DNA from: Candidatus Cloacimonadota bacterium | GTDB taxonomy: Bacteria > Cloacimonadota > Cloacimonadia > Cloacimonadales > Cloacimonadaceae | DNA length: 48,379 nucleotides | Direction: 5' to 3' | NCBI GenBank assembly: GCA_012522635.1 | Contig: JAAYKA010000132.1 | Location: forward strand, 1 to 48,379 | Shown: piece by piece, positions 1-48,379 of the stretch | Numbering within the stretch: the stretch's first letter is position 1 | Layout: every line of letters begins with the position of its first letter | Made by a program: the position numbers and the translations under genes | Notes under the pieces: generated by a model | The model's input: only the letters and a program-made list of their open reading frames with translations | Database searches by the model: none | Told to the model about the DNA's origin: nothing

Positions 1-492
1 GACCCCTCCATCAAGGAACTGAAAGTGTTGATGGAACGCAGCAAGATTGTGTTGAGCTACGGTTCTTTCACCATTATTTCCAACATCATCGACCAAAAAT
101 ATCCGGAATATCAAAAAGCTTTCATGGCAGACCTGCCGAACCAGGTGATTGTTTCCCGCAAGCGTTTGCTGGAATCCATCCGCCGTGTGGCTTTGGTGGC
201 TCCCGAAGATAACAACCGCATCCGCTTCGAGATTAGCGCCGAAAATTTTGAGATTAACACCAGCAACCGCGACACCGGCGACGCCAAGGAATTTGTGGAA
301 GAATATCAATACACGGGCGCGGAAACAGCGGTTTCCTTCAACTATCGCTTCATGGTTTCCATTTTGGATGTGATTGATACAGAAAAGGTTTGCATCAAGC
401 TGGGCAGCCCCAAGGAACCGTTGATGATTTACAACGAGCCCCAGCCGGAAAATCAAAAAATCACCTTCCTTTTGATGCCGCTGCGGTCTTAA
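1..492 (+). CDS. dnaN: DNA polymerase III sliding clamp (beta subunit), 3' part only
   Basis: The reading frame is open from the first base of the window to a TAA at 490-492, so the 5' part of the gene lies outside. The 163 visible codons match the C-terminal portion of the beta clamp: a segment near residues 40-70 with the pattern 'PNQVIVSRKRLLESIRRV', and an ending 'ENQKITFLLMPLRS' that resembles the usual clamp C-terminus '...YLVMPMRL'. The clamp encircles DNA and tethers the replicative polymerase. The next gene, recF, begins 3 bases after the stop. dnaN-recF adjacency is the classical arrangement near a bacterial replication origin, but dnaA and the origin are not in view. Confidence 0.95.
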   Translation, partial: DPSIKELKVLMERSKIVLSYGSFTIISNIIDQKYPEYQKAFMADLPNQVIVSRKRLLESIRRVALVAPEDNNRIRFEISAENFEINTSNRDTGDAKEFVEEYQYTGAETAVSFNYRFMVSILDVIDTEKVCIKLGSPKEPLMIYNEPQPENQKITFLLMPLRS

Positions 493-495
493 CGA

Positions 496-1572
496 TTGGT
501 TCTGAAACAGCTTCATCTGGCGAATTTCCGCAACTACGCCACAGCCAGTTTTTGCCTGAATCCGGCGGGAAACCTGGTTATCGCGCCCAACGGATTTGGT
601 AAAACCAATCTGCTGGAAGCGATTGCCTATTGCGGATTGGGAAAATCCGTGCGCTTCCATCGCGACGATGAAGTTTTGAAAAAAGGCAGCGATGAATTTG
701 GGGTGAACGGAGATTTTCTGAACGATTCCGGCTTGGAACTGAAAATCCAGATTGCCTGGAGAGAGCGCAGGAAGTTTCTCAAAATCGATGGTGACCCCAT
801 ACGTCAGCTCAGCAAGCTTTATGAACGCGTGAAAGTTGTGTATGCCGCGCCGGATGATACCATGCTGGTGGATGGTTCACCCAGCTCCAGACGCAAATAT
901 TTTGACCTCTGTGTTTCTCAAATTTATCCCGCTTACGTTGGATTATTGCGGGATTATCTGCACGTGGTTCAACAGCGAAACAGCCTCCTGAAAAACAGTT
1001 TTGCCCCCCTGGTGAAAAAAAGCTGGGACAGACGTTTTTGTGAATTGCTGTTGGAAGTGTTGGACTATCGAAATCGCTATTTGGCAGAGGTGAACAAAGC
1101 TTTGGCGCAGAGCTATCCCGAGGTTTTGGAGCCGGTTAAAAGCCTCCAGCTTGTTTATCGGCCTCAAACTCAGCAGGGCTATCCCGACAGCTTGGAAAAG
1201 ATGGAAGAACTGGTGGCAAGCCTGGAACCCATGGAAAAAAACGCCCAGCGCGGGCTTTGCGGCGCCCACATCGATGATTATGAATTTTGCCTGAATGGAT
1301 ACAACCTGAAAACTTTCGGCTCACAGGGACAAAAACGGATTACAGTCATTGTTTTAAGGCTCATCCAGGCAGCCCTGATTGAGAATCTCACCGGCATCCG
1401 CCCCATCCTGCTTTTTGACGATGTTTTAGCGGAATTGGATGCCCCCAACGCGCGCCGGATTGCGGATTTCGTTGACCAGCGCTACCAGATTTTCATCGCC
1501 AGCCCACGTGAGGAACTTTCCGCGCAGTGGCCTGGCTTGGAACCCCTAAATTTTGAGGAGACAGCTTCATGA
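496..1572 (+). CDS. recF: DNA replication/repair ATPase RecF
   Basis: RecF is an SMC-like ATPase that helps load RecA at single-strand gaps. The 358-residue length is typical. The start is a TTG three bases after the dnaN stop. It gives the expected N-terminus 'LKQLHLANFRNY', but no clear ribosome-binding site is visible, which suggests translational coupling to dnaN. The Walker A region is 'APNGFGKTN' (residues 30-38), with alanine where the first P-loop glycine is usual. The ABC signature is 'FGSQGQKR' and Walker B is 'PILLFDDVLAELD' near residue 305. The stop overlaps the next start by 4 bases (ATGA), so recF is part of an operon running from dnaN to mtaB. Confidence 0.96.
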   Translation: MVLKQLHLANFRNYATASFCLNPAGNLVIAPNGFGKTNLLEAIAYCGLGKSVRFHRDDEVLKKGSDEFGVNGDFLNDSGLELKIQIAWRERRKFLKIDGDPIRQLSKLYERVKVVYAAPDDTMLVDGSPSSRRKYFDLCVSQIYPAYVGLLRDYLHVVQQRNSLLKNSFAPLVKKSWDRRFCELLLEVLDYRNRYLAEVNKALAQSYPEVLEPVKSLQLVYRPQTQQGYPDSLEKMEELVASLEPMEKNAQRGLCGAHIDDYEFCLNGYNLKTFGSQGQKRITVIVLRLIQAALIENLTGIRPILLFDDVLAELDAPNARRIADFVDQRYQIFIASPREELSAQWPGLEPLNFEETAS

Positions 1573-2804
1573 AACCATCCAAGTCAGCAGTTGGCTGGAT
1601 GTTCTACGACTTTGCCAATTCATCTTTCGTAACCGTGATGGTCACGGTGGTTTTCAGCGTGTTTTTTTCCAAAAGCATCGCTGCGGGACGTCCCCAGGGT
1701 GGTGAATACTACTGGTCTTTGGCGATTTCCATCTCCATGACTTTGGCTGCAATCGCCGCTCCCATTTTGGGCGCGATGGCGGATTATTCCCGTTCCAAAA
1801 AGAAATTCCTGTTTGGTTTCACCTGGCTCACTGTTGCCGCCACCGCTCTGCTCTATTTTGCCGGCACGGGTGATTTTATTTTGGGAATGGTGCTTTTCAT
1901 CATCGCCAACACCTCCTTCAACAGCGCGCTGGTTTTCTACGATGCATTTTTGCCGGAAGTGAGCACGCCGGAAACGATTGGAAAAATCTCTGGATATGGC
2001 TGGGGACTCGGCTACATCGGCGGTTTGGTGTCGTTGGCGGTGTCGCTTCCGCTGGTGAAAAACAATATCCGCTGGGTCTGGCCGATGATTGGGGCGCATA
2101 TGTTCATCTTTTCCCTGCTCACATTTTTTATGCTGAAAGAAAAGAAGGGCGAGGTTCCCAAAACCAACTATTTCAAGGTGGCTTTCGAGCGTATCGCCTT
2201 CACCATGAAGCATTTGAAAAATATGCCCGACCTTTTGGGCTACCTCTTGAGCTATTTTTTCTATAACATTGGCATCTATACAGTTATCGCGTTTGCCGCC
2301 ATCTATGGTGAAAGCCGTTTCCAGATGGGCGAGCAGAGCCTGATTATCTTTTTCATCCTGGCGCAACTGACATCCACGCTGGGCGCGGTGGTGTTCGGCT
2401 GGATTTCGGACAAATTCAATGTGCGTTTTTCGCTGAGTTTTTCCCTGCTGGTGTGGATTGGCGTGGTTGTCTGGGCGTTTTTCTGCGGCAGCGCCAAGGA
2501 ATATTACGCGCTGGGATTTTTGGCAGGACTTGCCATCGGAAGCAGCCAGGCAAACAGCCGCACCATGCTTTCCATCCTTACTCCGCTGGACCGTCAGGCT
2601 GAGTTTTTTGGCTTTTACACCCTGGTGGGAAGGATTTCTTCTGTCATCGGCCCCTTCGTTTATGGGCAGGTTACCCTGATGAGCGGAAACCAAAGCTACG
2701 CCATCATTTCACTGGGTATTTTCTTCGTTTTGGGCTGGGTTTTGCTGCACCGGGTGAACCTCGAACGTGGCAAAGCTCTGGGAAAATCATACGTTTTCAA
2801 ATGA
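1569..2804 (+). CDS. UMF1-family (Atg22-like) MFS transporter
   Basis: This is a 411-residue polytopic membrane protein with about 12 hydrophobic segments. The N-terminus '[21 protein letters not shown]' contains the 'YDFANSS' signature that I associate with the UMF1 branch of the major facilitator superfamily, related to the yeast vacuolar effluxer Atg22. A second MFS-like loop, '[14 protein letters not shown]', follows TM2, and '[13 protein letters not shown]' marks the equivalent loop in the second half. The substrate cannot be read from the sequence. The ATG overlaps the recF stop by 4 bases, which implies co-transcription. Its place among replication and translation genes gives no clear functional clue. 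Confidence 0.88.
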
Positions 2805-2826
2805 ATCAAATCAAGGTATAAAGAAT

Positions 2827-4608
2827 ATGTTGGACAACCTGGGAAACTTACAAAGAACCCACCTTTGCGGCCAGCTTGCCGCGCCTGATGCCGGAAAATC
2901 CGTCACGGTGATGGGTTGGGTGAACAAACGTCGTGATTTGGGCGGCCTGATTTTCATCGACCTGCGCGACGTGAGCGGATTGGTGCAGGTGGTGGTGCGT
3001 CCTGAAACAGCGGACGTTTTTGCCAAAGCGGAAAAGCTGCGCAATGAATATGTGGCAGCGTTCAGAGGAACCGTGGCACCGCGTGATGCTCATAACCTGA
3101 ACCCAAACATGGCGACCGGCGCCATTGAAATCATTGCCACAGAGCTGGTTATCTTAAATGACAGCCAGCCGCTGCCCATCCAAACAACGGAATTGGCCAT
3201 GGCGGATGAGGATTTGCGCCTGGAATATCGCTATCTGGATTTACGGCGCCCCGCCCTGCAAAAGATTATCCTGATGCGGCATCGGATTATCAAATCCATC
3301 CGGGATTTCCTCTGCGCGGAGGGTTTTTACGAAATCGAAACGCCCATCCTGATGAAAAGCACACCGGAAGGAGCGCGGGACTATCTCGTACCCAGCCGGG
3401 TTCAGCCGGGTAAATTTTACGCTTTGCCGCAATCCCCGCAAATGTTTAAACAGCTTCTGATGATTGGCGGTTTCGACCGCTATTTCCAAATTGCCAGATG
3501 TTTTCGTGACGAAGACCTGCGCGCAGACCGGCAGCCGGAATTCACCCAGTTGGATGTGGAAATGAGCTTTGCCACCCAGGAGCAGATTTACGAGCTTTTG
3601 GAGCGCATGTTTGCCACACTTTTCCAGGAAGTTTTGGAGATTGAGCTGCAGCTTCCCTTCCCGCGTTTGACATATCGTGAAGCGATGGAACGCTTTGGCT
3701 GTGACAAGCCAGACCTGCGTTTTGGGATGGAACTCTGTGACCTGAGCGAGAGCCTCAAAGATTCGCAGTTCCAAGTTTTCCGTGGCGCTCTGGACCAAAA
3801 AGGCGTGGTGAAGGCCGTTGCCATCCCCGGCGGAGCCGCATTCAGCCGCAAACAGCAGGATGAATTGGTGGAACTGGCAAAACATAACGGCGGCAAGGGT
3901 GTCGCATTTGCCAAAGTTGCTGAAAACGGCTTGGAAGCAGGCATCAGCAAGTTCCTCAGCGATGAGGAAGCCCAACAAATCATCGAACTCAGCCAAGCCC
4001 AGCCCGGCGACCTGCTTGCCATCGTGGCGGATTCATATAACATGGCTTCCAAAGTTTTGGCTGCCATCCGCAACGAAGTGGCTATCTGGCAGGGACTTAT
4101 CCCCAAAGACAGCTATGCCTTCGCCTGGATTACGGATTTCCCGCTTTTTGAATACAACGAGGAAGAACAGCGCTGGGAACCCGCTCACCACATGTTTTCC
4201 CTGCCACGCGAGGAACACATCCCCTGGCTGGACGAGCCTGAAAAATATGGTCAAATCATTGGCCAGCTCTACGATTTGGTTTGCAACGGTATGGAGCTTT
4301 CCTCCGGCAGCATCCGCTGTCATCGCTTTGACCTGCAGAAAAAGATTTTCGACATCCTGGGATTCAGTGAGGAAGAGCTTCAGGAGCGTTTCGGCTTCTT
4401 TTTGGAAGCCTTGAAATATGGCACACCGCCACATGGAGGAATCGCTCCTGGAATCGACAGACTGGTGATGCTGATGACTGGCGCCCAATCCATCCGGGAT
4501 GTGATTGCCTTCCCAAAAAGCTTGAAAGCGGCAGACCTGATGAGCGGCGCGCCATCCGAAATCTCGGATTTGCAATGGAACGAACTGCGCCTAAAACCTG
4601 GCAAATAG
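2827..4608 (+). CDS. aspS: Aspartyl-tRNA synthetase (AspRS)
   Basis: This class IIb aminoacyl-tRNA synthetase charges tRNA-Asp (and possibly tRNA-Asn) with aspartate. From the ATG at 2827 it has 593 residues, the normal bacterial length. An in-frame ATG at 2767 lies inside the preceding gene and would add 20 non-homologous residues, so I reject it. The N-terminal OB-fold anticodon-binding domain begins '[23 protein letters not shown]'. Class II motif 2 is '[20 protein letters not shown]', the bacterial insertion (GAD) domain follows, and motif 3 is '[15 protein letters not shown]'. The gene starts 22 bases after the transporter stop and its end is overlapped by purN. Whether the enzyme discriminates tRNA-Asp from tRNA-Asn cannot be settled here. 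Confidence 0.97.
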
Positions 4609-5183
4609 CGGTTTTGACCGGTGGAAAAGGCCGCGGCTCAAATCTGCGCGCCCTGCACCGGGTTTTTGAAGAAGAAGGCTGGCCCATAAAGATAGCCTTT
4701 GCAGTGGCTTGCCATCCCGAAGCGCCGGTGGTGCGGCTTTGCGCCGAACTGGGTATCCCCTGCCACGTTTTGGCTCAAAAAGAATCCGCTGCCCGGGAAA
4801 AGGCTTTGTTGGAGCTTTGTCTGCAGGAAAAGATTGATTTGATTGCCCTGGCGGGATATTTGAAGCTGCTTTCCCGCTCTTTTTTGGAGAGCGTCGGGGT
4901 GCCGGTTTTGAACATCCATCCAGCGCTGCTTCCGGCTTTTGGAGGCAAGGGTATGTATGGCTCGCGGGTGCATGAGGCTGTTTTTGAGGCCGGGGAAAAA
5001 CATTCCGGCGCCACTGTGCATTTGGTTGACCCCATTTACGACCACGGAGAAATCGTGTTGCAGGACGAGACCGATATTTCCGCCTGCGCCTGTCCAGATG
5101 AAGTTGCGGCGCGGGTTTTGGAGGTGGAACACCGTCTTTACGCGCAGGCGATATACACTTTTTTGAGCCGGCTTTCAAAATGA
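4575..5183 (+). CDS. purN: Phosphoribosylglycinamide formyltransferase (GAR transformylase)
   Basis: PurN transfers a formyl group from 10-formyl-tetrahydrofolate to GAR in purine synthesis. The protein has 202 residues. An N-terminal nucleotide-binding turn '[12 protein letters not shown]' (residues 16-27) corresponds to the usual 'SGNGSNLQA'. Catalytic residues are visible in '[12 protein letters not shown]' (Asn113, His115) and '[10 protein letters not shown]' (Asp156). The spacing from His to Asp is 5 residues longer than in E. coli PurN. The chosen ATG lies 34 bases inside the end of aspS. I see no better in-frame start, since the beta-strand '[11 protein letters not shown]' follows at once. 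The stop overlaps mtaB by 4 bases. No other pur genes are nearby. Confidence 0.93.
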
Positions 5184-6466
5184 AGCGGATTGCCATCGCC
5201 ACCCTCGGCTGCAAAACCAACGCCTACGAATCTGCCGCCATTGCCGCGGGTTTTGAACAGGAAAAAGTTCAGCTTGTGCCCTTCAATTCGGAAGCGGATA
5301 TTTATGTGATTAACACCTGCACTGTGACCGGACGCACCGATTTCAAAAGCCGCAATCTCATCCGTAAGGCTTTGGCACACAAAGAGAAAGACCCCAGGGT
5401 GAAAGTGGTCGTGACCGGCTGTTTTGCCCAGCGTGTTCCCCATGAAATCCGCGAGTTGGGAGACATCGACCTCATCGCCGACAACCAAAATAAAGCGGAT
5501 ATTGCTGTCCTGCTGGAAGATGCGGATTATGTTTTCCAAGATATCATGGCTTGCGAAAACTATCATCACCGTCCCGTGAAAGGAATGTTGGAACGCAGCC
5601 GCGCCTTCCAGAAAATTCAAGATGGCTGCGACTTTCGCTGTGCCTACTGCGCAGTGCCTTTGGGACGTGGAAACAGCCGCTCCGCCAGCTATGAAGACGT
5701 GGTGGGACAAGCCCGGATTTTTGCGCAAAACGGCTATCGTGAAATCGTGTTGGGCGGTGTGAACCTGGGGCTTTACAAGGATGGAAACCGCAATTTGGCA
5801 GACGTGGTGGAAGCCCTGCAAGAGATTGATGGGCTGGAGTTTATCCGCCTCAGTTCCATCGAGCCGGAGCTATTTCATCCCGATATTTTGCGCCGTGTCA
5901 GCCGCTGTGAAAAGCTCTGCCCCCATTTCCACATACCGCTCCAATCCGGCTCTGACAGCGTTCTGAAACGCATGGGCAGATCCTATGACGTGGCGGCATT
6001 CCAAAACCTCATCCATAGAATTTTGCAAAGCTTTCCCAACGCGGCGATTGGGCTGGATGTGATTGCTGGATTTCCCGGCGAAAGTGAAGCCGAATTTGAA
6101 GCCACCCTGCGTCTGCTTGAAAGCTTGGAACTGGCATACTTGCACGCCTTTACATTTTCCCGTCGACCAGGCACAGCCGCTTTTTCACTGCCGGGTCAAA
6201 TCTCGAATCACGAAAAAAACCGCCGCGTGAATCTGCTCACCGAACTCAGCGAACAAAAAAAGCAGGGCTATATCCAAAAATTGGTCCAAAAGCGGATTGA
6301 GCTCCGCGCCGTGTGTGAAACCCTGTCAGACGGCTTGGCAAGCGGGCTTTCAGACCATTATATCCGTGTGTTTTCACCAGCTACGGTGGCTCCGGGGGAG
6401 CTGATTCGCGGCAGGGCGCTTCAAACACAGGATGAGGGAATCTTGCTGGAACCAGGCTCACTTTAA
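5180..6466 (+). CDS. mtaB: tRNA (N6-threonylcarbamoyladenosine37-C2) methylthiotransferase MtaB
   Basis: This radical-SAM methylthiotransferase converts t6A37 to ms2t6A37 in ANN-decoding tRNAs. The 428 residues carry the three UPF0004 cysteines of the auxiliary 4Fe-4S cluster: Cys11 ('TLGCKTN'), Cys47 ('NTCTVTG') and Cys81 ('TGCFAQR'). The radical-SAM triad is C150-x3-C154-x2-C157 in 'QDGCDFRCAYCAVP'. 'TLGCKTN' is the MtaB form, whereas MiaB usually has 'T.GCQMN', so I call MtaB rather than MiaB or RimO. The C-terminus has a weak TRAM-like domain. The ATG overlaps the purN stop by 4 bases, and this is the last gene of the dnaN operon before the tRNA-Phe gene. Confidence 0.93.
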   Translation: MKRIAIATLGCKTNAYESAAIAAGFEQEKVQLVPFNSEADIYVINTCTVTGRTDFKSRNLIRKALAHKEKDPRVKVVVTGCFAQRVPHEIRELGDIDLIADNQNKADIAVLLEDADYVFQDIMACENYHHRPVKGMLERSRAFQKIQDGCDFRCAYCAVPLGRGNSRSASYEDVVGQARIFAQNGYREIVLGGVNLGLYKDGNRNLADVVEALQEIDGLEFIRLSSIEPELFHPDILRRVSRCEKLCPHFHIPLQSGSDSVLKRMGRSYDVAAFQNLIHRILQSFPNAAIGLDVIAGFPGESEAEFEATLRLLESLELAYLHAFTFSRRPGTAAFSLPGQISNHEKNRRVNLLTELSEQKKQGYIQKLVQKRIELRAVCETLSDGLASGLSDHYIRVFSPATVAPGELIRGRALQTQDEGILLEPGSL

Positions 6467-6540
6467 GGCAATATCCAAAATTCAAACCAATGAAAACCCC
6501 GTTTTTAAGCCGTTTCCGGCTGACCTGACGGATAAAAATC

Positions 6541-6570
6541 TTGACAAAATCCCGGCTTCGAAAGTTTATG
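6541..6570 (+). promoter_or_regulatory. Probable promoter of tRNA-Phe
   Basis: A perfect TTGACA lies at 6541-6546. With an 18-base spacer it is followed by TTTATG (6565-6570), about 12 bases before the mature tRNA. The -35 box is clear. The -10 box is a poor match to TATAAT, so its exact position is inferred. Confidence 0.55.
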
Positions 6571-6581
6571 CCTTCGCTTGT

Positions 6582-6657
6582 GGCGAGATAGCTCAGCCGG
6601 TAGAGCAGAGGCCTGAAAAGCCTTGTGTCCCCAGTTCGATTCTGGGTCTCGCCACCA
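6582..6657 (+). tRNA. tRNA-Phe (GAA), CCA encoded
   Basis: A full cloverleaf is visible. The 7-bp acceptor stem is GGCGAGA/TCTCGCC, the D stem GCTC/GAGC, the anticodon stem GAGGC/GCCTT with the 7-base loop CTGAAAA (anticodon GAA), a 5-base variable loop, and the T stem CCCAG/CTGGG with loop TTCGATT. Discriminator A and the CCA end are encoded in the DNA. The gene sits 115 bases after mtaB with its own promoter-like sequence upstream and a terminator downstream. Confidence 0.98.
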
Positions 6658-6664
6658 GTATTTT

Positions 6665-6689
6665 AGCGCTTGTTCAAGGCGCTTTTTTT
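6665..6689 (+). terminator. Rho-independent terminator after tRNA-Phe
   Basis: AGCGC (6665-6669) pairs with GCGCT (6679-6683), extended by TTG/CAA with one bulged G. A run of seven T follows (6683-6689). It lies 8 bases after the tRNA CCA end and 18 bases before the end of the convergent membrane-protein gene. Confidence 0.75.
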
Positions 6690-6706
6690 GTATGTGGAAA
6701 GTTCAG

Positions 6707-7141
6707 CTATTGTAAACAGCGACTGAGGGCTTTGAGGATTGCCAGCGCGAAAACAACCATCCCCCAGCTTGCGCCTTTGGGCAGTTTGATGGACTCGCCT
6801 GTTTTTTCATCCCGCTCGGGAAAAGTCCATTCCTCTTTTTCAGGCTTCGGGGCTGGCGGCGGCGCGCTCCTTGAGGATTCCGGCATCCCGCTGACTTCCT
6901 TGTGGAACACAATTTCTTCCTTTTTCATGTTCCTTCTGCGAGCCAACCCTTGGATAATAAAATAGATGAGCAGGGCAATCCCGATGGGGAGCAGAATCTG
7001 CAACCAGATGGGCATGCCTTCCTCCGCTGTTTGCGCTTCGGGAGTTTTTGCCGCCAAAACAGTATTGGTGAAACCCGCCGCCCAAAGACCAAATGTGAGC
7101 CAAATCCGTGAAAGTGATTGCCATCTTCCTGTATTTTTCAT
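6707..7141 (-). CDS. Small membrane protein of unknown function (two hydrophobic segments after a signal-like N-terminus)
   Basis: I do not recognise this 144-residue protein. The start at 7141 is preceded by TGGAGG at a suitable distance. The frame stays open upstream to 7345, but that stretch looks non-coding. The N-terminus 'LSRIWLTFGLWAAGFTNTVLAA' resembles a cleavable signal peptide. A strong membrane segment follows ('WLQILLPIGIALLIYFIIQGLA'), then a positive patch 'RRRNMKKEE', a proline/glutamate-rich middle ('SAPPPAPKPEKEEW'), and a last hydrophobic segment ending 'VVFALAILKALSRCLQ'. The positive patch after the membrane segment suggests the middle part is cytoplasmic. It is a single-gene unit, convergent with tRNA-Phe, and is followed in the same strand sense by nothing obvious. 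Confidence 0.7.
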   Translation of the reverse strand: MKNTGRWQSLSRIWLTFGLWAAGFTNTVLAAKTPEAQTAEEGMPIWLQILLPIGIALLIYFIIQGLARRRNMKKEEIVFHKEVSGMPESSRSAPPPAPKPEKEEWTFPERDEKTGESIKLPKGASWGMVVFALAILKALSRCLQ

Positions 7142-7360
7142 TTTAATCAAACCTCCATTTATCTTCCCTGTTGAATCCTCTACCCAGACATTCCGGAAAT
7201 CCCATCCCCTGTATGTGTTTGCCGCATGAGGATAAACCATCTCTTTTGTCGTTCTGCCCGCTCCACCTTTGCTGCTGGACGGAACTGGTTTCTGTTTATC
7301 CCAAAAACAATTCTCAGCGCGGCCATGTTCGTTTTCTCCCAACAAGCCGCAGGTACAATC

Positions 7361-8254
7361 CTATTCTCCTACACTGCCAGTGCTGAAGCAGTTGATGATG
7401 GTGCCATCACTGGTTCCCACCAAGCTCCCGCAATAGTCTTCACCATCCACATTTCCACTGCTGAAGCAGTTGTGAATAGTTCCGCCATTTTCTCCCACCA
7501 AGCCGCCGACAAACCATTTCCCGTTCACATTGCCAGTGCTGTAACAGTTGCTAATGCTTTCCCAATTATTCCCGGCCAAGCCGCCAATAGCCCATTCCCC
7601 CTTCACATTGCCAGTGCTATAACAGTTACTAATGCTGTCCCGATTCCACCCGACCACGCCACCGGTAAATTCTTTTCCACTGACACTGCAAGTGCTGTAG
7701 CAATTGTTCATGGTGCCGTCATTATCTCCCACCAAACCACCGGTAGCACTTCTTCCAAAAACACTGCCTGTGATGTAGCAATTGCTGATGGCACCGAAAT
7801 TTTCTCCCACCAAGCCACCTATATATACTTCCCCACTAACATTGACATCTTTGAGTCCCAGATTCTTGATTTGTCCTTCGGAATATCCAAATAATCCCTG
7901 AAAACTTTTATCCGGTCTGTTTATAAACAGGTTGGAAATGACCTTCCCGTCTCCGTTGTATTGACCATAAAACTTATAATTATTGGGATAACTGTCTCTT
8001 TCATCATAGCCGCAATATCCTATTGGCGCCCAGCCCTCTCTCTGGTTCCAAGGTGCCACACCTAAATCGATGTCCGCAGTTTGGATGAAATGTTTATCTT
8101 CATGGGATTCGCCCAAATAATTCCGTACTTTGTCCAACTGTTTTGCGGTAGACACCTGCCAGGGGTCGGACTCGGTGCCCGAACCACCCGCAAACTGGGC
8201 AAAACTAATGCCCAGCACAATGCAAAAACTAAAAACCAAAATCCATGTTTTCAT
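7361..8254 (-). CDS. Secreted GLUG-repeat protein, probably lacking its C-terminal part
   Basis: The start at 8254 has a strong GGAGG upstream. It yields a 297-residue protein with a clear signal peptide ('MKTWILVFSFCIVLGISFAQ'). Residues about 20-140 read 'FAGGSGTESDPWQVSTAKQLDKVR', which typically begins GLUG-type surface proteins. Then come six units of about 26 residues, each of the form GGLVGxNxGxIxNCYSTGxVxG, i.e. the GLUG motif. Such repeats form right-handed beta-helices on adhesins and surface proteins. The frame ends inside the sixth unit ('NCFSTGSVGE', TAG at 7361-7363). There is no further domain or sorting signal, so the protein may be a truncated descendant. A 14-codon upstream extension to 8296 is possible but lacks a signal-peptide match. 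Confidence 0.82.
   Translation of the reverse strand: MKTWILVFSFCIVLGISFAQFAGGSGTESDPWQVSTAKQLDKVRNYLGESHEDKHFIQTADIDLGVAPWNQREGWAPIGYCGYDERDSYPNNYKFYGQYNGDGKVISNLFINRPDKSFQGLFGYSEGQIKNLGLKDVNVSGEVYIGGLVGENFGAISNCYITGSVFGRSATGGLVGDNDGTMNNCYSTCSVSGKEFTGGVVGWNRDSISNCYSTGNVKGEWAIGGLAGNNWESISNCYSTGNVNGKWFVGGLVGENGGTIHNCFSSGNVDGEDYCGSLVGTSDGTIINCFSTGSVGE
7364..7822 (-). repeat. Tandem repeats of 78 bp coding GLUG units
   Basis: Five full 78-bp units and one partial unit (69 bp) lie head to tail within the GLUG gene. On the plus strand each contains a recognisable core such as 'CATTGCCAGTGCTGTAACAG' or a close variant. The units are imperfect (codon-level and amino-acid changes) but keep register exactly, so they expanded by unequal exchange and then diverged. 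Confidence 0.85.
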
Positions 8255-8665
8255 GGTTCCTCCAGTTTCTGGTGGTTTTGTCATCCATCGATTCAAGATT
8301 TACCATACAAACATCCCGCTTCCGTCTGGAGCGGCCTGTCTGAATTATTAAAACGATGGCAAACATATATTTGTTCCTATTGGGAATGAGTGCCGGATAA
8401 TGTCAAGCTCAAATCCTGCGATGTAGACGTCAGTCCCGACAGCTTGCTGGTCAAAACAAAACCTAAAACCGTCAATCCTCTTGACAAAATGCAGGGTGCT
8501 CTTTTGATGATTTGAATAATACAATGCTTCAAAGATAAAAACTGGACAAGTGCTTGATAATCTTGAGACTTTCCGCGTCTTCGTGAACGAAAATCGAACG
8601 CAAAACCGATTTTTCAGAAGGATATATCTTTTATAATAATTAAATGATTCACAAAGGAGTGAGTT
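8255..8665. other. Divergent intergenic region with one promoter-like site
   Basis: This stretch of about 410 bases between the GLUG gene (minus) and the lipoprotein (plus) has no convincing gene. The only signal I see is TTGACA at 8481-8486, followed 17 bases later by TTGATG (8504-8509). It could serve the plus-strand lipoprotein with a long leader, but the -10 match is weak. Confidence 0.4.
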
Positions 8666-9139
8666 ATGAAAAAAATACTCGTATTGGGAATGTTGACAGC
8701 AATGTTGTTGCTGACTGGATGCGCCACCATGTTCACAGGCTCGACAGATACTGTCCTAATCGACAGTACACCCAGCGCCTCTTATACTGTCAAAAACAGA
8801 AGTGGCCTTCCGATTGCCACCGGTAAAACACCAGATACCTTGGTCTTAAAAAGAAATGATAGCTACGTTATTGAGATAAAACTGGAAGGTTATCAGACAA
8901 AAACTTTGCCAATTGTTCAAGAATTCAATCCAGCCAGTATATTGAATTTTGGAAATGTTTTATTTTGGGGTATTGATTATCTCACAGGCGGGCTATTTCA
9001 TTTGTTCCCAAGAGCCGTTAATGTCACGTTGGAAGTGGCAGTTGTCGAAGTTGACAACGGTGCTGTTGCGCATGTGAATATGTATCAGGATAACAATCTT
9101 ATAGCCACCAATTCTGCTGAATTATCGCCATTGGAATAG
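8666..9139 (+). CDS. Lipoprotein of unknown function, PEGA-like
   Basis: The gene encodes 157 residues from an ATG preceded by AAAGGAG. The N-terminus 'MKKILVLGMLTAMLLLTGCA' is a lipoprotein signal with lipobox LTGC, so the mature protein starts with a lipidated Cys19. The following 'TMFTGSTDTVLIDSTPSASYTVKNRSGLPIATGKTP' and 'DSYVIEIKLEGYQTKT' resemble PEGA-type beta-sandwich domains, which present a short conserved '..GYxxxx..' strand on surface proteins. A hydrophobic stretch near residues 95-115 ('NFGNVLFWGIDYLTGGLFHLFP') also occurs in small lipoproteins of this kind. No function can be assigned. It is monocistronic, with a strong terminator 50 bases downstream. Confidence 0.83.
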   Translation: MKKILVLGMLTAMLLLTGCATMFTGSTDTVLIDSTPSASYTVKNRSGLPIATGKTPDTLVLKRNDSYVIEIKLEGYQTKTLPIVQEFNPASILNFGNVLFWGIDYLTGGLFHLFPRAVNVTLEVAVVEVDNGAVAHVNMYQDNNLIATNSAELSPLE

Positions 9140-9189
9140 AAAGAGATACGGTTCAATTAACTAATATTTTGAGCCATAGTCTATAATTT

Positions 9190-9237
9190 GGACCCCGCTG
9201 CTCGAGACCAAGGAAATCGGCGGGGTCCAGTTTTTTT
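9190..9237 (+). terminator. Rho-independent terminator after the lipoprotein gene
   Basis: GGACCCCGC (9190-9198) pairs perfectly with GCGGGGTCC (9220-9228) across a 21-base loop. Seven T follow at 9231-9237. Confidence 0.9.
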
Positions 9238-9319
9238 AAGCCCATAAACTGTTGCCTCCTGGGTTTTTACCGACTTGTCACAAAGTCTTGGTATCACAGA
9301 ATAATAAAAAACCCGCTTA

Positions 9320-9388
9320 GTCCCAAAGCTTTGTCTAACTTATAATTACCTTTTCAAACATAAGGAAGACATAAGGGGGCAAGAGGGC
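9320..9388 (+). repeat. Dispersed intergenic repeat, copy A
   Basis: This is one of three related copies of roughly 70 bases in the window, all in the same orientation (others at 24020 and 34554). The shared core is 'CAAAG..CTTTGT' followed by 'CTTATAAT' and then 'CAAACATAAGG...ACATAAGG.GGCAAG'. This copy lacks the short 'CCTAAAC' insertion between CAAAG and CTTTG. It lies between the convergent lipoprotein and HU genes. Confidence 0.75.
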
Positions 9389-9461
9389 AAGGTCTGATTA
9401 ACCCAGCTAATCTCAGCCTTTCACGTCACCCTGAATACATCCTCCAAAATTCCAGCCAAAC

Positions 9462-9490
9462 AAAAAAGGCGGGATGTTTTCCCGCCTCTT
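9462..9490 (-). terminator. Terminator of the HU gene (bidirectional form)
   Basis: On the minus strand GGCGGG pairs with CCCGCC around a short loop (plus coordinates 9468-9473 and 9481-9486, extended by an A-T pair). The minus-strand transcript then meets six T (9462-9467). On the plus strand CTCTTTTT follows, so it may act both ways. Confidence 0.85.
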
Positions 9491-9506
9491 TTTAGAATGT
9501 TAAGTG

Positions 9507-9800
9507 TTATTTTTTCTTTTTCTTGGGTTTCATCACAGCTTCTTTGAGGTTTTTGCCTGCTTTGAAAACAGGGACATTGCGAGCCGCGATCTTGAGAGGT
9601 GTTTGGTTCTTGGGGTTGATTCCATTACGGGCTTTACGATGTACAACGCTGAAGGAACCAAAACCAACCAGCGACACTTTTTCGCCTTTCTGGAGAGCGA
9701 GGGTGATGCCCTCAATCATGGATTTGAGTGCAATGCCGGCTGTCTTTTGGGAAATTCCGGCATCTTCTGCGATCTTTTTGATCAAATCATCTCTGCTCAT
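9507..9800 (-). CDS. hup: HU/IHF-family histone-like DNA-binding protein
   Basis: This 97-residue nucleoid protein binds and bends DNA as a dimer. The N-terminus 'MSRDDLIKKIAEDAGISQKTA' and the core 'GEKVSLVGFGSFSVVHRKARNGINPKN' are typical, including the 'GFGSF' turn and the arm sequence with Arg and the 'NP' tip. The C-terminus ends in a lysine run (KPKKKKK), a small extension beyond the standard 90 residues. The start is supported by a near-perfect AAGGAGG 6 bases upstream. The gene is monocistronic, with a promoter-like TTGACA (minus) about 75 bases upstream and a terminator 17 bases after the stop. Confidence 0.96.
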   Translation of the reverse strand: MSRDDLIKKIAEDAGISQKTAGIALKSMIEGITLALQKGEKVSLVGFGSFSVVHRKARNGINPKNQTPLKIAARNVPVFKAGKNLKEAVMKPKKKKK

Positions 9801-9850
9801 GTTACCTCCTTAGGTTTTGAATTTGAAGAGTAAGAGATAATACAAGGCTT

Positions 9851-9879
9851 ATAAATTCACGGGTTGGATATTCTGTCAA
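9851..9879 (-). promoter_or_regulatory. Probable promoter of the HU gene
   Basis: On the minus strand, TTGACA (9874-9879) is followed after 17 bases by TTTATA (9851-9856). The spacing is canonical and this places transcription start about 40 bases before the gene. Confidence 0.6.
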
Positions 9880-10040
9880 CAAAAAAATGTCGATTTTACA
9901 GTGACTTAGCTACTTTTTTTTCACAGCCCTGAACAGCGAATATGGCTAAGCCATTGGTATATATAGAATAAGACATTTGACTTAAAATATCGAAAAAAAT
10001 CAATAAAAACCCCCTTTTCCATGCCCTGCTGCTTTTTACA

Positions 10041-10069
10041 TTGACAAAATAAGCCGCTTTGAGTTATGG
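10041..10069 (+). promoter_or_regulatory. Probable promoter of the TPR lipoprotein gene
   Basis: TTGACA (10041-10046), a 17-base spacer and TTATGG (10064-10069) precede the ATG at 10098. The -35 is perfect and the -10 is partial. Confidence 0.6.
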
Positions 10070-10097
10070 ATTTCTCTAAAATTTATAAGGAGAAATC

Positions 10098-11279
10098 ATG
10101 AAAAAAACAGCTTATCTGTCGGTCTTGTTGCTGGCACTGTTTTTGGCAATGGCTGCCTGCAGCGCAAACAAAAAGATCGAGATTCCCGAAGAACCAGAAC
10201 CCACGGCTTTGGAGCTGGCGGACATGGCATCCCTGGAAGCGTCAGACGCTTTCGAAGATGAGGATTTTCATGGCGCGCTCGAGCTCTTTAACCAAGCCAA
10301 GGATTACTACATACAGGCTCAACCCCTTGCGGTGCCCACTGATTCTGTGGACGTAAAAATCGAAAAAACCCAGATTAACATCGCTGTAACCTACATGCGC
10401 ATGGCAAATGAAAGCGTGCAGGCGGAATTCCATTCCGACGCCATCGACGAATTTGAAAGCGCGGCAAACATCTATAAAAGCCTCACACCGCTCACGATGA
10501 CCGCGCAGGAACGCGATGAATTCGTCTCTTACCTCTATCAAAACCTCGCCGTGACCGCCCAAAACGCCTCCCACTTCGAACAGGCTCTGGGCTATTACGA
10601 CAACGTTTTGCATTATGAGCCTGGAAACGCCGACGTCCTGATGTCAAAATACAGCATCCTGAAAAACGACATCCACGACCAGGTTCGAGCCTACAAGGTT
10701 TTGGCAGACTATGCCGAAGCTTCCCAAGACCCCAACGCCTACATCGTTTTGGCAAACGCCTACCAGGATGATGGTGACAACAACACCGCCGCCGTCTATT
10801 ATGAACAGGCCATGAATTTGGGCAAAAACGTCGATGTTTACACCCGCGCGGCGGATTTTTATCGTAACATCAAGAACTACACCAAATCAAACGAAATCCT
10901 GAACAAACTGGTGGACATTGCTCCGGACAACGCCAGCAAAGCCCTCGCCTACCGGATTATGGCAGACAACTATGACAAGCTGAAAAACAACAGCAAAAAG
11001 GTTGAATTCTACGACAAAGCTTTGAACCTTGAGCCAAATGCCGACGTGGCGCTGATTCTGGCGAACCACTGGAACCAAAACAAAAGCTGGGACAAGGTGA
11101 TAACCTACGCCACCAAAGTCATCAACATTGATTCATCCAAAGCCGCCGCCTTCCTTCTGCGCGGCAATGCCTATTTGATGAAAAAGAACAACGCCGCCGC
11201 TAAAACCGACCTCCAACGCATCCAAAACGACCCCAATTACGGCAAAAGCGCGACTGAACTCCTCAAAAAGATAAAATAA
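10098..11279 (+). CDS. TPR-repeat lipoprotein
   Basis: The gene encodes 393 residues with an AAGGAG ribosome-binding site. The N-terminus 'KKTAYLSVLLLALFLAMAACSA' is a lipoprotein signal with lipobox MAAC. The rest is almost entirely helical. Tetratricopeptide-like pairs are seen in 'AFEDEDFHGALELFNQAKDYY', 'NLAVTAQNASHFEQALGYYDNVLHYEPGNADV', 'IVLANAYQDDGDNNTAAVYYEQAMNL' and 'YDKLKNNSKKVEFYDKALNLEPNADV', giving about seven to eight TPRs. Such proteins usually scaffold envelope complexes. The partner is not evident. The gene is monocistronic, with a promoter-like site upstream and a strong terminator after it. The DNA is rich in C-ended codons such as AAC and GCC, unlike the neighbouring AT-richer intergenic DNA. 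Confidence 0.88.
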   Translation: MKKTAYLSVLLLALFLAMAACSANKKIEIPEEPEPTALELADMASLEASDAFEDEDFHGALELFNQAKDYYIQAQPLAVPTDSVDVKIEKTQINIAVTYMRMANESVQAEFHSDAIDEFESAANIYKSLTPLTMTAQERDEFVSYLYQNLAVTAQNASHFEQALGYYDNVLHYEPGNADVLMSKYSILKNDIHDQVRAYKVLADYAEASQDPNAYIVLANAYQDDGDNNTAAVYYEQAMNLGKNVDVYTRAADFYRNIKNYTKSNEILNKLVDIAPDNASKALAYRIMADNYDKLKNNSKKVEFYDKALNLEPNADVALILANHWNQNKSWDKVITYATKVINIDSSKAAAFLLRGNAYLMKKNNAAAKTDLQRIQNDPNYGKSATELLKKIK

Positions 11280-11292
11280 CATTTCCATAAAA

Positions 11293-11333
11293 GGCAGTCA
11301 GCCGTCTTGCGAGGCGGTTGGCTGCCCATTTTT
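11293..11333 (+). terminator. Rho-independent terminator after the TPR lipoprotein gene
   Basis: A 12-bp stem (11293-11304 with 11315-11326, two G-T wobbles) is followed by CATTTTT. It separates this gene from umuD. Confidence 0.85.
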
Positions 11334-11346
11334 ATAAAGAGATTCC

Positions 11347-11799
11347 ATGGCGCAGAAAAAGATAAAATCCGACGGCTCGGTGAAAGCCATCTACCGCTAC
11401 ACACCGGGCGAACCGCTGGAGCGACCCCTAATCGGACTCAAGGTTCCAGCGGGTTTTCCCTCCCCGGCTTCAGACTTTCTGGAAGGGACGATGGATTTGA
11501 ACGAATACCTGATAAAACACCCTTCCGCCACCTTTTTCGCGCGGGTGGGAGGGGATTCCATGGAAGGAATCGGCATCTATCCAGACGATATTGTAATCGT
11601 GGACAGGGCTGTGGAAGGCACGAACAACAAGGTGGTTCTGGCAATTTACGACGGAGAATTCACCATCAAAAGGCTACACGTGGAAAATGGGGAATTTTGG
11701 CTGCTCTCCGAAAACGAAGCCTATCCGCCCATCCACATCGATGACAAACTGGATTTCAGCGTGTGGGGCGTTGTGACTGCCGTCATCCGCAAGCTTTGA
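11347..11799 (+). CDS. umuD: UmuD-like S24 self-cleaving peptidase
   Basis: This 150-residue protein aligns by eye with UmuD of translesion polymerase V. It has the cleavage-site segment 'VPAGFPSPASDFLEG' (cut expected between Ala35 and Gly36, where E. coli has Cys24-Gly25). It also has the conserved 'DLNEYLIKHPSATFFARV', the nucleophile Ser71 in 'GGDSMEG' and the general base Lys108 in 'EFTIKRL'. The distances from cleavage site to Ser (36) and to Lys (73) equal those of E. coli UmuD (24 to 60 and 97). So it should be a functional RecA-stimulated autoprotease. LexA is less likely because there is no winged-helix domain. No umuC or other Y-family polymerase gene is adjacent. The start at 11347 gives a longer N-terminal arm than E. 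coli UmuD (about 11 extra residues). Confidence 0.92.
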   Translation: MAQKKIKSDGSVKAIYRYTPGEPLERPLIGLKVPAGFPSPASDFLEGTMDLNEYLIKHPSATFFARVGGDSMEGIGIYPDDIVIVDRAVEGTNNKVVLAIYDGEFTIKRLHVENGEFWLLSENEAYPPIHIDDKLDFSVWGVVTAVIRKL

Positions 11800-11803
11800 A
11801 CGC

Positions 11804-14800
11804 GTGCGCCGTTTTGCCCTTTTCCTGGCTCTGCTAATCCTGCCCCTGGCCGCGTTGGCTGGTTTGGATTTGTTGGTGGAGCAAACCCTGACGCTTTTTC
11901 CCGACCAATTTGAATATGAAATTGCGAACCATCCGCTGATTGTTGGCTCGGAGCTGGTTTTCGCTGATAGCCTCGCTCTGCGTCCAAGTCTTGATTATAG
12001 GATGGATTACCGCGCCGGAAAACTCATCCTGCTGCGTTTCCCCGAAACTGAATACCTGAAAATCAGCGCTCTTTTGGTTCCTCCAGAACTCACCACACCC
12101 AGGTTTACCTATCAGGAATTCGAGCCTGTGGACAGCCTTTTCCAAAGCATAAAACCCCGCTCCGGCAGCTTCATTCCCGATGATGGAAAACTGCTCATCT
12201 CCGGCGCCAAAACCTTTGCCATTTCCTTTTCAGACGAAAGCTCCTTCGACCTCAAACAATCCCTGTTCGTGAATCTGGATGGCGAACTGGGAAAAAATGT
12301 CAATATCGCCGCCAGGCTCTCCGACAGCCAATCAAAACTCGCTCCCGAAGGCGATTCCAAGGAACTGAGCAGCCTGGACAAGGTTTTTATCCGGGTTTAC
12401 GGACGCCAATATGAAATCGCCATGGGTGATTTGGATTGGGATTTCATAGGAACCCGCTACATCAATTTCCACGCCAATATCGAAGGCCTGAACGCCTGGT
12501 GGCGCCAAAACCACTTCGTTCAAGCCGGTTACACCGCCTCCTCTGGAAAACCCGCCAGCCAGCAAATTCGGGTCATTGAAGGCAAACAAGGCCCCTACCG
12601 CCTGAATCCCACAGGCTTTCAAAGCAGTTGCCTGGTCATCGCCGGCAGCGAAAGCATCTACCAAAATGGAAAGCTTTTGGAACGCGGAACGGACTATTAC
12701 ATCGACTATTCCGATGGCTCCGTCATGTTCAGAACCCTCGTGGTTTCCACAGACCTCATCAACGCCTGGTATCAATATTCAGATGAATACTACCGCCAAT
12801 CCACCCTGTTCAATTCCTCCAGCTTCCAGATTTTGCCCGGCCTCCAGCTTTCCCACCACTTCATCTGGCAGGCCGACGCCAAAAACAACCCCCTGCTCCA
12901 CGATTTCAGCCCTGCCGACCTCGATTCTCTCAGCCTGGCAGGAGACCGTGTGGTTTGGGGCAGCGGTATAAACGAGGTGGAACCCGGCTTTGGCGAATAC
13001 ATTTTGAAGGAAGGCATCGATGGCGTCCAGTTTTTTGAATACAATCCCGGAGCTCCCGACGCCGCCTACAACCTCACTTTCAGCTTCGTGGGTCTCGGAA
13101 ACGGCGATTATGAGGAGTTTTCCAGCGGGAAATTCCGCTATGTGGGCACCGAAATGGGCTCCTGGCTGCCCCAAAAGAGACTGGTTCCACCCCTCCAGCG
13201 TTCCAATATCGACCTCGCTTTGGACTATGAAAAAGGCTTGCTGGAACTGGGTTTGGAAGGCCTTTTCAGCGCCAACGACAAAAACACACTTTCCACCCTG
13301 GACGACGCGGACAACCTCAGCGGAATCCTCAATGCCCACGCCAAACTGAAAACCGGGGAAACAGGCTCGGAAAGCTGGCTGGGATTGGATTTTGAAAAAC
13401 GCTGGACCGACCTTTTCCTCTTTGGTCAGGAAGCCGGATATGAGGAGGAATATGACCTCTCCCTGCTTGCTCCGGCTGATTCTCTGGACCAGTGGCGGCT
13501 GGATTTCAGTCTGGGTTCCCAAGCCCTGAATTGGTGGAAACCCCGGCTCCTGGCTCGTTACAGCCATATTCCCGGCGTTCAAACCCAGAAAATGCTGCGT
13601 CTGGCCTCTCAAAGCAAGGGAAAAAGCCTGCTTCCCTTTCTTGACCTGCGTTCCACCCTGGCTTGGCAAAATCCCGTCGCTGAAAGCCCTTCCAGCTTGA
13701 TGCAATATCACGACCTCGGCGCCGGCTGGGAACTGGGACAGTTTAAAGCCAAGCTGCTTTTGAACCACAACAGCCTCAAACACTCCCTGCCCCAAAGCTC
13801 GGACAGCCGCTATCAGCGTCTCAATCCCCAATTCAGCTTCAGCAGTCCCAAAAAAAACCATGTCTCTCAGTTCAGCTACACCGTTGATGCCTCCAGCCGC
13901 TGGAACCAAGGTTGGACACCTTCCACATCCTCCCAAACCTATGCTTTAAAACACAGCAGTTCCACCCTCGACCACAATTTAAATGTCGATTTCACCCACA
14001 GACACACCAGCTCCGATGGCATCAAAAACAGCTACAACCTCGCTTCCCTGCGAAATTCCCACTACTTTTGGAAACAAGCCGTGATGCTGATGGGAAATTA
14101 CCAACTGAACCAAACCGAATTCTTCCCCCGCATCCGCGAACTGGAATACATCGGTCACGGTCTGGGACTTTACGACAGCACAGGAGTTTACACCCCTGAT
14201 GGCGATTGGGATTGGACCTACATCACCAGCGAAAAAGGAACCCTCAGCTCCGAAGTCAACGGCCAGCTCAGCCTCTACCTCAAACCCGGAAACTACTTTC
14301 CAAAGCTCAAACGCCTGCGCGCGGACACCATCCTCCAGGCTTCGCTTCAGGATTCGCTGATGATGGGCTGGCAACCCTGGCTCCTCACGCCCCAGGCGAT
14401 GTTTGAAAGCCCCAGCGCCATCTACGCCAATCGCCGCGCCTCCCAAACCCTCTGGCTGGACATCCTTCCCGGCAGGGTTGTGGGCAGTCTGAGCGCGCAA
14501 TTCAACCGCAATCAAGACAACCGCTATCAAAGCCAGGCCCACACCTCGGAAAGGCTGCTCTCGGCGGAAACCGACCTTAAAAACATGGCGGGCAACAACT
14601 TCAAGCTCAGCTATGCCAACAGCCGCGAAGAGGATTCCCGCTATCAATCCCTGGTGAACAAAAACGATTTCCAAATTTACACCCAAAGAAATTTCGGCAG
14701 CCACAACACCGGGCTTTTGACCCTCGGCGGCAGCTTGGAACAGGGTTTCGCGCTCCAAAGCGGGGATGAGTATCGCCTGCAAAGCTTCGGAATTGAACCC

Positions 14801-15052
14801 GGCTACCGGGGAATTTGGGGAAAAACCGCCCGCGCCTCCGCTTCCTTCGGTTTTCGTCACAACCGCCGTGAAGGCAGCGATTTCCTCACCTTCCTGCCCG
14901 AAAAAAGAGGCGGAATTCTGCTGAATTGGACGCTCTCAGCGGTTTACCGGCTCAACAGCTTCAGCTCCGCCAGCTTTGAATACCGCGGAAACCTCTACCC
15001 CCAGCAAGGCCTGAAACACACGCTCAAGCTGGAATTCAAAGCGGAATTATGA
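11804..15052 (+). CDS. Very large predicted outer-membrane protein
   Basis: This gene encodes 1082 residues from a GTG 4 bases after the umuD stop. The N-terminus 'RRFALFLALLILPLAALAG' is a signal peptide. Residues about 120-300 contain a conserved-looking motif: 'ALDLAESIYQNGKLLERGTDYYIDYSDGSVMF' in shortened form is 'G.ESIYQNGKLLERGTDYYIDY..G...F', the kind of repeat seen in SprA-like and other large secretion-related outer-membrane proteins. The remainder alternates polar and aromatic residues, rich in Tyr, Trp, Ser and Asn, as expected of many antiparallel beta-strands. The C-terminus is 'LKLEFKAEL'. I infer a large beta-barrel, perhaps with a periplasmic N-terminal domain. Function is unknown. 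The coding is skewed to C and A, and the stop overlaps the next start by 4 bases. Confidence 0.72.
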   Translation: MRRFALFLALLILPLAALAGLDLLVEQTLTLFPDQFEYEIANHPLIVGSELVFADSLALRPSLDYRMDYRAGKLILLRFPETEYLKISALLVPPELTTPRFTYQEFEPVDSLFQSIKPRSGSFIPDDGKLLISGAKTFAISFSDESSFDLKQSLFVNLDGELGKNVNIAARLSDSQSKLAPEGDSKELSSLDKVFIRVYGRQYEIAMGDLDWDFIGTRYINFHANIEGLNAWWRQNHFVQAGYTASSGKPASQQIRVIEGKQGPYRLNPTGFQSSCLVIAGSESIYQNGKLLERGTDYYIDYSDGSVMFRTLVVSTDLINAWYQYSDEYYRQSTLFNSSSFQILPGLQLSHHFIWQADAKNNPLLHDFSPADLDSLSLAGDRVVWGSGINEVEPGFGEYILKEGIDGVQFFEYNPGAPDAAYNLTFSFVGLGNGDYEEFSSGKFRYVGTEMGSWLPQKRLVPPLQRSNIDLALDYEKGLLELGLEGLFSANDKNTLSTLDDADNLSGILNAHAKLKTGETGSESWLGLDFEKRWTDLFLFGQEAGYEEEYDLSLLAPADSLDQWRLDFSLGSQALNWWKPRLLARYSHIPGVQTQKMLRLASQSKGKSLLPFLDLRSTLAWQNPVAESPSSLMQYHDLGAGWELGQFKAKLLLNHNSLKHSLPQSSDSRYQRLNPQFSFSSPKKNHVSQFSYTVDASSRWNQGWTPSTSSQTYALKHSSSTLDHNLNVDFTHRHTSSDGIKNSYNLASLRNSHYFWKQAVMLMGNYQLNQTEFFPRIRELEYIGHGLGLYDSTGVYTPDGDWDWTYITSEKGTLSSEVNGQLSLYLKPGNYFPKLKRLRADTILQASLQDSLMMGWQPWLLTPQAMFESPSAIYANRRASQTLWLDILPGRVVGSLSAQFNRNQDNRYQSQAHTSERLLSAETDLKNMAGNNFKLSYANSREEDSRYQSLVNKNDFQIYTQRNFGSHNTGLLTLGGSLEQGFALQSGDEYRLQSFGIEPGYRGIWGKTARASASFGFRHNRREGSDFLTFLPEKRGGILLNWTLSAVYRLNSFSSASFEYRGNLYPQQGLKHTLKLEFKAEL

Positions 15053-15828
15053 CCCCGCTTGGGATAGCCTGGCAAAATTTCGCCTTCATCCTGCCCTTCA
15101 TTTTTTTGGCGGGGCTGGTGGATGCCATTGCCGGCGGTGGCGGCTTAATTTCGCTCCCAGCCTATGTTGCGGCGGGTCTGCCCATGCACTCCGCGCTCGC
15201 CACAAACAAGTTTTCTTCCAGCTTCGGAACCGTTTTCAGCGTTGTTCGCTACAGGCGCGCGGGGATGATTGACCTCCCTTTGGCGCTCACCGGCGCGGCT
15301 CTGGCGCTGCTGGGTTCCCATCTTGGCAGCTCTGTCGCCCTGCGCAGTTCCCCGCTTTTTTTGCAAAAACTGCTTTTGGCGGCGATTCCCCTCATCGCCA
15401 TCCTCACCCTCATCAAAAAAGATTTCGGCGTTCAAAACCGTTCCGACGAGCTGAAAACGGGGGTAAAACTCGGTTTGGGCGCTCTTGCCGGGCTGTTAAT
15501 CGGCTTTTGGGACGGCTTTTTCGGACCGGGAAAGGGAATCTTCCTCATTCTCGCCTTCACCCTGATGCTCAGATATGACCTCGTGACTGCCAACGCCAAC
15601 GCCAAAGTCGTGAACCTCGCTTCCAACCTCGCCGCGCTCGCCACCTTCCTCTGGGCGGGAAAAGTTTGGCTAACGCTTGCCATCCCCGCCGCCCTTTTTG
15701 GAATCGCCGGAAACCTGTTGGGTTCAAAGCTGGTCATAAAAAATGGAAACCGCGTCGTCCGTCCTTTTTTCATCCTTGCGCTGCTGCTGCTTTTGGGCAG
15801 AATCGTCTGGGACCTGCTGAAAACCTGA
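15049..15828 (+). CDS. TauE/SafE (TSUP) family membrane permease
   Basis: This 259-residue protein has about eight hydrophobic segments. The N-terminal block 'FLAGLVDAIAGGGGLISLPAYVAAGLPMHSALATNKFSSSFG' is the hallmark of the TSUP family, with its glycine-rich turn and the 'ATNK' motif. A second repeat in the C-terminal half contains 'GFWDGFFGPGKGIF' and 'NANAKVVNLASNLAAL'. TSUP proteins export sulfite or sulfoacetate or take up sulfur or carbon anions. The substrate here is not readable. The ATG overlaps the end of the outer-membrane-protein gene by 4 bases, so the umuD, outer-membrane and TSUP genes are likely co-transcribed. Confidence 0.9.
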   Translation: MTPLGIAWQNFAFILPFIFLAGLVDAIAGGGGLISLPAYVAAGLPMHSALATNKFSSSFGTVFSVVRYRRAGMIDLPLALTGAALALLGSHLGSSVALRSSPLFLQKLLLAAIPLIAILTLIKKDFGVQNRSDELKTGVKLGLGALAGLLIGFWDGFFGPGKGIFLILAFTLMLRYDLVTANANAKVVNLASNLAALATFLWAGKVWLTLAIPAALFGIAGNLLGSKLVIKNGNRVVRPFFILALLLLLGRIVWDLLKT

Positions 15829-15847
15829 ATCCATCCCCAAACCATAG

Positions 15848-15873
15848 AAAAAGCCCGGGGCTTAATCCGGGCT
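15848..15873 (-). terminator. Terminator of the catalase gene (may also stop the TSUP transcript)
   Basis: AGCCCGG (15852-15858) pairs with CCGGGCT (15867-15873). Read from the minus strand the hairpin is followed by five T (15848-15852). On the plus strand no T run follows. Confidence 0.8.
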
Positions 15874-15894
15874 ATCTGACTCATTAACTGAGGT

Positions 15895-17349
15895 TTATTC
15901 CACTTCACTCATGGGGATGTTCAAAACCTCCGCCATGCCTTTTCCATATTCCGGGTCAACCTTCAGGCAGCTCTGGATATGTTTGATTTTAATCTCCCTG
16001 GGAGTGTCTCCCATGTGTCTGGCGGTATTTTCAAACAAAACCTTTTGCTGTTCTTTGCTCATCAGTTGAAACAGTTTGCGGGGCTGGGTGTAATAGTCCT
16101 CATCCTCGCGGTGGTCCCAATGGTCAGCGGGGCTTTCAATCGCCATGGGCGGTTCCTTGAATTCCGGCTGTTCATCCCATTCGCCAAAGCTGTTTGGATT
16201 GTAATGCAATAAGCCGCCGTGATTTCCATCCACTCTCATGGCGCCGTCACGATGATAGCTGTGGGCATCGTTTTTGGGTTTATTCACCGGAATCTGGTGG
16301 TGATTGATTCCCAGGCGATAGCGTTGGGCGTCGCCATAGGAGAAAAGCCTTGCCTGCAACAGTCTGTCGGGTGAAAATCCAATTCCCGGAACGATGTTCG
16401 CCGGCGCGAAAGCCGCCTGTTCCACATCTTGGAAATAGTTTTCGGGGTTGCGGTTCAATTCCATCTCGCCCACTTCAATCAGCGGGAAATCCTTTTTATA
16501 CCACACTTTGGTGATGTCGAAGGGGTTATAGGGCAGCTTTTCCGCCTCTTCCTCCGTCATGACCTGGATAAAAAGCTTCCATTTTGGGAAATTTCCCTTT
16601 TCGATATTGTCAAATAAATCGCGCTGGTGGCTTTCTCTGTCCTTGGCGATGATGGCCTCGGATTCCTCATCCGTCAGGGTTTTGATTCCCTGCTGGCAAA
16701 CCCAGTGAAATTTCACCCAGGTTTTTGTGTTTTCGGCGTTGAACATGGCGAAAGTATGGCTTCCGAAACCGTGCATATGCCTGTAGGAATATGGGATTCC
16801 CCTGTCGCTCATGGTGATGGTTATCTGATGAATCGCTTCCGGCAGTCCCGTCCAATAGTCCCAGTTGTTTGTGGCGCTGCGGAGGTTGGTTTTGGGGTCG
16901 CGTTTCACGGCGTGATTCAGGTCTGGAAACTTCAGCGGGTCTCTCATGAAAAAGACCGGAGTGTTGTTGCCAACGAGGTCCCAGTTACCTTCCTCGGTAT
17001 AAAATTTCACGGCAAAACCGCGAATATCCCTTTCGGCGTCTGCCGCGCCTCTTTCACCCGCGACGGTGGAAAACCGGGCGAAAATATCCGTTTTCTTGCC
17101 GATTTTCTCAAAAAGTTTTGCCTTGGTATATTTGGTGATGTCGTGGGTCACGGTGAAGGTTCCAAAAGCACCGGAACCCTTTGCGTGCATACGCCTTTCG
17201 GGAATCACTTCCCGGTCGAAATGAGCCAGTTTTTCAACCAGCCAAATATCCTGCAACAGGATGGGGCCTCGTTTTCCAGCGGTTAAAACGTTTTGGTTAT
17301 CAACCACCGGCATTCCGGAAACGGTTGTCAGTTTCTTCTTTTTAGACAT
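15895..17349 (-). CDS. katA: Monofunctional heme catalase
   Basis: Catalase dismutates hydrogen peroxide to water and oxygen. The 484 residues match the small-subunit class. The distal heme residues are His55 ('[12 protein letters not shown]') and Asn128 ('[11 protein letters not shown]'), spaced 73 residues as in bovine catalase. The proximal tyrosine lies in '[14 protein letters not shown]'. The start is supported by AAGGAG 6 bases upstream. It has no other oxidative-stress gene beside it, and it is flanked on its 5' side by the repeat-rich stretch 17350-18422. That isolation, and a catalase in an organism otherwise suggestive of an anaerobe, are compatible with horizontal gain. No PerR-like or OxyR-like operator was seen upstream. 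Confidence 0.96.
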
Positions 17350-17735
17350 TTTGTCGCTCCTTTAGATGTCAATTTTTTTGTCCTACTTGGGGTGCGAAGC
17401 CATCAGATTAAGCATCCGCAGACAGCGCAATGCAAACCGATTCCAACAGTCTTTCCGGGGTTCCAAAAAGGTTATATCACGCGCCTGATTCGCTTTATCA
17501 CTCGCTTCACTTAAATCCCATTCTGAACTATTTTTCAGATAACATAACCCAAACAGCCATCCAGACAAACGGATACGTTGACCAGGCGGCGGTGGTCGCT
17601 GCTCCGGATTTTCCTAAAAAAAGATGACTGGGGGACTGGGATAGTGTTCGGTTTTCAGTGATGAGTTGCCAGTGTTTTCAGCGTCTTGCGCGGGGGAACG
17701 TTAAAACGCCCCTTAGGCTGAAATCCTGTCCCGAC

Positions 17736-17763
17736 GCGTCAATCCGAGAAACGAGGAATGACG
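17736..17763. repeat. Palindromic GTCATTC-type element, copy 1
   Basis: This is an imperfect inverted repeat with arms GTCAATCC and GGAATGAC around 'GAGAAACGA'. It belongs to the same family as 17835-17860, 18092-18118 and 48221-48246. Confidence 0.6.
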
Positions 17764-17834
17764 GGTCGGCTCGGGTTTGGGTGTGTATTTACATAACTTG
17801 GGTGGTCGGAGGCACATTTTTATTGCCTTGGCCT

Positions 17835-17860
17835 GGATTCTTCGCTACGCTCAGAATGAC
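17835..17860 (-). repeat. Palindromic GTCATTC-type element, copy 2
   Basis: Read on the minus strand it is GTCATTCTGAGCGTAGCGAA followed by GAATCC. Arms ATTCT and AGAAT pair. Confidence 0.7.
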
Positions 17861-17913
17861 GGACTTGTTCGGGGTTATATGCTGGTTGGCGGAGGTGGGC
17901 GGTTGGTAGAACA

Positions 17914-17957
17914 TTGTGCCAGATGAATCTGGCACCTACGACCGGATGAATCCGGTG
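17914..17957 (-). repeat. Paired-hairpin element (minus orientation)
   Basis: Read on the minus strand it contains hairpin 1, ACCGGA-TTCA-TCCGGT, an 'CGTAG'-type linker and hairpin 2, GTGCCAGA-TTCA-TCTGGCAC. Three more copies lie at 48021, 48122 and 48261 on the plus strand. The flanking sequence to 18012 also matches 47966-48020 in inverted orientation. Confidence 0.85.
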
Positions 17958-18033
17958 TTCCAACTCGCTATTCCGCAGTTAGTTAGCAACCTTTTTGAAC
18001 CCTAAAACGTTAAGACGCAAAACCCTAAAACGT

Positions 18034-18077
18034 AATCCCTTTTTCATCTTCATCATCCTGTGCATCCCTAATCTATT
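18034..18077. repeat. 44-bp direct repeat, first copy
   Basis: It runs from AATCCCTTTTTCAT to CCCTAATCTATT and matches 18224-18267 with a single difference (CTTC for CCTC). The two copies are 190 bases apart. Confidence 0.85.
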
Positions 18078-18091
18078 AAGAATCACGGGCT

Positions 18092-18118
18092 GGATTCTTC
18101 GCTGACGCTCAGAATGAC
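18092..18118 (-). repeat. Palindromic GTCATTC-type element, copy 3
   Basis: Read on the minus strand: GTCATTCTGAGCGTCAGCGA then AGAATCC. It is the same as copy 2 with one inserted base in the loop. Confidence 0.7.
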
Positions 18119-18223
18119 GCGCAGCGGAACGATAAAACCCCACAACCCTAAAATCAGCGTTATCGGCATAATCTGCGTGACACCCCAAAACGATAAAACG
18201 TTAAAACGCTACAACCCAAGAAT

Positions 18224-18267
18224 AATCCCTTTTTCATCCTCATCATCCTGTGCATCCCTAATCTATT
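18224..18267. repeat. 44-bp direct repeat, second copy
   Basis: This is the second copy of the sequence at 18034-18077, with one base difference. Confidence 0.85.
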
Positions 18268-18422
18268 CAAATAAAAAATCGGCGTAATCGGCGTGACACT
18301 TTATCAGCGCAATCTGCGTGAACCAAAATCCCCGACCATCTGCGGGAGCCACCCCGCCGCGAAACTTAGCAGTCTCACTTTTCGATTGACAATTATCGGC
18401 TTTCGATTAGCTTGTCCATAAA

Positions 18423-18449
18423 TTAGCAGTTCGGTTGCCCGATTGCTAA
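18423..18449 (+). promoter_or_regulatory. CIRCE-like operator upstream of hrcA
   Basis: TTAGCAGTT, nine bases, then GATTGCTAA gives exactly the 9-9-9 layout of the CIRCE element (consensus TTAGCACTC-N9-GAGTGCTAA). Seven of nine bases match in the left arm and eight of nine in the right. It lies 23 bases before the hrcA ATG, so HrcA probably represses its own operon. A much more diverged candidate with the same layout sits at 18366-18392 (TTAGCAGTC-N9-GATTGACAA) and overlaps a TTGACA box at 18386-18391. Confidence 0.8.
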
Positions 18450-18472
18450 AATAAAAGGAGACCACAAATAGC

Positions 18473-19531
18473 ATGAGCAAAATAAAGATGAGGATGGATG
18501 CTGCTTTGACTGCCCTCATCGATGAATATATCGAGCATAATGAGCCGGTGTCGTCCCGAGCTTTGAACGAAAAATATCTGCAGGATGTCAGCTCCGCAAC
18601 CCTGCGCCTGGATTTGATGAAGCTGGAAAAACAGAATTTAATCCGCCAGCCACACACTTCCGCCGGGCGGGTTCCCACCATACAGGGCTATCGTTGCTAC
18701 CTGCGTCTCATCGAAGCTGACCACGCCAAAACCAGCTTTGAGAACATGGACCGTTTGCGCGACTTGCTCATCCAAAACTATCGCGATACACCGCTCGCTT
18801 TGCACTATATCATGTTAATGCTGGCAAAAGAAACCGACCAACTGAGCTTTGTGGCAGAGCCAGAGGTCTCCGGCGGCTATCTTTCCAAGCTGGAGGTGTT
18901 TGCCATCGGCAACGGAAAATACATCTTTGTGATGAGCCTGGATTCAGGTTTGGACAAAACCGTGGTGATGAAGCTGGAACAAAGCTTCACGGACGCCCAA
19001 TTGCGCAGTTTGGTGCGCTATTTGAACGATGAACTTGCCGGACTGCGCATCTATGACATCGCGAACCGCGTTTTGATTGAAATGCGCGAAAACATGCACC
19101 GGGACAACCCCATGGTGAGCGCTTTTTTAAGAGAGCTGCACCGCGCATTTGTTGACCTGAGTGGGTTTTACATAAATTATGACGGGAGCATCAACTTTTT
19201 GGAACAGCCCGAATTTGACAGCAAAACCAATATCCTCAATTTCATGAACCTGTTGCAGAGGCAGGACACCATCCTGAACCTGATGCGTTCCCACGGCTCC
19301 GGCGGTGGGGTGAAAGTGTTGATGGGAGAGGATTTCAATGTTTCCCAATGGGAGGATTTTTGCCTCATTTTCAGCCGCTACGAAGTTTTTGGCATCCCTG
19401 GTTATCTGGGTGTGGCAGCCCCGCTGCGCACAAACTATCGCAAGCTTATCCCGCTCATCCGGGATATTACCCAAACCATCACCCAAACCACGCGCGAGGG
19501 CATGGTGGTTCCCAAAAGGAAGGATTTTTGA
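18473..19531 (+). CDS. hrcA: Heat-shock repressor HrcA
   Basis: HrcA represses chaperone genes by binding CIRCE elements and is itself kept active by GroE in well-studied bacteria. The 352-residue protein has an N-terminal winged-helix domain with 'EPVSSRALNEKYLQDVSSATLRLDLMKLEKQNLIRQPHTSAGRVPT', closely following the family pattern '..PVGS..L......S.ATIRN.M..LE..G.l..pHTSaGRiPT'. A GAF-like C-terminal region and the 'VKVLMGED' segment are also seen. The AAGGAG ribosome-binding site is 12 bases from the ATG, which is long. The stop TGA shares its final A with the grpE ATG. The upstream CIRCE-like site indicates autoregulation. Confidence 0.95.
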   Translation: MSKIKMRMDAALTALIDEYIEHNEPVSSRALNEKYLQDVSSATLRLDLMKLEKQNLIRQPHTSAGRVPTIQGYRCYLRLIEADHAKTSFENMDRLRDLLIQNYRDTPLALHYIMLMLAKETDQLSFVAEPEVSGGYLSKLEVFAIGNGKYIFVMSLDSGLDKTVVMKLEQSFTDAQLRSLVRYLNDELAGLRIYDIANRVLIEMRENMHRDNPMVSAFLRELHRAFVDLSGFYINYDGSINFLEQPEFDSKTNILNFMNLLQRQDTILNLMRSHGSGGGVKVLMGEDFNVSQWEDFCLIFSRYEVFGIPGYLGVAAPLRTNYRKLIPLIRDITQTITQTTREGMVVPKRKDF

Positions 19532-20133
19532 TGACGAAAAAGACGAAAGACAGTCAGGAAAAAGAAGTGCAAACACCTGAAGTGGAAGTGGATAAGACCG
19601 CCGAGGAAAAGCTGGCGGATTTGGAGATTGAAATCGCCGAAATGAACGATAAATATCTGCGCGTGATGGCGGAATTTGAGAACTTTCGCCGCCGCAGTAT
19701 CGCCGAAAAAAGCGATTGGATTAAGATGGCAACCCAGGATTTGGCGCTGAAAATCTGCGATGTGGCGGATAATTTTGAACGCGCCCTGGAACACGTTGAA
19801 AATCTTGAAGACCCCTTCGTGAAAGGCATGGTTCAAATCGACCAGCAATTGCGCGGGGTTTTGGAGCGTGAAGGCGTGAAGAAAATCGAAGCGCTGGGCG
19901 AAGCTTTTGACCCCGCTTTCCATGACGCTTTGGCGCATATCCCCAGCGACCACGATGAAAACACAGTTGCCGCCATCATCCAAAATGGCTACACAATGCA
20001 CGATAAAGTGATTCGCGCCGCCAGAGTGGCAGTCTCATCCGGTCCCTGCGAAGATATTCAGGAAGAGCCGGATGAACCCGAAAAAGAAGAAAAAGGGACC
20101 GCTAAAGGCCCCATCAATATAGAAATAAAATAA
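19531..20133 (+). CDS. grpE: GrpE, nucleotide-exchange factor for DnaK
   Basis: GrpE releases ADP from DnaK. From the ATG at 19531, which overlaps the hrcA stop by one base, the protein has 200 residues. In-frame starts upstream of it lie inside hrcA and are rejected. Residues 1-60 are acidic and form a predicted coiled coil ('EEKLADLEIEIAEMNDKYLRVMAEFENFRRRS'). The C-terminal beta domain has the family signature 'FDPAFHDALAHIPSDHDENTVAAIIQNGYTMHDKVIRAARVAVS'. The charged tail (residues 175-200) is unusually long and lysine/glutamate-rich. It is co-transcribed with hrcA and dnaK; dnaK starts 18 bases later. Confidence 0.96.
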   Translation: MTKKTKDSQEKEVQTPEVEVDKTAEEKLADLEIEIAEMNDKYLRVMAEFENFRRRSIAEKSDWIKMATQDLALKICDVADNFERALEHVENLEDPFVKGMVQIDQQLRGVLEREGVKKIEALGEAFDPAFHDALAHIPSDHDENTVAAIIQNGYTMHDKVIRAARVAVSSGPCEDIQEEPDEPEKEEKGTAKGPINIEIK

Positions 20134-20151
20134 GTACCATGGAGGAATAAA

Positions 20152-22077
20152 ATGGGAAAAATAATTGGAATAGATCTTGGGACCACCAACTCCTGCGTGG
20201 CCGTTGTTGAAGGCGGAAAACCCGTCGTAATCGCGAACGCGGAGGGTGGTCGCACCACACCGTCCGTGGTTGGATTCACCAAAGACGGACAGCGATTGAT
20301 TGGTCAACTTGCCAAACGACAGGCGGTTACAAATCCCACAAACACCGTGTCGTCCATCAAACGCTTTATGGGCCGCTCTTTCAACGAAGTCGGCTCGGAA
20401 AAGGAACAGGTTCCCTTCAAGGTGAAAAGCGGCGTGAAAGGCCAGGCTGCCGTGCACGTCGATTCTGAAAACAAGGATTATACCCCTCAGGAAATCTCCG
20501 CGATGGTTTTGAGCAAAATGAAGGAAACCGCGGAAGCCTATCTGGGACAAACGGTTACCGAAGCGGTCATCACCGTTCCGGCATATTTCAACGACGACCA
20601 GCGCCAAGCCACCAAAGACGCCGGACGCATCGCCGGATTGGAAGTTAAACGCATCATCAACGAACCCACAGCCGCGGCCCTCGCCTATGGCATGGAAAAT
20701 AAAAAGGAACAGAAAGTTGCCGTCTATGACCTGGGCGGCGGAACCTTCGATATTTCCATCCTGGACATCAGCCAGGGAGTGGTGGAAGTTCTTTCCACAA
20801 ATGGAGATACCCACTTGGGTGGTGATGATTTTGACAAACGAATCATCGATTGGATTTTGGCAGAATTCAAAAAACTGGAAGGAATCGACCTTTCCAAAGA
20901 CCCGATTGCCATGCAACGCCTGCGTGAAGCGGCGGAAAAGGCGAAGGTGGAGCTCTCCGGAACGCAAACCACGACCATCAACCTGCCCTTCATCACCGCA
21001 GATGCAGGCGGCCCCAAACATCTGGATTTGACCCTCAGCCTGGCGGAATTCAACCGTCTGACCGAAGACCTTGTGCAGCGCACACTTGCCCCCTGTAAAA
21101 AGGCTTTGGACGATGCCAAACTGAAAGCCGGCGACATCCAGGAAGTCCTCCTGGTGGGCGGCAGCACACGCATCCCAGCTGTTCAGGAAGCCGTGGAAAA
21201 ATTCTTTGGCAAAAAGCCAAACCGCAGCCTGAACCCGGATGAAGTGGTGTCCATCGGCGCCGGAATCCAGGGCGCAATCCTGAGCGGCGACGAGAAAGTG
21301 AGCGATGTCCTGCTTTTGGACGTCACACCGCTCACCCTGGGCATCGAAACCCTGGGCGAGGTGATGACCCCGCTCATCCCGCGCAACACCACCATTCCCA
21401 CCAAGAAAAGCCAGGTTTTCTCCACCGCCGCGGACAACCAAAACGCAGTGACCATCCGCGTTCTGCAGGGAGAAAGACCCATGGCACGCGACAACAAGGA
21501 TTTGGGACGCTTCGACCTCGTTGGGATTCCACCCGCTCCACGCGGTATTCCCCAGATTGAAGTCACCTTCGACATCGACGCCAACGGTATCCTCCACGTT
21601 TCCGCAAAAGACCTGGGAACCGGAAAGGAACAATCCATCCACATCGACCGCGCCGGAGACATGAGCAAGGACGATATCGACCGCATGATTCGCGAAGCCG
21701 AACTCCACGCCGAGGAAGATAAAAAGCGCCAGGAATTCGTTGCCGCCCGCAACGAGCTGGATAGCATCATCTTCAGCACCGAAAAAGGTTTGAGCGAACA
21801 TGGCGACAAGCTTTCCGACACCGAAAAATCCGAGCTGGAAGCAGAGGTGAAAGCCGCTCGTGAAGGCATGGAAAAAGCCACCGAGCCTTCCGAACTGGAA
21901 ACCCTGAAACAAAACCTGACCCAAAAAGCTCAGCGCTTGGGCGAAATCATCTACGCGCAAGCCCAACAGGAGCAAGCCGCGGATTCCCAAGCCGGACCCA
22001 GCCCGGAACAAACAAATGAAGCGCCATCCGAAGACGGCCCCATCGACGCCGATTTCGAGGTGGTTGACGATAAATAA
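20152..22077 (+). CDS. dnaK: Hsp70 chaperone DnaK
   Basis: DnaK binds exposed hydrophobic peptides in an ATP-regulated cycle with DnaJ and GrpE. The 641-residue length is standard. The start has GGAGG upstream. Actin-like ATPase motifs are '[18 protein letters not shown]' at the N-terminus (phosphate 1), '[14 protein letters not shown]' (phosphate 2) and '[14 protein letters not shown]' (adenosine). The interdomain linker '[15 protein letters not shown]' is intact, followed by the substrate-binding domain and a helical lid. The C-terminus '[12 protein letters not shown]' matches the usual 'EEVDADFEEVDDDDKK'-type tail. A GC hairpin lies between it and dnaJ. Confidence 0.98.
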
Positions 22078-22085
22078 AACCCCAG

Positions 22086-22120
22086 GGGCGGGGGCTGCAA
22101 CAACCCCGCCCTTTAGCTTT
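22086..22120 (+). terminator. Terminator-like hairpin between dnaK and dnaJ
   Basis: GGGCGGGG (22086-22093) pairs with CCCCGCCC (22104-22111) around a 10-base loop and is followed by TTTAGCTTTT. It probably reduces read-through from dnaK into dnaJ, so DnaJ would be made in smaller amounts than DnaK. Confidence 0.7.
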
Positions 22121-22149
22121 TAAAAATTTTGATTCAATAAGGAAAAGCA

Positions 22150-23307
22150 GTGTCCAAACGCGATTACTACGAAGTTCTGGGAGTTCCCAAAACCGCCAGC
22201 GAAGCCGAGATAAAACAATCCTACCGCAAGCTGGCAATGCAATTTCACCCGGATAAAAACCCGGATAACAAGGAAGCCGAGGAAAAATTCAAGGAAGCCT
22301 CCGAAGCTTATGAGGTGCTTTCAGACAAGGAAAAACGTCAAATCTACGACCAATACGGCCATGCCGGAATCGACCCCCAATTTGGCCAGGGTGGTTTCCA
22401 ATGGGGCGATTTCAGCCGCTTTGAAGACATCAGCGACCTATTCGGAGGCGGAGGTTTTGGTTCCATCTTTGAAACCCTTTTTGGAGGCATGGGAGGCGGC
22501 GGAGGGAGCGCTCAGCGCCGCTCAAACCGAGGCAACGACTTCATGATTGAGCTTTCGCTCAGCCTGAAGGAAATTGCCCTGGGAACCGAAAAAAAGGTGA
22601 AAATCAACGTGAAGGATGCCTGTGACCTTTGCAATGGCAGCGGCAGCGCAGACCAAAGCTCTGAAACCTGCACCCAATGCCGTGGTTCGGGACAGGTTCG
22701 CACCGTGCGCCAATCCCTTTTCGGACAGATGCAGCAGATTACGGAATGTCCATCCTGCCGGGGCGAGGGGCGCATCATCAAAAACAAATGCACCAAATGC
22801 CACGGTGAAGGCAGAGCCGCAAAAACCCGTGAAATCAAGCTGAAAATACCCTCCGGAATGGAGGAAGGACAGGTTTTGCGCGTGCGCGAACAGGGTCACA
22901 TCGGACCCCGCAACGGCCCACGCGGTGACCTTTTGGTGCAAATTCATGAACGCCAGGACGACCTTTTTGAAAGGGTTGGAAACAATATCATTCTGGATTT
23001 CCCCGTCCACTTCAGCCAAGCCGTTTTGGGAGATGAGATTACGGTTCCCACCCTCACCGGCAAAGCCAAAATGAAAATCCCCACCGGAACCCAGAGTGGA
23101 AGCGAATTCCGCCTTAAAGGACAGGGCATTCAAGGCTTGCACAGCAATGTTCGCGGCGACCTCATTGTGCGCGTGAACGTTGTGACGCCAACCCGCCTCA
23201 GCCGTGAGGAAACCGATATTTACAAACGCCTGGCGGAAATGAACCTGAAAAAAGAACTCAAACCCGGCAGAAGCTTCCGGGATAAAATACGGGAGTTTTT
23301 CAGCTAA
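22150..23307 (+). CDS. dnaJ: Hsp40 co-chaperone DnaJ
   Basis: DnaJ stimulates the ATPase of DnaK and delivers substrates. The 385 residues start from GTG, with AAGGAA 8 bases upstream. The J-domain (residues 1-70) has the 'HPDKN' loop in '[19 protein letters not shown]'. A glycine/phenylalanine-rich linker follows ('[19 protein letters not shown]'). Four zinc-binding CxxCxGxG units are present: [24 protein letters not shown] and CTKCHGEG. The C-terminal substrate-binding domains are complete. It shares the operon with dnaK, separated by a hairpin and 72 bases. Confidence 0.98.
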
Positions 23308-23310
23308 ACG

Positions 23311-24030
23311 ATGCCATCACTATACGTTCCAGAACTGGAGGAGCTGGCTTCCGGCGATAAATTTCGGCTGGAAGGAGAGGAATTCCACCACCTTGCCCAC
23401 GTCACCAAACGCCGTATCGAAGCGCCCATCCTGCTCAATTCAGGACAGGGAACCCTGGCTTGGGCTCTGGTGGAAAATCTGGCGGCAAAACACGCCCTGT
23501 TACACATCCAAAGTCTGGAAAAAACACCTCCATCAGAACGCCCGTTCGCCATTGGCTTCGCCCTGCTAAAAAACAGGCACGATGAGCTTTTGGTGGAAAA
23601 ATGCAGTGAACTGGGCGTGACGGATTTGTTTCCTTTAATAGCGGAAAGGTCGGTGAGGCGTTCAGCGGAACTGACACGTTTTTCCCGTGTCAGCCTGGCT
23701 GCCATCAAACAATGTGACAACCCCTGGCTGCCAAGATTACATGGGATTTTGGCTTTGGAGGAAGCGTTAAAAGCCATCCACGAAGCGGGATACAGCCCCA
23801 TTTTGTGTTCCGAACGCAGGGATGGACGCTGGCTGGCGGAATTTGAACCCCAGCTTAAACCCTGTTTTCTGATTGGTCCCGAAGGCGGTTGGGATGATGC
23901 GGAATTTTCCCTGATGGAAGCTCTGCCCCGGCTCAAGTTGGCAAACTTGGTGACCAGAGCGGAAACAGCGGCAATCACAGCGGCGGCGCAATGGCAGGGT
24001 TTGATGAATATTAATCCATCAAAGCCCTAA
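23311..24030 (+). CDS. rsmE: 16S rRNA (uracil1498-N3)-methyltransferase RsmE
   Basis: RsmE methylates U1498 in the decoding site of 16S rRNA. The 239-residue protein has a SPOUT fold with 'FLIGPEGGWDDAEFSLME' near residue 190 and the knot segment 'LVTRAETAAITAAAQW' near residue 215, which matches the family's 'LRAETA' element. The N-terminal PUA-like domain is recognisable from 'FHHLAHVTKRR'. It begins 3 bases after the dnaJ stop, so it is part of the heat-shock operon. The last codons overlap a dispersed repeat (copy B), so the sequence end 'NPSKP' is repeat-derived. Confidence 0.94.
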   Translation: MPSLYVPELEELASGDKFRLEGEEFHHLAHVTKRRIEAPILLNSGQGTLAWALVENLAAKHALLHIQSLEKTPPSERPFAIGFALLKNRHDELLVEKCSELGVTDLFPLIAERSVRRSAELTRFSRVSLAAIKQCDNPWLPRLHGILALEEALKAIHEAGYSPILCSERRDGRWLAEFEPQLKPCFLIGPEGGWDDAEFSLMEALPRLKLANLVTRAETAAITAAAQWQGLMNINPSKP

Positions 24031-24091
24031 ACCTTTGTCTACCTTATAATTGCCTTTTCAAACATAAGGGATACATAAGGCGGCAAGCAAG
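24020..24091 (+). repeat. Dispersed intergenic repeat, copy B
   Basis: This copy spans the rsmE stop codon and lies between the convergent rsmE and coaE genes. It has the full core 'CAAAGCCCTAAACCTTTGTC', then CCTTATAATTGCC and 'CAAACATAAGG', then 'ACATAAGGCGGCAAG'. The inverted pair CCTTAT...ATAAGG could form a hairpin. Confidence 0.8.
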
Positions 24092-24151
24092 AGACACCAT
24101 CCATACATTATTGTAAACGATTATCAGATGGTTGAATACTCGGCGTAAATG

Positions 24152-24766
24152 TCAGGGATAAAAAGCTCGTTTTTCCTTTGGTTTGATGTTGGGCAGGTCG
24201 GAAATCAGTTTTTGGGCAGCCTGGCTGAGGTCTTCCCAGTTTCCGTTGTTTTCCACCACCAGGTCGCAAAGCGGGATTTTTAAGCTGTCATCCATCTGCG
24301 CATCCATCCGCGTTTCAATCTGTTGACGGCTCTGGCTGTCCCTTTTTAAAAGCCTTTGCAGACGGATTTCACGTGTGGCTGTGATGATGACCAGATGGTC
24401 AAAGCAGGCTGCCAAATCCGCTTCAAAAAGCAGGGGAACCTCGAAAAAGAGGTGTTCGGCTTGGCATTCCTCAACGATTCCCTGGAATTCCTGGAGGGTT
24501 TTAGGATGCACCACACTGTTCAAAAATGCCAATTCATCAGGGTTTCCAAACACGATGGAAGCGATTTTTTGTCTGTCCGCTCTGCCATCTGAGATAAAAT
24601 CTTTTCCCCAGCGCTCACTTAATTTTTGTAGTATTTCAGGTTTATCAAGCTGTTTTTGCGCCACTTCATCGGCATAAATCACCCGCTCGCCATGTTGTTC
24701 GAGGATGCGGCAAAAGGCGCTTTTCCCGCTGCCGATGTTGCCTGTGATACCAATTAGGAGCGTCAT
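24152..24766 (-). CDS. coaE: Dephospho-CoA kinase
   Basis: CoaE phosphorylates the 3'-hydroxyl of dephospho-CoA, the last step of coenzyme A synthesis. It has 204 residues with a P-loop 'GITGNIGSGKSAF' (residues 6-18), the 'ADEVA' region (residues 32-36, where many homologues have 'DAD..A') and 'VVHPKTLQEF', 'EVPLLFEADL' and 'RLQRLLKRDSQSRQQIETRMDAQ' (lid/arginine segment). It is the last gene of the minus-strand operon from exbB, 6 bases after cdaA. The ATG is preceded by the last bases of cdaA. The downstream side (24031-24151) holds only repeat copy B and no hairpin terminator that I can see. Confidence 0.96.
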   Translation of the reverse strand: MTLLIGITGNIGSGKSAFCRILEQHGERVIYADEVAQKQLDKPEILQKLSERWGKDFISDGRADRQKIASIVFGNPDELAFLNSVVHPKTLQEFQGIVEECQAEHLFFEVPLLFEADLAACFDHLVIITATREIRLQRLLKRDSQSRQQIETRMDAQMDDSLKIPLCDLVVENNGNWEDLSQAAQKLISDLPNIKPKEKRAFYP

Positions 24767-24772
24767 CGCTGT

Positions 24773-25519
24773 TTAGGCAAACGCGTCCGCGATGATGCGC
24801 AAAAGCTCTTCGTAAGCCACGTTCACGTTTATTTCCCCATTTTGCGCCACCGAAATCTGGGAGTTTTGTTCCGAAACAATGATGGCAATGGCGTCCGTGA
24901 GCTCGGTGATGCCAATGCCCGCCAGGTGTCTGGTGCCAAATTTCCTGGCATATTCCGGTTTTTTGGAAAGCGGCAGAACCACCTTGGCAGCCATGATGCG
25001 GTCTCCACGAATGATGACAGCGCCATCGTGAAGCGCGGAACGTGGGTTGAAAATGGTGAGAATGAGCCGCAGGGAGAGGCTGGCATCCAACTCTTCCCCG
25101 CTTTGGATATATTCTGTGAGCCGGCGGCGGTTTTCGATGACGATGAGCGCGCCTGTTTTGCGGAACGACATCGATGAAATCGCGTCTATCAGAGGCATGT
25201 AGATGGAATTGCTTTCCTTTTTGCGCAGGCTCAAATTCAGTTCCCGCGTGATGTTTATCCGGGAAAGCAGCGCCCGCAATTCGGGCTGGAAAATCACCAC
25301 CAACGCCAGAATTCCATAGCTGCGAATGCCCGTCAACAGCGAACTGACAATCTTGAGGTTCAGCGCTTCCGCCACGGTGGAAAGCACCACCAGAAACAGA
25401 ATCGCCGCCAAAACCTGCCAGCCACCGCCACGCCTGAGGACAACCATTCCCTGATAGAGCAAAAAGGCAACGATGAAAATATCGATGAGGTCTGGAAGTC
25501 CGGGTATCAGTATTTCCAT
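24773..25519 (-). CDS. cdaA: Diadenylate cyclase CdaA (cyclic-di-AMP synthase)
   Basis: CdaA is a membrane-bound enzyme that joins two ATP to c-di-AMP. The 248 residues start with three hydrophobic segments (residues 1-85, ending 'ALVVIFQPELRALLSRI'). A DAC domain follows, with 'NPRSALHDGAVIIRGDRIMAA' (DGA at residues 165-167) and 'GTRHLAGIGITELTDAIAIIVSEQ' (residues 195-218). The second motif is RHL where most members have RHR. The start codon shares one base with the folP stop, so expression is coupled. No CdaR-like or GlmM gene is beside it; in Firmicutes cdaA-cdaR-glmM is usual. Confidence 0.95.
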   Translation of the reverse strand: MEILIPGLPDLIDIFIVAFLLYQGMVVLRRGGGWQVLAAILFLVVLSTVAEALNLKIVSSLLTGIRSYGILALVVIFQPELRALLSRINITRELNLSLRKKESNSIYMPLIDAISSMSFRKTGALIVIENRRRLTEYIQSGEELDASLSLRLILTIFNPRSALHDGAVIIRGDRIMAAKVVLPLSKKPEYARKFGTRHLAGIGITELTDAIAIIVSEQNSQISVAQNGEINVNVAYEELLRIIADAFA

Positions 25520-26355
25520 CAGTTCATTCCTTCCAAAGTTTTTTCCAGGACATTAAAGAATTGTCTGTGCGCCAAAACGTCGTGTATCCTGAGATATTCG
25601 ACTCCCTGGCTGAATGCCAACCACGCCGCTGCCAAGCTTCCCCCCAGCCGTTCCTTAGGTCCAGCGCCGGTTTCGGCTTCCAAAAAACGCTTGCGGGAAG
25701 CACCCAAAACCAGGGGCAGTCCATGATGTTTGAAGTGGCTTAAAGCGCCCAGGATTGTATAGTTATGTTCCGCAGTTTTTCCAAAGCCGATGCCTGGGTC
25801 AAGTAAAATGTTTTCCCTGAGAATATCGTTTGAGAGGGCAAAATCGATACGTTCGGCAAAAAAAGCGTCCACTTCCGCCACCACATCATCATAATGGGGG
25901 TCATTTTGCATGGTTTGAGGGATTCCCTGCATATGCATCAAAATCACCTTCACATCGGGTTTTGAAGCCAAAAGCGGAGCCATTTCGGGGTCGTGGCGCA
26001 GGGCGCTGATGTCGTTCACGATGTGGGCACCCAGTTTGATGGCTTCACGCGCTGTGGAAGCGTTGCGGGTGTCGATGGATATTTCCAATTCCGGGATTTG
26101 CTGGCGGACGACTTCCAACACCGGCAAAACCGCCTTCGCTTCAGCTTCCTGGGAAATGGGTTGAGCGCCGGGGCGGGTGGATTCCCCACCAATATCCAAA
26201 ATGTCGGCGCCTTCAGCGTGGAGCTTTTTGGCGTGACGCAAGGCGTTTTCAAAGTCATAAAAATCCCCGCCATCGGAAAATGAATCCTGTGTTAAGTTCA
26301 GGATGCCGATGAATTTGGGTCTGGCTGGCAGAGGTTTTTTGAGCTGCGTTTTCAT
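25519..26355 (-). CDS. folP: Dihydropteroate synthase
   Basis: FolP joins p-aminobenzoate to dihydropterin pyrophosphate in folate synthesis. The 278-residue length and all main loops match: 'ILNLTQDSFSDGG', 'ILDIGGESTRPGA', 'ISIDTRNA', 'VNDISALRHD', 'ILMHMQGIPQTMQNDPHYDDV', 'ILLDPGIGFGKTAEHN' and 'LVLGASRKRFLE'. The final lysine-arginine pair is the substrate-phosphate site. The start overlaps the end of the TonB-like gene by 4 bases, and the stop shares one base with cdaA. It is the only folate gene in the window, so this operon position is not pathway-based. Confidence 0.97.
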   Translation of the reverse strand: MKTQLKKPLPARPKFIGILNLTQDSFSDGGDFYDFENALRHAKKLHAEGADILDIGGESTRPGAQPISQEAEAKAVLPVLEVVRQQIPELEISIDTRNASTAREAIKLGAHIVNDISALRHDPEMAPLLASKPDVKVILMHMQGIPQTMQNDPHYDDVVAEVDAFFAERIDFALSNDILRENILLDPGIGFGKTAEHNYTILGALSHFKHHGLPLVLGASRKRFLEAETGAGPKERLGGSLAAAWLAFSQGVEYLRIHDVLAHRQFFNVLEKTLEGMN

Positions 26356-27059
26356 ATCGAAAAAGTGATGGTGATGGTGTATTCCGCGCCGGGATTTGGA
26401 GTGCCGGTAAATTCAAAGCGCCCTTGTTCCAGAATCCTTTTCGCTTCGTCAAAAAATCTTGGTCCGCTGTTTTCACCCGCGTCGATGCTGATTGGGATGA
26501 GCCGCGCGTTGTTGTCCAGCCTGAATGTGATGATGGCTTTTCCGGGTTCGCCCAGATTGTGGGTGTTTTTGTTGGGGGTGAATTTCACGCTTCCGCCGCT
26601 GATGGAATAGTTCAGCCTGCCACCGGGGCTGGTGTTGGGTTTGCCAAAAGGTATGCCCTTGAGAGGGTTGAGCGGATTTGTGGGAAGTGAGGCCTGGGCT
26701 TTTGTTTGGCCGTCCTTGGGCTGGGGAAGGTCGATGAGGTCACTTTGCCCCGTGGTTTGAGGAATGGCTTTACTGTTTGATTTTTCAGCCGGGCTTGTTT
26801 TGGCAGTGGTTGAAGTTTTGGCTTTTTCAGGTTGAGCCTGGGTTTGGATGCCTTGGGGAACGGGTTGAATGGCGCCAGGGCCAATATCATCGCTGACGGG
26901 TTCAAATTCCGTGAGAGGGTCGCCCAACATGATTTCATGCCAGCGAGGCGCCACCATGGGTCGGATTACATAAAAAATCATAAAAATCAACAGCAGCGCA
27001 TGCAAACCCAGTGAAATCACCAGGGATTGATAGCGGCCGCTGCGGATTTTGGAAATCAT
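26352..27059 (-). CDS. TonB-like energy transducer
   Basis: The 235-residue protein has one N-terminal membrane anchor ('QSLVISLGLHALLLIFMIFYVI'), then a long proline-, threonine- and lysine-rich linker (residues 70-140) spanning the periplasm. A C-terminal domain of about 85 residues ends in 'GAEYTITITFSI'. That topology and the position immediately after ExbB and ExbD genes point to a TonB or TolA-type transducer. The anchor contains 'SLGLHALLL', where TonB has the conserved 'SxxxH' motif that couples to ExbB/D. The C-terminal domain keeps the pattern 'GKAIITFRLDNNARLIPISIDAGENSGPRFFDEAKRIL', matching TonB-CTD strands. Start and stop both overlap neighbours by 4 bases. Confidence 0.82.
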   Translation of the reverse strand: MISKIRSGRYQSLVISLGLHALLLIFMIFYVIRPMVAPRWHEIMLGDPLTEFEPVSDDIGPGAIQPVPQGIQTQAQPEKAKTSTTAKTSPAEKSNSKAIPQTTGQSDLIDLPQPKDGQTKAQASLPTNPLNPLKGIPFGKPNTSPGGRLNYSISGGSVKFTPNKNTHNLGEPGKAIITFRLDNNARLIPISIDAGENSGPRFFDEAKRILEQGRFEFTGTPNPGAEYTITITFSI

Positions 27060-27457
27060 TTGTTAACTGGCTCCGTTGCCACGAAAATGCGTTCAAACCC
27101 AGCTTCTCGAATGATGTCCATCAAACTGACGATGTTCTGTAGAGGAGTATCCTTCTGAGCGGAAAGTCGCACAACTTGGTCGCTGCTCTTAAACTGGTTT
27201 TTGAGAGCTTCACCCAGGGTTTGAATCGTGTAGCTGCCATCCATAAAGTCGATGCGGTTATCGTTTTGATATTGCACATGAAGGACTTGCGGGGTTTGTC
27301 TTTGCTGGGAAGTGGAGCCCGGCAGCTTGAAAGGCAGCCCGGTTTGGGCGGCGAAATTTGAGGCTATCAACAAAAAGATTAAAAGCAGGAAAATCACGTC
27401 TGTCATGGAGATGAGCACCGTGCTGCTTATCTTTTTGCCGGAGATGCCCAGTTTCAT
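27056..27457 (-). CDS. exbD: ExbD/TolR-type proton-channel subunit
   Basis: The 133-residue protein has one N-terminal membrane segment 'MTDVIFLLLIFLLIASNF' carrying the essential aspartate (in 'TDVIF') and a periplasmic domain of about 90 residues. It works with ExbB (next gene upstream) and the TonB-like protein (next downstream). TolR is an alternative, but there is no Pal/TolB/TolA set here. It overlaps both neighbours by 4 bases. Confidence 0.9.
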   Translation of the reverse strand: MKLGISGKKISSTVLISMTDVIFLLLIFLLIASNFAAQTGLPFKLPGSTSQQRQTPQVLHVQYQNDNRIDFMDGSYTIQTLGEALKNQFKSSDQVVRLSAQKDTPLQNIVSLMDIIREAGFERIFVATEPVNK

Positions 27458-28083
27458 TTTTCCTCTGCCTCGCGCGCTTTTTGGAAGCGGATTTGGTGTT
27501 CAATGCCCTGATGCTGCATATCTTTGGCGATGTTTTCCATGTGTTGGATGAGGTCGTTATGGAAAATGATGGCGGGAATGCCCACAACCAGACCGCCCAC
27601 AGTTGTCAAAAGCGCCTGCCAGATGCCTCCTGCCAGGATGTTGATGTCCACGCTGTTTTGACCCTGACCCTGAATGTTCATGAAAACGCTGACCATGCCG
27701 GTGACGGTTCCCAAAAAGCCCACCAGCGGCGCGATGGCGGAAAGAGTCGCCAGCCAGCCCATGCCTTTTTCCAGCTTGCCCAGTTCCATGTTCGCAGTGG
27801 ATTCCATGCTGTTTTCAATCATGCGAGCGTCATCGGTTTGGGCGTTGTAGAGTTTATCCAACATCATGCCCAGAGGGCTGTTGAGCCCGTGGATGCGAAG
27901 CACGGCACGGATATTATCCAGTTTTTCCTGTTGGGAAAGATAATATTGCAGCTTTTCATTGGCTTTTTTCACCCGGGTAACCTGGCGGTATTTTTCCACC
28001 ACGATTGCCACCACAGCGATGGAAATAATCACCAGCACATACATTAGCATGCCGCCACGAAGAAGAAGGTTCATTATCGACAT
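27454..28083 (-). CDS. exbB: ExbB/TolQ/MotA-type proton-channel subunit
   Basis: The 209 residues have three membrane segments: near residues 8-28 ('GMLMYVLVIISIAVVAIVV'), 105-130 ('GWLATLSAIAPLVGFLGTVTGMVSVF') and 150-175 ('GGIWQALLTTVGGLVVGIPAIIF'). The pattern 'APLVGFLGTVTGMV' and 'LLTTVGGLVVGIPA' is diagnostic for the MotA/TolQ/ExbB family. It forms the proton-conducting pore with ExbD that energises the TonB-like protein. As the first gene of the exbB-exbD-tonB-like-folP-cdaA-coaE operon it follows the serC terminator by about 13 bases; the ribosome-binding site is weak (GGGGG). Confidence 0.93.
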   Translation of the reverse strand: MSIMNLLLRGGMLMYVLVIISIAVVAIVVEKYRQVTRVKKANEKLQYYLSQQEKLDNIRAVLRIHGLNSPLGMMLDKLYNAQTDDARMIENSMESTANMELGKLEKGMGWLATLSAIAPLVGFLGTVTGMVSVFMNIQGQGQNSVDINILAGGIWQALLTTVGGLVVGIPAIIFHNDLIQHMENIAKDMQHQGIEHQIRFQKAREAEEK

Positions 28084-28095
28084 TCGACCCCCGTT

Positions 28096-28137
28096 TCAAA
28101 TTTTAACAAGGCGGGAGGCTTGTTTTCTCCCGCCTTG
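28096..28137 (-). terminator. Rho-independent terminator of serC
   Basis: CAAGGCGGGAG (28107-28117) pairs with CTCCCGCCTTG (28127-28137), an 11-bp perfect stem with a 9-base loop. The minus-strand tail is TTAAAATTT. It separates serC from exbB. Confidence 0.85.
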
Positions 28138-28168
28138 CATAATGGGTTGTTTTATTTCCTTTTTCGGA

Positions 28169-29254
28169 TTAACCGTGCTGCTTCTGGAATTCACGCATGA
28201 ATTCGCCCAAAGCGTGCGCAGCGGGAAGAGGCAGCGCGTTGTAGATGCTGGCTCTGCAGCCGCCAACGTTGCGGTGTCCCTTCAATCCAATCATGCCGTT
28301 CTTTTTGGCTTCAGAGATGAAGAGGGCTTCCTGTTCTTCAGTGCCGAGGCGGAAAGTGACGTTCATCAATGAGCGGTCTTCCTTGTCCACGGTGCCTTTG
28401 TAGAATCCACCGGAGGCGTCGATTGCGTCATAGATGTAGGCAGCCTTCACCTTGTTGTTTTCGTGGATTTTTTCCAAGCCGCCAAAGTCTTCAATCCATT
28501 TCATCACCAGACCAATCATGTAGATGGTGAAAGTGGCGGGAGTGTTGAACATGGAGCCATTTTTGGCCATCAGTTTGTAATCCAGCATTGAAGGCATGCC
28601 CGGCAGGGCTTGTTCCAGCAGGCTTTTCTTGATGAGGATGACAGCGGTTCCAGCGGGACCAACGTTTTTCTGGGCGCCGGCATAAATCATGTCATACTTT
28701 TGCACGTCGATGGGTTTGCTCATAAAGTTTGAGCTCATGTCCGCGATAAGCGGAATGCCAGCGGGAACATCCGGGTCGGTTTTCCATTCGGTTCCATAAA
28801 TGGTGTTGTTGGGGGTGATATGCAGGTAGGCAGGATTTGCCGAAAGTTCCCAGGTTTTGGGAATGTAGGCAAAATTGCGGTCTTCACTGGTGGCAGCCAC
28901 GTGCACGGTTTTGCCGATGTTTTTGGCTTCCGCGATGGCTTTTTTGGACCACACGCCGGTGTTAATGATGTTGATTTCTTTTCCTTCAAAACCGAAGTTC
29001 ATGGGCACCATCAAAAACTGCATGCTGGCGCCGCCCTGCAGAAACAGGATTTCGTATTCGTCGCCAAGATTGTAGATGCGCTTTGCGCTTGCGATGGTTT
29101 CATCGATGATGGCTTGATATTCCTTGCTGCGATGGCTCATTTCCATCACTGAAAGGCCCATGCCTTTGTAATTAAACAGGTCGGCTTGCGCTTCTCGGAG
29201 CACTTCCTCGGGAAGCACGGTGGGGCCAGCGTTGAATATATGAACGCGTTCCAT
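28169..29254 (-). CDS. serC: Phosphoserine aminotransferase
   Basis: SerC converts 3-phosphohydroxypyruvate to phosphoserine (and serves vitamin B6 synthesis in some bacteria). It has 361 residues. The PLP-binding lysine is Lys196 in 'YAGAQKNVGPAG'. The N-terminus 'VHIFNAGPTVLPEEVL' and the C-terminal 'GHRNVGGCRASIYNALP' are typical. The ATG has a strong AGGAGG upstream. The gene is monocistronic, with its own terminator. No serA or serB is near. Confidence 0.97.
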   Translation of the reverse strand: MERVHIFNAGPTVLPEEVLREAQADLFNYKGMGLSVMEMSHRSKEYQAIIDETIASAKRIYNLGDEYEILFLQGGASMQFLMVPMNFGFEGKEINIINTGVWSKKAIAEAKNIGKTVHVAATSEDRNFAYIPKTWELSANPAYLHITPNNTIYGTEWKTDPDVPAGIPLIADMSSNFMSKPIDVQKYDMIYAGAQKNVGPAGTAVILIKKSLLEQALPGMPSMLDYKLMAKNGSMFNTPATFTIYMIGLVMKWIEDFGGLEKIHENNKVKAAYIYDAIDASGGFYKGTVDKEDRSLMNVTFRLGTEEQEALFISEAKKNGMIGLKGHRNVGGCRASIYNALPLPAAHALGEFMREFQKQHG

Positions 29255-29395
29255 ATTTTTCCTCCTGGAACAGATATTTTTTGTTAAATGCTATGCTTTC
29301 TGAACCCCGGTTTTTAGGCAAGCTTTTTTTTGATGCCCAAGAAATCTATTGACTGTTTAGTGCCTGTTCACAATTTGAATCTCCGGTGAAACCCT

Positions 29396-29995
29396 ATGAT
29401 ACATAATCTCTTACACAACACTAAAATAGTTCTGGCGTCTGCCAGCCCCAGACGCAAAAGCCTGCTGAATATGCTGGGCTTGAACCCGCTGGTTTTTCCC
29501 GCTGATGTGGATGAAAGCCTGAATCGGAAACGCCCGCATCTGCAAGCGATGCGCAACGCGAAAAACAAGGCTCTCCACGTGGCAAATCACATGGATTCCG
29601 ACAGCCTGATTATCGGCGCGGATACCATCGTGGTTTTGGATGGTCAAGTTTTGGGAAAACCTTCCGGACCTGCGCAGGCAAAACAATATCTCGCACAGCT
29701 TTCCGGCCAGACCCATGCCGTTTACACAGGGCTCTGTCTCTGCCGTTCAAAGCAGTGTGTGAGCGGTTATGAGCGCAGTTTGGTGGAGTTTGCCCCTCTT
29801 TCGGAAACCGAGATTGAAGCTTACGTGGAAACCAAAGAACCGATGGATAAAGCCGGCGCTTACGGTATCCAAGGCTTCGGCTCCCAATTCATCAAACGCA
29901 TCAACGGCTGCTATTTTAATGTGATGGGTTTTCCCATCCATCTGTTTTACAATATGTTAAAAGATATTTTCGAAGGAAACGCTTTGGATAAATAA
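29396..29995 (+). CDS. maf: Maf-like nucleotide pyrophosphatase
   Basis: Maf proteins hydrolyse non-canonical and canonical nucleoside triphosphates (often dTTP/UTP) and are linked to septum control. The 199 residues include 'VLASASPRRKSLL' (residues 12-24), 'LIIGADTIVVLDGQVLGKP' and 'EPMDKAGAYGIQGFGSQFI'. The Asp in 'GADT' and the 'KAGAYGIQG' loop form the metal and substrate sites. The gene is divergent from serC across 141 bases, and the next gene begins 15 bases downstream. The preceding TTGACT (29349) is the only promoter-like hint. Confidence 0.93.
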   Translation: MIHNLLHNTKIVLASASPRRKSLLNMLGLNPLVFPADVDESLNRKRPHLQAMRNAKNKALHVANHMDSDSLIIGADTIVVLDGQVLGKPSGPAQAKQYLAQLSGQTHAVYTGLCLCRSKQCVSGYERSLVEFAPLSETEIEAYVETKEPMDKAGAYGIQGFGSQFIKRINGCYFNVMGFPIHLFYNMLKDIFEGNALDK

Positions 29996-30010
29996 GCTTA
30001 TTGGATTGAT

Positions 30011-31477
30011 ATGAAATACTTTCACAATGCCAAATTCTATCTTGAGAACGCTTTTGACCCAGATGTGATTGGCCTGCTTGTGGCTGAGGGAAAAATCGCG
30101 CGTATAGTTCGCGAAGGGGATAAAATCGATTCCGCGTGGGAAAAGATTGACCTCAAGGCTGGATTCGCCTGGCCGGGATTCATTGACGCCCACACACACA
30201 GCTTTTCCGGCGGACTTTACGAAGACGGAATCGACCTTTCCCAATGCTCTGGCATCGACGAAGTTCTGTCCCTGATTTTTGCCGCCTCGAAAAAGGATTC
30301 CGAACTGGTGATAGGCTGGCGTTTCGACGAAACCCTCATCCCCGAAAAACGCTTTCCCACACTGAAAGAATTGGACGCCGTTTGCCCCAATTCCAGGCTG
30401 CTTTTACGCCGCGTGGATGGCCACAGTTGCGTATTGAATTCAAAAGCCCGCGCTGCCATCCCCGGCCTAAACAGCCAGGACGAGGTGCTCACAGGACCCG
30501 AAAACGACCTTGCTGTAAACTGGCTCCAGGATAACTGCAGCGAGGAAACCATCCTCAAAGCCTACCACAACGCCGCTCAAAAGGCTTTGCAAGGTGGTTT
30601 TGTGACCCTTCACACCATGATTGGCGACGCGGATATGAGCAACCAGCATTACGCCGTCATTCGCGACAGGCTTTCGGAATTTGACATCGGTTTCGTGCTT
30701 TATCCACAAAGCTTTAACATCGATTCCGCGCTGGAATTGGGCGCCACCAGAATTGGAGGCTGCATTTTGGCTGACGGTTCCATCGGTTCCCGCAGCGCGG
30801 CTCTCAGCCAGCCTTACGCGGATTCACCCACCCATGGAAGGCTTTATCAGAGCGACAAATTCTGGCAGGATTTCATCTTCAAAGCCCACCAAAAAGGGCT
30901 CCAAATCTGTGTTCATTGCATTGGCGACGCTGCCATCAATCAGATAAACTCCGCCTACGCCGCTCTCGAAAGCAGTGAAGTGCGTGAATTGCGCCACCAA
31001 CTAATCCACTGCGAACTTTGCCCCGACCCGCTTTTGGATGCAATTGCCGCCTCCGGGGCTGTCCCCGTGATGCAGCCTGCTTTTGACCTCCTTTGGGGCG
31101 GCCCGGCTGGTCTTTACGAACAACGTCTGGGAGAGCGCCACCGCCTCATGAACCGCTTTGTAAGCTTTGCGCAGAGAGGCGTAAAGACATGTTCTTCAAG
31201 CGATTGGTATGTCACAGATTTGAACATCGCCATGTCTTTACACGCGCTCATCAATCACCATGAACCTACCGAAAGGCTTTCACCGCAACAGGCCATCCGC
31301 AGCTACACTGAAAACAACGCCTGGCTTTCCCACGAGGAAAAACTCCGCGGAAGCCTGCGCGAAGGAATGATTGCCGATATCAGCGTTACAGACACGGATT
31401 TCACCCAGCCTTTTGATTGGCAACAGGCTCGCGTCACCCATGTTATACGCTCTGGAAATACAGTTTATGAAGATTAA
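30011..31477 (+). CDS. YtcJ-type metal-dependent amidohydrolase
   Basis: This 488-residue protein belongs to the amidohydrolase superfamily. The metal-binding HxH is in 'WPGFIDAHTHSFSGG' (residues 55-70), with further ligands in 'QICVHCIGDAAINQI' and 'HQLIHCELCPDPLL', and the final region 'CSSSDWYVTDLNIAMSLHA' where superfamily members have 'SDxP'. The arrangement resembles the YtcJ/exoenzyme-regulatory branch, whose substrates are unknown or include N-substituted formamides. It starts 15 bases after maf and its end is overlapped by the next gene, so maf, this gene and the unknown gene form an operon. The specific substrate cannot be stated. Confidence 0.9.
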   Translation: MKYFHNAKFYLENAFDPDVIGLLVAEGKIARIVREGDKIDSAWEKIDLKAGFAWPGFIDAHTHSFSGGLYEDGIDLSQCSGIDEVLSLIFAASKKDSELVIGWRFDETLIPEKRFPTLKELDAVCPNSRLLLRRVDGHSCVLNSKARAAIPGLNSQDEVLTGPENDLAVNWLQDNCSEETILKAYHNAAQKALQGGFVTLHTMIGDADMSNQHYAVIRDRLSEFDIGFVLYPQSFNIDSALELGATRIGGCILADGSIGSRSAALSQPYADSPTHGRLYQSDKFWQDFIFKAHQKGLQICVHCIGDAAINQINSAYAALESSEVRELRHQLIHCELCPDPLLDAIAASGAVPVMQPAFDLLWGGPAGLYEQRLGERHRLMNRFVSFAQRGVKTCSSSDWYVTDLNIAMSLHALINHHEPTERLSPQQAIRSYTENNAWLSHEEKLRGSLREGMIADISVTDTDFTQPFDWQQARVTHVIRSGNTVYED

Positions 31478-32078
31478 AGCTCCACTTTTCAATCCCAAAC
31501 AGCTTCAGCGCATCATTGCCGCTGAACTTGCGGAACACCCAAAAACCCATTACACAGACATTTACAAGCTAATCCACCAAGCCAGTTTCGGGCCCAGCCA
31601 CTTGGAAGACAGCCTGGAAGCCATCGAAGCCGGAATTTGGGACGAGCTTAAAACAGTGCGAAGCTGTGCCGGGAAAACACATCAGGACATAGGTTTGGGC
31701 AGGGGTTTCATGCGTCTGAACTTTTTCGCGCTTTCCAGGTTGCCGTCGTTGGATATCAGCCAAACGAACACCCTGCGGGACCAGCTTGTACGCGACGCGC
31801 TGACCCGTGTAAACCCAAGCTATGTAAAACTTTTCGCCCAGGCCGTTCACGCTTCCCGTTTGCCAGAACCCATCGACCCCGAAGAATGGCTTGACATCTG
31901 GAAAACAGCCGTGCCCATTGTTATGAGTTTCATTTTCCCCACCCTTTCTGAACGCGCCCGTGTTGATTATTGCCTCGCCAGCGGAACTTTACCTTCCCAC
32001 AGCGAGGATTACAAATACCTTTATAAACCCCATTACCGGGTGATTCACATTAAAAATCGCCCCAAATTCAAAGCCTGA
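31467..32078 (+). CDS. Conserved-looking protein of unknown function
   Basis: I do not recognise this 203-residue protein. The ATG at 31467 overlaps the amidohydrolase stop by 11 bases; an upstream in-frame start at 31371 would lie deep inside that gene. It has no signal peptide or membrane segment. Notable blocks are 'HYTDIYKLIHQASFGPSHL' (residues 27-45), a central Asp/Glu-rich helix, 'DALTRVNPSYVKLFAQAVHASRLP', and the end 'HSEDYKYLYKPHYRVIH'. His and Tyr residues recur in these blocks and could bind a metal. It is followed 9 bases later by gltX, so it belongs to the maf-to-gltX operon. Confidence 0.75.
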   Translation: MKIKAPLFNPKQLQRIIAAELAEHPKTHYTDIYKLIHQASFGPSHLEDSLEAIEAGIWDELKTVRSCAGKTHQDIGLGRGFMRLNFFALSRLPSLDISQTNTLRDQLVRDALTRVNPSYVKLFAQAVHASRLPEPIDPEEWLDIWKTAVPIVMSFIFPTLSERARVDYCLASGTLPSHSEDYKYLYKPHYRVIHIKNRPKFKA

Positions 32079-32087
32079 GGACAGCCC

Positions 32088-33521
32088 ATGAACCCCATCA
32101 GAGTACGTTTCGCGCCCAGCCCCACCGGCTATCTCCACATCGGCGGCTTGCGCACCGCCCTTTACGATTTTCTTTTTGCCCGCCACAACGGTGGCAGCTT
32201 CATTCTTCGCATCGAAGACACCGACCGCTCCCGATATGTGGAAGGCGCGGTGGAAAACCTCATCGATTCCTTGCGCAGCCTGGACCTTCAAATTGATGAA
32301 GGACCCGGAATTGGCGGTGATTTTGGCCCCTACGTGCAAAGTGAGCGTTTGGAACTCTATCAGCGTGAAATCACACGTCTGTTGGATTCTGGCCATGCCT
32401 ACCATTGCTTTTGCTCCTCTGAAACTTTGGCCCAAATGCGGGAGGAACAACAAAAAAGAGGCGAATTCGTGAAATATGACCGCCGCTGCCTCGCTCTTTC
32501 CAAAGAGGAAGTGGATGAAAAACTCCGGCTGGGACTGCCTCACGTGGTTCGCCTTAAAATGCCGGACAACCACGTTTTTCGCTTCAATGACATCATCCGC
32601 GGAGACGTTGAAATGGACGCCTCCCAGTCCGACGACCAGGTTTTGCTGAAATCCGATGGATTCCCAACCTATCATCTCGCTGCTGTTGTGGATGACCACT
32701 ATATGAAAATCTCCCACGTCATCCGCGGCGAGGAATGGCTTTCCAGCACCCCAAAACACATCTGGCTTTATGAATGTCTGGGCTGGGAAGCTCCGCTCTG
32801 GGTGCATCTTCCGCTCATTTTGAACCCTGACCGCAGCAAGCTTTCGAAGCGCATGAACGATGTTTCCGTGGAAAGCTACCTCCAAAAAGGTTACCTCAAG
32901 GAAGCTCTGCTCAATTTTGTTGCCCTGCTGGGCTGGCACAGCGCGGACGACCGTGAAACTTACAGCCTCCAGGAGCTTTCCCGCGAATTCACCCTGGAGC
33001 GGGTCAGCAAATCCGGCGCGGTGTTCGACCTCACCAAACTCGATTGGATGAATGCCTGGTATCTGCGCAACATGCCGCTCACAGAGCTGGTGACCCGCTG
33101 TTTACCCTGGTTTGAAAAAGCGGGAATGCCCGATATCGAACGCGCCAAACTTTTCCTCATTGTGGCGGCAGCGCGGGAACGCTGCACCCTGCTTCCCGAA
33201 ATCCCGGAATACGCAAAAATGTTCGTTTCACCTCAGCCTCTGCCTGCTGAAGACCTTGAAATCCTGAAAACTGAGGATTCCAAACGCGTTCTGGACTGGT
33301 TTCTCGCAAATCTGCCCGAAAGCGACACTCTGGCTGAAGATGAGCTTAACAGTATCGTGAAATTGGGCATGGAAAAACTGGGCTTGAAAGGCAAGGCATA
33401 CTACACGCCTCTGCGCCTGGCGCTCATTCATCAAAAACATGGACCCGACCTTCCCACAACCTTTGCCATCCTTGGGTTGGAGGAAGCTCGCAAGCGTCTT
33501 AAAAACGCCCTGGAGAATTGA
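32088..33521 (+). CDS. gltX: Glutamyl-tRNA synthetase
   Basis: GltX charges tRNA-Glu (and often tRNA-Gln). The 477 residues are class I: 'APSPTGYLHIGGLRTAL' carries the HIGH-type motif, and 'RSKLSKRMND' is the KMSKS-type motif. The rest of the catalytic fold includes 'RIEDTDRSR', 'DRRCLAL' and 'DGFPTYHLAAVVDDHYMKISHVIRGEEW', all typical. The start ATG follows the previous stop by 9 bases. The stop TGA shares its A with the next start ATG, so expression of the Omp28-like gene is coupled. Confidence 0.98.
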   Translation: MNPIRVRFAPSPTGYLHIGGLRTALYDFLFARHNGGSFILRIEDTDRSRYVEGAVENLIDSLRSLDLQIDEGPGIGGDFGPYVQSERLELYQREITRLLDSGHAYHCFCSSETLAQMREEQQKRGEFVKYDRRCLALSKEEVDEKLRLGLPHVVRLKMPDNHVFRFNDIIRGDVEMDASQSDDQVLLKSDGFPTYHLAAVVDDHYMKISHVIRGEEWLSSTPKHIWLYECLGWEAPLWVHLPLILNPDRSKLSKRMNDVSVESYLQKGYLKEALLNFVALLGWHSADDRETYSLQELSREFTLERVSKSGAVFDLTKLDWMNAWYLRNMPLTELVTRCLPWFEKAGMPDIERAKLFLIVAAARERCTLLPEIPEYAKMFVSPQPLPAEDLEILKTEDSKRVLDWFLANLPESDTLAEDELNSIVKLGMEKLGLKGKAYYTPLRLALIHQKHGPDLPTTFAILGLEEARKRLKNALEN

Positions 33522-34480
33522 TGAAAACCCGCCTCTTCACCCTGTTCCTGATTCTCTTTGCAGCGCCGTTTCTGAACGCCTTTCCCCGCCAACACGTGGT
33601 TGTGGAGCTTTTCACCGCCACAAGCTGCACTGGCTGTCCCGGTGCGGCCTGGGCAGTGGATGACCTCATGGAAAACGGACATCCTGTGGCACCGGTGAAA
33701 CTTCATGTGCGCGATGGTTTTCAAAGCCCCACAAACGATGAACGTTACGACTATTATGAAGTTTCTGGAACTCCCACCGCCTTTTTCGACGGTCTCAATC
33801 CAATCAACATATCGTCTTCAGGGATTTCCCTCTATCCGGAATTTCTCTACAATGTTAATTCCCGCCTGTTGGTTCCTTCACATTACAGTCTCGCCGCTTT
33901 AGGCGAGGTTGAAGACAATATTTGCAGCTTCAGCGTCCAGATTGTAAAGGAAGAGCCCGATGTCAATTCCAACGTTGTGCTCCATCTTTCGCTGACGGAA
34001 ACAGCAATTCCCTTCTATTGGGGGCCAGACCAAACCGAGGTCAATTTTGTGAGCCGCATGATGGTTCCAGGCCATCAGGGCACCCCGGTCGCGGTGGAAA
34101 ACCTCGCTGTGGGTGAAAGCATGCAAAAACATTATTCCATTGAATTGAAAGAGGAATGGAACCAGGAAAACATGGCGGTGGTCGTTTGGCTGCAAAACGT
34201 TGATACAAAAGAGATTCTCCAAGGAGCCAGATTCACCTTGAATGAACTTTCCCAGCTCAAGACCCCAAAACCCACTGCCAGCCTGCAAAATGGAGAGCTG
34301 CGGCTCCACTGGGCTCCCGTGCCTTTTGCCACATCCTACGCCATCTGGCAAAGCGATAACCCGGAAGGACCCTTCACAAATTCCATTTGGGTGACCGACC
34401 CCATCTATGGAGAACGGATGGGCGATTTTCCCCGCAAATTCTTTCGTATTCAGGCACTTCGCGACGAACCAGATAATTAA
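33521..34480 (+). CDS. Omp28-like secreted thioredoxin-fold protein
   Basis: The start ATG at 33521 uses the last base of the gltX stop; a TTG one codon earlier is unlikely. The 319 residues have a signal peptide ('KTRLFTLFLILFAAPFLNA') and then 'HVVVELFTATSCTGCPGAAW', a thioredoxin-like fold with a CxxC (Cys36, Cys39). The end of that fold has 'VSGTPTAFFDG' with the cis-proline of thioredoxin-like proteins. This matches the Omp28-related family of Bacteroidetes-type bacteria, thought to act in envelope redox or adhesion. Residues about 245-310 ('KPTASLQNGELRLHWAPVPFATSYAIW') form a fibronectin-III-like domain. No C-terminal sorting signal is seen. Confidence 0.82.
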   Translation: MKTRLFTLFLILFAAPFLNAFPRQHVVVELFTATSCTGCPGAAWAVDDLMENGHPVAPVKLHVRDGFQSPTNDERYDYYEVSGTPTAFFDGLNPINISSSGISLYPEFLYNVNSRLLVPSHYSLAALGEVEDNICSFSVQIVKEEPDVNSNVVLHLSLTETAIPFYWGPDQTEVNFVSRMMVPGHQGTPVAVENLAVGESMQKHYSIELKEEWNQENMAVVVWLQNVDTKEILQGARFTLNELSQLKTPKPTASLQNGELRLHWAPVPFATSYAIWQSDNPEGPFTNSIWVTDPIYGERMGDFPRKFFRIQALRDEPDN

Positions 34481-34553
34481 ATTTCAGGTTTGGGAAACAG
34501 GATTCCCGTTTGAAAAACCCTTCCTTATATAGAACGAGTCTGTTGTTTTTTGA

Positions 34554-34629
34554 GTCCCAAAGCCTTAAACCTTTGTGTCGCTTAACTTTGCTTTTAAAAC
34601 ATAAGGGTGACATAAGGCGGCGACCAAGA
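34554..34629 (+). repeat. Dispersed intergenic repeat, copy C
   Basis: This copy lies between the Omp28-like gene and tRNA-Leu, in the same orientation as copies A and B. It has the 'GTCCCAAAGC' start shared with copy A, and the 'CTTAAACCTTTGTG' and 'ACATAAGGCGGC' blocks shared with copy B. Confidence 0.75.
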
Positions 34630-34682
34630 AGAACGGCAAAAATGGTGGAATATCCGAGCTTCCATCCCGTCAAAAATAGTGC

Positions 34683-34711
34683 TTGACAGGCAACGCCCCT
34701 TTTGGGATTTG
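34683..34711 (+). promoter_or_regulatory. Probable promoter of tRNA-Leu
   Basis: TTGACA (34683-34688), a 17-base spacer and GATTTG (34706-34711) precede the tRNA by 16 bases. The -35 is perfect but the -10 is unlike TATAAT. Confidence 0.5.
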
Positions 34712-34727
34712 GTTCAAACACGTAAGT

Positions 34728-34815
34728 GCTGAAGTGGTGAAATTGGTATACACGCTAGTTTCAGGGACTAGTGAGCAATGAGCTCATGGGGGTTCGAGTC
34801 CCCCCTTCAGCACCA
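34728..34815 (+). tRNA. tRNA-Leu (CAG), CCA encoded
   Basis: A class II tRNA of 88 bases. The acceptor stem GCTGAAG/CTTCAGC is perfect. The anticodon stem CTAGT/ACTAG holds loop TTCAGGG with anticodon CAG, and a long variable arm (GTGAGCAATGAGCTCATG region) is present. The T loop is GTTCGAGTC-like, and the discriminator A and CCA are encoded. A T-rich tract follows at once, without a hairpin. Confidence 0.97.
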
Positions 34816-35018
34816 TTTTTTTATCCCCTCTTTTTTAAAAACTCCATCTCTCCCTTCAATTTTGGACTGTATTTCCGCCTCTTTTTCCACTTGGATAAAA
34901 AATAAAGATTGACGCAATCACCAAAGCCCCAAATTTTTGTTCAAATGTATAAAACATCGAGCAAAACACGAAATAAAAACACAGGGAGCAGCGGGAGCAA
35001 GCTCCAAGGAGTATGGCA

Positions 35019-36359
35019 ATGACACAGAAGATTTACGTTTTGGACACCAACGTCCTCATCCACAATCCGCAGTCGCTTTTTTCTTTTGCGGACAACCGCG
35101 TGGTAATTCCCATTGTTGCCATAGAGGAAATCGACCAATTTAAAAAAGGCGTGGACGAAAAGAGCCGCAACGCGCGCCAAATCGGAAGATATTTGGATGC
35201 CCTGCGCTCGCGGGGCAGCCTTCAGGAAGGCGTGATAATGGATAACGGCGGCATCCTTCAGGTTTCGGTGAATAAAGACGTGACAAACACCGCTTCCAAG
35301 CTGTTGTTTTTGGACCGCATCGACAACCTCATCATCGGAACCGCGCTCTGGTTCCAACAGAAATATCCAAATTCCCGGGTGACACTGGTTTCCAAAGACG
35401 CGAACGTGCGCATTAAAGCGGATAGCGTTGGCATCAACGCGGAAAACTATGAGACGGACAACATCGTGTTTGAAGAACTCTATACCGGCTGGGATGTGAG
35501 GGATTTGGAAGACGACGTTTTTGAAAGCCTCAACGGCCAAAAATATATCCCCAACAGTTTTGGTGAGCTTTGCCCAAACCAGTTTCTCCGCCTGCGCAAA
35601 AAGAGCGACCCGGAGAGCTTCGTCACCATGCGTTACCTGAAATCAAACAATACTTTATACACTTTGCAACACTATCGGGGACAGCCAGTTTACGGCATCA
35701 CCGCGCGCAATTTTGAACAGGAAATGGCGCTGGACCTGCTTTTGGACGACACGGTGCAAATGGTGAGCCTTTCCGGCAAGGCTGGAACAGGCAAAACCCT
35801 GCTGGCAATGGCGGCGGGTTTGCAAAAAGTTGTGGAAGACCAAAGCTATACCCGGCTGGTGATTTCACGTCCCATTTCCCCTCTGGGCAAGGATTTGGGC
35901 TATCTGCCAGGCACAAAAAGCGACAAATTCAACCCCTGGATGCAGCCCATCTATGATAATATGGATATCCTGCTGGCGTCACACGAGGAAAGCCGAAAAG
36001 ACGACCAAAAAATTAAACGCAAAACCAGTTTGGAAGATTTTATCGATTACGGTTTTTTGGAGCTGGAACCGCTCACCTACATTCGTGGTCGCAGCCTGCC
36101 GGGACAATTCATCATTATCGATGAAGCCCAAAACCTCACTCCCCACGAGATGAAAACCATCATCACCCGCGCGGGGAAAAACACCAAGCTGGTTTTGACC
36201 GGAGACCCCTACCAGATTGATATTCCCTATCTGGATTCCGCTTCCAACGGGCTTTCCGTGGCGGTGGAAAAGCTGAAACATGAAGACATTGTGGGACACA
36301 TGACCCTGGATAAAGGCGAACGCTCCCAACTGGCAGACCTCGCCGCGAAATATTTCTAA
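35019..36359 (+). CDS. PIN-domain/PhoH-like ATPase (YlaK type)
   Basis: This 446-residue protein fuses a PIN RNase-like domain (residues 1-130, with 'YVLDTNVLIHNPQSL' and conserved acidic residues) to a PhoH-type ATPase. The ATPase has Walker A 'LSGKAGTGKTLLAMAAG' near residue 250 and Walker B 'FIIIDEAQNLTPHEM' near residue 365, followed by 'LVLTGDPYQID'. Such proteins are thought to act on RNA, but the substrate is unknown. I chose the ATG at 35019 because the AAGGAG then lies 7 bases away; the ATG at 35013 would sit almost on top of it. It lies 203 bases after tRNA-Leu and is followed by alr after 12 bases. Confidence 0.93.
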   Translation: MTQKIYVLDTNVLIHNPQSLFSFADNRVVIPIVAIEEIDQFKKGVDEKSRNARQIGRYLDALRSRGSLQEGVIMDNGGILQVSVNKDVTNTASKLLFLDRIDNLIIGTALWFQQKYPNSRVTLVSKDANVRIKADSVGINAENYETDNIVFEELYTGWDVRDLEDDVFESLNGQKYIPNSFGELCPNQFLRLRKKSDPESFVTMRYLKSNNTLYTLQHYRGQPVYGITARNFEQEMALDLLLDDTVQMVSLSGKAGTGKTLLAMAAGLQKVVEDQSYTRLVISRPISPLGKDLGYLPGTKSDKFNPWMQPIYDNMDILLASHEESRKDDQKIKRKTSLEDFIDYGFLELEPLTYIRGRSLPGQFIIIDEAQNLTPHEMKTIITRAGKNTKLVLTGDPYQIDIPYLDSASNGLSVAVEKLKHEDIVGHMTLDKGERSQLADLAAKYF

Positions 36360-36371
36360 AAGGCCAAAAAA

Positions 36372-38267
36372 GTGAGCAGCGCCAACTTTTACGAACGTAG
36401 CTGGGTGGAAATTGATTTGGACGCTTTCCGCGCCAATCTGCAAGCCCTGAAAGCGTTTATGGAACCAGGGCAGGGATTCATCCAGATTGTGAAAGCGGAC
36501 GCCTACGGGCATGGCGCGCTCCAAATTTCACAGGTTGCCCTCAGCGAAGGCGCGCTGGGACTGGGTGTTGCCAATCCTGAAGAAGGCAAGCTTTTACGCA
36601 TCCAGGGTGTCAAGGCGCCCATCCTCATTCTTTCACCCTGTTTGGCTCGTGAAATCCCCGGAATTTTGGAATATGAGCTTTGGCCCACCCTTAACGACCT
36701 GGATTTTGCCAAAAAGCTGGATGCCGCCTGCGCGGAAAAGGGTGTTCGCCTGCAGGTGGGCTTGAAAGTTGATAGCGGCATGCACCGCAGCGGAGCTTTG
36801 GAAGAAGAATTTGGTGGGCTGTGGAATGGACTCCAAAAACTTCCCCATCTGGTGCTGCAAAACGTGTTTTCCCATCTCGCCTCCGCGGAAAGCGACCTGC
36901 CCTTCAGCCAGAAGCAGGAAAAAGCTTTTACCGCTATGCTCGAAAAATACAAGGTTCAAGCGCCCTGGCTGCATCTGGCAAACAGCTCCGCGCTGGTGAA
37001 CGGGCTGGGTAAAAGCTATTCCCCCACGCGTTTGGGCATCATGAGTTATGGAGTTTACACGCATCCGGACCAGAGGGAAAAGATTAAATTGAAACCGGTG
37101 ATGAGCTTCAAATCCGCCGTGGCGCAAATCAAGCGCATCCCAGCCGGCGCCAGTGTTGGCTACAACCGCAGTTGGACAGCCTCCAGAGACACCAGCTATG
37201 CCGTGATTCCGGTTGGCTATGCTGATGGTTACGATTTTTTGCTTTCCAACCGCGGAAATGTGGCTTTGAACGGAAAAGCCTGCCCCGTGATAGGACGCGT
37301 GAGCATGGACATGATTTGCGTGGATATCACAGATGCCGGAGAGCTTAAAATTGGCGATGAAGCCGTGCTTTTGGGCGGCAAGTTGGATGAATTGAGAGCC
37401 GAAAACCTGGCTCAAAGCTATCAAGGCTCTTCCTACGAACTGCTCTGCCAGGTGGGGCGTCGCGCCAGAAGGCACTATCTGGAAGGTGGAATTCAGGTGG
37501 CGTCATCACCGCTTTCACGGCGGGATTTTGTGAGCAGCGACTATCAGGATTCACAGCTTAACCGCATCATCCAAGCCGCTATCTCTCAACGCGTTAACAG
37601 CCATGAACTGGGTGAACTCATCTCCCGCGAGATTCTGCGCGAGTTTTTCTTTGCCAAGGACAGGGATATCCAGTACCGCCACGATTTCCGCTACCACATC
37701 CAGTTTTCCGATTCCGGGGAACCCGACCATTGGCAGGCAAAAAACAACCTCAGCTTCCACAAGGTTTTGCAAAACGACTATTTCACAGTCGCTTGTGCCA
37801 ACAGCGAAGCCGCGTTAAAAAGCTATTTCAAACGGCGGGATGTTGAATATCGCTGGCTCACGGACGGGAATTTTCAGTTGAATCCCCAAGCATTCCAGCT
37901 TGTGAGCGTGAAGGTGGATGGAATCAAGCTGGAAACCCAGCTCAGCTTCCAAAATTCAAGCATGGAAATCCGCTGTTCCCACCCCCGCCTGAAAGAGCTG
38001 CTGGGTCGTGAAGTCAGCTTCGAAATCGGTGCTTTGGCGCTCTATCCAAAAAGTTCACACCAGTTGGGTGTCTTCATCACCGAGCTGACCCACGGGGTAA
38101 AAATCCGCTTCGACCACCCTCAAAGCCTGGGAAAAGTGGAGTGCGTGCCCATCTTCGCGGGGCAGAATAAATATCCCCAAGTTTCCCACACCCAAGGCAG
38201 CATCAGCGTTTCCACCAAAGACGAGGAATGGGTTTTCCCCCAAAGCGGGGTCGTTTTTGCCTATTAG
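36372..38267 (+). CDS. alr: Alanine racemase with a long C-terminal extension
   Basis: The first 371 residues form a complete PLP-dependent alanine racemase, which makes D-alanine for peptidoglycan. PLP-binding Lys41 is in 'IVKADAYGHGA', the second catalytic base Tyr264 in 'VGYNRSW', and Asp313 is in 'GRVSMDMICVD'; the last two nearly coincide with Geobacillus numbering (Tyr265, Asp313). The racemase ends near 'QVGRRARRHYLE'. A further 260 residues (372-631) follow without a break. They include a helical segment 'SQLNRIIQAAISQRVNSHELGELI', then beta-rich sequence such as 'HRVLQNDYFTVACANSE' and 'GVFITELTHGVKIRFDHPQ'. I recognise no domain in this part. The start is GTG 12 bases after phoH; no extra stop or frameshift occurs at the join. 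Confidence 0.93.
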   Translation: MSSANFYERSWVEIDLDAFRANLQALKAFMEPGQGFIQIVKADAYGHGALQISQVALSEGALGLGVANPEEGKLLRIQGVKAPILILSPCLAREIPGILEYELWPTLNDLDFAKKLDAACAEKGVRLQVGLKVDSGMHRSGALEEEFGGLWNGLQKLPHLVLQNVFSHLASAESDLPFSQKQEKAFTAMLEKYKVQAPWLHLANSSALVNGLGKSYSPTRLGIMSYGVYTHPDQREKIKLKPVMSFKSAVAQIKRIPAGASVGYNRSWTASRDTSYAVIPVGYADGYDFLLSNRGNVALNGKACPVIGRVSMDMICVDITDAGELKIGDEAVLLGGKLDELRAENLAQSYQGSSYELLCQVGRRARRHYLEGGIQVASSPLSRRDFVSSDYQDSQLNRIIQAAISQRVNSHELGELISREILREFFFAKDRDIQYRHDFRYHIQFSDSGEPDHWQAKNNLSFHKVLQNDYFTVACANSEAALKSYFKRRDVEYRWLTDGNFQLNPQAFQLVSVKVDGIKLETQLSFQNSSMEIRCSHPRLKELLGREVSFEIGALALYPKSSHQLGVFITELTHGVKIRFDHPQSLGKVECVPIFAGQNKYPQVSHTQGSISVSTKDEEWVFPQSGVVFAY

Positions 38268-38276
38268 CGCAAAAAG

Positions 38277-39275
38277 TTAATTTGGCCCTTCCATCTGGCG
38301 GCGAACCTGGTCTGCCATTGAACGTTCATCCCGACATTTGACGATGGCATTTTTATAGCGGCTGTTCTTGGGCACCAAATTCGACGCCCGCACAAAACTG
38401 TCTAAAGCCGCGTTAAAATCGCCCACATACATTTGCAACAGACCCAAATCGTAGTGAGCTTTGGCCAGAGAAGCCGCTGGCACTCCTGTTTTGCGTGTGG
38501 CACCCTGCAGAATCCGGATGGCACTCTGATATTCTCCCACACTCGCCATGCGATAGGCGTTTAAAAGCTCGGGCAGGTTTTTCTTATCGGTTTCAAAAGG
38601 AGTGGAAACCGTTTCATAATAGGGTGCGAGGGTGCGGATGAATTGGTGGGAAAGGTCTTGCACACACATGTCGTAAACAAAACTCTTATCGATACTGGGC
38701 GGTCTGGAATCCTCTGATGTGCGGGAACTTGAGAACTGGGTGCGCAATTCCTTCATGGCGATAATCTTGGTGCTTTCAATGTCGATAACTTGAAATGTCA
38801 CGCCCAGATGATGGGTTCCGGTTCGAGTGTATTTTAACACCTCATGTTCTTCGCCGGCCTTGTCTTTTTGGGTTTCTTTCTGGGTGGTGATTTCTTCCTT
38901 ATATTCATCCCGCGTGATGCGACCAAAAACGAAGGCTCCCGCGCCGATGATTTTTCCCAGTTGGGGAGCGGTGTCGGCATCCAAATATCCAGCCCAGCCC
39001 AGATAGTGTTCCTGCAGAATCCGTTCCAGATATTGGCGGTCCAGCACGAATTCAAAATATTCACTTTGCACCAGCCTGGCAGTGAAGGCTTCGCGAATAT
39101 CCTGGGCTTGCACATATTGGTAGGGATGACCCCAAATATCACCAATGGCAATCTGATGGTATTCACCCAGATTCACTTCCGCCGGACGTAAAACCGTCAT
39201 TTTCAGGTTTTGACTGGCACAACCTGCCAGCAGCAACAGCGCTGATATCGTAACAAGTATCGTCCTTGTTTTCAT
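38277..39275 (-). CDS. CsgG-like lipoprotein with C-terminal TPRs
   Basis: The start at 39275 has AAGGAG upstream; an earlier in-frame start at 39299 adds eight residues without a signal match. The 332 residues begin with a lipoprotein signal ('KTRTILVTISALLLLAGCAS', lipobox LAGC). Residues about 35-200 resemble the CsgG family: 'QIAIGDIWG', 'LVQSEYFEFVLDRQYLERILQEH', 'LDADTAPQLGKIIGAGAFVFGRIT', and 'GVTFQVIDIESTKIIAMKE'. The C-terminal 90 residues have two to three TPR-like helices ('AHYDLGLLQMYVGDFNAALDSFVRASNLVP'). CsgG-like proteins form outer-membrane secretion pores or related lipoproteins. It is convergent with alr, with only 9 bases between the stops, and no terminator is seen there. 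Confidence 0.83.
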   Translation of the reverse strand: MKTRTILVTISALLLLAGCASQNLKMTVLRPAEVNLGEYHQIAIGDIWGHPYQYVQAQDIREAFTARLVQSEYFEFVLDRQYLERILQEHYLGWAGYLDADTAPQLGKIIGAGAFVFGRITRDEYKEEITTQKETQKDKAGEEHEVLKYTRTGTHHLGVTFQVIDIESTKIIAMKELRTQFSSSRTSEDSRPPSIDKSFVYDMCVQDLSHQFIRTLAPYYETVSTPFETDKKNLPELLNAYRMASVGEYQSAIRILQGATRKTGVPAASLAKAHYDLGLLQMYVGDFNAALDSFVRASNLVPKNSRYKNAIVKCRDERSMADQVRRQMEGPN

Positions 39276-39492
39276 TGCTTTCTCCTTCGCCAGTATCATT
39301 TTTTACAAATTATCCAGACCCACAAATGATGTCCACAAAAATCTTACCCTCCTGCTTGGGAAACCCTGCAAAAAAGCTTTTCCCCATTTTGTTTTAAGAG
39401 AAAAAACCACGTTCCAGCCGGCGTTTTGAGCCTTTGGGAACCCTGCTTTTCATTTTTGAGCAGAATATGCCCGTTTTGGGGAGACTTTATCA

Positions 39493-39521
39493 TTGACAAA
39501 TATCACGTCATAGGATTTTGG
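39493..39521 (+). promoter_or_regulatory. Probable promoter of the V-ATPase operon
   Basis: TTGACA (39493-39498) is followed after 17 bases by TTTTGG (39516-39521), 33 bases before the atpE start. The -35 is perfect. The -10 resembles the T-rich boxes of other genes here rather than TATAAT. Confidence 0.5.
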
Positions 39522-39553
39522 AAATAAAATGACATAAACGCATGGGAGTAGAA

Positions 39554-40153
39554 ATGAGCGATCAGTTAAACGACCTGTTGCAAAGAGTTTACGACGAAGG
39601 CGTGAATAAAGCCAAGGCTGAAGCAGAAGAAATCTTGGCAAAAGCGCAAAACGATGCCGATGGCATTGTCGCCAACGCCAAACAAGTGGCGGAAAAAACC
39701 ATTGAAAGCGCCAAGGTGGAAGCCCAAAACCTGAAAAAAAACAGCGAATCCGACCTCCGCGCCGCAGCGCAAAGCACACTCAGTGCTGTGAAGCAGGAGC
39801 TCACCGAAGCTCTGCTGGACCAAGCTTTTGATTCCGGCCTGAAAGCTGGCGCCTCGGACCCGGAACTGGTTAAAACCCTGATTTTGGAAGTTGTTTCCGC
39901 TTGGAAGGAATCCGGTGGCACCGTCACCGTGAGCAAAAGCTTGGAAGCAAAGCTGGAAAACATTCTCAAACAAGCCCTTCCCCAAGCCGCTGCCCAGGGT
40001 TTAAAGGTAAAATTTTCCCCCACCCTGAAAAACGGCTTTTCCATTGCGCCCGCCGATGGCAGCTATAAACTCAGCTTTACGGATGAGGATTTTGCCAATC
40101 TCTTCAAATCCTACCTGAGGCCTCGCAGCAACAGCATCCTTTTCAAACAGTAA
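39554..40153 (+). CDS. atpE: V-type ATPase subunit E
   Basis: Subunit E forms part of the peripheral stalk that holds the stator of V/A-type ATPases. The 199 residues begin with a long helix ('NKAKAEAEEILAKAQNDADGIVANAKQVAEKTIESAKVEAQNLKKNSESDL') and end with a beta-rich globular head. I chose the ATG at 39554, which has GGGAG five bases upstream; the ATG at 39542 is upstream of that site. It is the first gene of the operon, 7 bases before the DUF2764 gene. Confidence 0.9.
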   Translation: MSDQLNDLLQRVYDEGVNKAKAEAEEILAKAQNDADGIVANAKQVAEKTIESAKVEAQNLKKNSESDLRAAAQSTLSAVKQELTEALLDQAFDSGLKAGASDPELVKTLILEVVSAWKESGGTVTVSKSLEAKLENILKQALPQAAAQGLKVKFSPTLKNGFSIAPADGSYKLSFTDEDFANLFKSYLRPRSNSILFKQ

Positions 40154-40159
40154 AAGTCC

Positions 40160-41065
40160 ATGCGCGCGCAATATTACTACTTTGTGGCAGGCTTGCCCGC
40201 CCTGTCGCTGGACGACACAAAAAGCCAGATTACCACCGGGCAGTTTGCCGAACAGGCTGAAACACAGCTCAACGCGGCAGACTTCAAGCTTTTGAGGCTG
40301 CTTTGCCTGCCAGACGATGCTGATGACCTCGCTCGTGTGATATATGGCAAGGAAAATGATGGACGCCCCATTCCTGAGGAAACCCAAACCTCTTGGAAAA
40401 ACTATGTGACCCTCATGAAAGCGCGTGCGGCGGGAACTGGCGAACCTCTGGAAAAAGAATACAAAGCCTGGCCGGATTTTTGGCACCAAATCGTTTTGGA
40501 AGCTTTCAGCGCCGAGGAAATGCCCGGCTTCCAGGATTTTCGTCACCGCCTTCTGGCAGCTTCCCACGAACATTGTGGACGCCACAAAAACAGCTTTCTG
40601 AAACAGTGGTACAGTTTTAACCGCGACCTGCAAAACATCCTCACCGCCCTCAACGGACGACGCTTTGAAGTGGATTTCACCCGCTGGCTGGTTGGTTCCG
40701 ATGAGCTGACAGAACATCTTTCCCAAAATAAATCCGCGGATTTTGGCTTGGGAAAAACTCACGAGCTGTTTGAAAAAATCTTCCGCGTCTGGGACCAAGA
40801 CAATGTTGTCCAGCGCGAACGTGGCTACGATGTTCTCCGCTGGAACTGGGTTGAAGATTTTAACTTTTTCAACTATTTCAACATCGACCGCGTTTTGGGC
40901 TATTACGCGCAGTTGCGCATTCTGGAGCGCTGGCTGCTCCTCGAACCCGAGCAGGGCAAACAAACTTTCGACAGCGTGATGGACACCCTGGGCAAAAGCT
41001 TCAGCTTCCCAGAGGTTTTCAAGCTGAAATCAAAATTTAAAAAAATAGAAAACATAGAAGGTTAA
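40160..41065 (+). CDS. DUF2764 protein, V-type ATPase operon subunit
   Basis: The 301-residue protein starts 7 bases after atpE and ends 4 bases before atpA. Its N-terminal pattern 'YYYFVAGLPALSLDD' and the 'RWNWVEDFNFFNYFNIDRVLGYYAQLRILERW' block match my memory of the DUF2764 family. That family sits in V-ATPase operons of Bacteroidetes, spirochaetes and chlamydiae, in the place of subunit C/F genes. It probably takes over a stalk or rotor-linker role. This remains inference from the position and the family. Confidence 0.88.
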   Translation: MRAQYYYFVAGLPALSLDDTKSQITTGQFAEQAETQLNAADFKLLRLLCLPDDADDLARVIYGKENDGRPIPEETQTSWKNYVTLMKARAAGTGEPLEKEYKAWPDFWHQIVLEAFSAEEMPGFQDFRHRLLAASHEHCGRHKNSFLKQWYSFNRDLQNILTALNGRRFEVDFTRWLVGSDELTEHLSQNKSADFGLGKTHELFEKIFRVWDQDNVVQRERGYDVLRWNWVEDFNFFNYFNIDRVLGYYAQLRILERWLLLEPEQGKQTFDSVMDTLGKSFSFPEVFKLKSKFKKIENIEG

Positions 41066-41068
41066 ACA

Positions 41069-42823
41069 ATGACCAAAGGCACTGTTAAAGGTATCATCAG
41101 CAACATGGTCCAGGTCGAGGTGGACGGTCCCGTTTTCCAAAACGAGATTTGCTACATCGATTTAAAGGGCACCAAACTGATGGCCGAAGTGATTAAAGTG
41201 TCCGGAAACATCGCCTCCACCCAGGTGTTTGAAAGCACTCGTGGCCTGAGAGTTGGCGACCCTGTCGAGTTTACCCAGCGCATGCTGGAGGTAAAGCTCG
41301 GCCCCGGAATGCTTTCCAAAAACTACGACGGCCTCCAGGACGACCTCAACAAAATGAGAGGGCTCTACCTGGAGCGTGGCGACTACACCGACCCGCTGGA
41401 TGAAGACAGCGTTTGGGAGTTTGAACCGCTTGTGAAAGCCGGAGATGAGCTTATCCCTGGCGATTGGCTTGGCAGCGTGCAGGAAAACTGGATTGACCAT
41501 AAAATCATGGTTCCCTTCAGTTTGGAAGGAAAATTCAAGGTGAAAAGCGTGGCGGCAAAAGGTTCCTACAAAATCACAGACACCATCGCCACCGTCATCG
41601 ACTCCGAAGGCCAGGAATTGGCATTGAACATGATTCAATATTGGCCGGTAAAACTGCCCATCCGCTCCTACAAAGCCAAACCGCGTCCCTTCAAAATGAT
41701 GGAAACCGGCATCCGCACCATCGACACTCTCAACCCCATCGCTGAAGGCGGCACAGGTTTCACTCCCGGACCTTTTGGAACGGGAAAAACAGTGCTCCAG
41801 CACAATATTTCTCAAAACGCAGAGGCAGACCTCATCATTGTTGCTGCCTGCGGCGAACGCGCCAACGAGGTGGTGGAGCTTTTCACGGAATTTCCCGAAT
41901 TGGATGACCCCCGCACCGGGCGCAAACTGATGGAACGCACCATCATTGTTTGTAACACCTCAAACATGCCCGTGGCAGCGCGTGAAGCTTCGGTTTACAC
42001 CGCCATGTCCATCGCGGAATATTATCGCGGCATGGGGCTCAAAGTTTTGCTTTTGGCAGACTCCACTTCCCGCTGGGCTCAGGCTCTGCGTGAAATGAGC
42101 AACAGGATGGAAGAGCTGCCCGGTCCGGACGCCTATCCCATGGACCTGCCCGCCATCATCTCAAACTTCTATTCCCGCGCGGGTTACGTGTATCTCAATA
42201 ACGGCACCCCCGGCTCCATCACATTCATTGGGGCTGTTTCTCCCGCCGGTGGAAACCTCAAGGAACCCGTCACGGAATCCACAAAAAAAGCCGCCCGCTG
42301 TTTCTATTCTCTTTCTCAAGACAGAGCGGACAGCAAACGCTATCCCGCGGTTGACCCCATCGATTCCTATTCCAAATATCTGGAATATGATGAGGTTAGG
42401 GAATATCTTGATGAAAACATCGCCCCCGGCTGGGTGGACAGCGTCACCAAAGCCAAGGACATCCTCCTGCGTGGCAAGGAAGCCAAAGACCAGATTAACA
42501 TTTTGGGCGACGACGGCGTTCCCCTGGATTACCACAGCCGTTTTTGGAAAAGCGAGCTTTTGGACCGCATCATTCTGGTTCAGGATGGCTTTGACGTCGT
42601 GGATAAATCCAGTCCCATGAAGCGCCAAGCCTATATGTTGAACTTCGTCTTGGACCTCTGCAACACCGAATTTTCCTTCGACAACTTCGAAGAACTGCAA
42701 CCCTATTACAACCGGCTGATTAACGCCCTCACCCAGATGAACTATCAACCCTTTGAAAACGAAGAATTCAAAGCCTACGAAGACCAAATCAACAAAATAG
42801 TCGAGGAAAGGAGGGTAAACTGA
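41069..42823 (+). CDS. atpA: V-type ATPase catalytic subunit A
   Basis: This is the ATP-hydrolysing or -synthesising subunit, 584 residues. The V-type P-loop 'GPFGTGKT' is at residues 234-241. Further motifs include 'ERANEVVELFTEFPEL', 'LADSTSRWAQALREMSNRMEELPG' and the V-type non-homologous insertion near residues 90-200. The archaeal/V-type family length of about 580-590 fits. The ATG follows the DUF2764 stop by 3 bases; the stop shares one base with atpB. Confidence 0.97.
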   Translation: MTKGTVKGIISNMVQVEVDGPVFQNEICYIDLKGTKLMAEVIKVSGNIASTQVFESTRGLRVGDPVEFTQRMLEVKLGPGMLSKNYDGLQDDLNKMRGLYLERGDYTDPLDEDSVWEFEPLVKAGDELIPGDWLGSVQENWIDHKIMVPFSLEGKFKVKSVAAKGSYKITDTIATVIDSEGQELALNMIQYWPVKLPIRSYKAKPRPFKMMETGIRTIDTLNPIAEGGTGFTPGPFGTGKTVLQHNISQNAEADLIIVAACGERANEVVELFTEFPELDDPRTGRKLMERTIIVCNTSNMPVAAREASVYTAMSIAEYYRGMGLKVLLLADSTSRWAQALREMSNRMEELPGPDAYPMDLPAIISNFYSRAGYVYLNNGTPGSITFIGAVSPAGGNLKEPVTESTKKAARCFYSLSQDRADSKRYPAVDPIDSYSKYLEYDEVREYLDENIAPGWVDSVTKAKDILLRGKEAKDQINILGDDGVPLDYHSRFWKSELLDRIILVQDGFDVVDKSSPMKRQAYMLNFVLDLCNTEFSFDNFEELQPYYNRLINALTQMNYQPFENEEFKAYEDQINKIVEERRVN

Positions 42824-44145
42824 TGTCCACCATGGCATTTCAAAAGATTTATACCAAACTGACCCAGATTACCAAGGCCACTTGCGCCGTGAAAGCCACC
42901 AACGTGGGTTATGAAGAACTTGCCACCGTTGGAGGCAGGCTGGCACAGGTGGTGAAAATCATGGGCGACACCGTCACCCTGCAGATTTTCTCTGGCACCG
43001 AAGGCATCGGAACCGACGCCGAAGTGGTTTTCTTTGGACGGCCGCCCTCCCTGAGAGTGAGCGAACAGCTTGCTGGCAGGTTCTTTAACGCCTATGGCGA
43101 ACCCATCGATGGCGGACCCCAGATTGAAGGCAAGGAAGTTGAAATTGGCGGACCCTCCGTGAACCCTGTCCGCCGCGAAGACCCTTCAGAACTCATCGCC
43201 ACTGGCATCGCCGGCATCGACCTGAACAACACCCTCGTCACCGGCCAGAAAATCCCCTTCTTTGCCGACCCCGACCAGCCCTATAACCAGGTGATGGCAA
43301 CCGTGGCGCTGCGTGCCAAAGCGGATAAAATCATCCTCGGCGGCATGGGACTTTCCAACGACGACTATCTATATTATAAGAACACCTTCGAAAACGCCGG
43401 TGTGATTGACAAAATTATTTCTTTTGTGAACACCACAGACGACCCGCCAGTGGAGCGTCTCCTGGTGCCGGACATGGCTCTCACCGCGGCAGAATATTTC
43501 GCCATCGAAAAAAACGAGGCGGTGCTGGTGCTGTTGACCGACCTAACCCTATATTGCGACGCGCTTTCCATCGTCAGCAACCGCATGGATGAAATTCCCT
43601 CGAAAGACTCCATGCCCGGCTCGCTCTATTCCGACCTTGCCAAAATCTATGAAAAAGCCGTGCAGTTCCCGGAAGGCGGTTCCATCACCATCATCGCTGT
43701 CACCACCATTTCCGGCGGCGACATCACCCACGCCATCCCAGACAACACAGGCTACATCACGGAAGGCCAGCTCTACCTGCGCCGCGACACCGATATCGGC
43801 AAAGTGATTATCGACCCCGCCCGCAGCCTTTCCCGCCTCAAAACCAAAGTGATGGGAAAACGCACCCGCGAAGACCATCCCCACGTGATGAGCGCTTCCG
43901 TCCGCCTCAACGCGGATGCCTCAAACGCCAGAACCAAGATGGAAAACGGCTTTGACCTTTCGGATTACGACCAGCGCGCCATCGATTTTGCCCGTGAATA
44001 TGCCGAACAGATTCTTGCCATCGACGTAAACATCGATACCGACCAAATGCTGGACACCACCTGGGCTCTCTTCCATAAATATTTCACCCCCGAAGAAGTT
44101 GCCATCAGGGATGAACTTATGCAACTTTACTGGAAAGAGGCATGA
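42823..44145 (+). CDS. atpB: V-type ATPase regulatory subunit B
   Basis: The 440-residue subunit B lacks a P-loop, as expected for the non-catalytic subunit, and alternates with A in the A3B3 head. It has 'LSRLKTKVMGKRTREDHPHV' and 'MPGSLYSDLAKIYEKA' (the standard 'MPGYMYTDLA'-type region). The start ATG uses the last base of the atpA stop and follows GGAGGG (weakened SD overlap). An internal ATG 9 bases later is less likely. It overlaps atpD by 4 bases. Confidence 0.95.
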   Translation: MSTMAFQKIYTKLTQITKATCAVKATNVGYEELATVGGRLAQVVKIMGDTVTLQIFSGTEGIGTDAEVVFFGRPPSLRVSEQLAGRFFNAYGEPIDGGPQIEGKEVEIGGPSVNPVRREDPSELIATGIAGIDLNNTLVTGQKIPFFADPDQPYNQVMATVALRAKADKIILGGMGLSNDDYLYYKNTFENAGVIDKIISFVNTTDDPPVERLLVPDMALTAAEYFAIEKNEAVLVLLTDLTLYCDALSIVSNRMDEIPSKDSMPGSLYSDLAKIYEKAVQFPEGGSITIIAVTTISGGDITHAIPDNTGYITEGQLYLRRDTDIGKVIIDPARSLSRLKTKVMGKRTREDHPHVMSASVRLNADASNARTKMENGFDLSDYDQRAIDFAREYAEQILAIDVNIDTDQMLDTTWALFHKYFTPEEVAIRDELMQLYWKEA

Positions 44146-44741
44146 GCTTTAAATTCCAATACAACAAGATTTCCCAATTGCAGATGGAAAAACAACTGCA
44201 AATCAGGGAAAAAGCCCTGCCCACGCTGAAGAACAAGGAATCGGCGCTGCGCATGGAAGTGAAACGCGCCCGGGACAAAGCTCGCGAGCTGGAAACCCGT
44301 TTGGATGAGGAAAGCCGCCAACTGGATGAGTTTATGAAGCTTTGGGCTGAATTCGACCCCAGCCTTCTCTCCATCCGCGACGTGACCATCCACACCCAAA
44401 AAATCGCGGGAGTGCAAGTCCCCGTTTTGGGCGAGATTGATTTTGAACTGCAGGAATATGACCTTTTCCAGGCGCCAACATGGTTTTTGGATGGCATGGA
44501 ACTGGTTAAAGCCCTCGCCACGCTCAAAATCGAACGGGATTTCTTCCTGCGCAAAATGAATATCCTGGAGCAGGTTCGCAAAAAAACCACCCAAAAAGTG
44601 AACCTCTATGAAAAGGTGCAAATTCCCGCCTACGAAGAGGCAATCCTGAAAATCAAACGTTTTTTGGAAGACGAGGAAAACCTGTCCAAAGCGGCGCAGA
44701 AAATTCTGAAAGGCCGCGTGGAAGAGGAGGCTTTGGCATGA
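44142..44741 (+). CDS. atpD: V-type ATPase subunit D
   Basis: Subunit D is the central rotor shaft, 199 residues, almost entirely two long helices. Visible heptad-rich stretches are 'NKISQLQMEKQLQIREKALPTLKNKESALRMEVKRARDKARELE' and the C-terminal 'ILEQVRKKTTQKVNLYEKVQIPAYEEAILKIKRFLEDEEN'. The overall size and the end 'QKVNLYEKVQIP' (usual 'RVNALE...P') fit the family. It overlaps atpB and atpI by 4 bases each. Confidence 0.93.
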   Translation: MSFKFQYNKISQLQMEKQLQIREKALPTLKNKESALRMEVKRARDKARELETRLDEESRQLDEFMKLWAEFDPSLLSIRDVTIHTQKIAGVQVPVLGEIDFELQEYDLFQAPTWFLDGMELVKALATLKIERDFFLRKMNILEQVRKKTTQKVNLYEKVQIPAYEEAILKIKRFLEDEENLSKAAQKILKGRVEEEALA

Positions 44742-46528
44742 TTGAAAAGATGCGTAAATACACCTTCGTGCTTCACCACGCCGATTATGAAGCCTTCCTG
44801 AAAGAACTGCAAAAACTGGGCGTGCTCCACCTCACCCGCAACACGGAAGACAAAACCCCCGCCCTGGCGGAAAAGCTGGACTTGATTGATGATTATGCCC
44901 AGGCTCTGCGTTTCATCGGAAAGCTGGAACCCGCTGAGGAAAAGATTGCCCCCGGTCTCAGTCCCGCAAACCTGCTTAACAAGATAAATTCCGCCCGTGA
45001 CGAAAAGGAACTGCTCACCCGGCAGGAAGATACCTTGCTCAAACAAATCCGGGATTTGGAACCCTGGGGTCATTTCGACCGCGAAATGGTCGAAAAGGTC
45101 AGACGCGGCGGCATCCAGGTTGATTTCCACACCTGCCTCAAAAATCATTTCAAACCCGAATGGAAAGAAGAATTCGCCCTGCAGGTGTTGGCAGAAACCA
45201 ATGGCATCATCTATTTTGTGGTTTTCCACACGGGTGAAAAGCCGGTTTTGGATGCCGATACCTTCAATTTCCCAGACCACGATATCCGGGAATTGGAAAC
45301 CGAACTCAAGAACACCCGCAAAAAGATTGAAGACATCGATGCCTATTTTTCCGGCGTGGCTTCTGATGCCTCCCAGATATTTGAGGAAGAGATTTTGCGC
45401 CTCAGCCGCCAATGCGAATATGAGGACGCCACTCTGCAGGGAATCAGCGAAGCCGAAGACAACATCCGCGTTTTGGGTGGCTACATCCCCCTCAGGCTGG
45501 AACCAGACCTCAAAAGCTTCCTGGATTCCCATGGTGTGATTTACTTTGCCACCGATGCCAAGGTTGAGGACGACCCGCCCGTGAGCCTGAGAAACAACTG
45601 GTTCGCCCGCCAGTTCGAGCCCATCACCAAAATGTATATGTTACCATTTTACAATGAGTTCGACCTCACCCCCTTCTTCGCGCCCTTCTTCATGCTGTTC
45701 TTCGGTTTTTGCAACGCGGACATCGCCTATGGCATCATCTTTGTCCTGCTGGCGCTGTTCCTGCGCGCAAAAAGCAAAAACCCCGCCGTAAAGAGCATGA
45801 TGTTCCTGGTGATGCTGTTTGGGATTTCCTCAATTATCATGGGTTGGGTTATGGGCTCGGTGCTGAGCTTCGACCTCACGGAAACCCCCTTGTCAAAATA
45901 TATCCTGATTAAAAACAACGACCAGATTTTCAATATCGCCCTCCTTATAGGCGCCATCCAGATTCTTTTTGGCACCATCGTCAACGGAGTCAAACAGGCT
46001 TGCCAAAGCGGTTTTATGCACTTCGTGGCGCCTTTTGGCACATTTTTATTCCTGCTGGGGCTTACCATTTTGGGAGCCGGCTTGCTGGGCACAGACATTT
46101 CCGCCCTGGCGCCCTACACCAAATATCTCCTTTGGTCTGGCCTGGCATTGCTGATGCTCTTCAATTCTCCCGGCAAAAACCCCATCAAAAATGTGTTGAG
46201 CGGGCTTTGGCTGCTCTACAACGTCATCACTGGATTCTTTGGCGACATTTTGTCCTACATCCGCCTCTTTGCCCTGGGAGTTTCCAGTTCCATTCTGGGC
46301 TTTGTAATCAATTCCATCGGCCAGCAATTCCTGGGGATAAAAATCTTCGGACCCCTTATCTTCTTCATTTTTATGGTGTTTGGACACTCCCTGAATCTCG
46401 CCCTGGGCGCCCTCAGCGGTGTTGTGCATCCCTTGCGTCTCACTTTCGTGGAATTTTTCCAAAATGCCGGCTTCAACGGACCCGGCGTTGCCTACAAACC
46501 TTTTGGAAACACAAAAATAAAGACATAA
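44738..46528 (+). CDS. atpI: V-type ATPase membrane subunit I
   Basis: Subunit I (Vph1-type subunit a) provides the half-channels for ion entry and holds the peripheral stalks. It has 596 residues. The N-terminal cytoplasmic part (1-300) is helical with 'EKIAPGLSPANLLNKINSARDEKELL'. The C-terminal part has about seven to eight hydrophobic segments from 'FFAPFFMLFFGFCNADIAYGIIFVLLALFLR' to 'IFFIFMVFGHSLNLALGALSGVVHPLRL'. The conserved arginine for rotor contact should be in 'DILSYIRLFALG' (residues 500-511). It overlaps atpD by 4 bases and precedes atpK by 12. Confidence 0.95.
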   Translation: MIEKMRKYTFVLHHADYEAFLKELQKLGVLHLTRNTEDKTPALAEKLDLIDDYAQALRFIGKLEPAEEKIAPGLSPANLLNKINSARDEKELLTRQEDTLLKQIRDLEPWGHFDREMVEKVRRGGIQVDFHTCLKNHFKPEWKEEFALQVLAETNGIIYFVVFHTGEKPVLDADTFNFPDHDIRELETELKNTRKKIEDIDAYFSGVASDASQIFEEEILRLSRQCEYEDATLQGISEAEDNIRVLGGYIPLRLEPDLKSFLDSHGVIYFATDAKVEDDPPVSLRNNWFARQFEPITKMYMLPFYNEFDLTPFFAPFFMLFFGFCNADIAYGIIFVLLALFLRAKSKNPAVKSMMFLVMLFGISSIIMGWVMGSVLSFDLTETPLSKYILIKNNDQIFNIALLIGAIQILFGTIVNGVKQACQSGFMHFVAPFGTFLFLLGLTILGAGLLGTDISALAPYTKYLLWSGLALLMLFNSPGKNPIKNVLSGLWLLYNVITGFFGDILSYIRLFALGVSSSILGFVINSIGQQFLGIKIFGPLIFFIFMVFGHSLNLALGALSGVVHPLRLTFVEFFQNAGFNGPGVAYKPFGNTKIKT

Positions 46529-46540
46529 CCTGGAGGTTAT

Positions 46541-47044
46541 ATGCCGTACATTCTCTTACAAGCCGGAACTGACGCTGTCAAGGCCTTGGGCGGAGGCAGC
46601 CCGGCTTACATCCTGGCCTGGCTCGGGATTTTCCTGATGGTGGCCCTTTCCGGCGTGGGAAGCGCCTGGGGAACCGTGATTGGTGGCAGCGCCACGGTTG
46701 CGGCAATGAAAAAACGCGACGATATCTTTGCCAACAGCATGATTCTGTCCGCTCTGCCTGGAACGCAGGGCTTGTATGGATTCGGCGCCTTTTTCATCCT
46801 CAAAGACCACATCACACCCGAGATAACCATGCTCACGGCCGCAGCCATCTTCGGTGCCGGGCTCATTTCAGGCGTCACAAACCTGATTTCAGCCTATTTC
46901 CAAGCTCGTATCGTGGCAAACGGAATCGAAAGTATGGGTAATGGCAACAATGTCTTCACAAACACCCTCATCCTGGGCGTGTATCCTGAACTCTATGCCA
47001 TTATTGCCTTTGCCGCTTGCTTCCTGATTAGTGGCATGCTGTAA
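46541..47044 (+). CDS. atpK: V-type ATPase ring subunit K
   Basis: The 167-residue proteolipid has four membrane helices (two hairpins), and the SD GGAGG precedes the start. The ion-binding ligands of the Enterococcus hirae NtpK ring are Leu61, Thr64, Gln65, Gln110 and Glu139. The same residues occur here at Leu72, Thr75, Gln76, Gln121 and Glu150, a constant offset of 11. The contexts are 'LPGTQGLYGF', 'AYFQARIVANG' and 'YPELYA'; Tyr79 ('GLYG') also matches Tyr68. This set is the sodium type. The subunit is therefore predicted to pump sodium rather than protons, though coupling must be tested. It is the last gene of the operon. Confidence 0.96.
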   Translation: MPYILLQAGTDAVKALGGGSPAYILAWLGIFLMVALSGVGSAWGTVIGGSATVAAMKKRDDIFANSMILSALPGTQGLYGFGAFFILKDHITPEITMLTAAAIFGAGLISGVTNLISAYFQARIVANGIESMGNGNNVFTNTLILGVYPELYAIIAFAACFLISGML

Positions 47045-47065
47045 AAAATCTATGAATTAACCAAC

Positions 47066-47101
47066 GGGACGGGGAGCGCGTCTCCCTGTCCCCCACTTTT
47101 T
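47066..47101 (+). terminator. Rho-independent terminator of the V-ATPase operon
   Basis: GGGACGGGGAG (47066-47076) pairs with CTCCCTGTCCC (47082-47092), with one G-T wobble, followed by CCACTTTTT. Confidence 0.88.
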
Positions 47102-47116
47102 CAAAGAGAGTTTAAT

Positions 47117-47470
47117 ATGACAAATCAACCCCACAATCAGCAAGGTTCCGGTTTTTCATATTCTCAAGGTCCGCCCCAGTGGGTCCCGGAGCCACACCGC
47201 GGCATGATGATTCTCATCTTTGGCATCGTCGGGCTTTTCAGTTGTGCCGTCTTTTCCATTCTGGCTTGGGTTTTCGGAAACCAAGACCTCAAAAAAATGG
47301 ATGAAGGCCTCATGGACCCAGCCGGACGCGAAAACACCAAGGCTGGCAGAATCTTGGGCATTGTTGGCGTAATCATGAATGTTTTGGTTGTCCTGCCTTC
47401 CATCATCTATTTTGTTTTCGTTTTGGGAATGACTTTCGGAGGCCAGGTCCCGGATATTTACGATTTCTAA
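47117..47470 (+). CDS. DUF4190-like small membrane protein
   Basis: The 117-residue protein has two hydrophobic segments ('MMILIFGIVGLFSCAVFSILAWVFG' and 'RILGIVGVIMNVLVVLPSIIYFVFVLGM') with a short charged loop between them that reads 'GNQDLKKMDEGLMDPAGRENTKAGRILG'. The loop pattern, with 'N..AL..M..G..D..G...T..GRI.G', is that of DUF4190 membrane proteins. Residues 1-28 are a Gln/Pro-rich tail. Function is unknown. It follows the V-ATPase terminator and the start has AGAG upstream. Confidence 0.8.
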   Translation: MTNQPHNQQGSGFSYSQGPPQWVPEPHRGMMILIFGIVGLFSCAVFSILAWVFGNQDLKKMDEGLMDPAGRENTKAGRILGIVGVIMNVLVVLPSIIYFVFVLGMTFGGQVPDIYDF

Positions 47471-47482
47471 ATCCTTCTCCTG

Positions 47483-47884
47483 ATGCGCCTGCGCGTTGAA
47501 AAAAGCTCCGCCCGTTTTCCGGGTGGAAGCCTGCCAATTTTGCTCTACGCTGCCTTTTTGGCTGGCTATCTCTATCTCCATCTGCTTTTGGAAGGCTCTC
47601 TGCAGCTATGCTGCTTCAAGGCTCTCACCGGTTATAACTGCCCCAGTTGCGGCATTTCCCGCGCTTTTTTCACCCTCTTTTCCGGCCGTCCCCTCCAAGC
47701 TCTAAAATACAACCCCTTCATGCTGCTTTTTAGCCTCGGCGTTTTGTTCCAGTTTTTCCTGCAGGCTCTTTTCAAAAGACGCCTTACACTGCATGCCACA
47801 CGCATACAACGCCATACACTTTATCTCATCCTCGGCATTCTCTTTTTGCTCAACTGGCTCTACTTACTCATTTTTCTTCCCTGA
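47483..47884 (+). CDS. DUF2752-type membrane protein
   Basis: The 133-residue protein has about three hydrophobic segments and the DUF2752 signature 'CCFKALTGYNCPSCGISRAFFTLFSG' around residue 45, with the 'CPxCG' motif. This family is membrane-bound and of unknown function. It follows the DUF4190-like gene after 12 bases and may share its transcript. After the stop the DNA is repetitive. Confidence 0.85.
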   Translation: MRLRVEKSSARFPGGSLPILLYAAFLAGYLYLHLLLEGSLQLCCFKALTGYNCPSCGISRAFFTLFSGRPLQALKYNPFMLLFSLGVLFQFFLQALFKRRLTLHATRIQRHTLYLILGILFLLNWLYLLIFLP

Positions 47885-47943
47885 TGCGGATTTCATTTGA
47901 ATAGCTTGGGAATACACAGGAAAATGATGATGAAAAGGATGTG

Positions 47944-47977
47944 GCGTTTTATCGTTTTATCGTTTTAACGTTTTAGA
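47944..47977 (+). repeat. Short tandem CGTTTTA/T repeat
   Basis: Four units of 8 bases (CGTTTTAT, CGTTTTAT, CGTTTTAA, CGTTTTAG). The inverse AAAACG runs recur near 18001-18035 and 18185-18212. Confidence 0.75.
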
Positions 47978-48020
47978 GTTCAAATAGCTTGCTAACTAAC
48001 TGCGGAATAGCGAGTTGGAA

Positions 48021-48064
48021 CACCGGATTCATCCGGTCGTAGGTGCCGAATTCATTCGGCACAA
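48021..48064 (+). repeat. Paired-hairpin element, plus copy 1
   Basis: Hairpin 1 ACCGGA-TTCA-TCCGGT, linker CGTAG, hairpin 2 GTGCCGAA-TTCA-TTCGGCAC, then AATG. The upstream 55 bases also match the inverted copy at 17.9 kb. Confidence 0.9.
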
Positions 48065-48121
48065 TGTCCTTTCGACCACCCAACTCCGCCCACCACCACC
48101 CAAACCCCGAGCTTGGAGGAA

Positions 48122-48165
48122 CACCGGATTCATCCGGTCGTAGGTGCCAGATTCATCTGGCACAA
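48122..48165 (+). repeat. Paired-hairpin element, plus copy 2
   Basis: Hairpin 1 as in copy 1; hairpin 2 is GTGCCAGA-TTCA-TCTGGCAC. Compared with copies 1 and 3, two stem pairs change together (GC to AT, AT to GC), preserving pairing. Confidence 0.9.
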
Positions 48166-48220
48166 TGTTCTTTCAACCACCCAAACTCCGCCCACGACCA
48201 CCCAAACCCAGGCCAGACGC

Positions 48221-48246
48221 GTCATTCCGAGTGAAACGAGGAATCC
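48221..48246 (+). repeat. Palindromic GTCATTC-type element, copy 4
   Basis: GTCATTCCGAGTGAAACGAG followed by GAATCC. Arms ATTCC and GGAAT pair; copies 2 and 3 have ATTCT and AGAAT, a compensatory change. Confidence 0.7.
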
Positions 48247-48260
48247 AGCCCGTGCCGGAG

Positions 48261-48303
48261 CACCGGATTCATCCGGTCGTAGGTGCCGAATTCATTCGGC
48301 ACA
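48261..48303 (+). repeat. Paired-hairpin element, plus copy 3
   Basis: Same hairpins as plus copy 1 (ACCGGA-TTCA-TCCGGT and GTGCCGAA-TTCA-TTCGGCAC). It lies 139 bases after copy 2. Confidence 0.9.
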
Positions 48304-48327
48304 AAGAGGAAAACACGCCACCTTTTT

Positions 48328-48373
48328 CCACCGGATAAATCCGGCGGTCCGACCGGTTGAAACCGGTGTTCCC
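48328..48373 (-). repeat. Diverged paired-hairpin element in minus orientation
   Basis: Read on the minus strand it is GGAACACCGGT-TTCA-ACCGGT, a CGGACCG linker, and CCGGA-TTTA-TCCGG. It aligns with the plus copies ('GGAACACCGGA-TTCA-TCCGGT') with an A-T pair swapped to T-A in the stem. Confidence 0.65.
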
Positions 48374-48379
48374 ACAGGC

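Follow-up and report, generated by a model that had tools for sequence, protein, structure and literature searches.

The paired hairpins in this stretch of DNA raise the question of what kind of repeat they are, whether their fold is conserved and which agent could have spread them. The window, i.e., the whole stretch of 48,379 nucleotides from a Candidatus Cloacimonadota bacterium that was analyzed, contains five copies of a two-hairpin module. Their positions, as given in the original prediction, were confirmed by matches to a covariance model (R1) and by the sequence, as was the count of nine TTCA loops out of ten, the remaining loop being TTTA in hairpin 2 (HP2) of the inverted copy. Chance is not an explanation, since CCGGATNAATCCGG occurs 17 times in the window at ≤2 mismatches versus 1.4 expected, a number reached in 0 of 100 shuffles. 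The features are the following:

17913-17962, minus strand: two-hairpin module, copy 1 (R1 match of 82.1 bits, and sequence), with hairpin 1 (HP1) at 17941-17956, linker CGTAG at 17936-17940, HP2 at 17916-17935 and foot GGAAC at 17957-17961
48016-48065, plus strand: two-hairpin module, copy 2 (R1 match of 78.0 bits), with foot GGAAC at 48017-48021, HP1 at 48022-48037, CGTAG at 48038-48042 and HP2 at 48043-48062 (GAA/TTC variant)
48066-48112, plus strand: type-1 tail (AATGTCCTTTCGACCACCCAACTCCGCCCACC...)
48117-48166, plus strand: two-hairpin module, copy 3 (R1 match of 81.7 bits), with HP1 at 48123-48138 and HP2 at 48144-48163
48167-48213, plus strand: second type-1 tail
48256-48305, plus strand: two-hairpin module, copy 4, left half of a complete inverted doublet (R1 match of 75.6 bits), with foot GGAGC at 48257-48261, HP1 at 48262-48277 and HP2 at 48283-48302
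48325-48373, minus strand: diverged inverted partner module, right half of the doublet (R1 match of 48.0 bits), with the HP2' core at 48331-48344, HP1' at 48352-48367 and foot GGAAC (minus strand) at 48368-48372
48257-48372, no strand assigned: complete REPIN-like unit, two modules inverted to each other (DNA and RNA folds)

Each module consists of a foot, HP1 with six pairs, a 5-nt linker and HP2 with eight pairs, and the whole core reads GGAAC-ACCGGATTCATCCGGT-CGTWG-GTGCCAGATTCATCTGGCAC, with TTYA loops. In the own draft genome (1.84 Mb in 152 contigs, 95.8% complete) a mismatch-tolerant scan recovered 40 core copies, with GGAAC (28), GGAGC (10) or GGAAT (2) as the foot and mostly CGTAG or CGTTG as the linker. 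Ten modules are followed by a diverged inverted module, composed of HP2' CCGGATAAATCCGG, HP1' ACCGGTTGAAACCGGT and the foot GTTCC, with nine gaps of 26-36 nt and one of 71 nt; 28 are followed by a type-1 tail instead, and two by neither. There are thus ten complete units of ~115 nt, including the last one of the window, and these inverted doublets are able to form one long hairpin; the other 30 copies lie outside complete doublets. In the single strand of 48257-48372, HP1 and HP1' pair to form an outer stem of 23 nt that encloses the hairpins HP2 and HP2', and none of 200 shuffles was as stable as the computed DNA fold (-35.4 kcal/mol, z -6.7) or RNA fold (-64.2, z -8.0). This layout matches that of a REPIN (PMC3116915), but with two hairpins per half.

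A lack of further copies in the genome had been named as a result that would speak against a repeat family. The search with the covariance model gave 55 matches, counting inverted partners, next to the 40 core copies and 47 BLAST matches. The copies are scattered over intergenic loci of many contigs, forming tandem arrays and mosaics regardless of how the neighboring genes are oriented, and 38 of the 40 lie outside ORFs of 200+ aa, compared to random positions in the same loci, 75% of which fall inside. Like REPs and REPINs, the repeat is thus a short imperfect palindrome in many intergenic copies. In addition, 14 of the 40 copies are located ≤500 bp from a contig end (8% expected, P 2e-6), an enrichment indicating that the repeats break the assembly.

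Other repeats were observed as well. CGTC-tagged repeats (CGTCATTCYGAGCG...CGAAGAATCCAG) are found at 48220-48251 (+), 17830-17861 (-), 18088-18119 (-) and 17737 (+), with 49 short-core matches in 238 kb of repeat-bearing loci, shuffled among the hairpin modules; CGTC repeats are described without a known transposase (De Nocera 2013, PMC3733652). AT-rich mosaic units (TTAATAGATTAGGGATGCACAGGATGATGAAGATGAAAAAGGGATT, then AAACGTTTTAACG runs; 18033-18077, 18223-18267 and 47920-47980) stand ahead of some modules, in the window and elsewhere in the genome. Three similar stretches of ~80 nt with TTTGTCTAACTTATAATTACCTTTTCAAACATAAGG...ACATAAGG (9303-9388, 24007-24092 and 34558-34629) are perhaps a shared promoter or regulator site.

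The compensated variants of the second stem and the swap from A-T to T-A in hairpin 1, from which selection for the folded form had been concluded, are present as described. Within the genome, 98.8% of the stem cells are paired, with 13 double-changed cells, five pairs showing double changes, one G-U and few unpaired cells. A few copies do carry a mismatch, so compensation of the stem changes is not complete. The core CCGAATTCATTCGG is found in HP1 of two copies and in HP2 of four, and CCGGTTTCAACCGG, the standard form in the inverted partner, in HP1 of two copies, and one copy is a hybrid that has a mismatch. Likewise, the inverted partner has the T-A variant of hairpin 1 as its standard form. 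Stem variants travel as whole hairpin cores, and exchange or palindrome correction would yield the same pattern without stepwise selection. As much of the covariation reflects whole-hairpin exchange, the conclusion of selection is too strong for this genome, and in general hairpin covariation in one genome may stem from such exchange, and not only from selection on folded RNA.

Across species, the fold itself fares better. In 123 matches from sampled Cloacimonadota genomes, 12 of the 14 pairs show double changes (204 cells), and 97.3% of cells are paired versus ≤45.5% for shifted partners. Because it was fitted to the model, the alignment is biased in favor of the latter, and 6 of 500 shuffles reached the number of double-changed pairs; it is the size of the covariation effect that supports a conserved fold. 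At the sequence level, such conservation would fit DNA and RNA alike as the acting form.

The original prediction had noted that no transposase or RAYT gene is present in the window, and had left the spreading agent unknown. Indeed, family, protein and profile searches found no RAYT/Y1 gene in the window or the 1.84-Mb draft. Among relatives, PF01797 (Y1_Tnp) is present in 62 of 80 genomes, and in seven of them (G001, G003, G010, G034, G064, G066 and G068), all from the same family as the genome of the window, a Y1 (HUH) transposase gene lies between R1 modules that are at most about 100 bp away on either side. The proposed search for a RAYT gene whose own flanks carry the hairpins (a REPtron) was thus positive in these seven relatives, but not in the own genome. 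In G001, the gene (L056, 8705-9373, minus strand) encodes a protein of 222 aa with NHLH and YIRNNP motifs, which scores 89.6 bits against NCBIfam NF047646 (cut-off 80) and 29.9 bits against the IS200 model (cut-off 55), matches E. coli TnpA_REP (4er8) weakly (E 0.007), and has the same repeat, GGAGCACCGGATTTATCCGGTCGTAGGTGCCAGATTCATCTGGCAC, on both flanks. The other six share this layout, each with its own version of the repeat; the reading frame contains one stop codon in G034 and two in G064.

In a tree of 60 Y1 proteins, the seven repeat-flanked RAYTs group together in a clade with eight members (SH-aLRT 100). Five clade members match NF047646, and the G001 score for this model, the HUH motif (NHLH/NHVH) and Y-x3-NP (YIRNNP/YIRQNP) identify the clade enzymes, of 211-222 aa, as RAYT proteins. 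R1 matches at E<1e-4 were obtained for 7 of the 8 clade loci and for 0 of 52 other Y1 loci (Fisher P 2e-8, for sequences that are not independent). The eighth member, G072, is flanked by hairpins CTCTGTC-TTCA-GACGGAG behind a GTAGC/GTAAC foot, with the same loop and a near-canonical tag. Repeat lineages follow the RAYT lineages, as seen for G003/G010 and for G034/G066/G068. As related species carry a matching transposase between copies of the same repeat, the agent most likely belongs to a known enzyme class, present in relatives and not in the own draft; this identification extends REP/RAYT pairs to an uncultured phylum.

In Cloacimonadota, other RAYT lineages (Y1 gene flanks L154, L158 and L155) have different tandem hairpins next to them, many with AGGA/GGGA or TCCT/TCCC loops, so that the phylum seems to harbor several RAYT-repeat pairs that have not been described. 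A more distant RAYT (L143, on contig 267 of G017) lies within an array of ~125-nt units whose R1 matches are weak and alternate in orientation.

We consider it highly probable (roughly 0.86) that the hairpins belong to a RAYT (TnpA_REP) system as its REP-type units, a module and its inverted copy making up the full REPIN-like unit. The unit would fold while the DNA is single-stranded, for instance on the lagging-strand template, and a Y1 HUH transposase from the RAYT clade of the sister genomes would recognize foot and hairpin, cut, and move or copy the unit into other intergenic sites. Recombination would afterwards shuffle modules, tails and neighboring repeats, leading to mosaic arrays such as 47966-48373. 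Against this reading stand the missing RAYT in the own draft, the GT[AG]G that is not kept before HP1, the limited number of complete doublets (10 of 40 modules) and the R1 matches in genomes lacking the clade RAYT.

Shuffling is also central to an explanation that dispenses with the enzyme, in which recombination, slippage and palindrome correction alone spread the repeats as a passive mosaic that lies next to RAYT genes for historical reasons. The mixing of modules, tails and CGTC-type repeats, the swapping of whole hairpin cores between positions and a draft without RAYT all agree with this, but the scatter of intergenic loci over many contigs, the two-sided flanking specific to one RAYT clade and the parallel repeat and RAYT lineages do not, and we regard it as unlikely. 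The suggestion that the element is REP-like or MITE-like holds up in its first half, given the inverted doublets, the intergenic placement, the dozens of copies and, in relatives, a cognate RAYT lying between the same hairpins. A MITE of a classical (DDE) insertion sequence, with terminal inverted repeats GGAACACCGG...CCGGTGTTCC and a transposase acting in trans, would account for a complete unit of about 115 bp with inverted ends; yet in seven relatives it is a Y1 gene and not a DDE gene that lies between the repeats, and the conservation of single halves and two-hairpin modules does not depend on the full inverted repeat, making this reading very improbable.

The modules could also be kept as RNA elements (3' UTR stabilizers, attenuators or protein-binding hairpins), with the fold selected in RNA, as REPs elsewhere have been proposed to act in mRNA (PMC3733652) and the RNA fold is very stable with conserved loops. 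Tandem arrays and mosaics that occur whatever the orientation of the neighboring genes are difficult to reconcile with such a role, 13 double changes versus one G-U pair in the genome are unlike typical RNA drift, Rfam recovered two tRNAs only and no match for the modules in the window, and the link to one transposase clade would be left unexplained. We judge such a role in RNA to be rather improbable.

Protein and profile searches revealed no relic of the RAYT gene in the own genome, although a six-frame search did recover RAYT in relatives. As no RAYT is detectable in the draft and the repeats cluster at contig ends, the gene has probably been lost or lies in an assembly gap, and the copies may either be relics or rely on an enzyme outside the draft. 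Of 125 genomes of the phylum, 25 have R1 matches, and 22 of these belong to the same family. In the comparison with RAYT occurrence, all eight genomes with the clade RAYT have R1 matches, and so do 20 of 72 without it, suggesting that repeat and enzyme are often separated or that some weak matches derive from other hairpin families. Among 84,980 named species genomes, the exact core was found in only one record, the MAG of Candidatus Cloacimonadota bacterium isolate AS06rmzACSIP_72 (JAAYEF010000017.1; contig 13 of G001), a congener of the genome of the window in the same phylum.

No pair of filled and empty sites was found at the loci compared. The hrcA upstream regions of seven congeners gave no confident R1 match (best 8.5 bits, E 0.54), but do not represent a clean empty site because the catalase match beside hrcA is also absent there, and two other flanking genes were unsuitable, one belonging to a multi-copy paralog family and one being present only in this genome. 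In viral contigs, 14 loose pattern matches were treated as chance; two contigs share an equal-scoring match at 26.5 bits, and the one of them that was inspected looks unrelated.

None of the papers searched deals with both Cloacimonadota and repetitive extragenic palindromes. By definition, a REP combines a 5' GT[AG]G with a palindrome (PMC3686654). Here, HP1 is preceded by a GGAA/GGAG foot instead. GTAG (19) or GTTG (18) does precede HP2 in the own genome, whereas the RAYT-flanking units of G003, G010, G034, G066 and G068 have neither there, and GTAGC/GTAAC feet are seen in G072, G018, G004 and G069. The WQ motif of guide-reading RAYTs, adjacent to the residues that bind the guide, is likewise altered in 7 of the 8 clade members, with W followed by F, Y or N; Q is found only in G072, which combines it with the GTAG-like tag, a single contrast on the tree and a lead only. 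It is conceivable, though doubtful, that within one RAYT clade the tag switched from GTAG/GTAA to GGAA/GGAG, the Q of WQ (among the known guide-contacting residues) was replaced and the recognized unit became a double hairpin. If so, this would constitute a natural experiment on guide reading by RAYT, which related RAYT-repeat pairs with differing tags make testable.

In comparison with known systems, the repeat shares with REPINs and GTAG REPs of RAYT/TnpA_REP (Bertels and Rainey 2011, PMC3116915; Nunvar 2010, PMC2817692; De Nocera 2013, PMC3733652) the short palindromes in inverted doublets, the intergenic location, the dozens of copies and a RAYT flanked by its cognate repeat, and a Pseudomonas entomophila REP with a GGATTCATCC hairpin has a similar TTCA-type loop (PMC2817692, table). 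It differs in the GGAA/GGAG foot before HP1, the two hairpins per half and the phylum, Cloacimonadota, which is unnamed in the texts searched. MITEs of IS200/IS605 also combine a Y1 HUH transposase with hairpins at the ends, but the enzyme found here passes the RAYT model and not that of IS200. Loss of the tag is not unprecedented, as RAYTs with atypical flanking hairpins that lack GT[AG]G have been reported for TnpA_Y1 subclass 2.6 and class 3 (Quentin 2018, PMC6006769). Subclass 2.7, with YI[LR][NQ]NP and a median of 213 aa (PMC6006769), resembles the clade in motif and length, and the WF, WY or WN in place of WQ sets seven of the eight clade members apart from subclasses 2.6 and 2.7. The repeat thus fails strict GT[AG]G membership, but is RAYT-associated and probably works like a REPIN.
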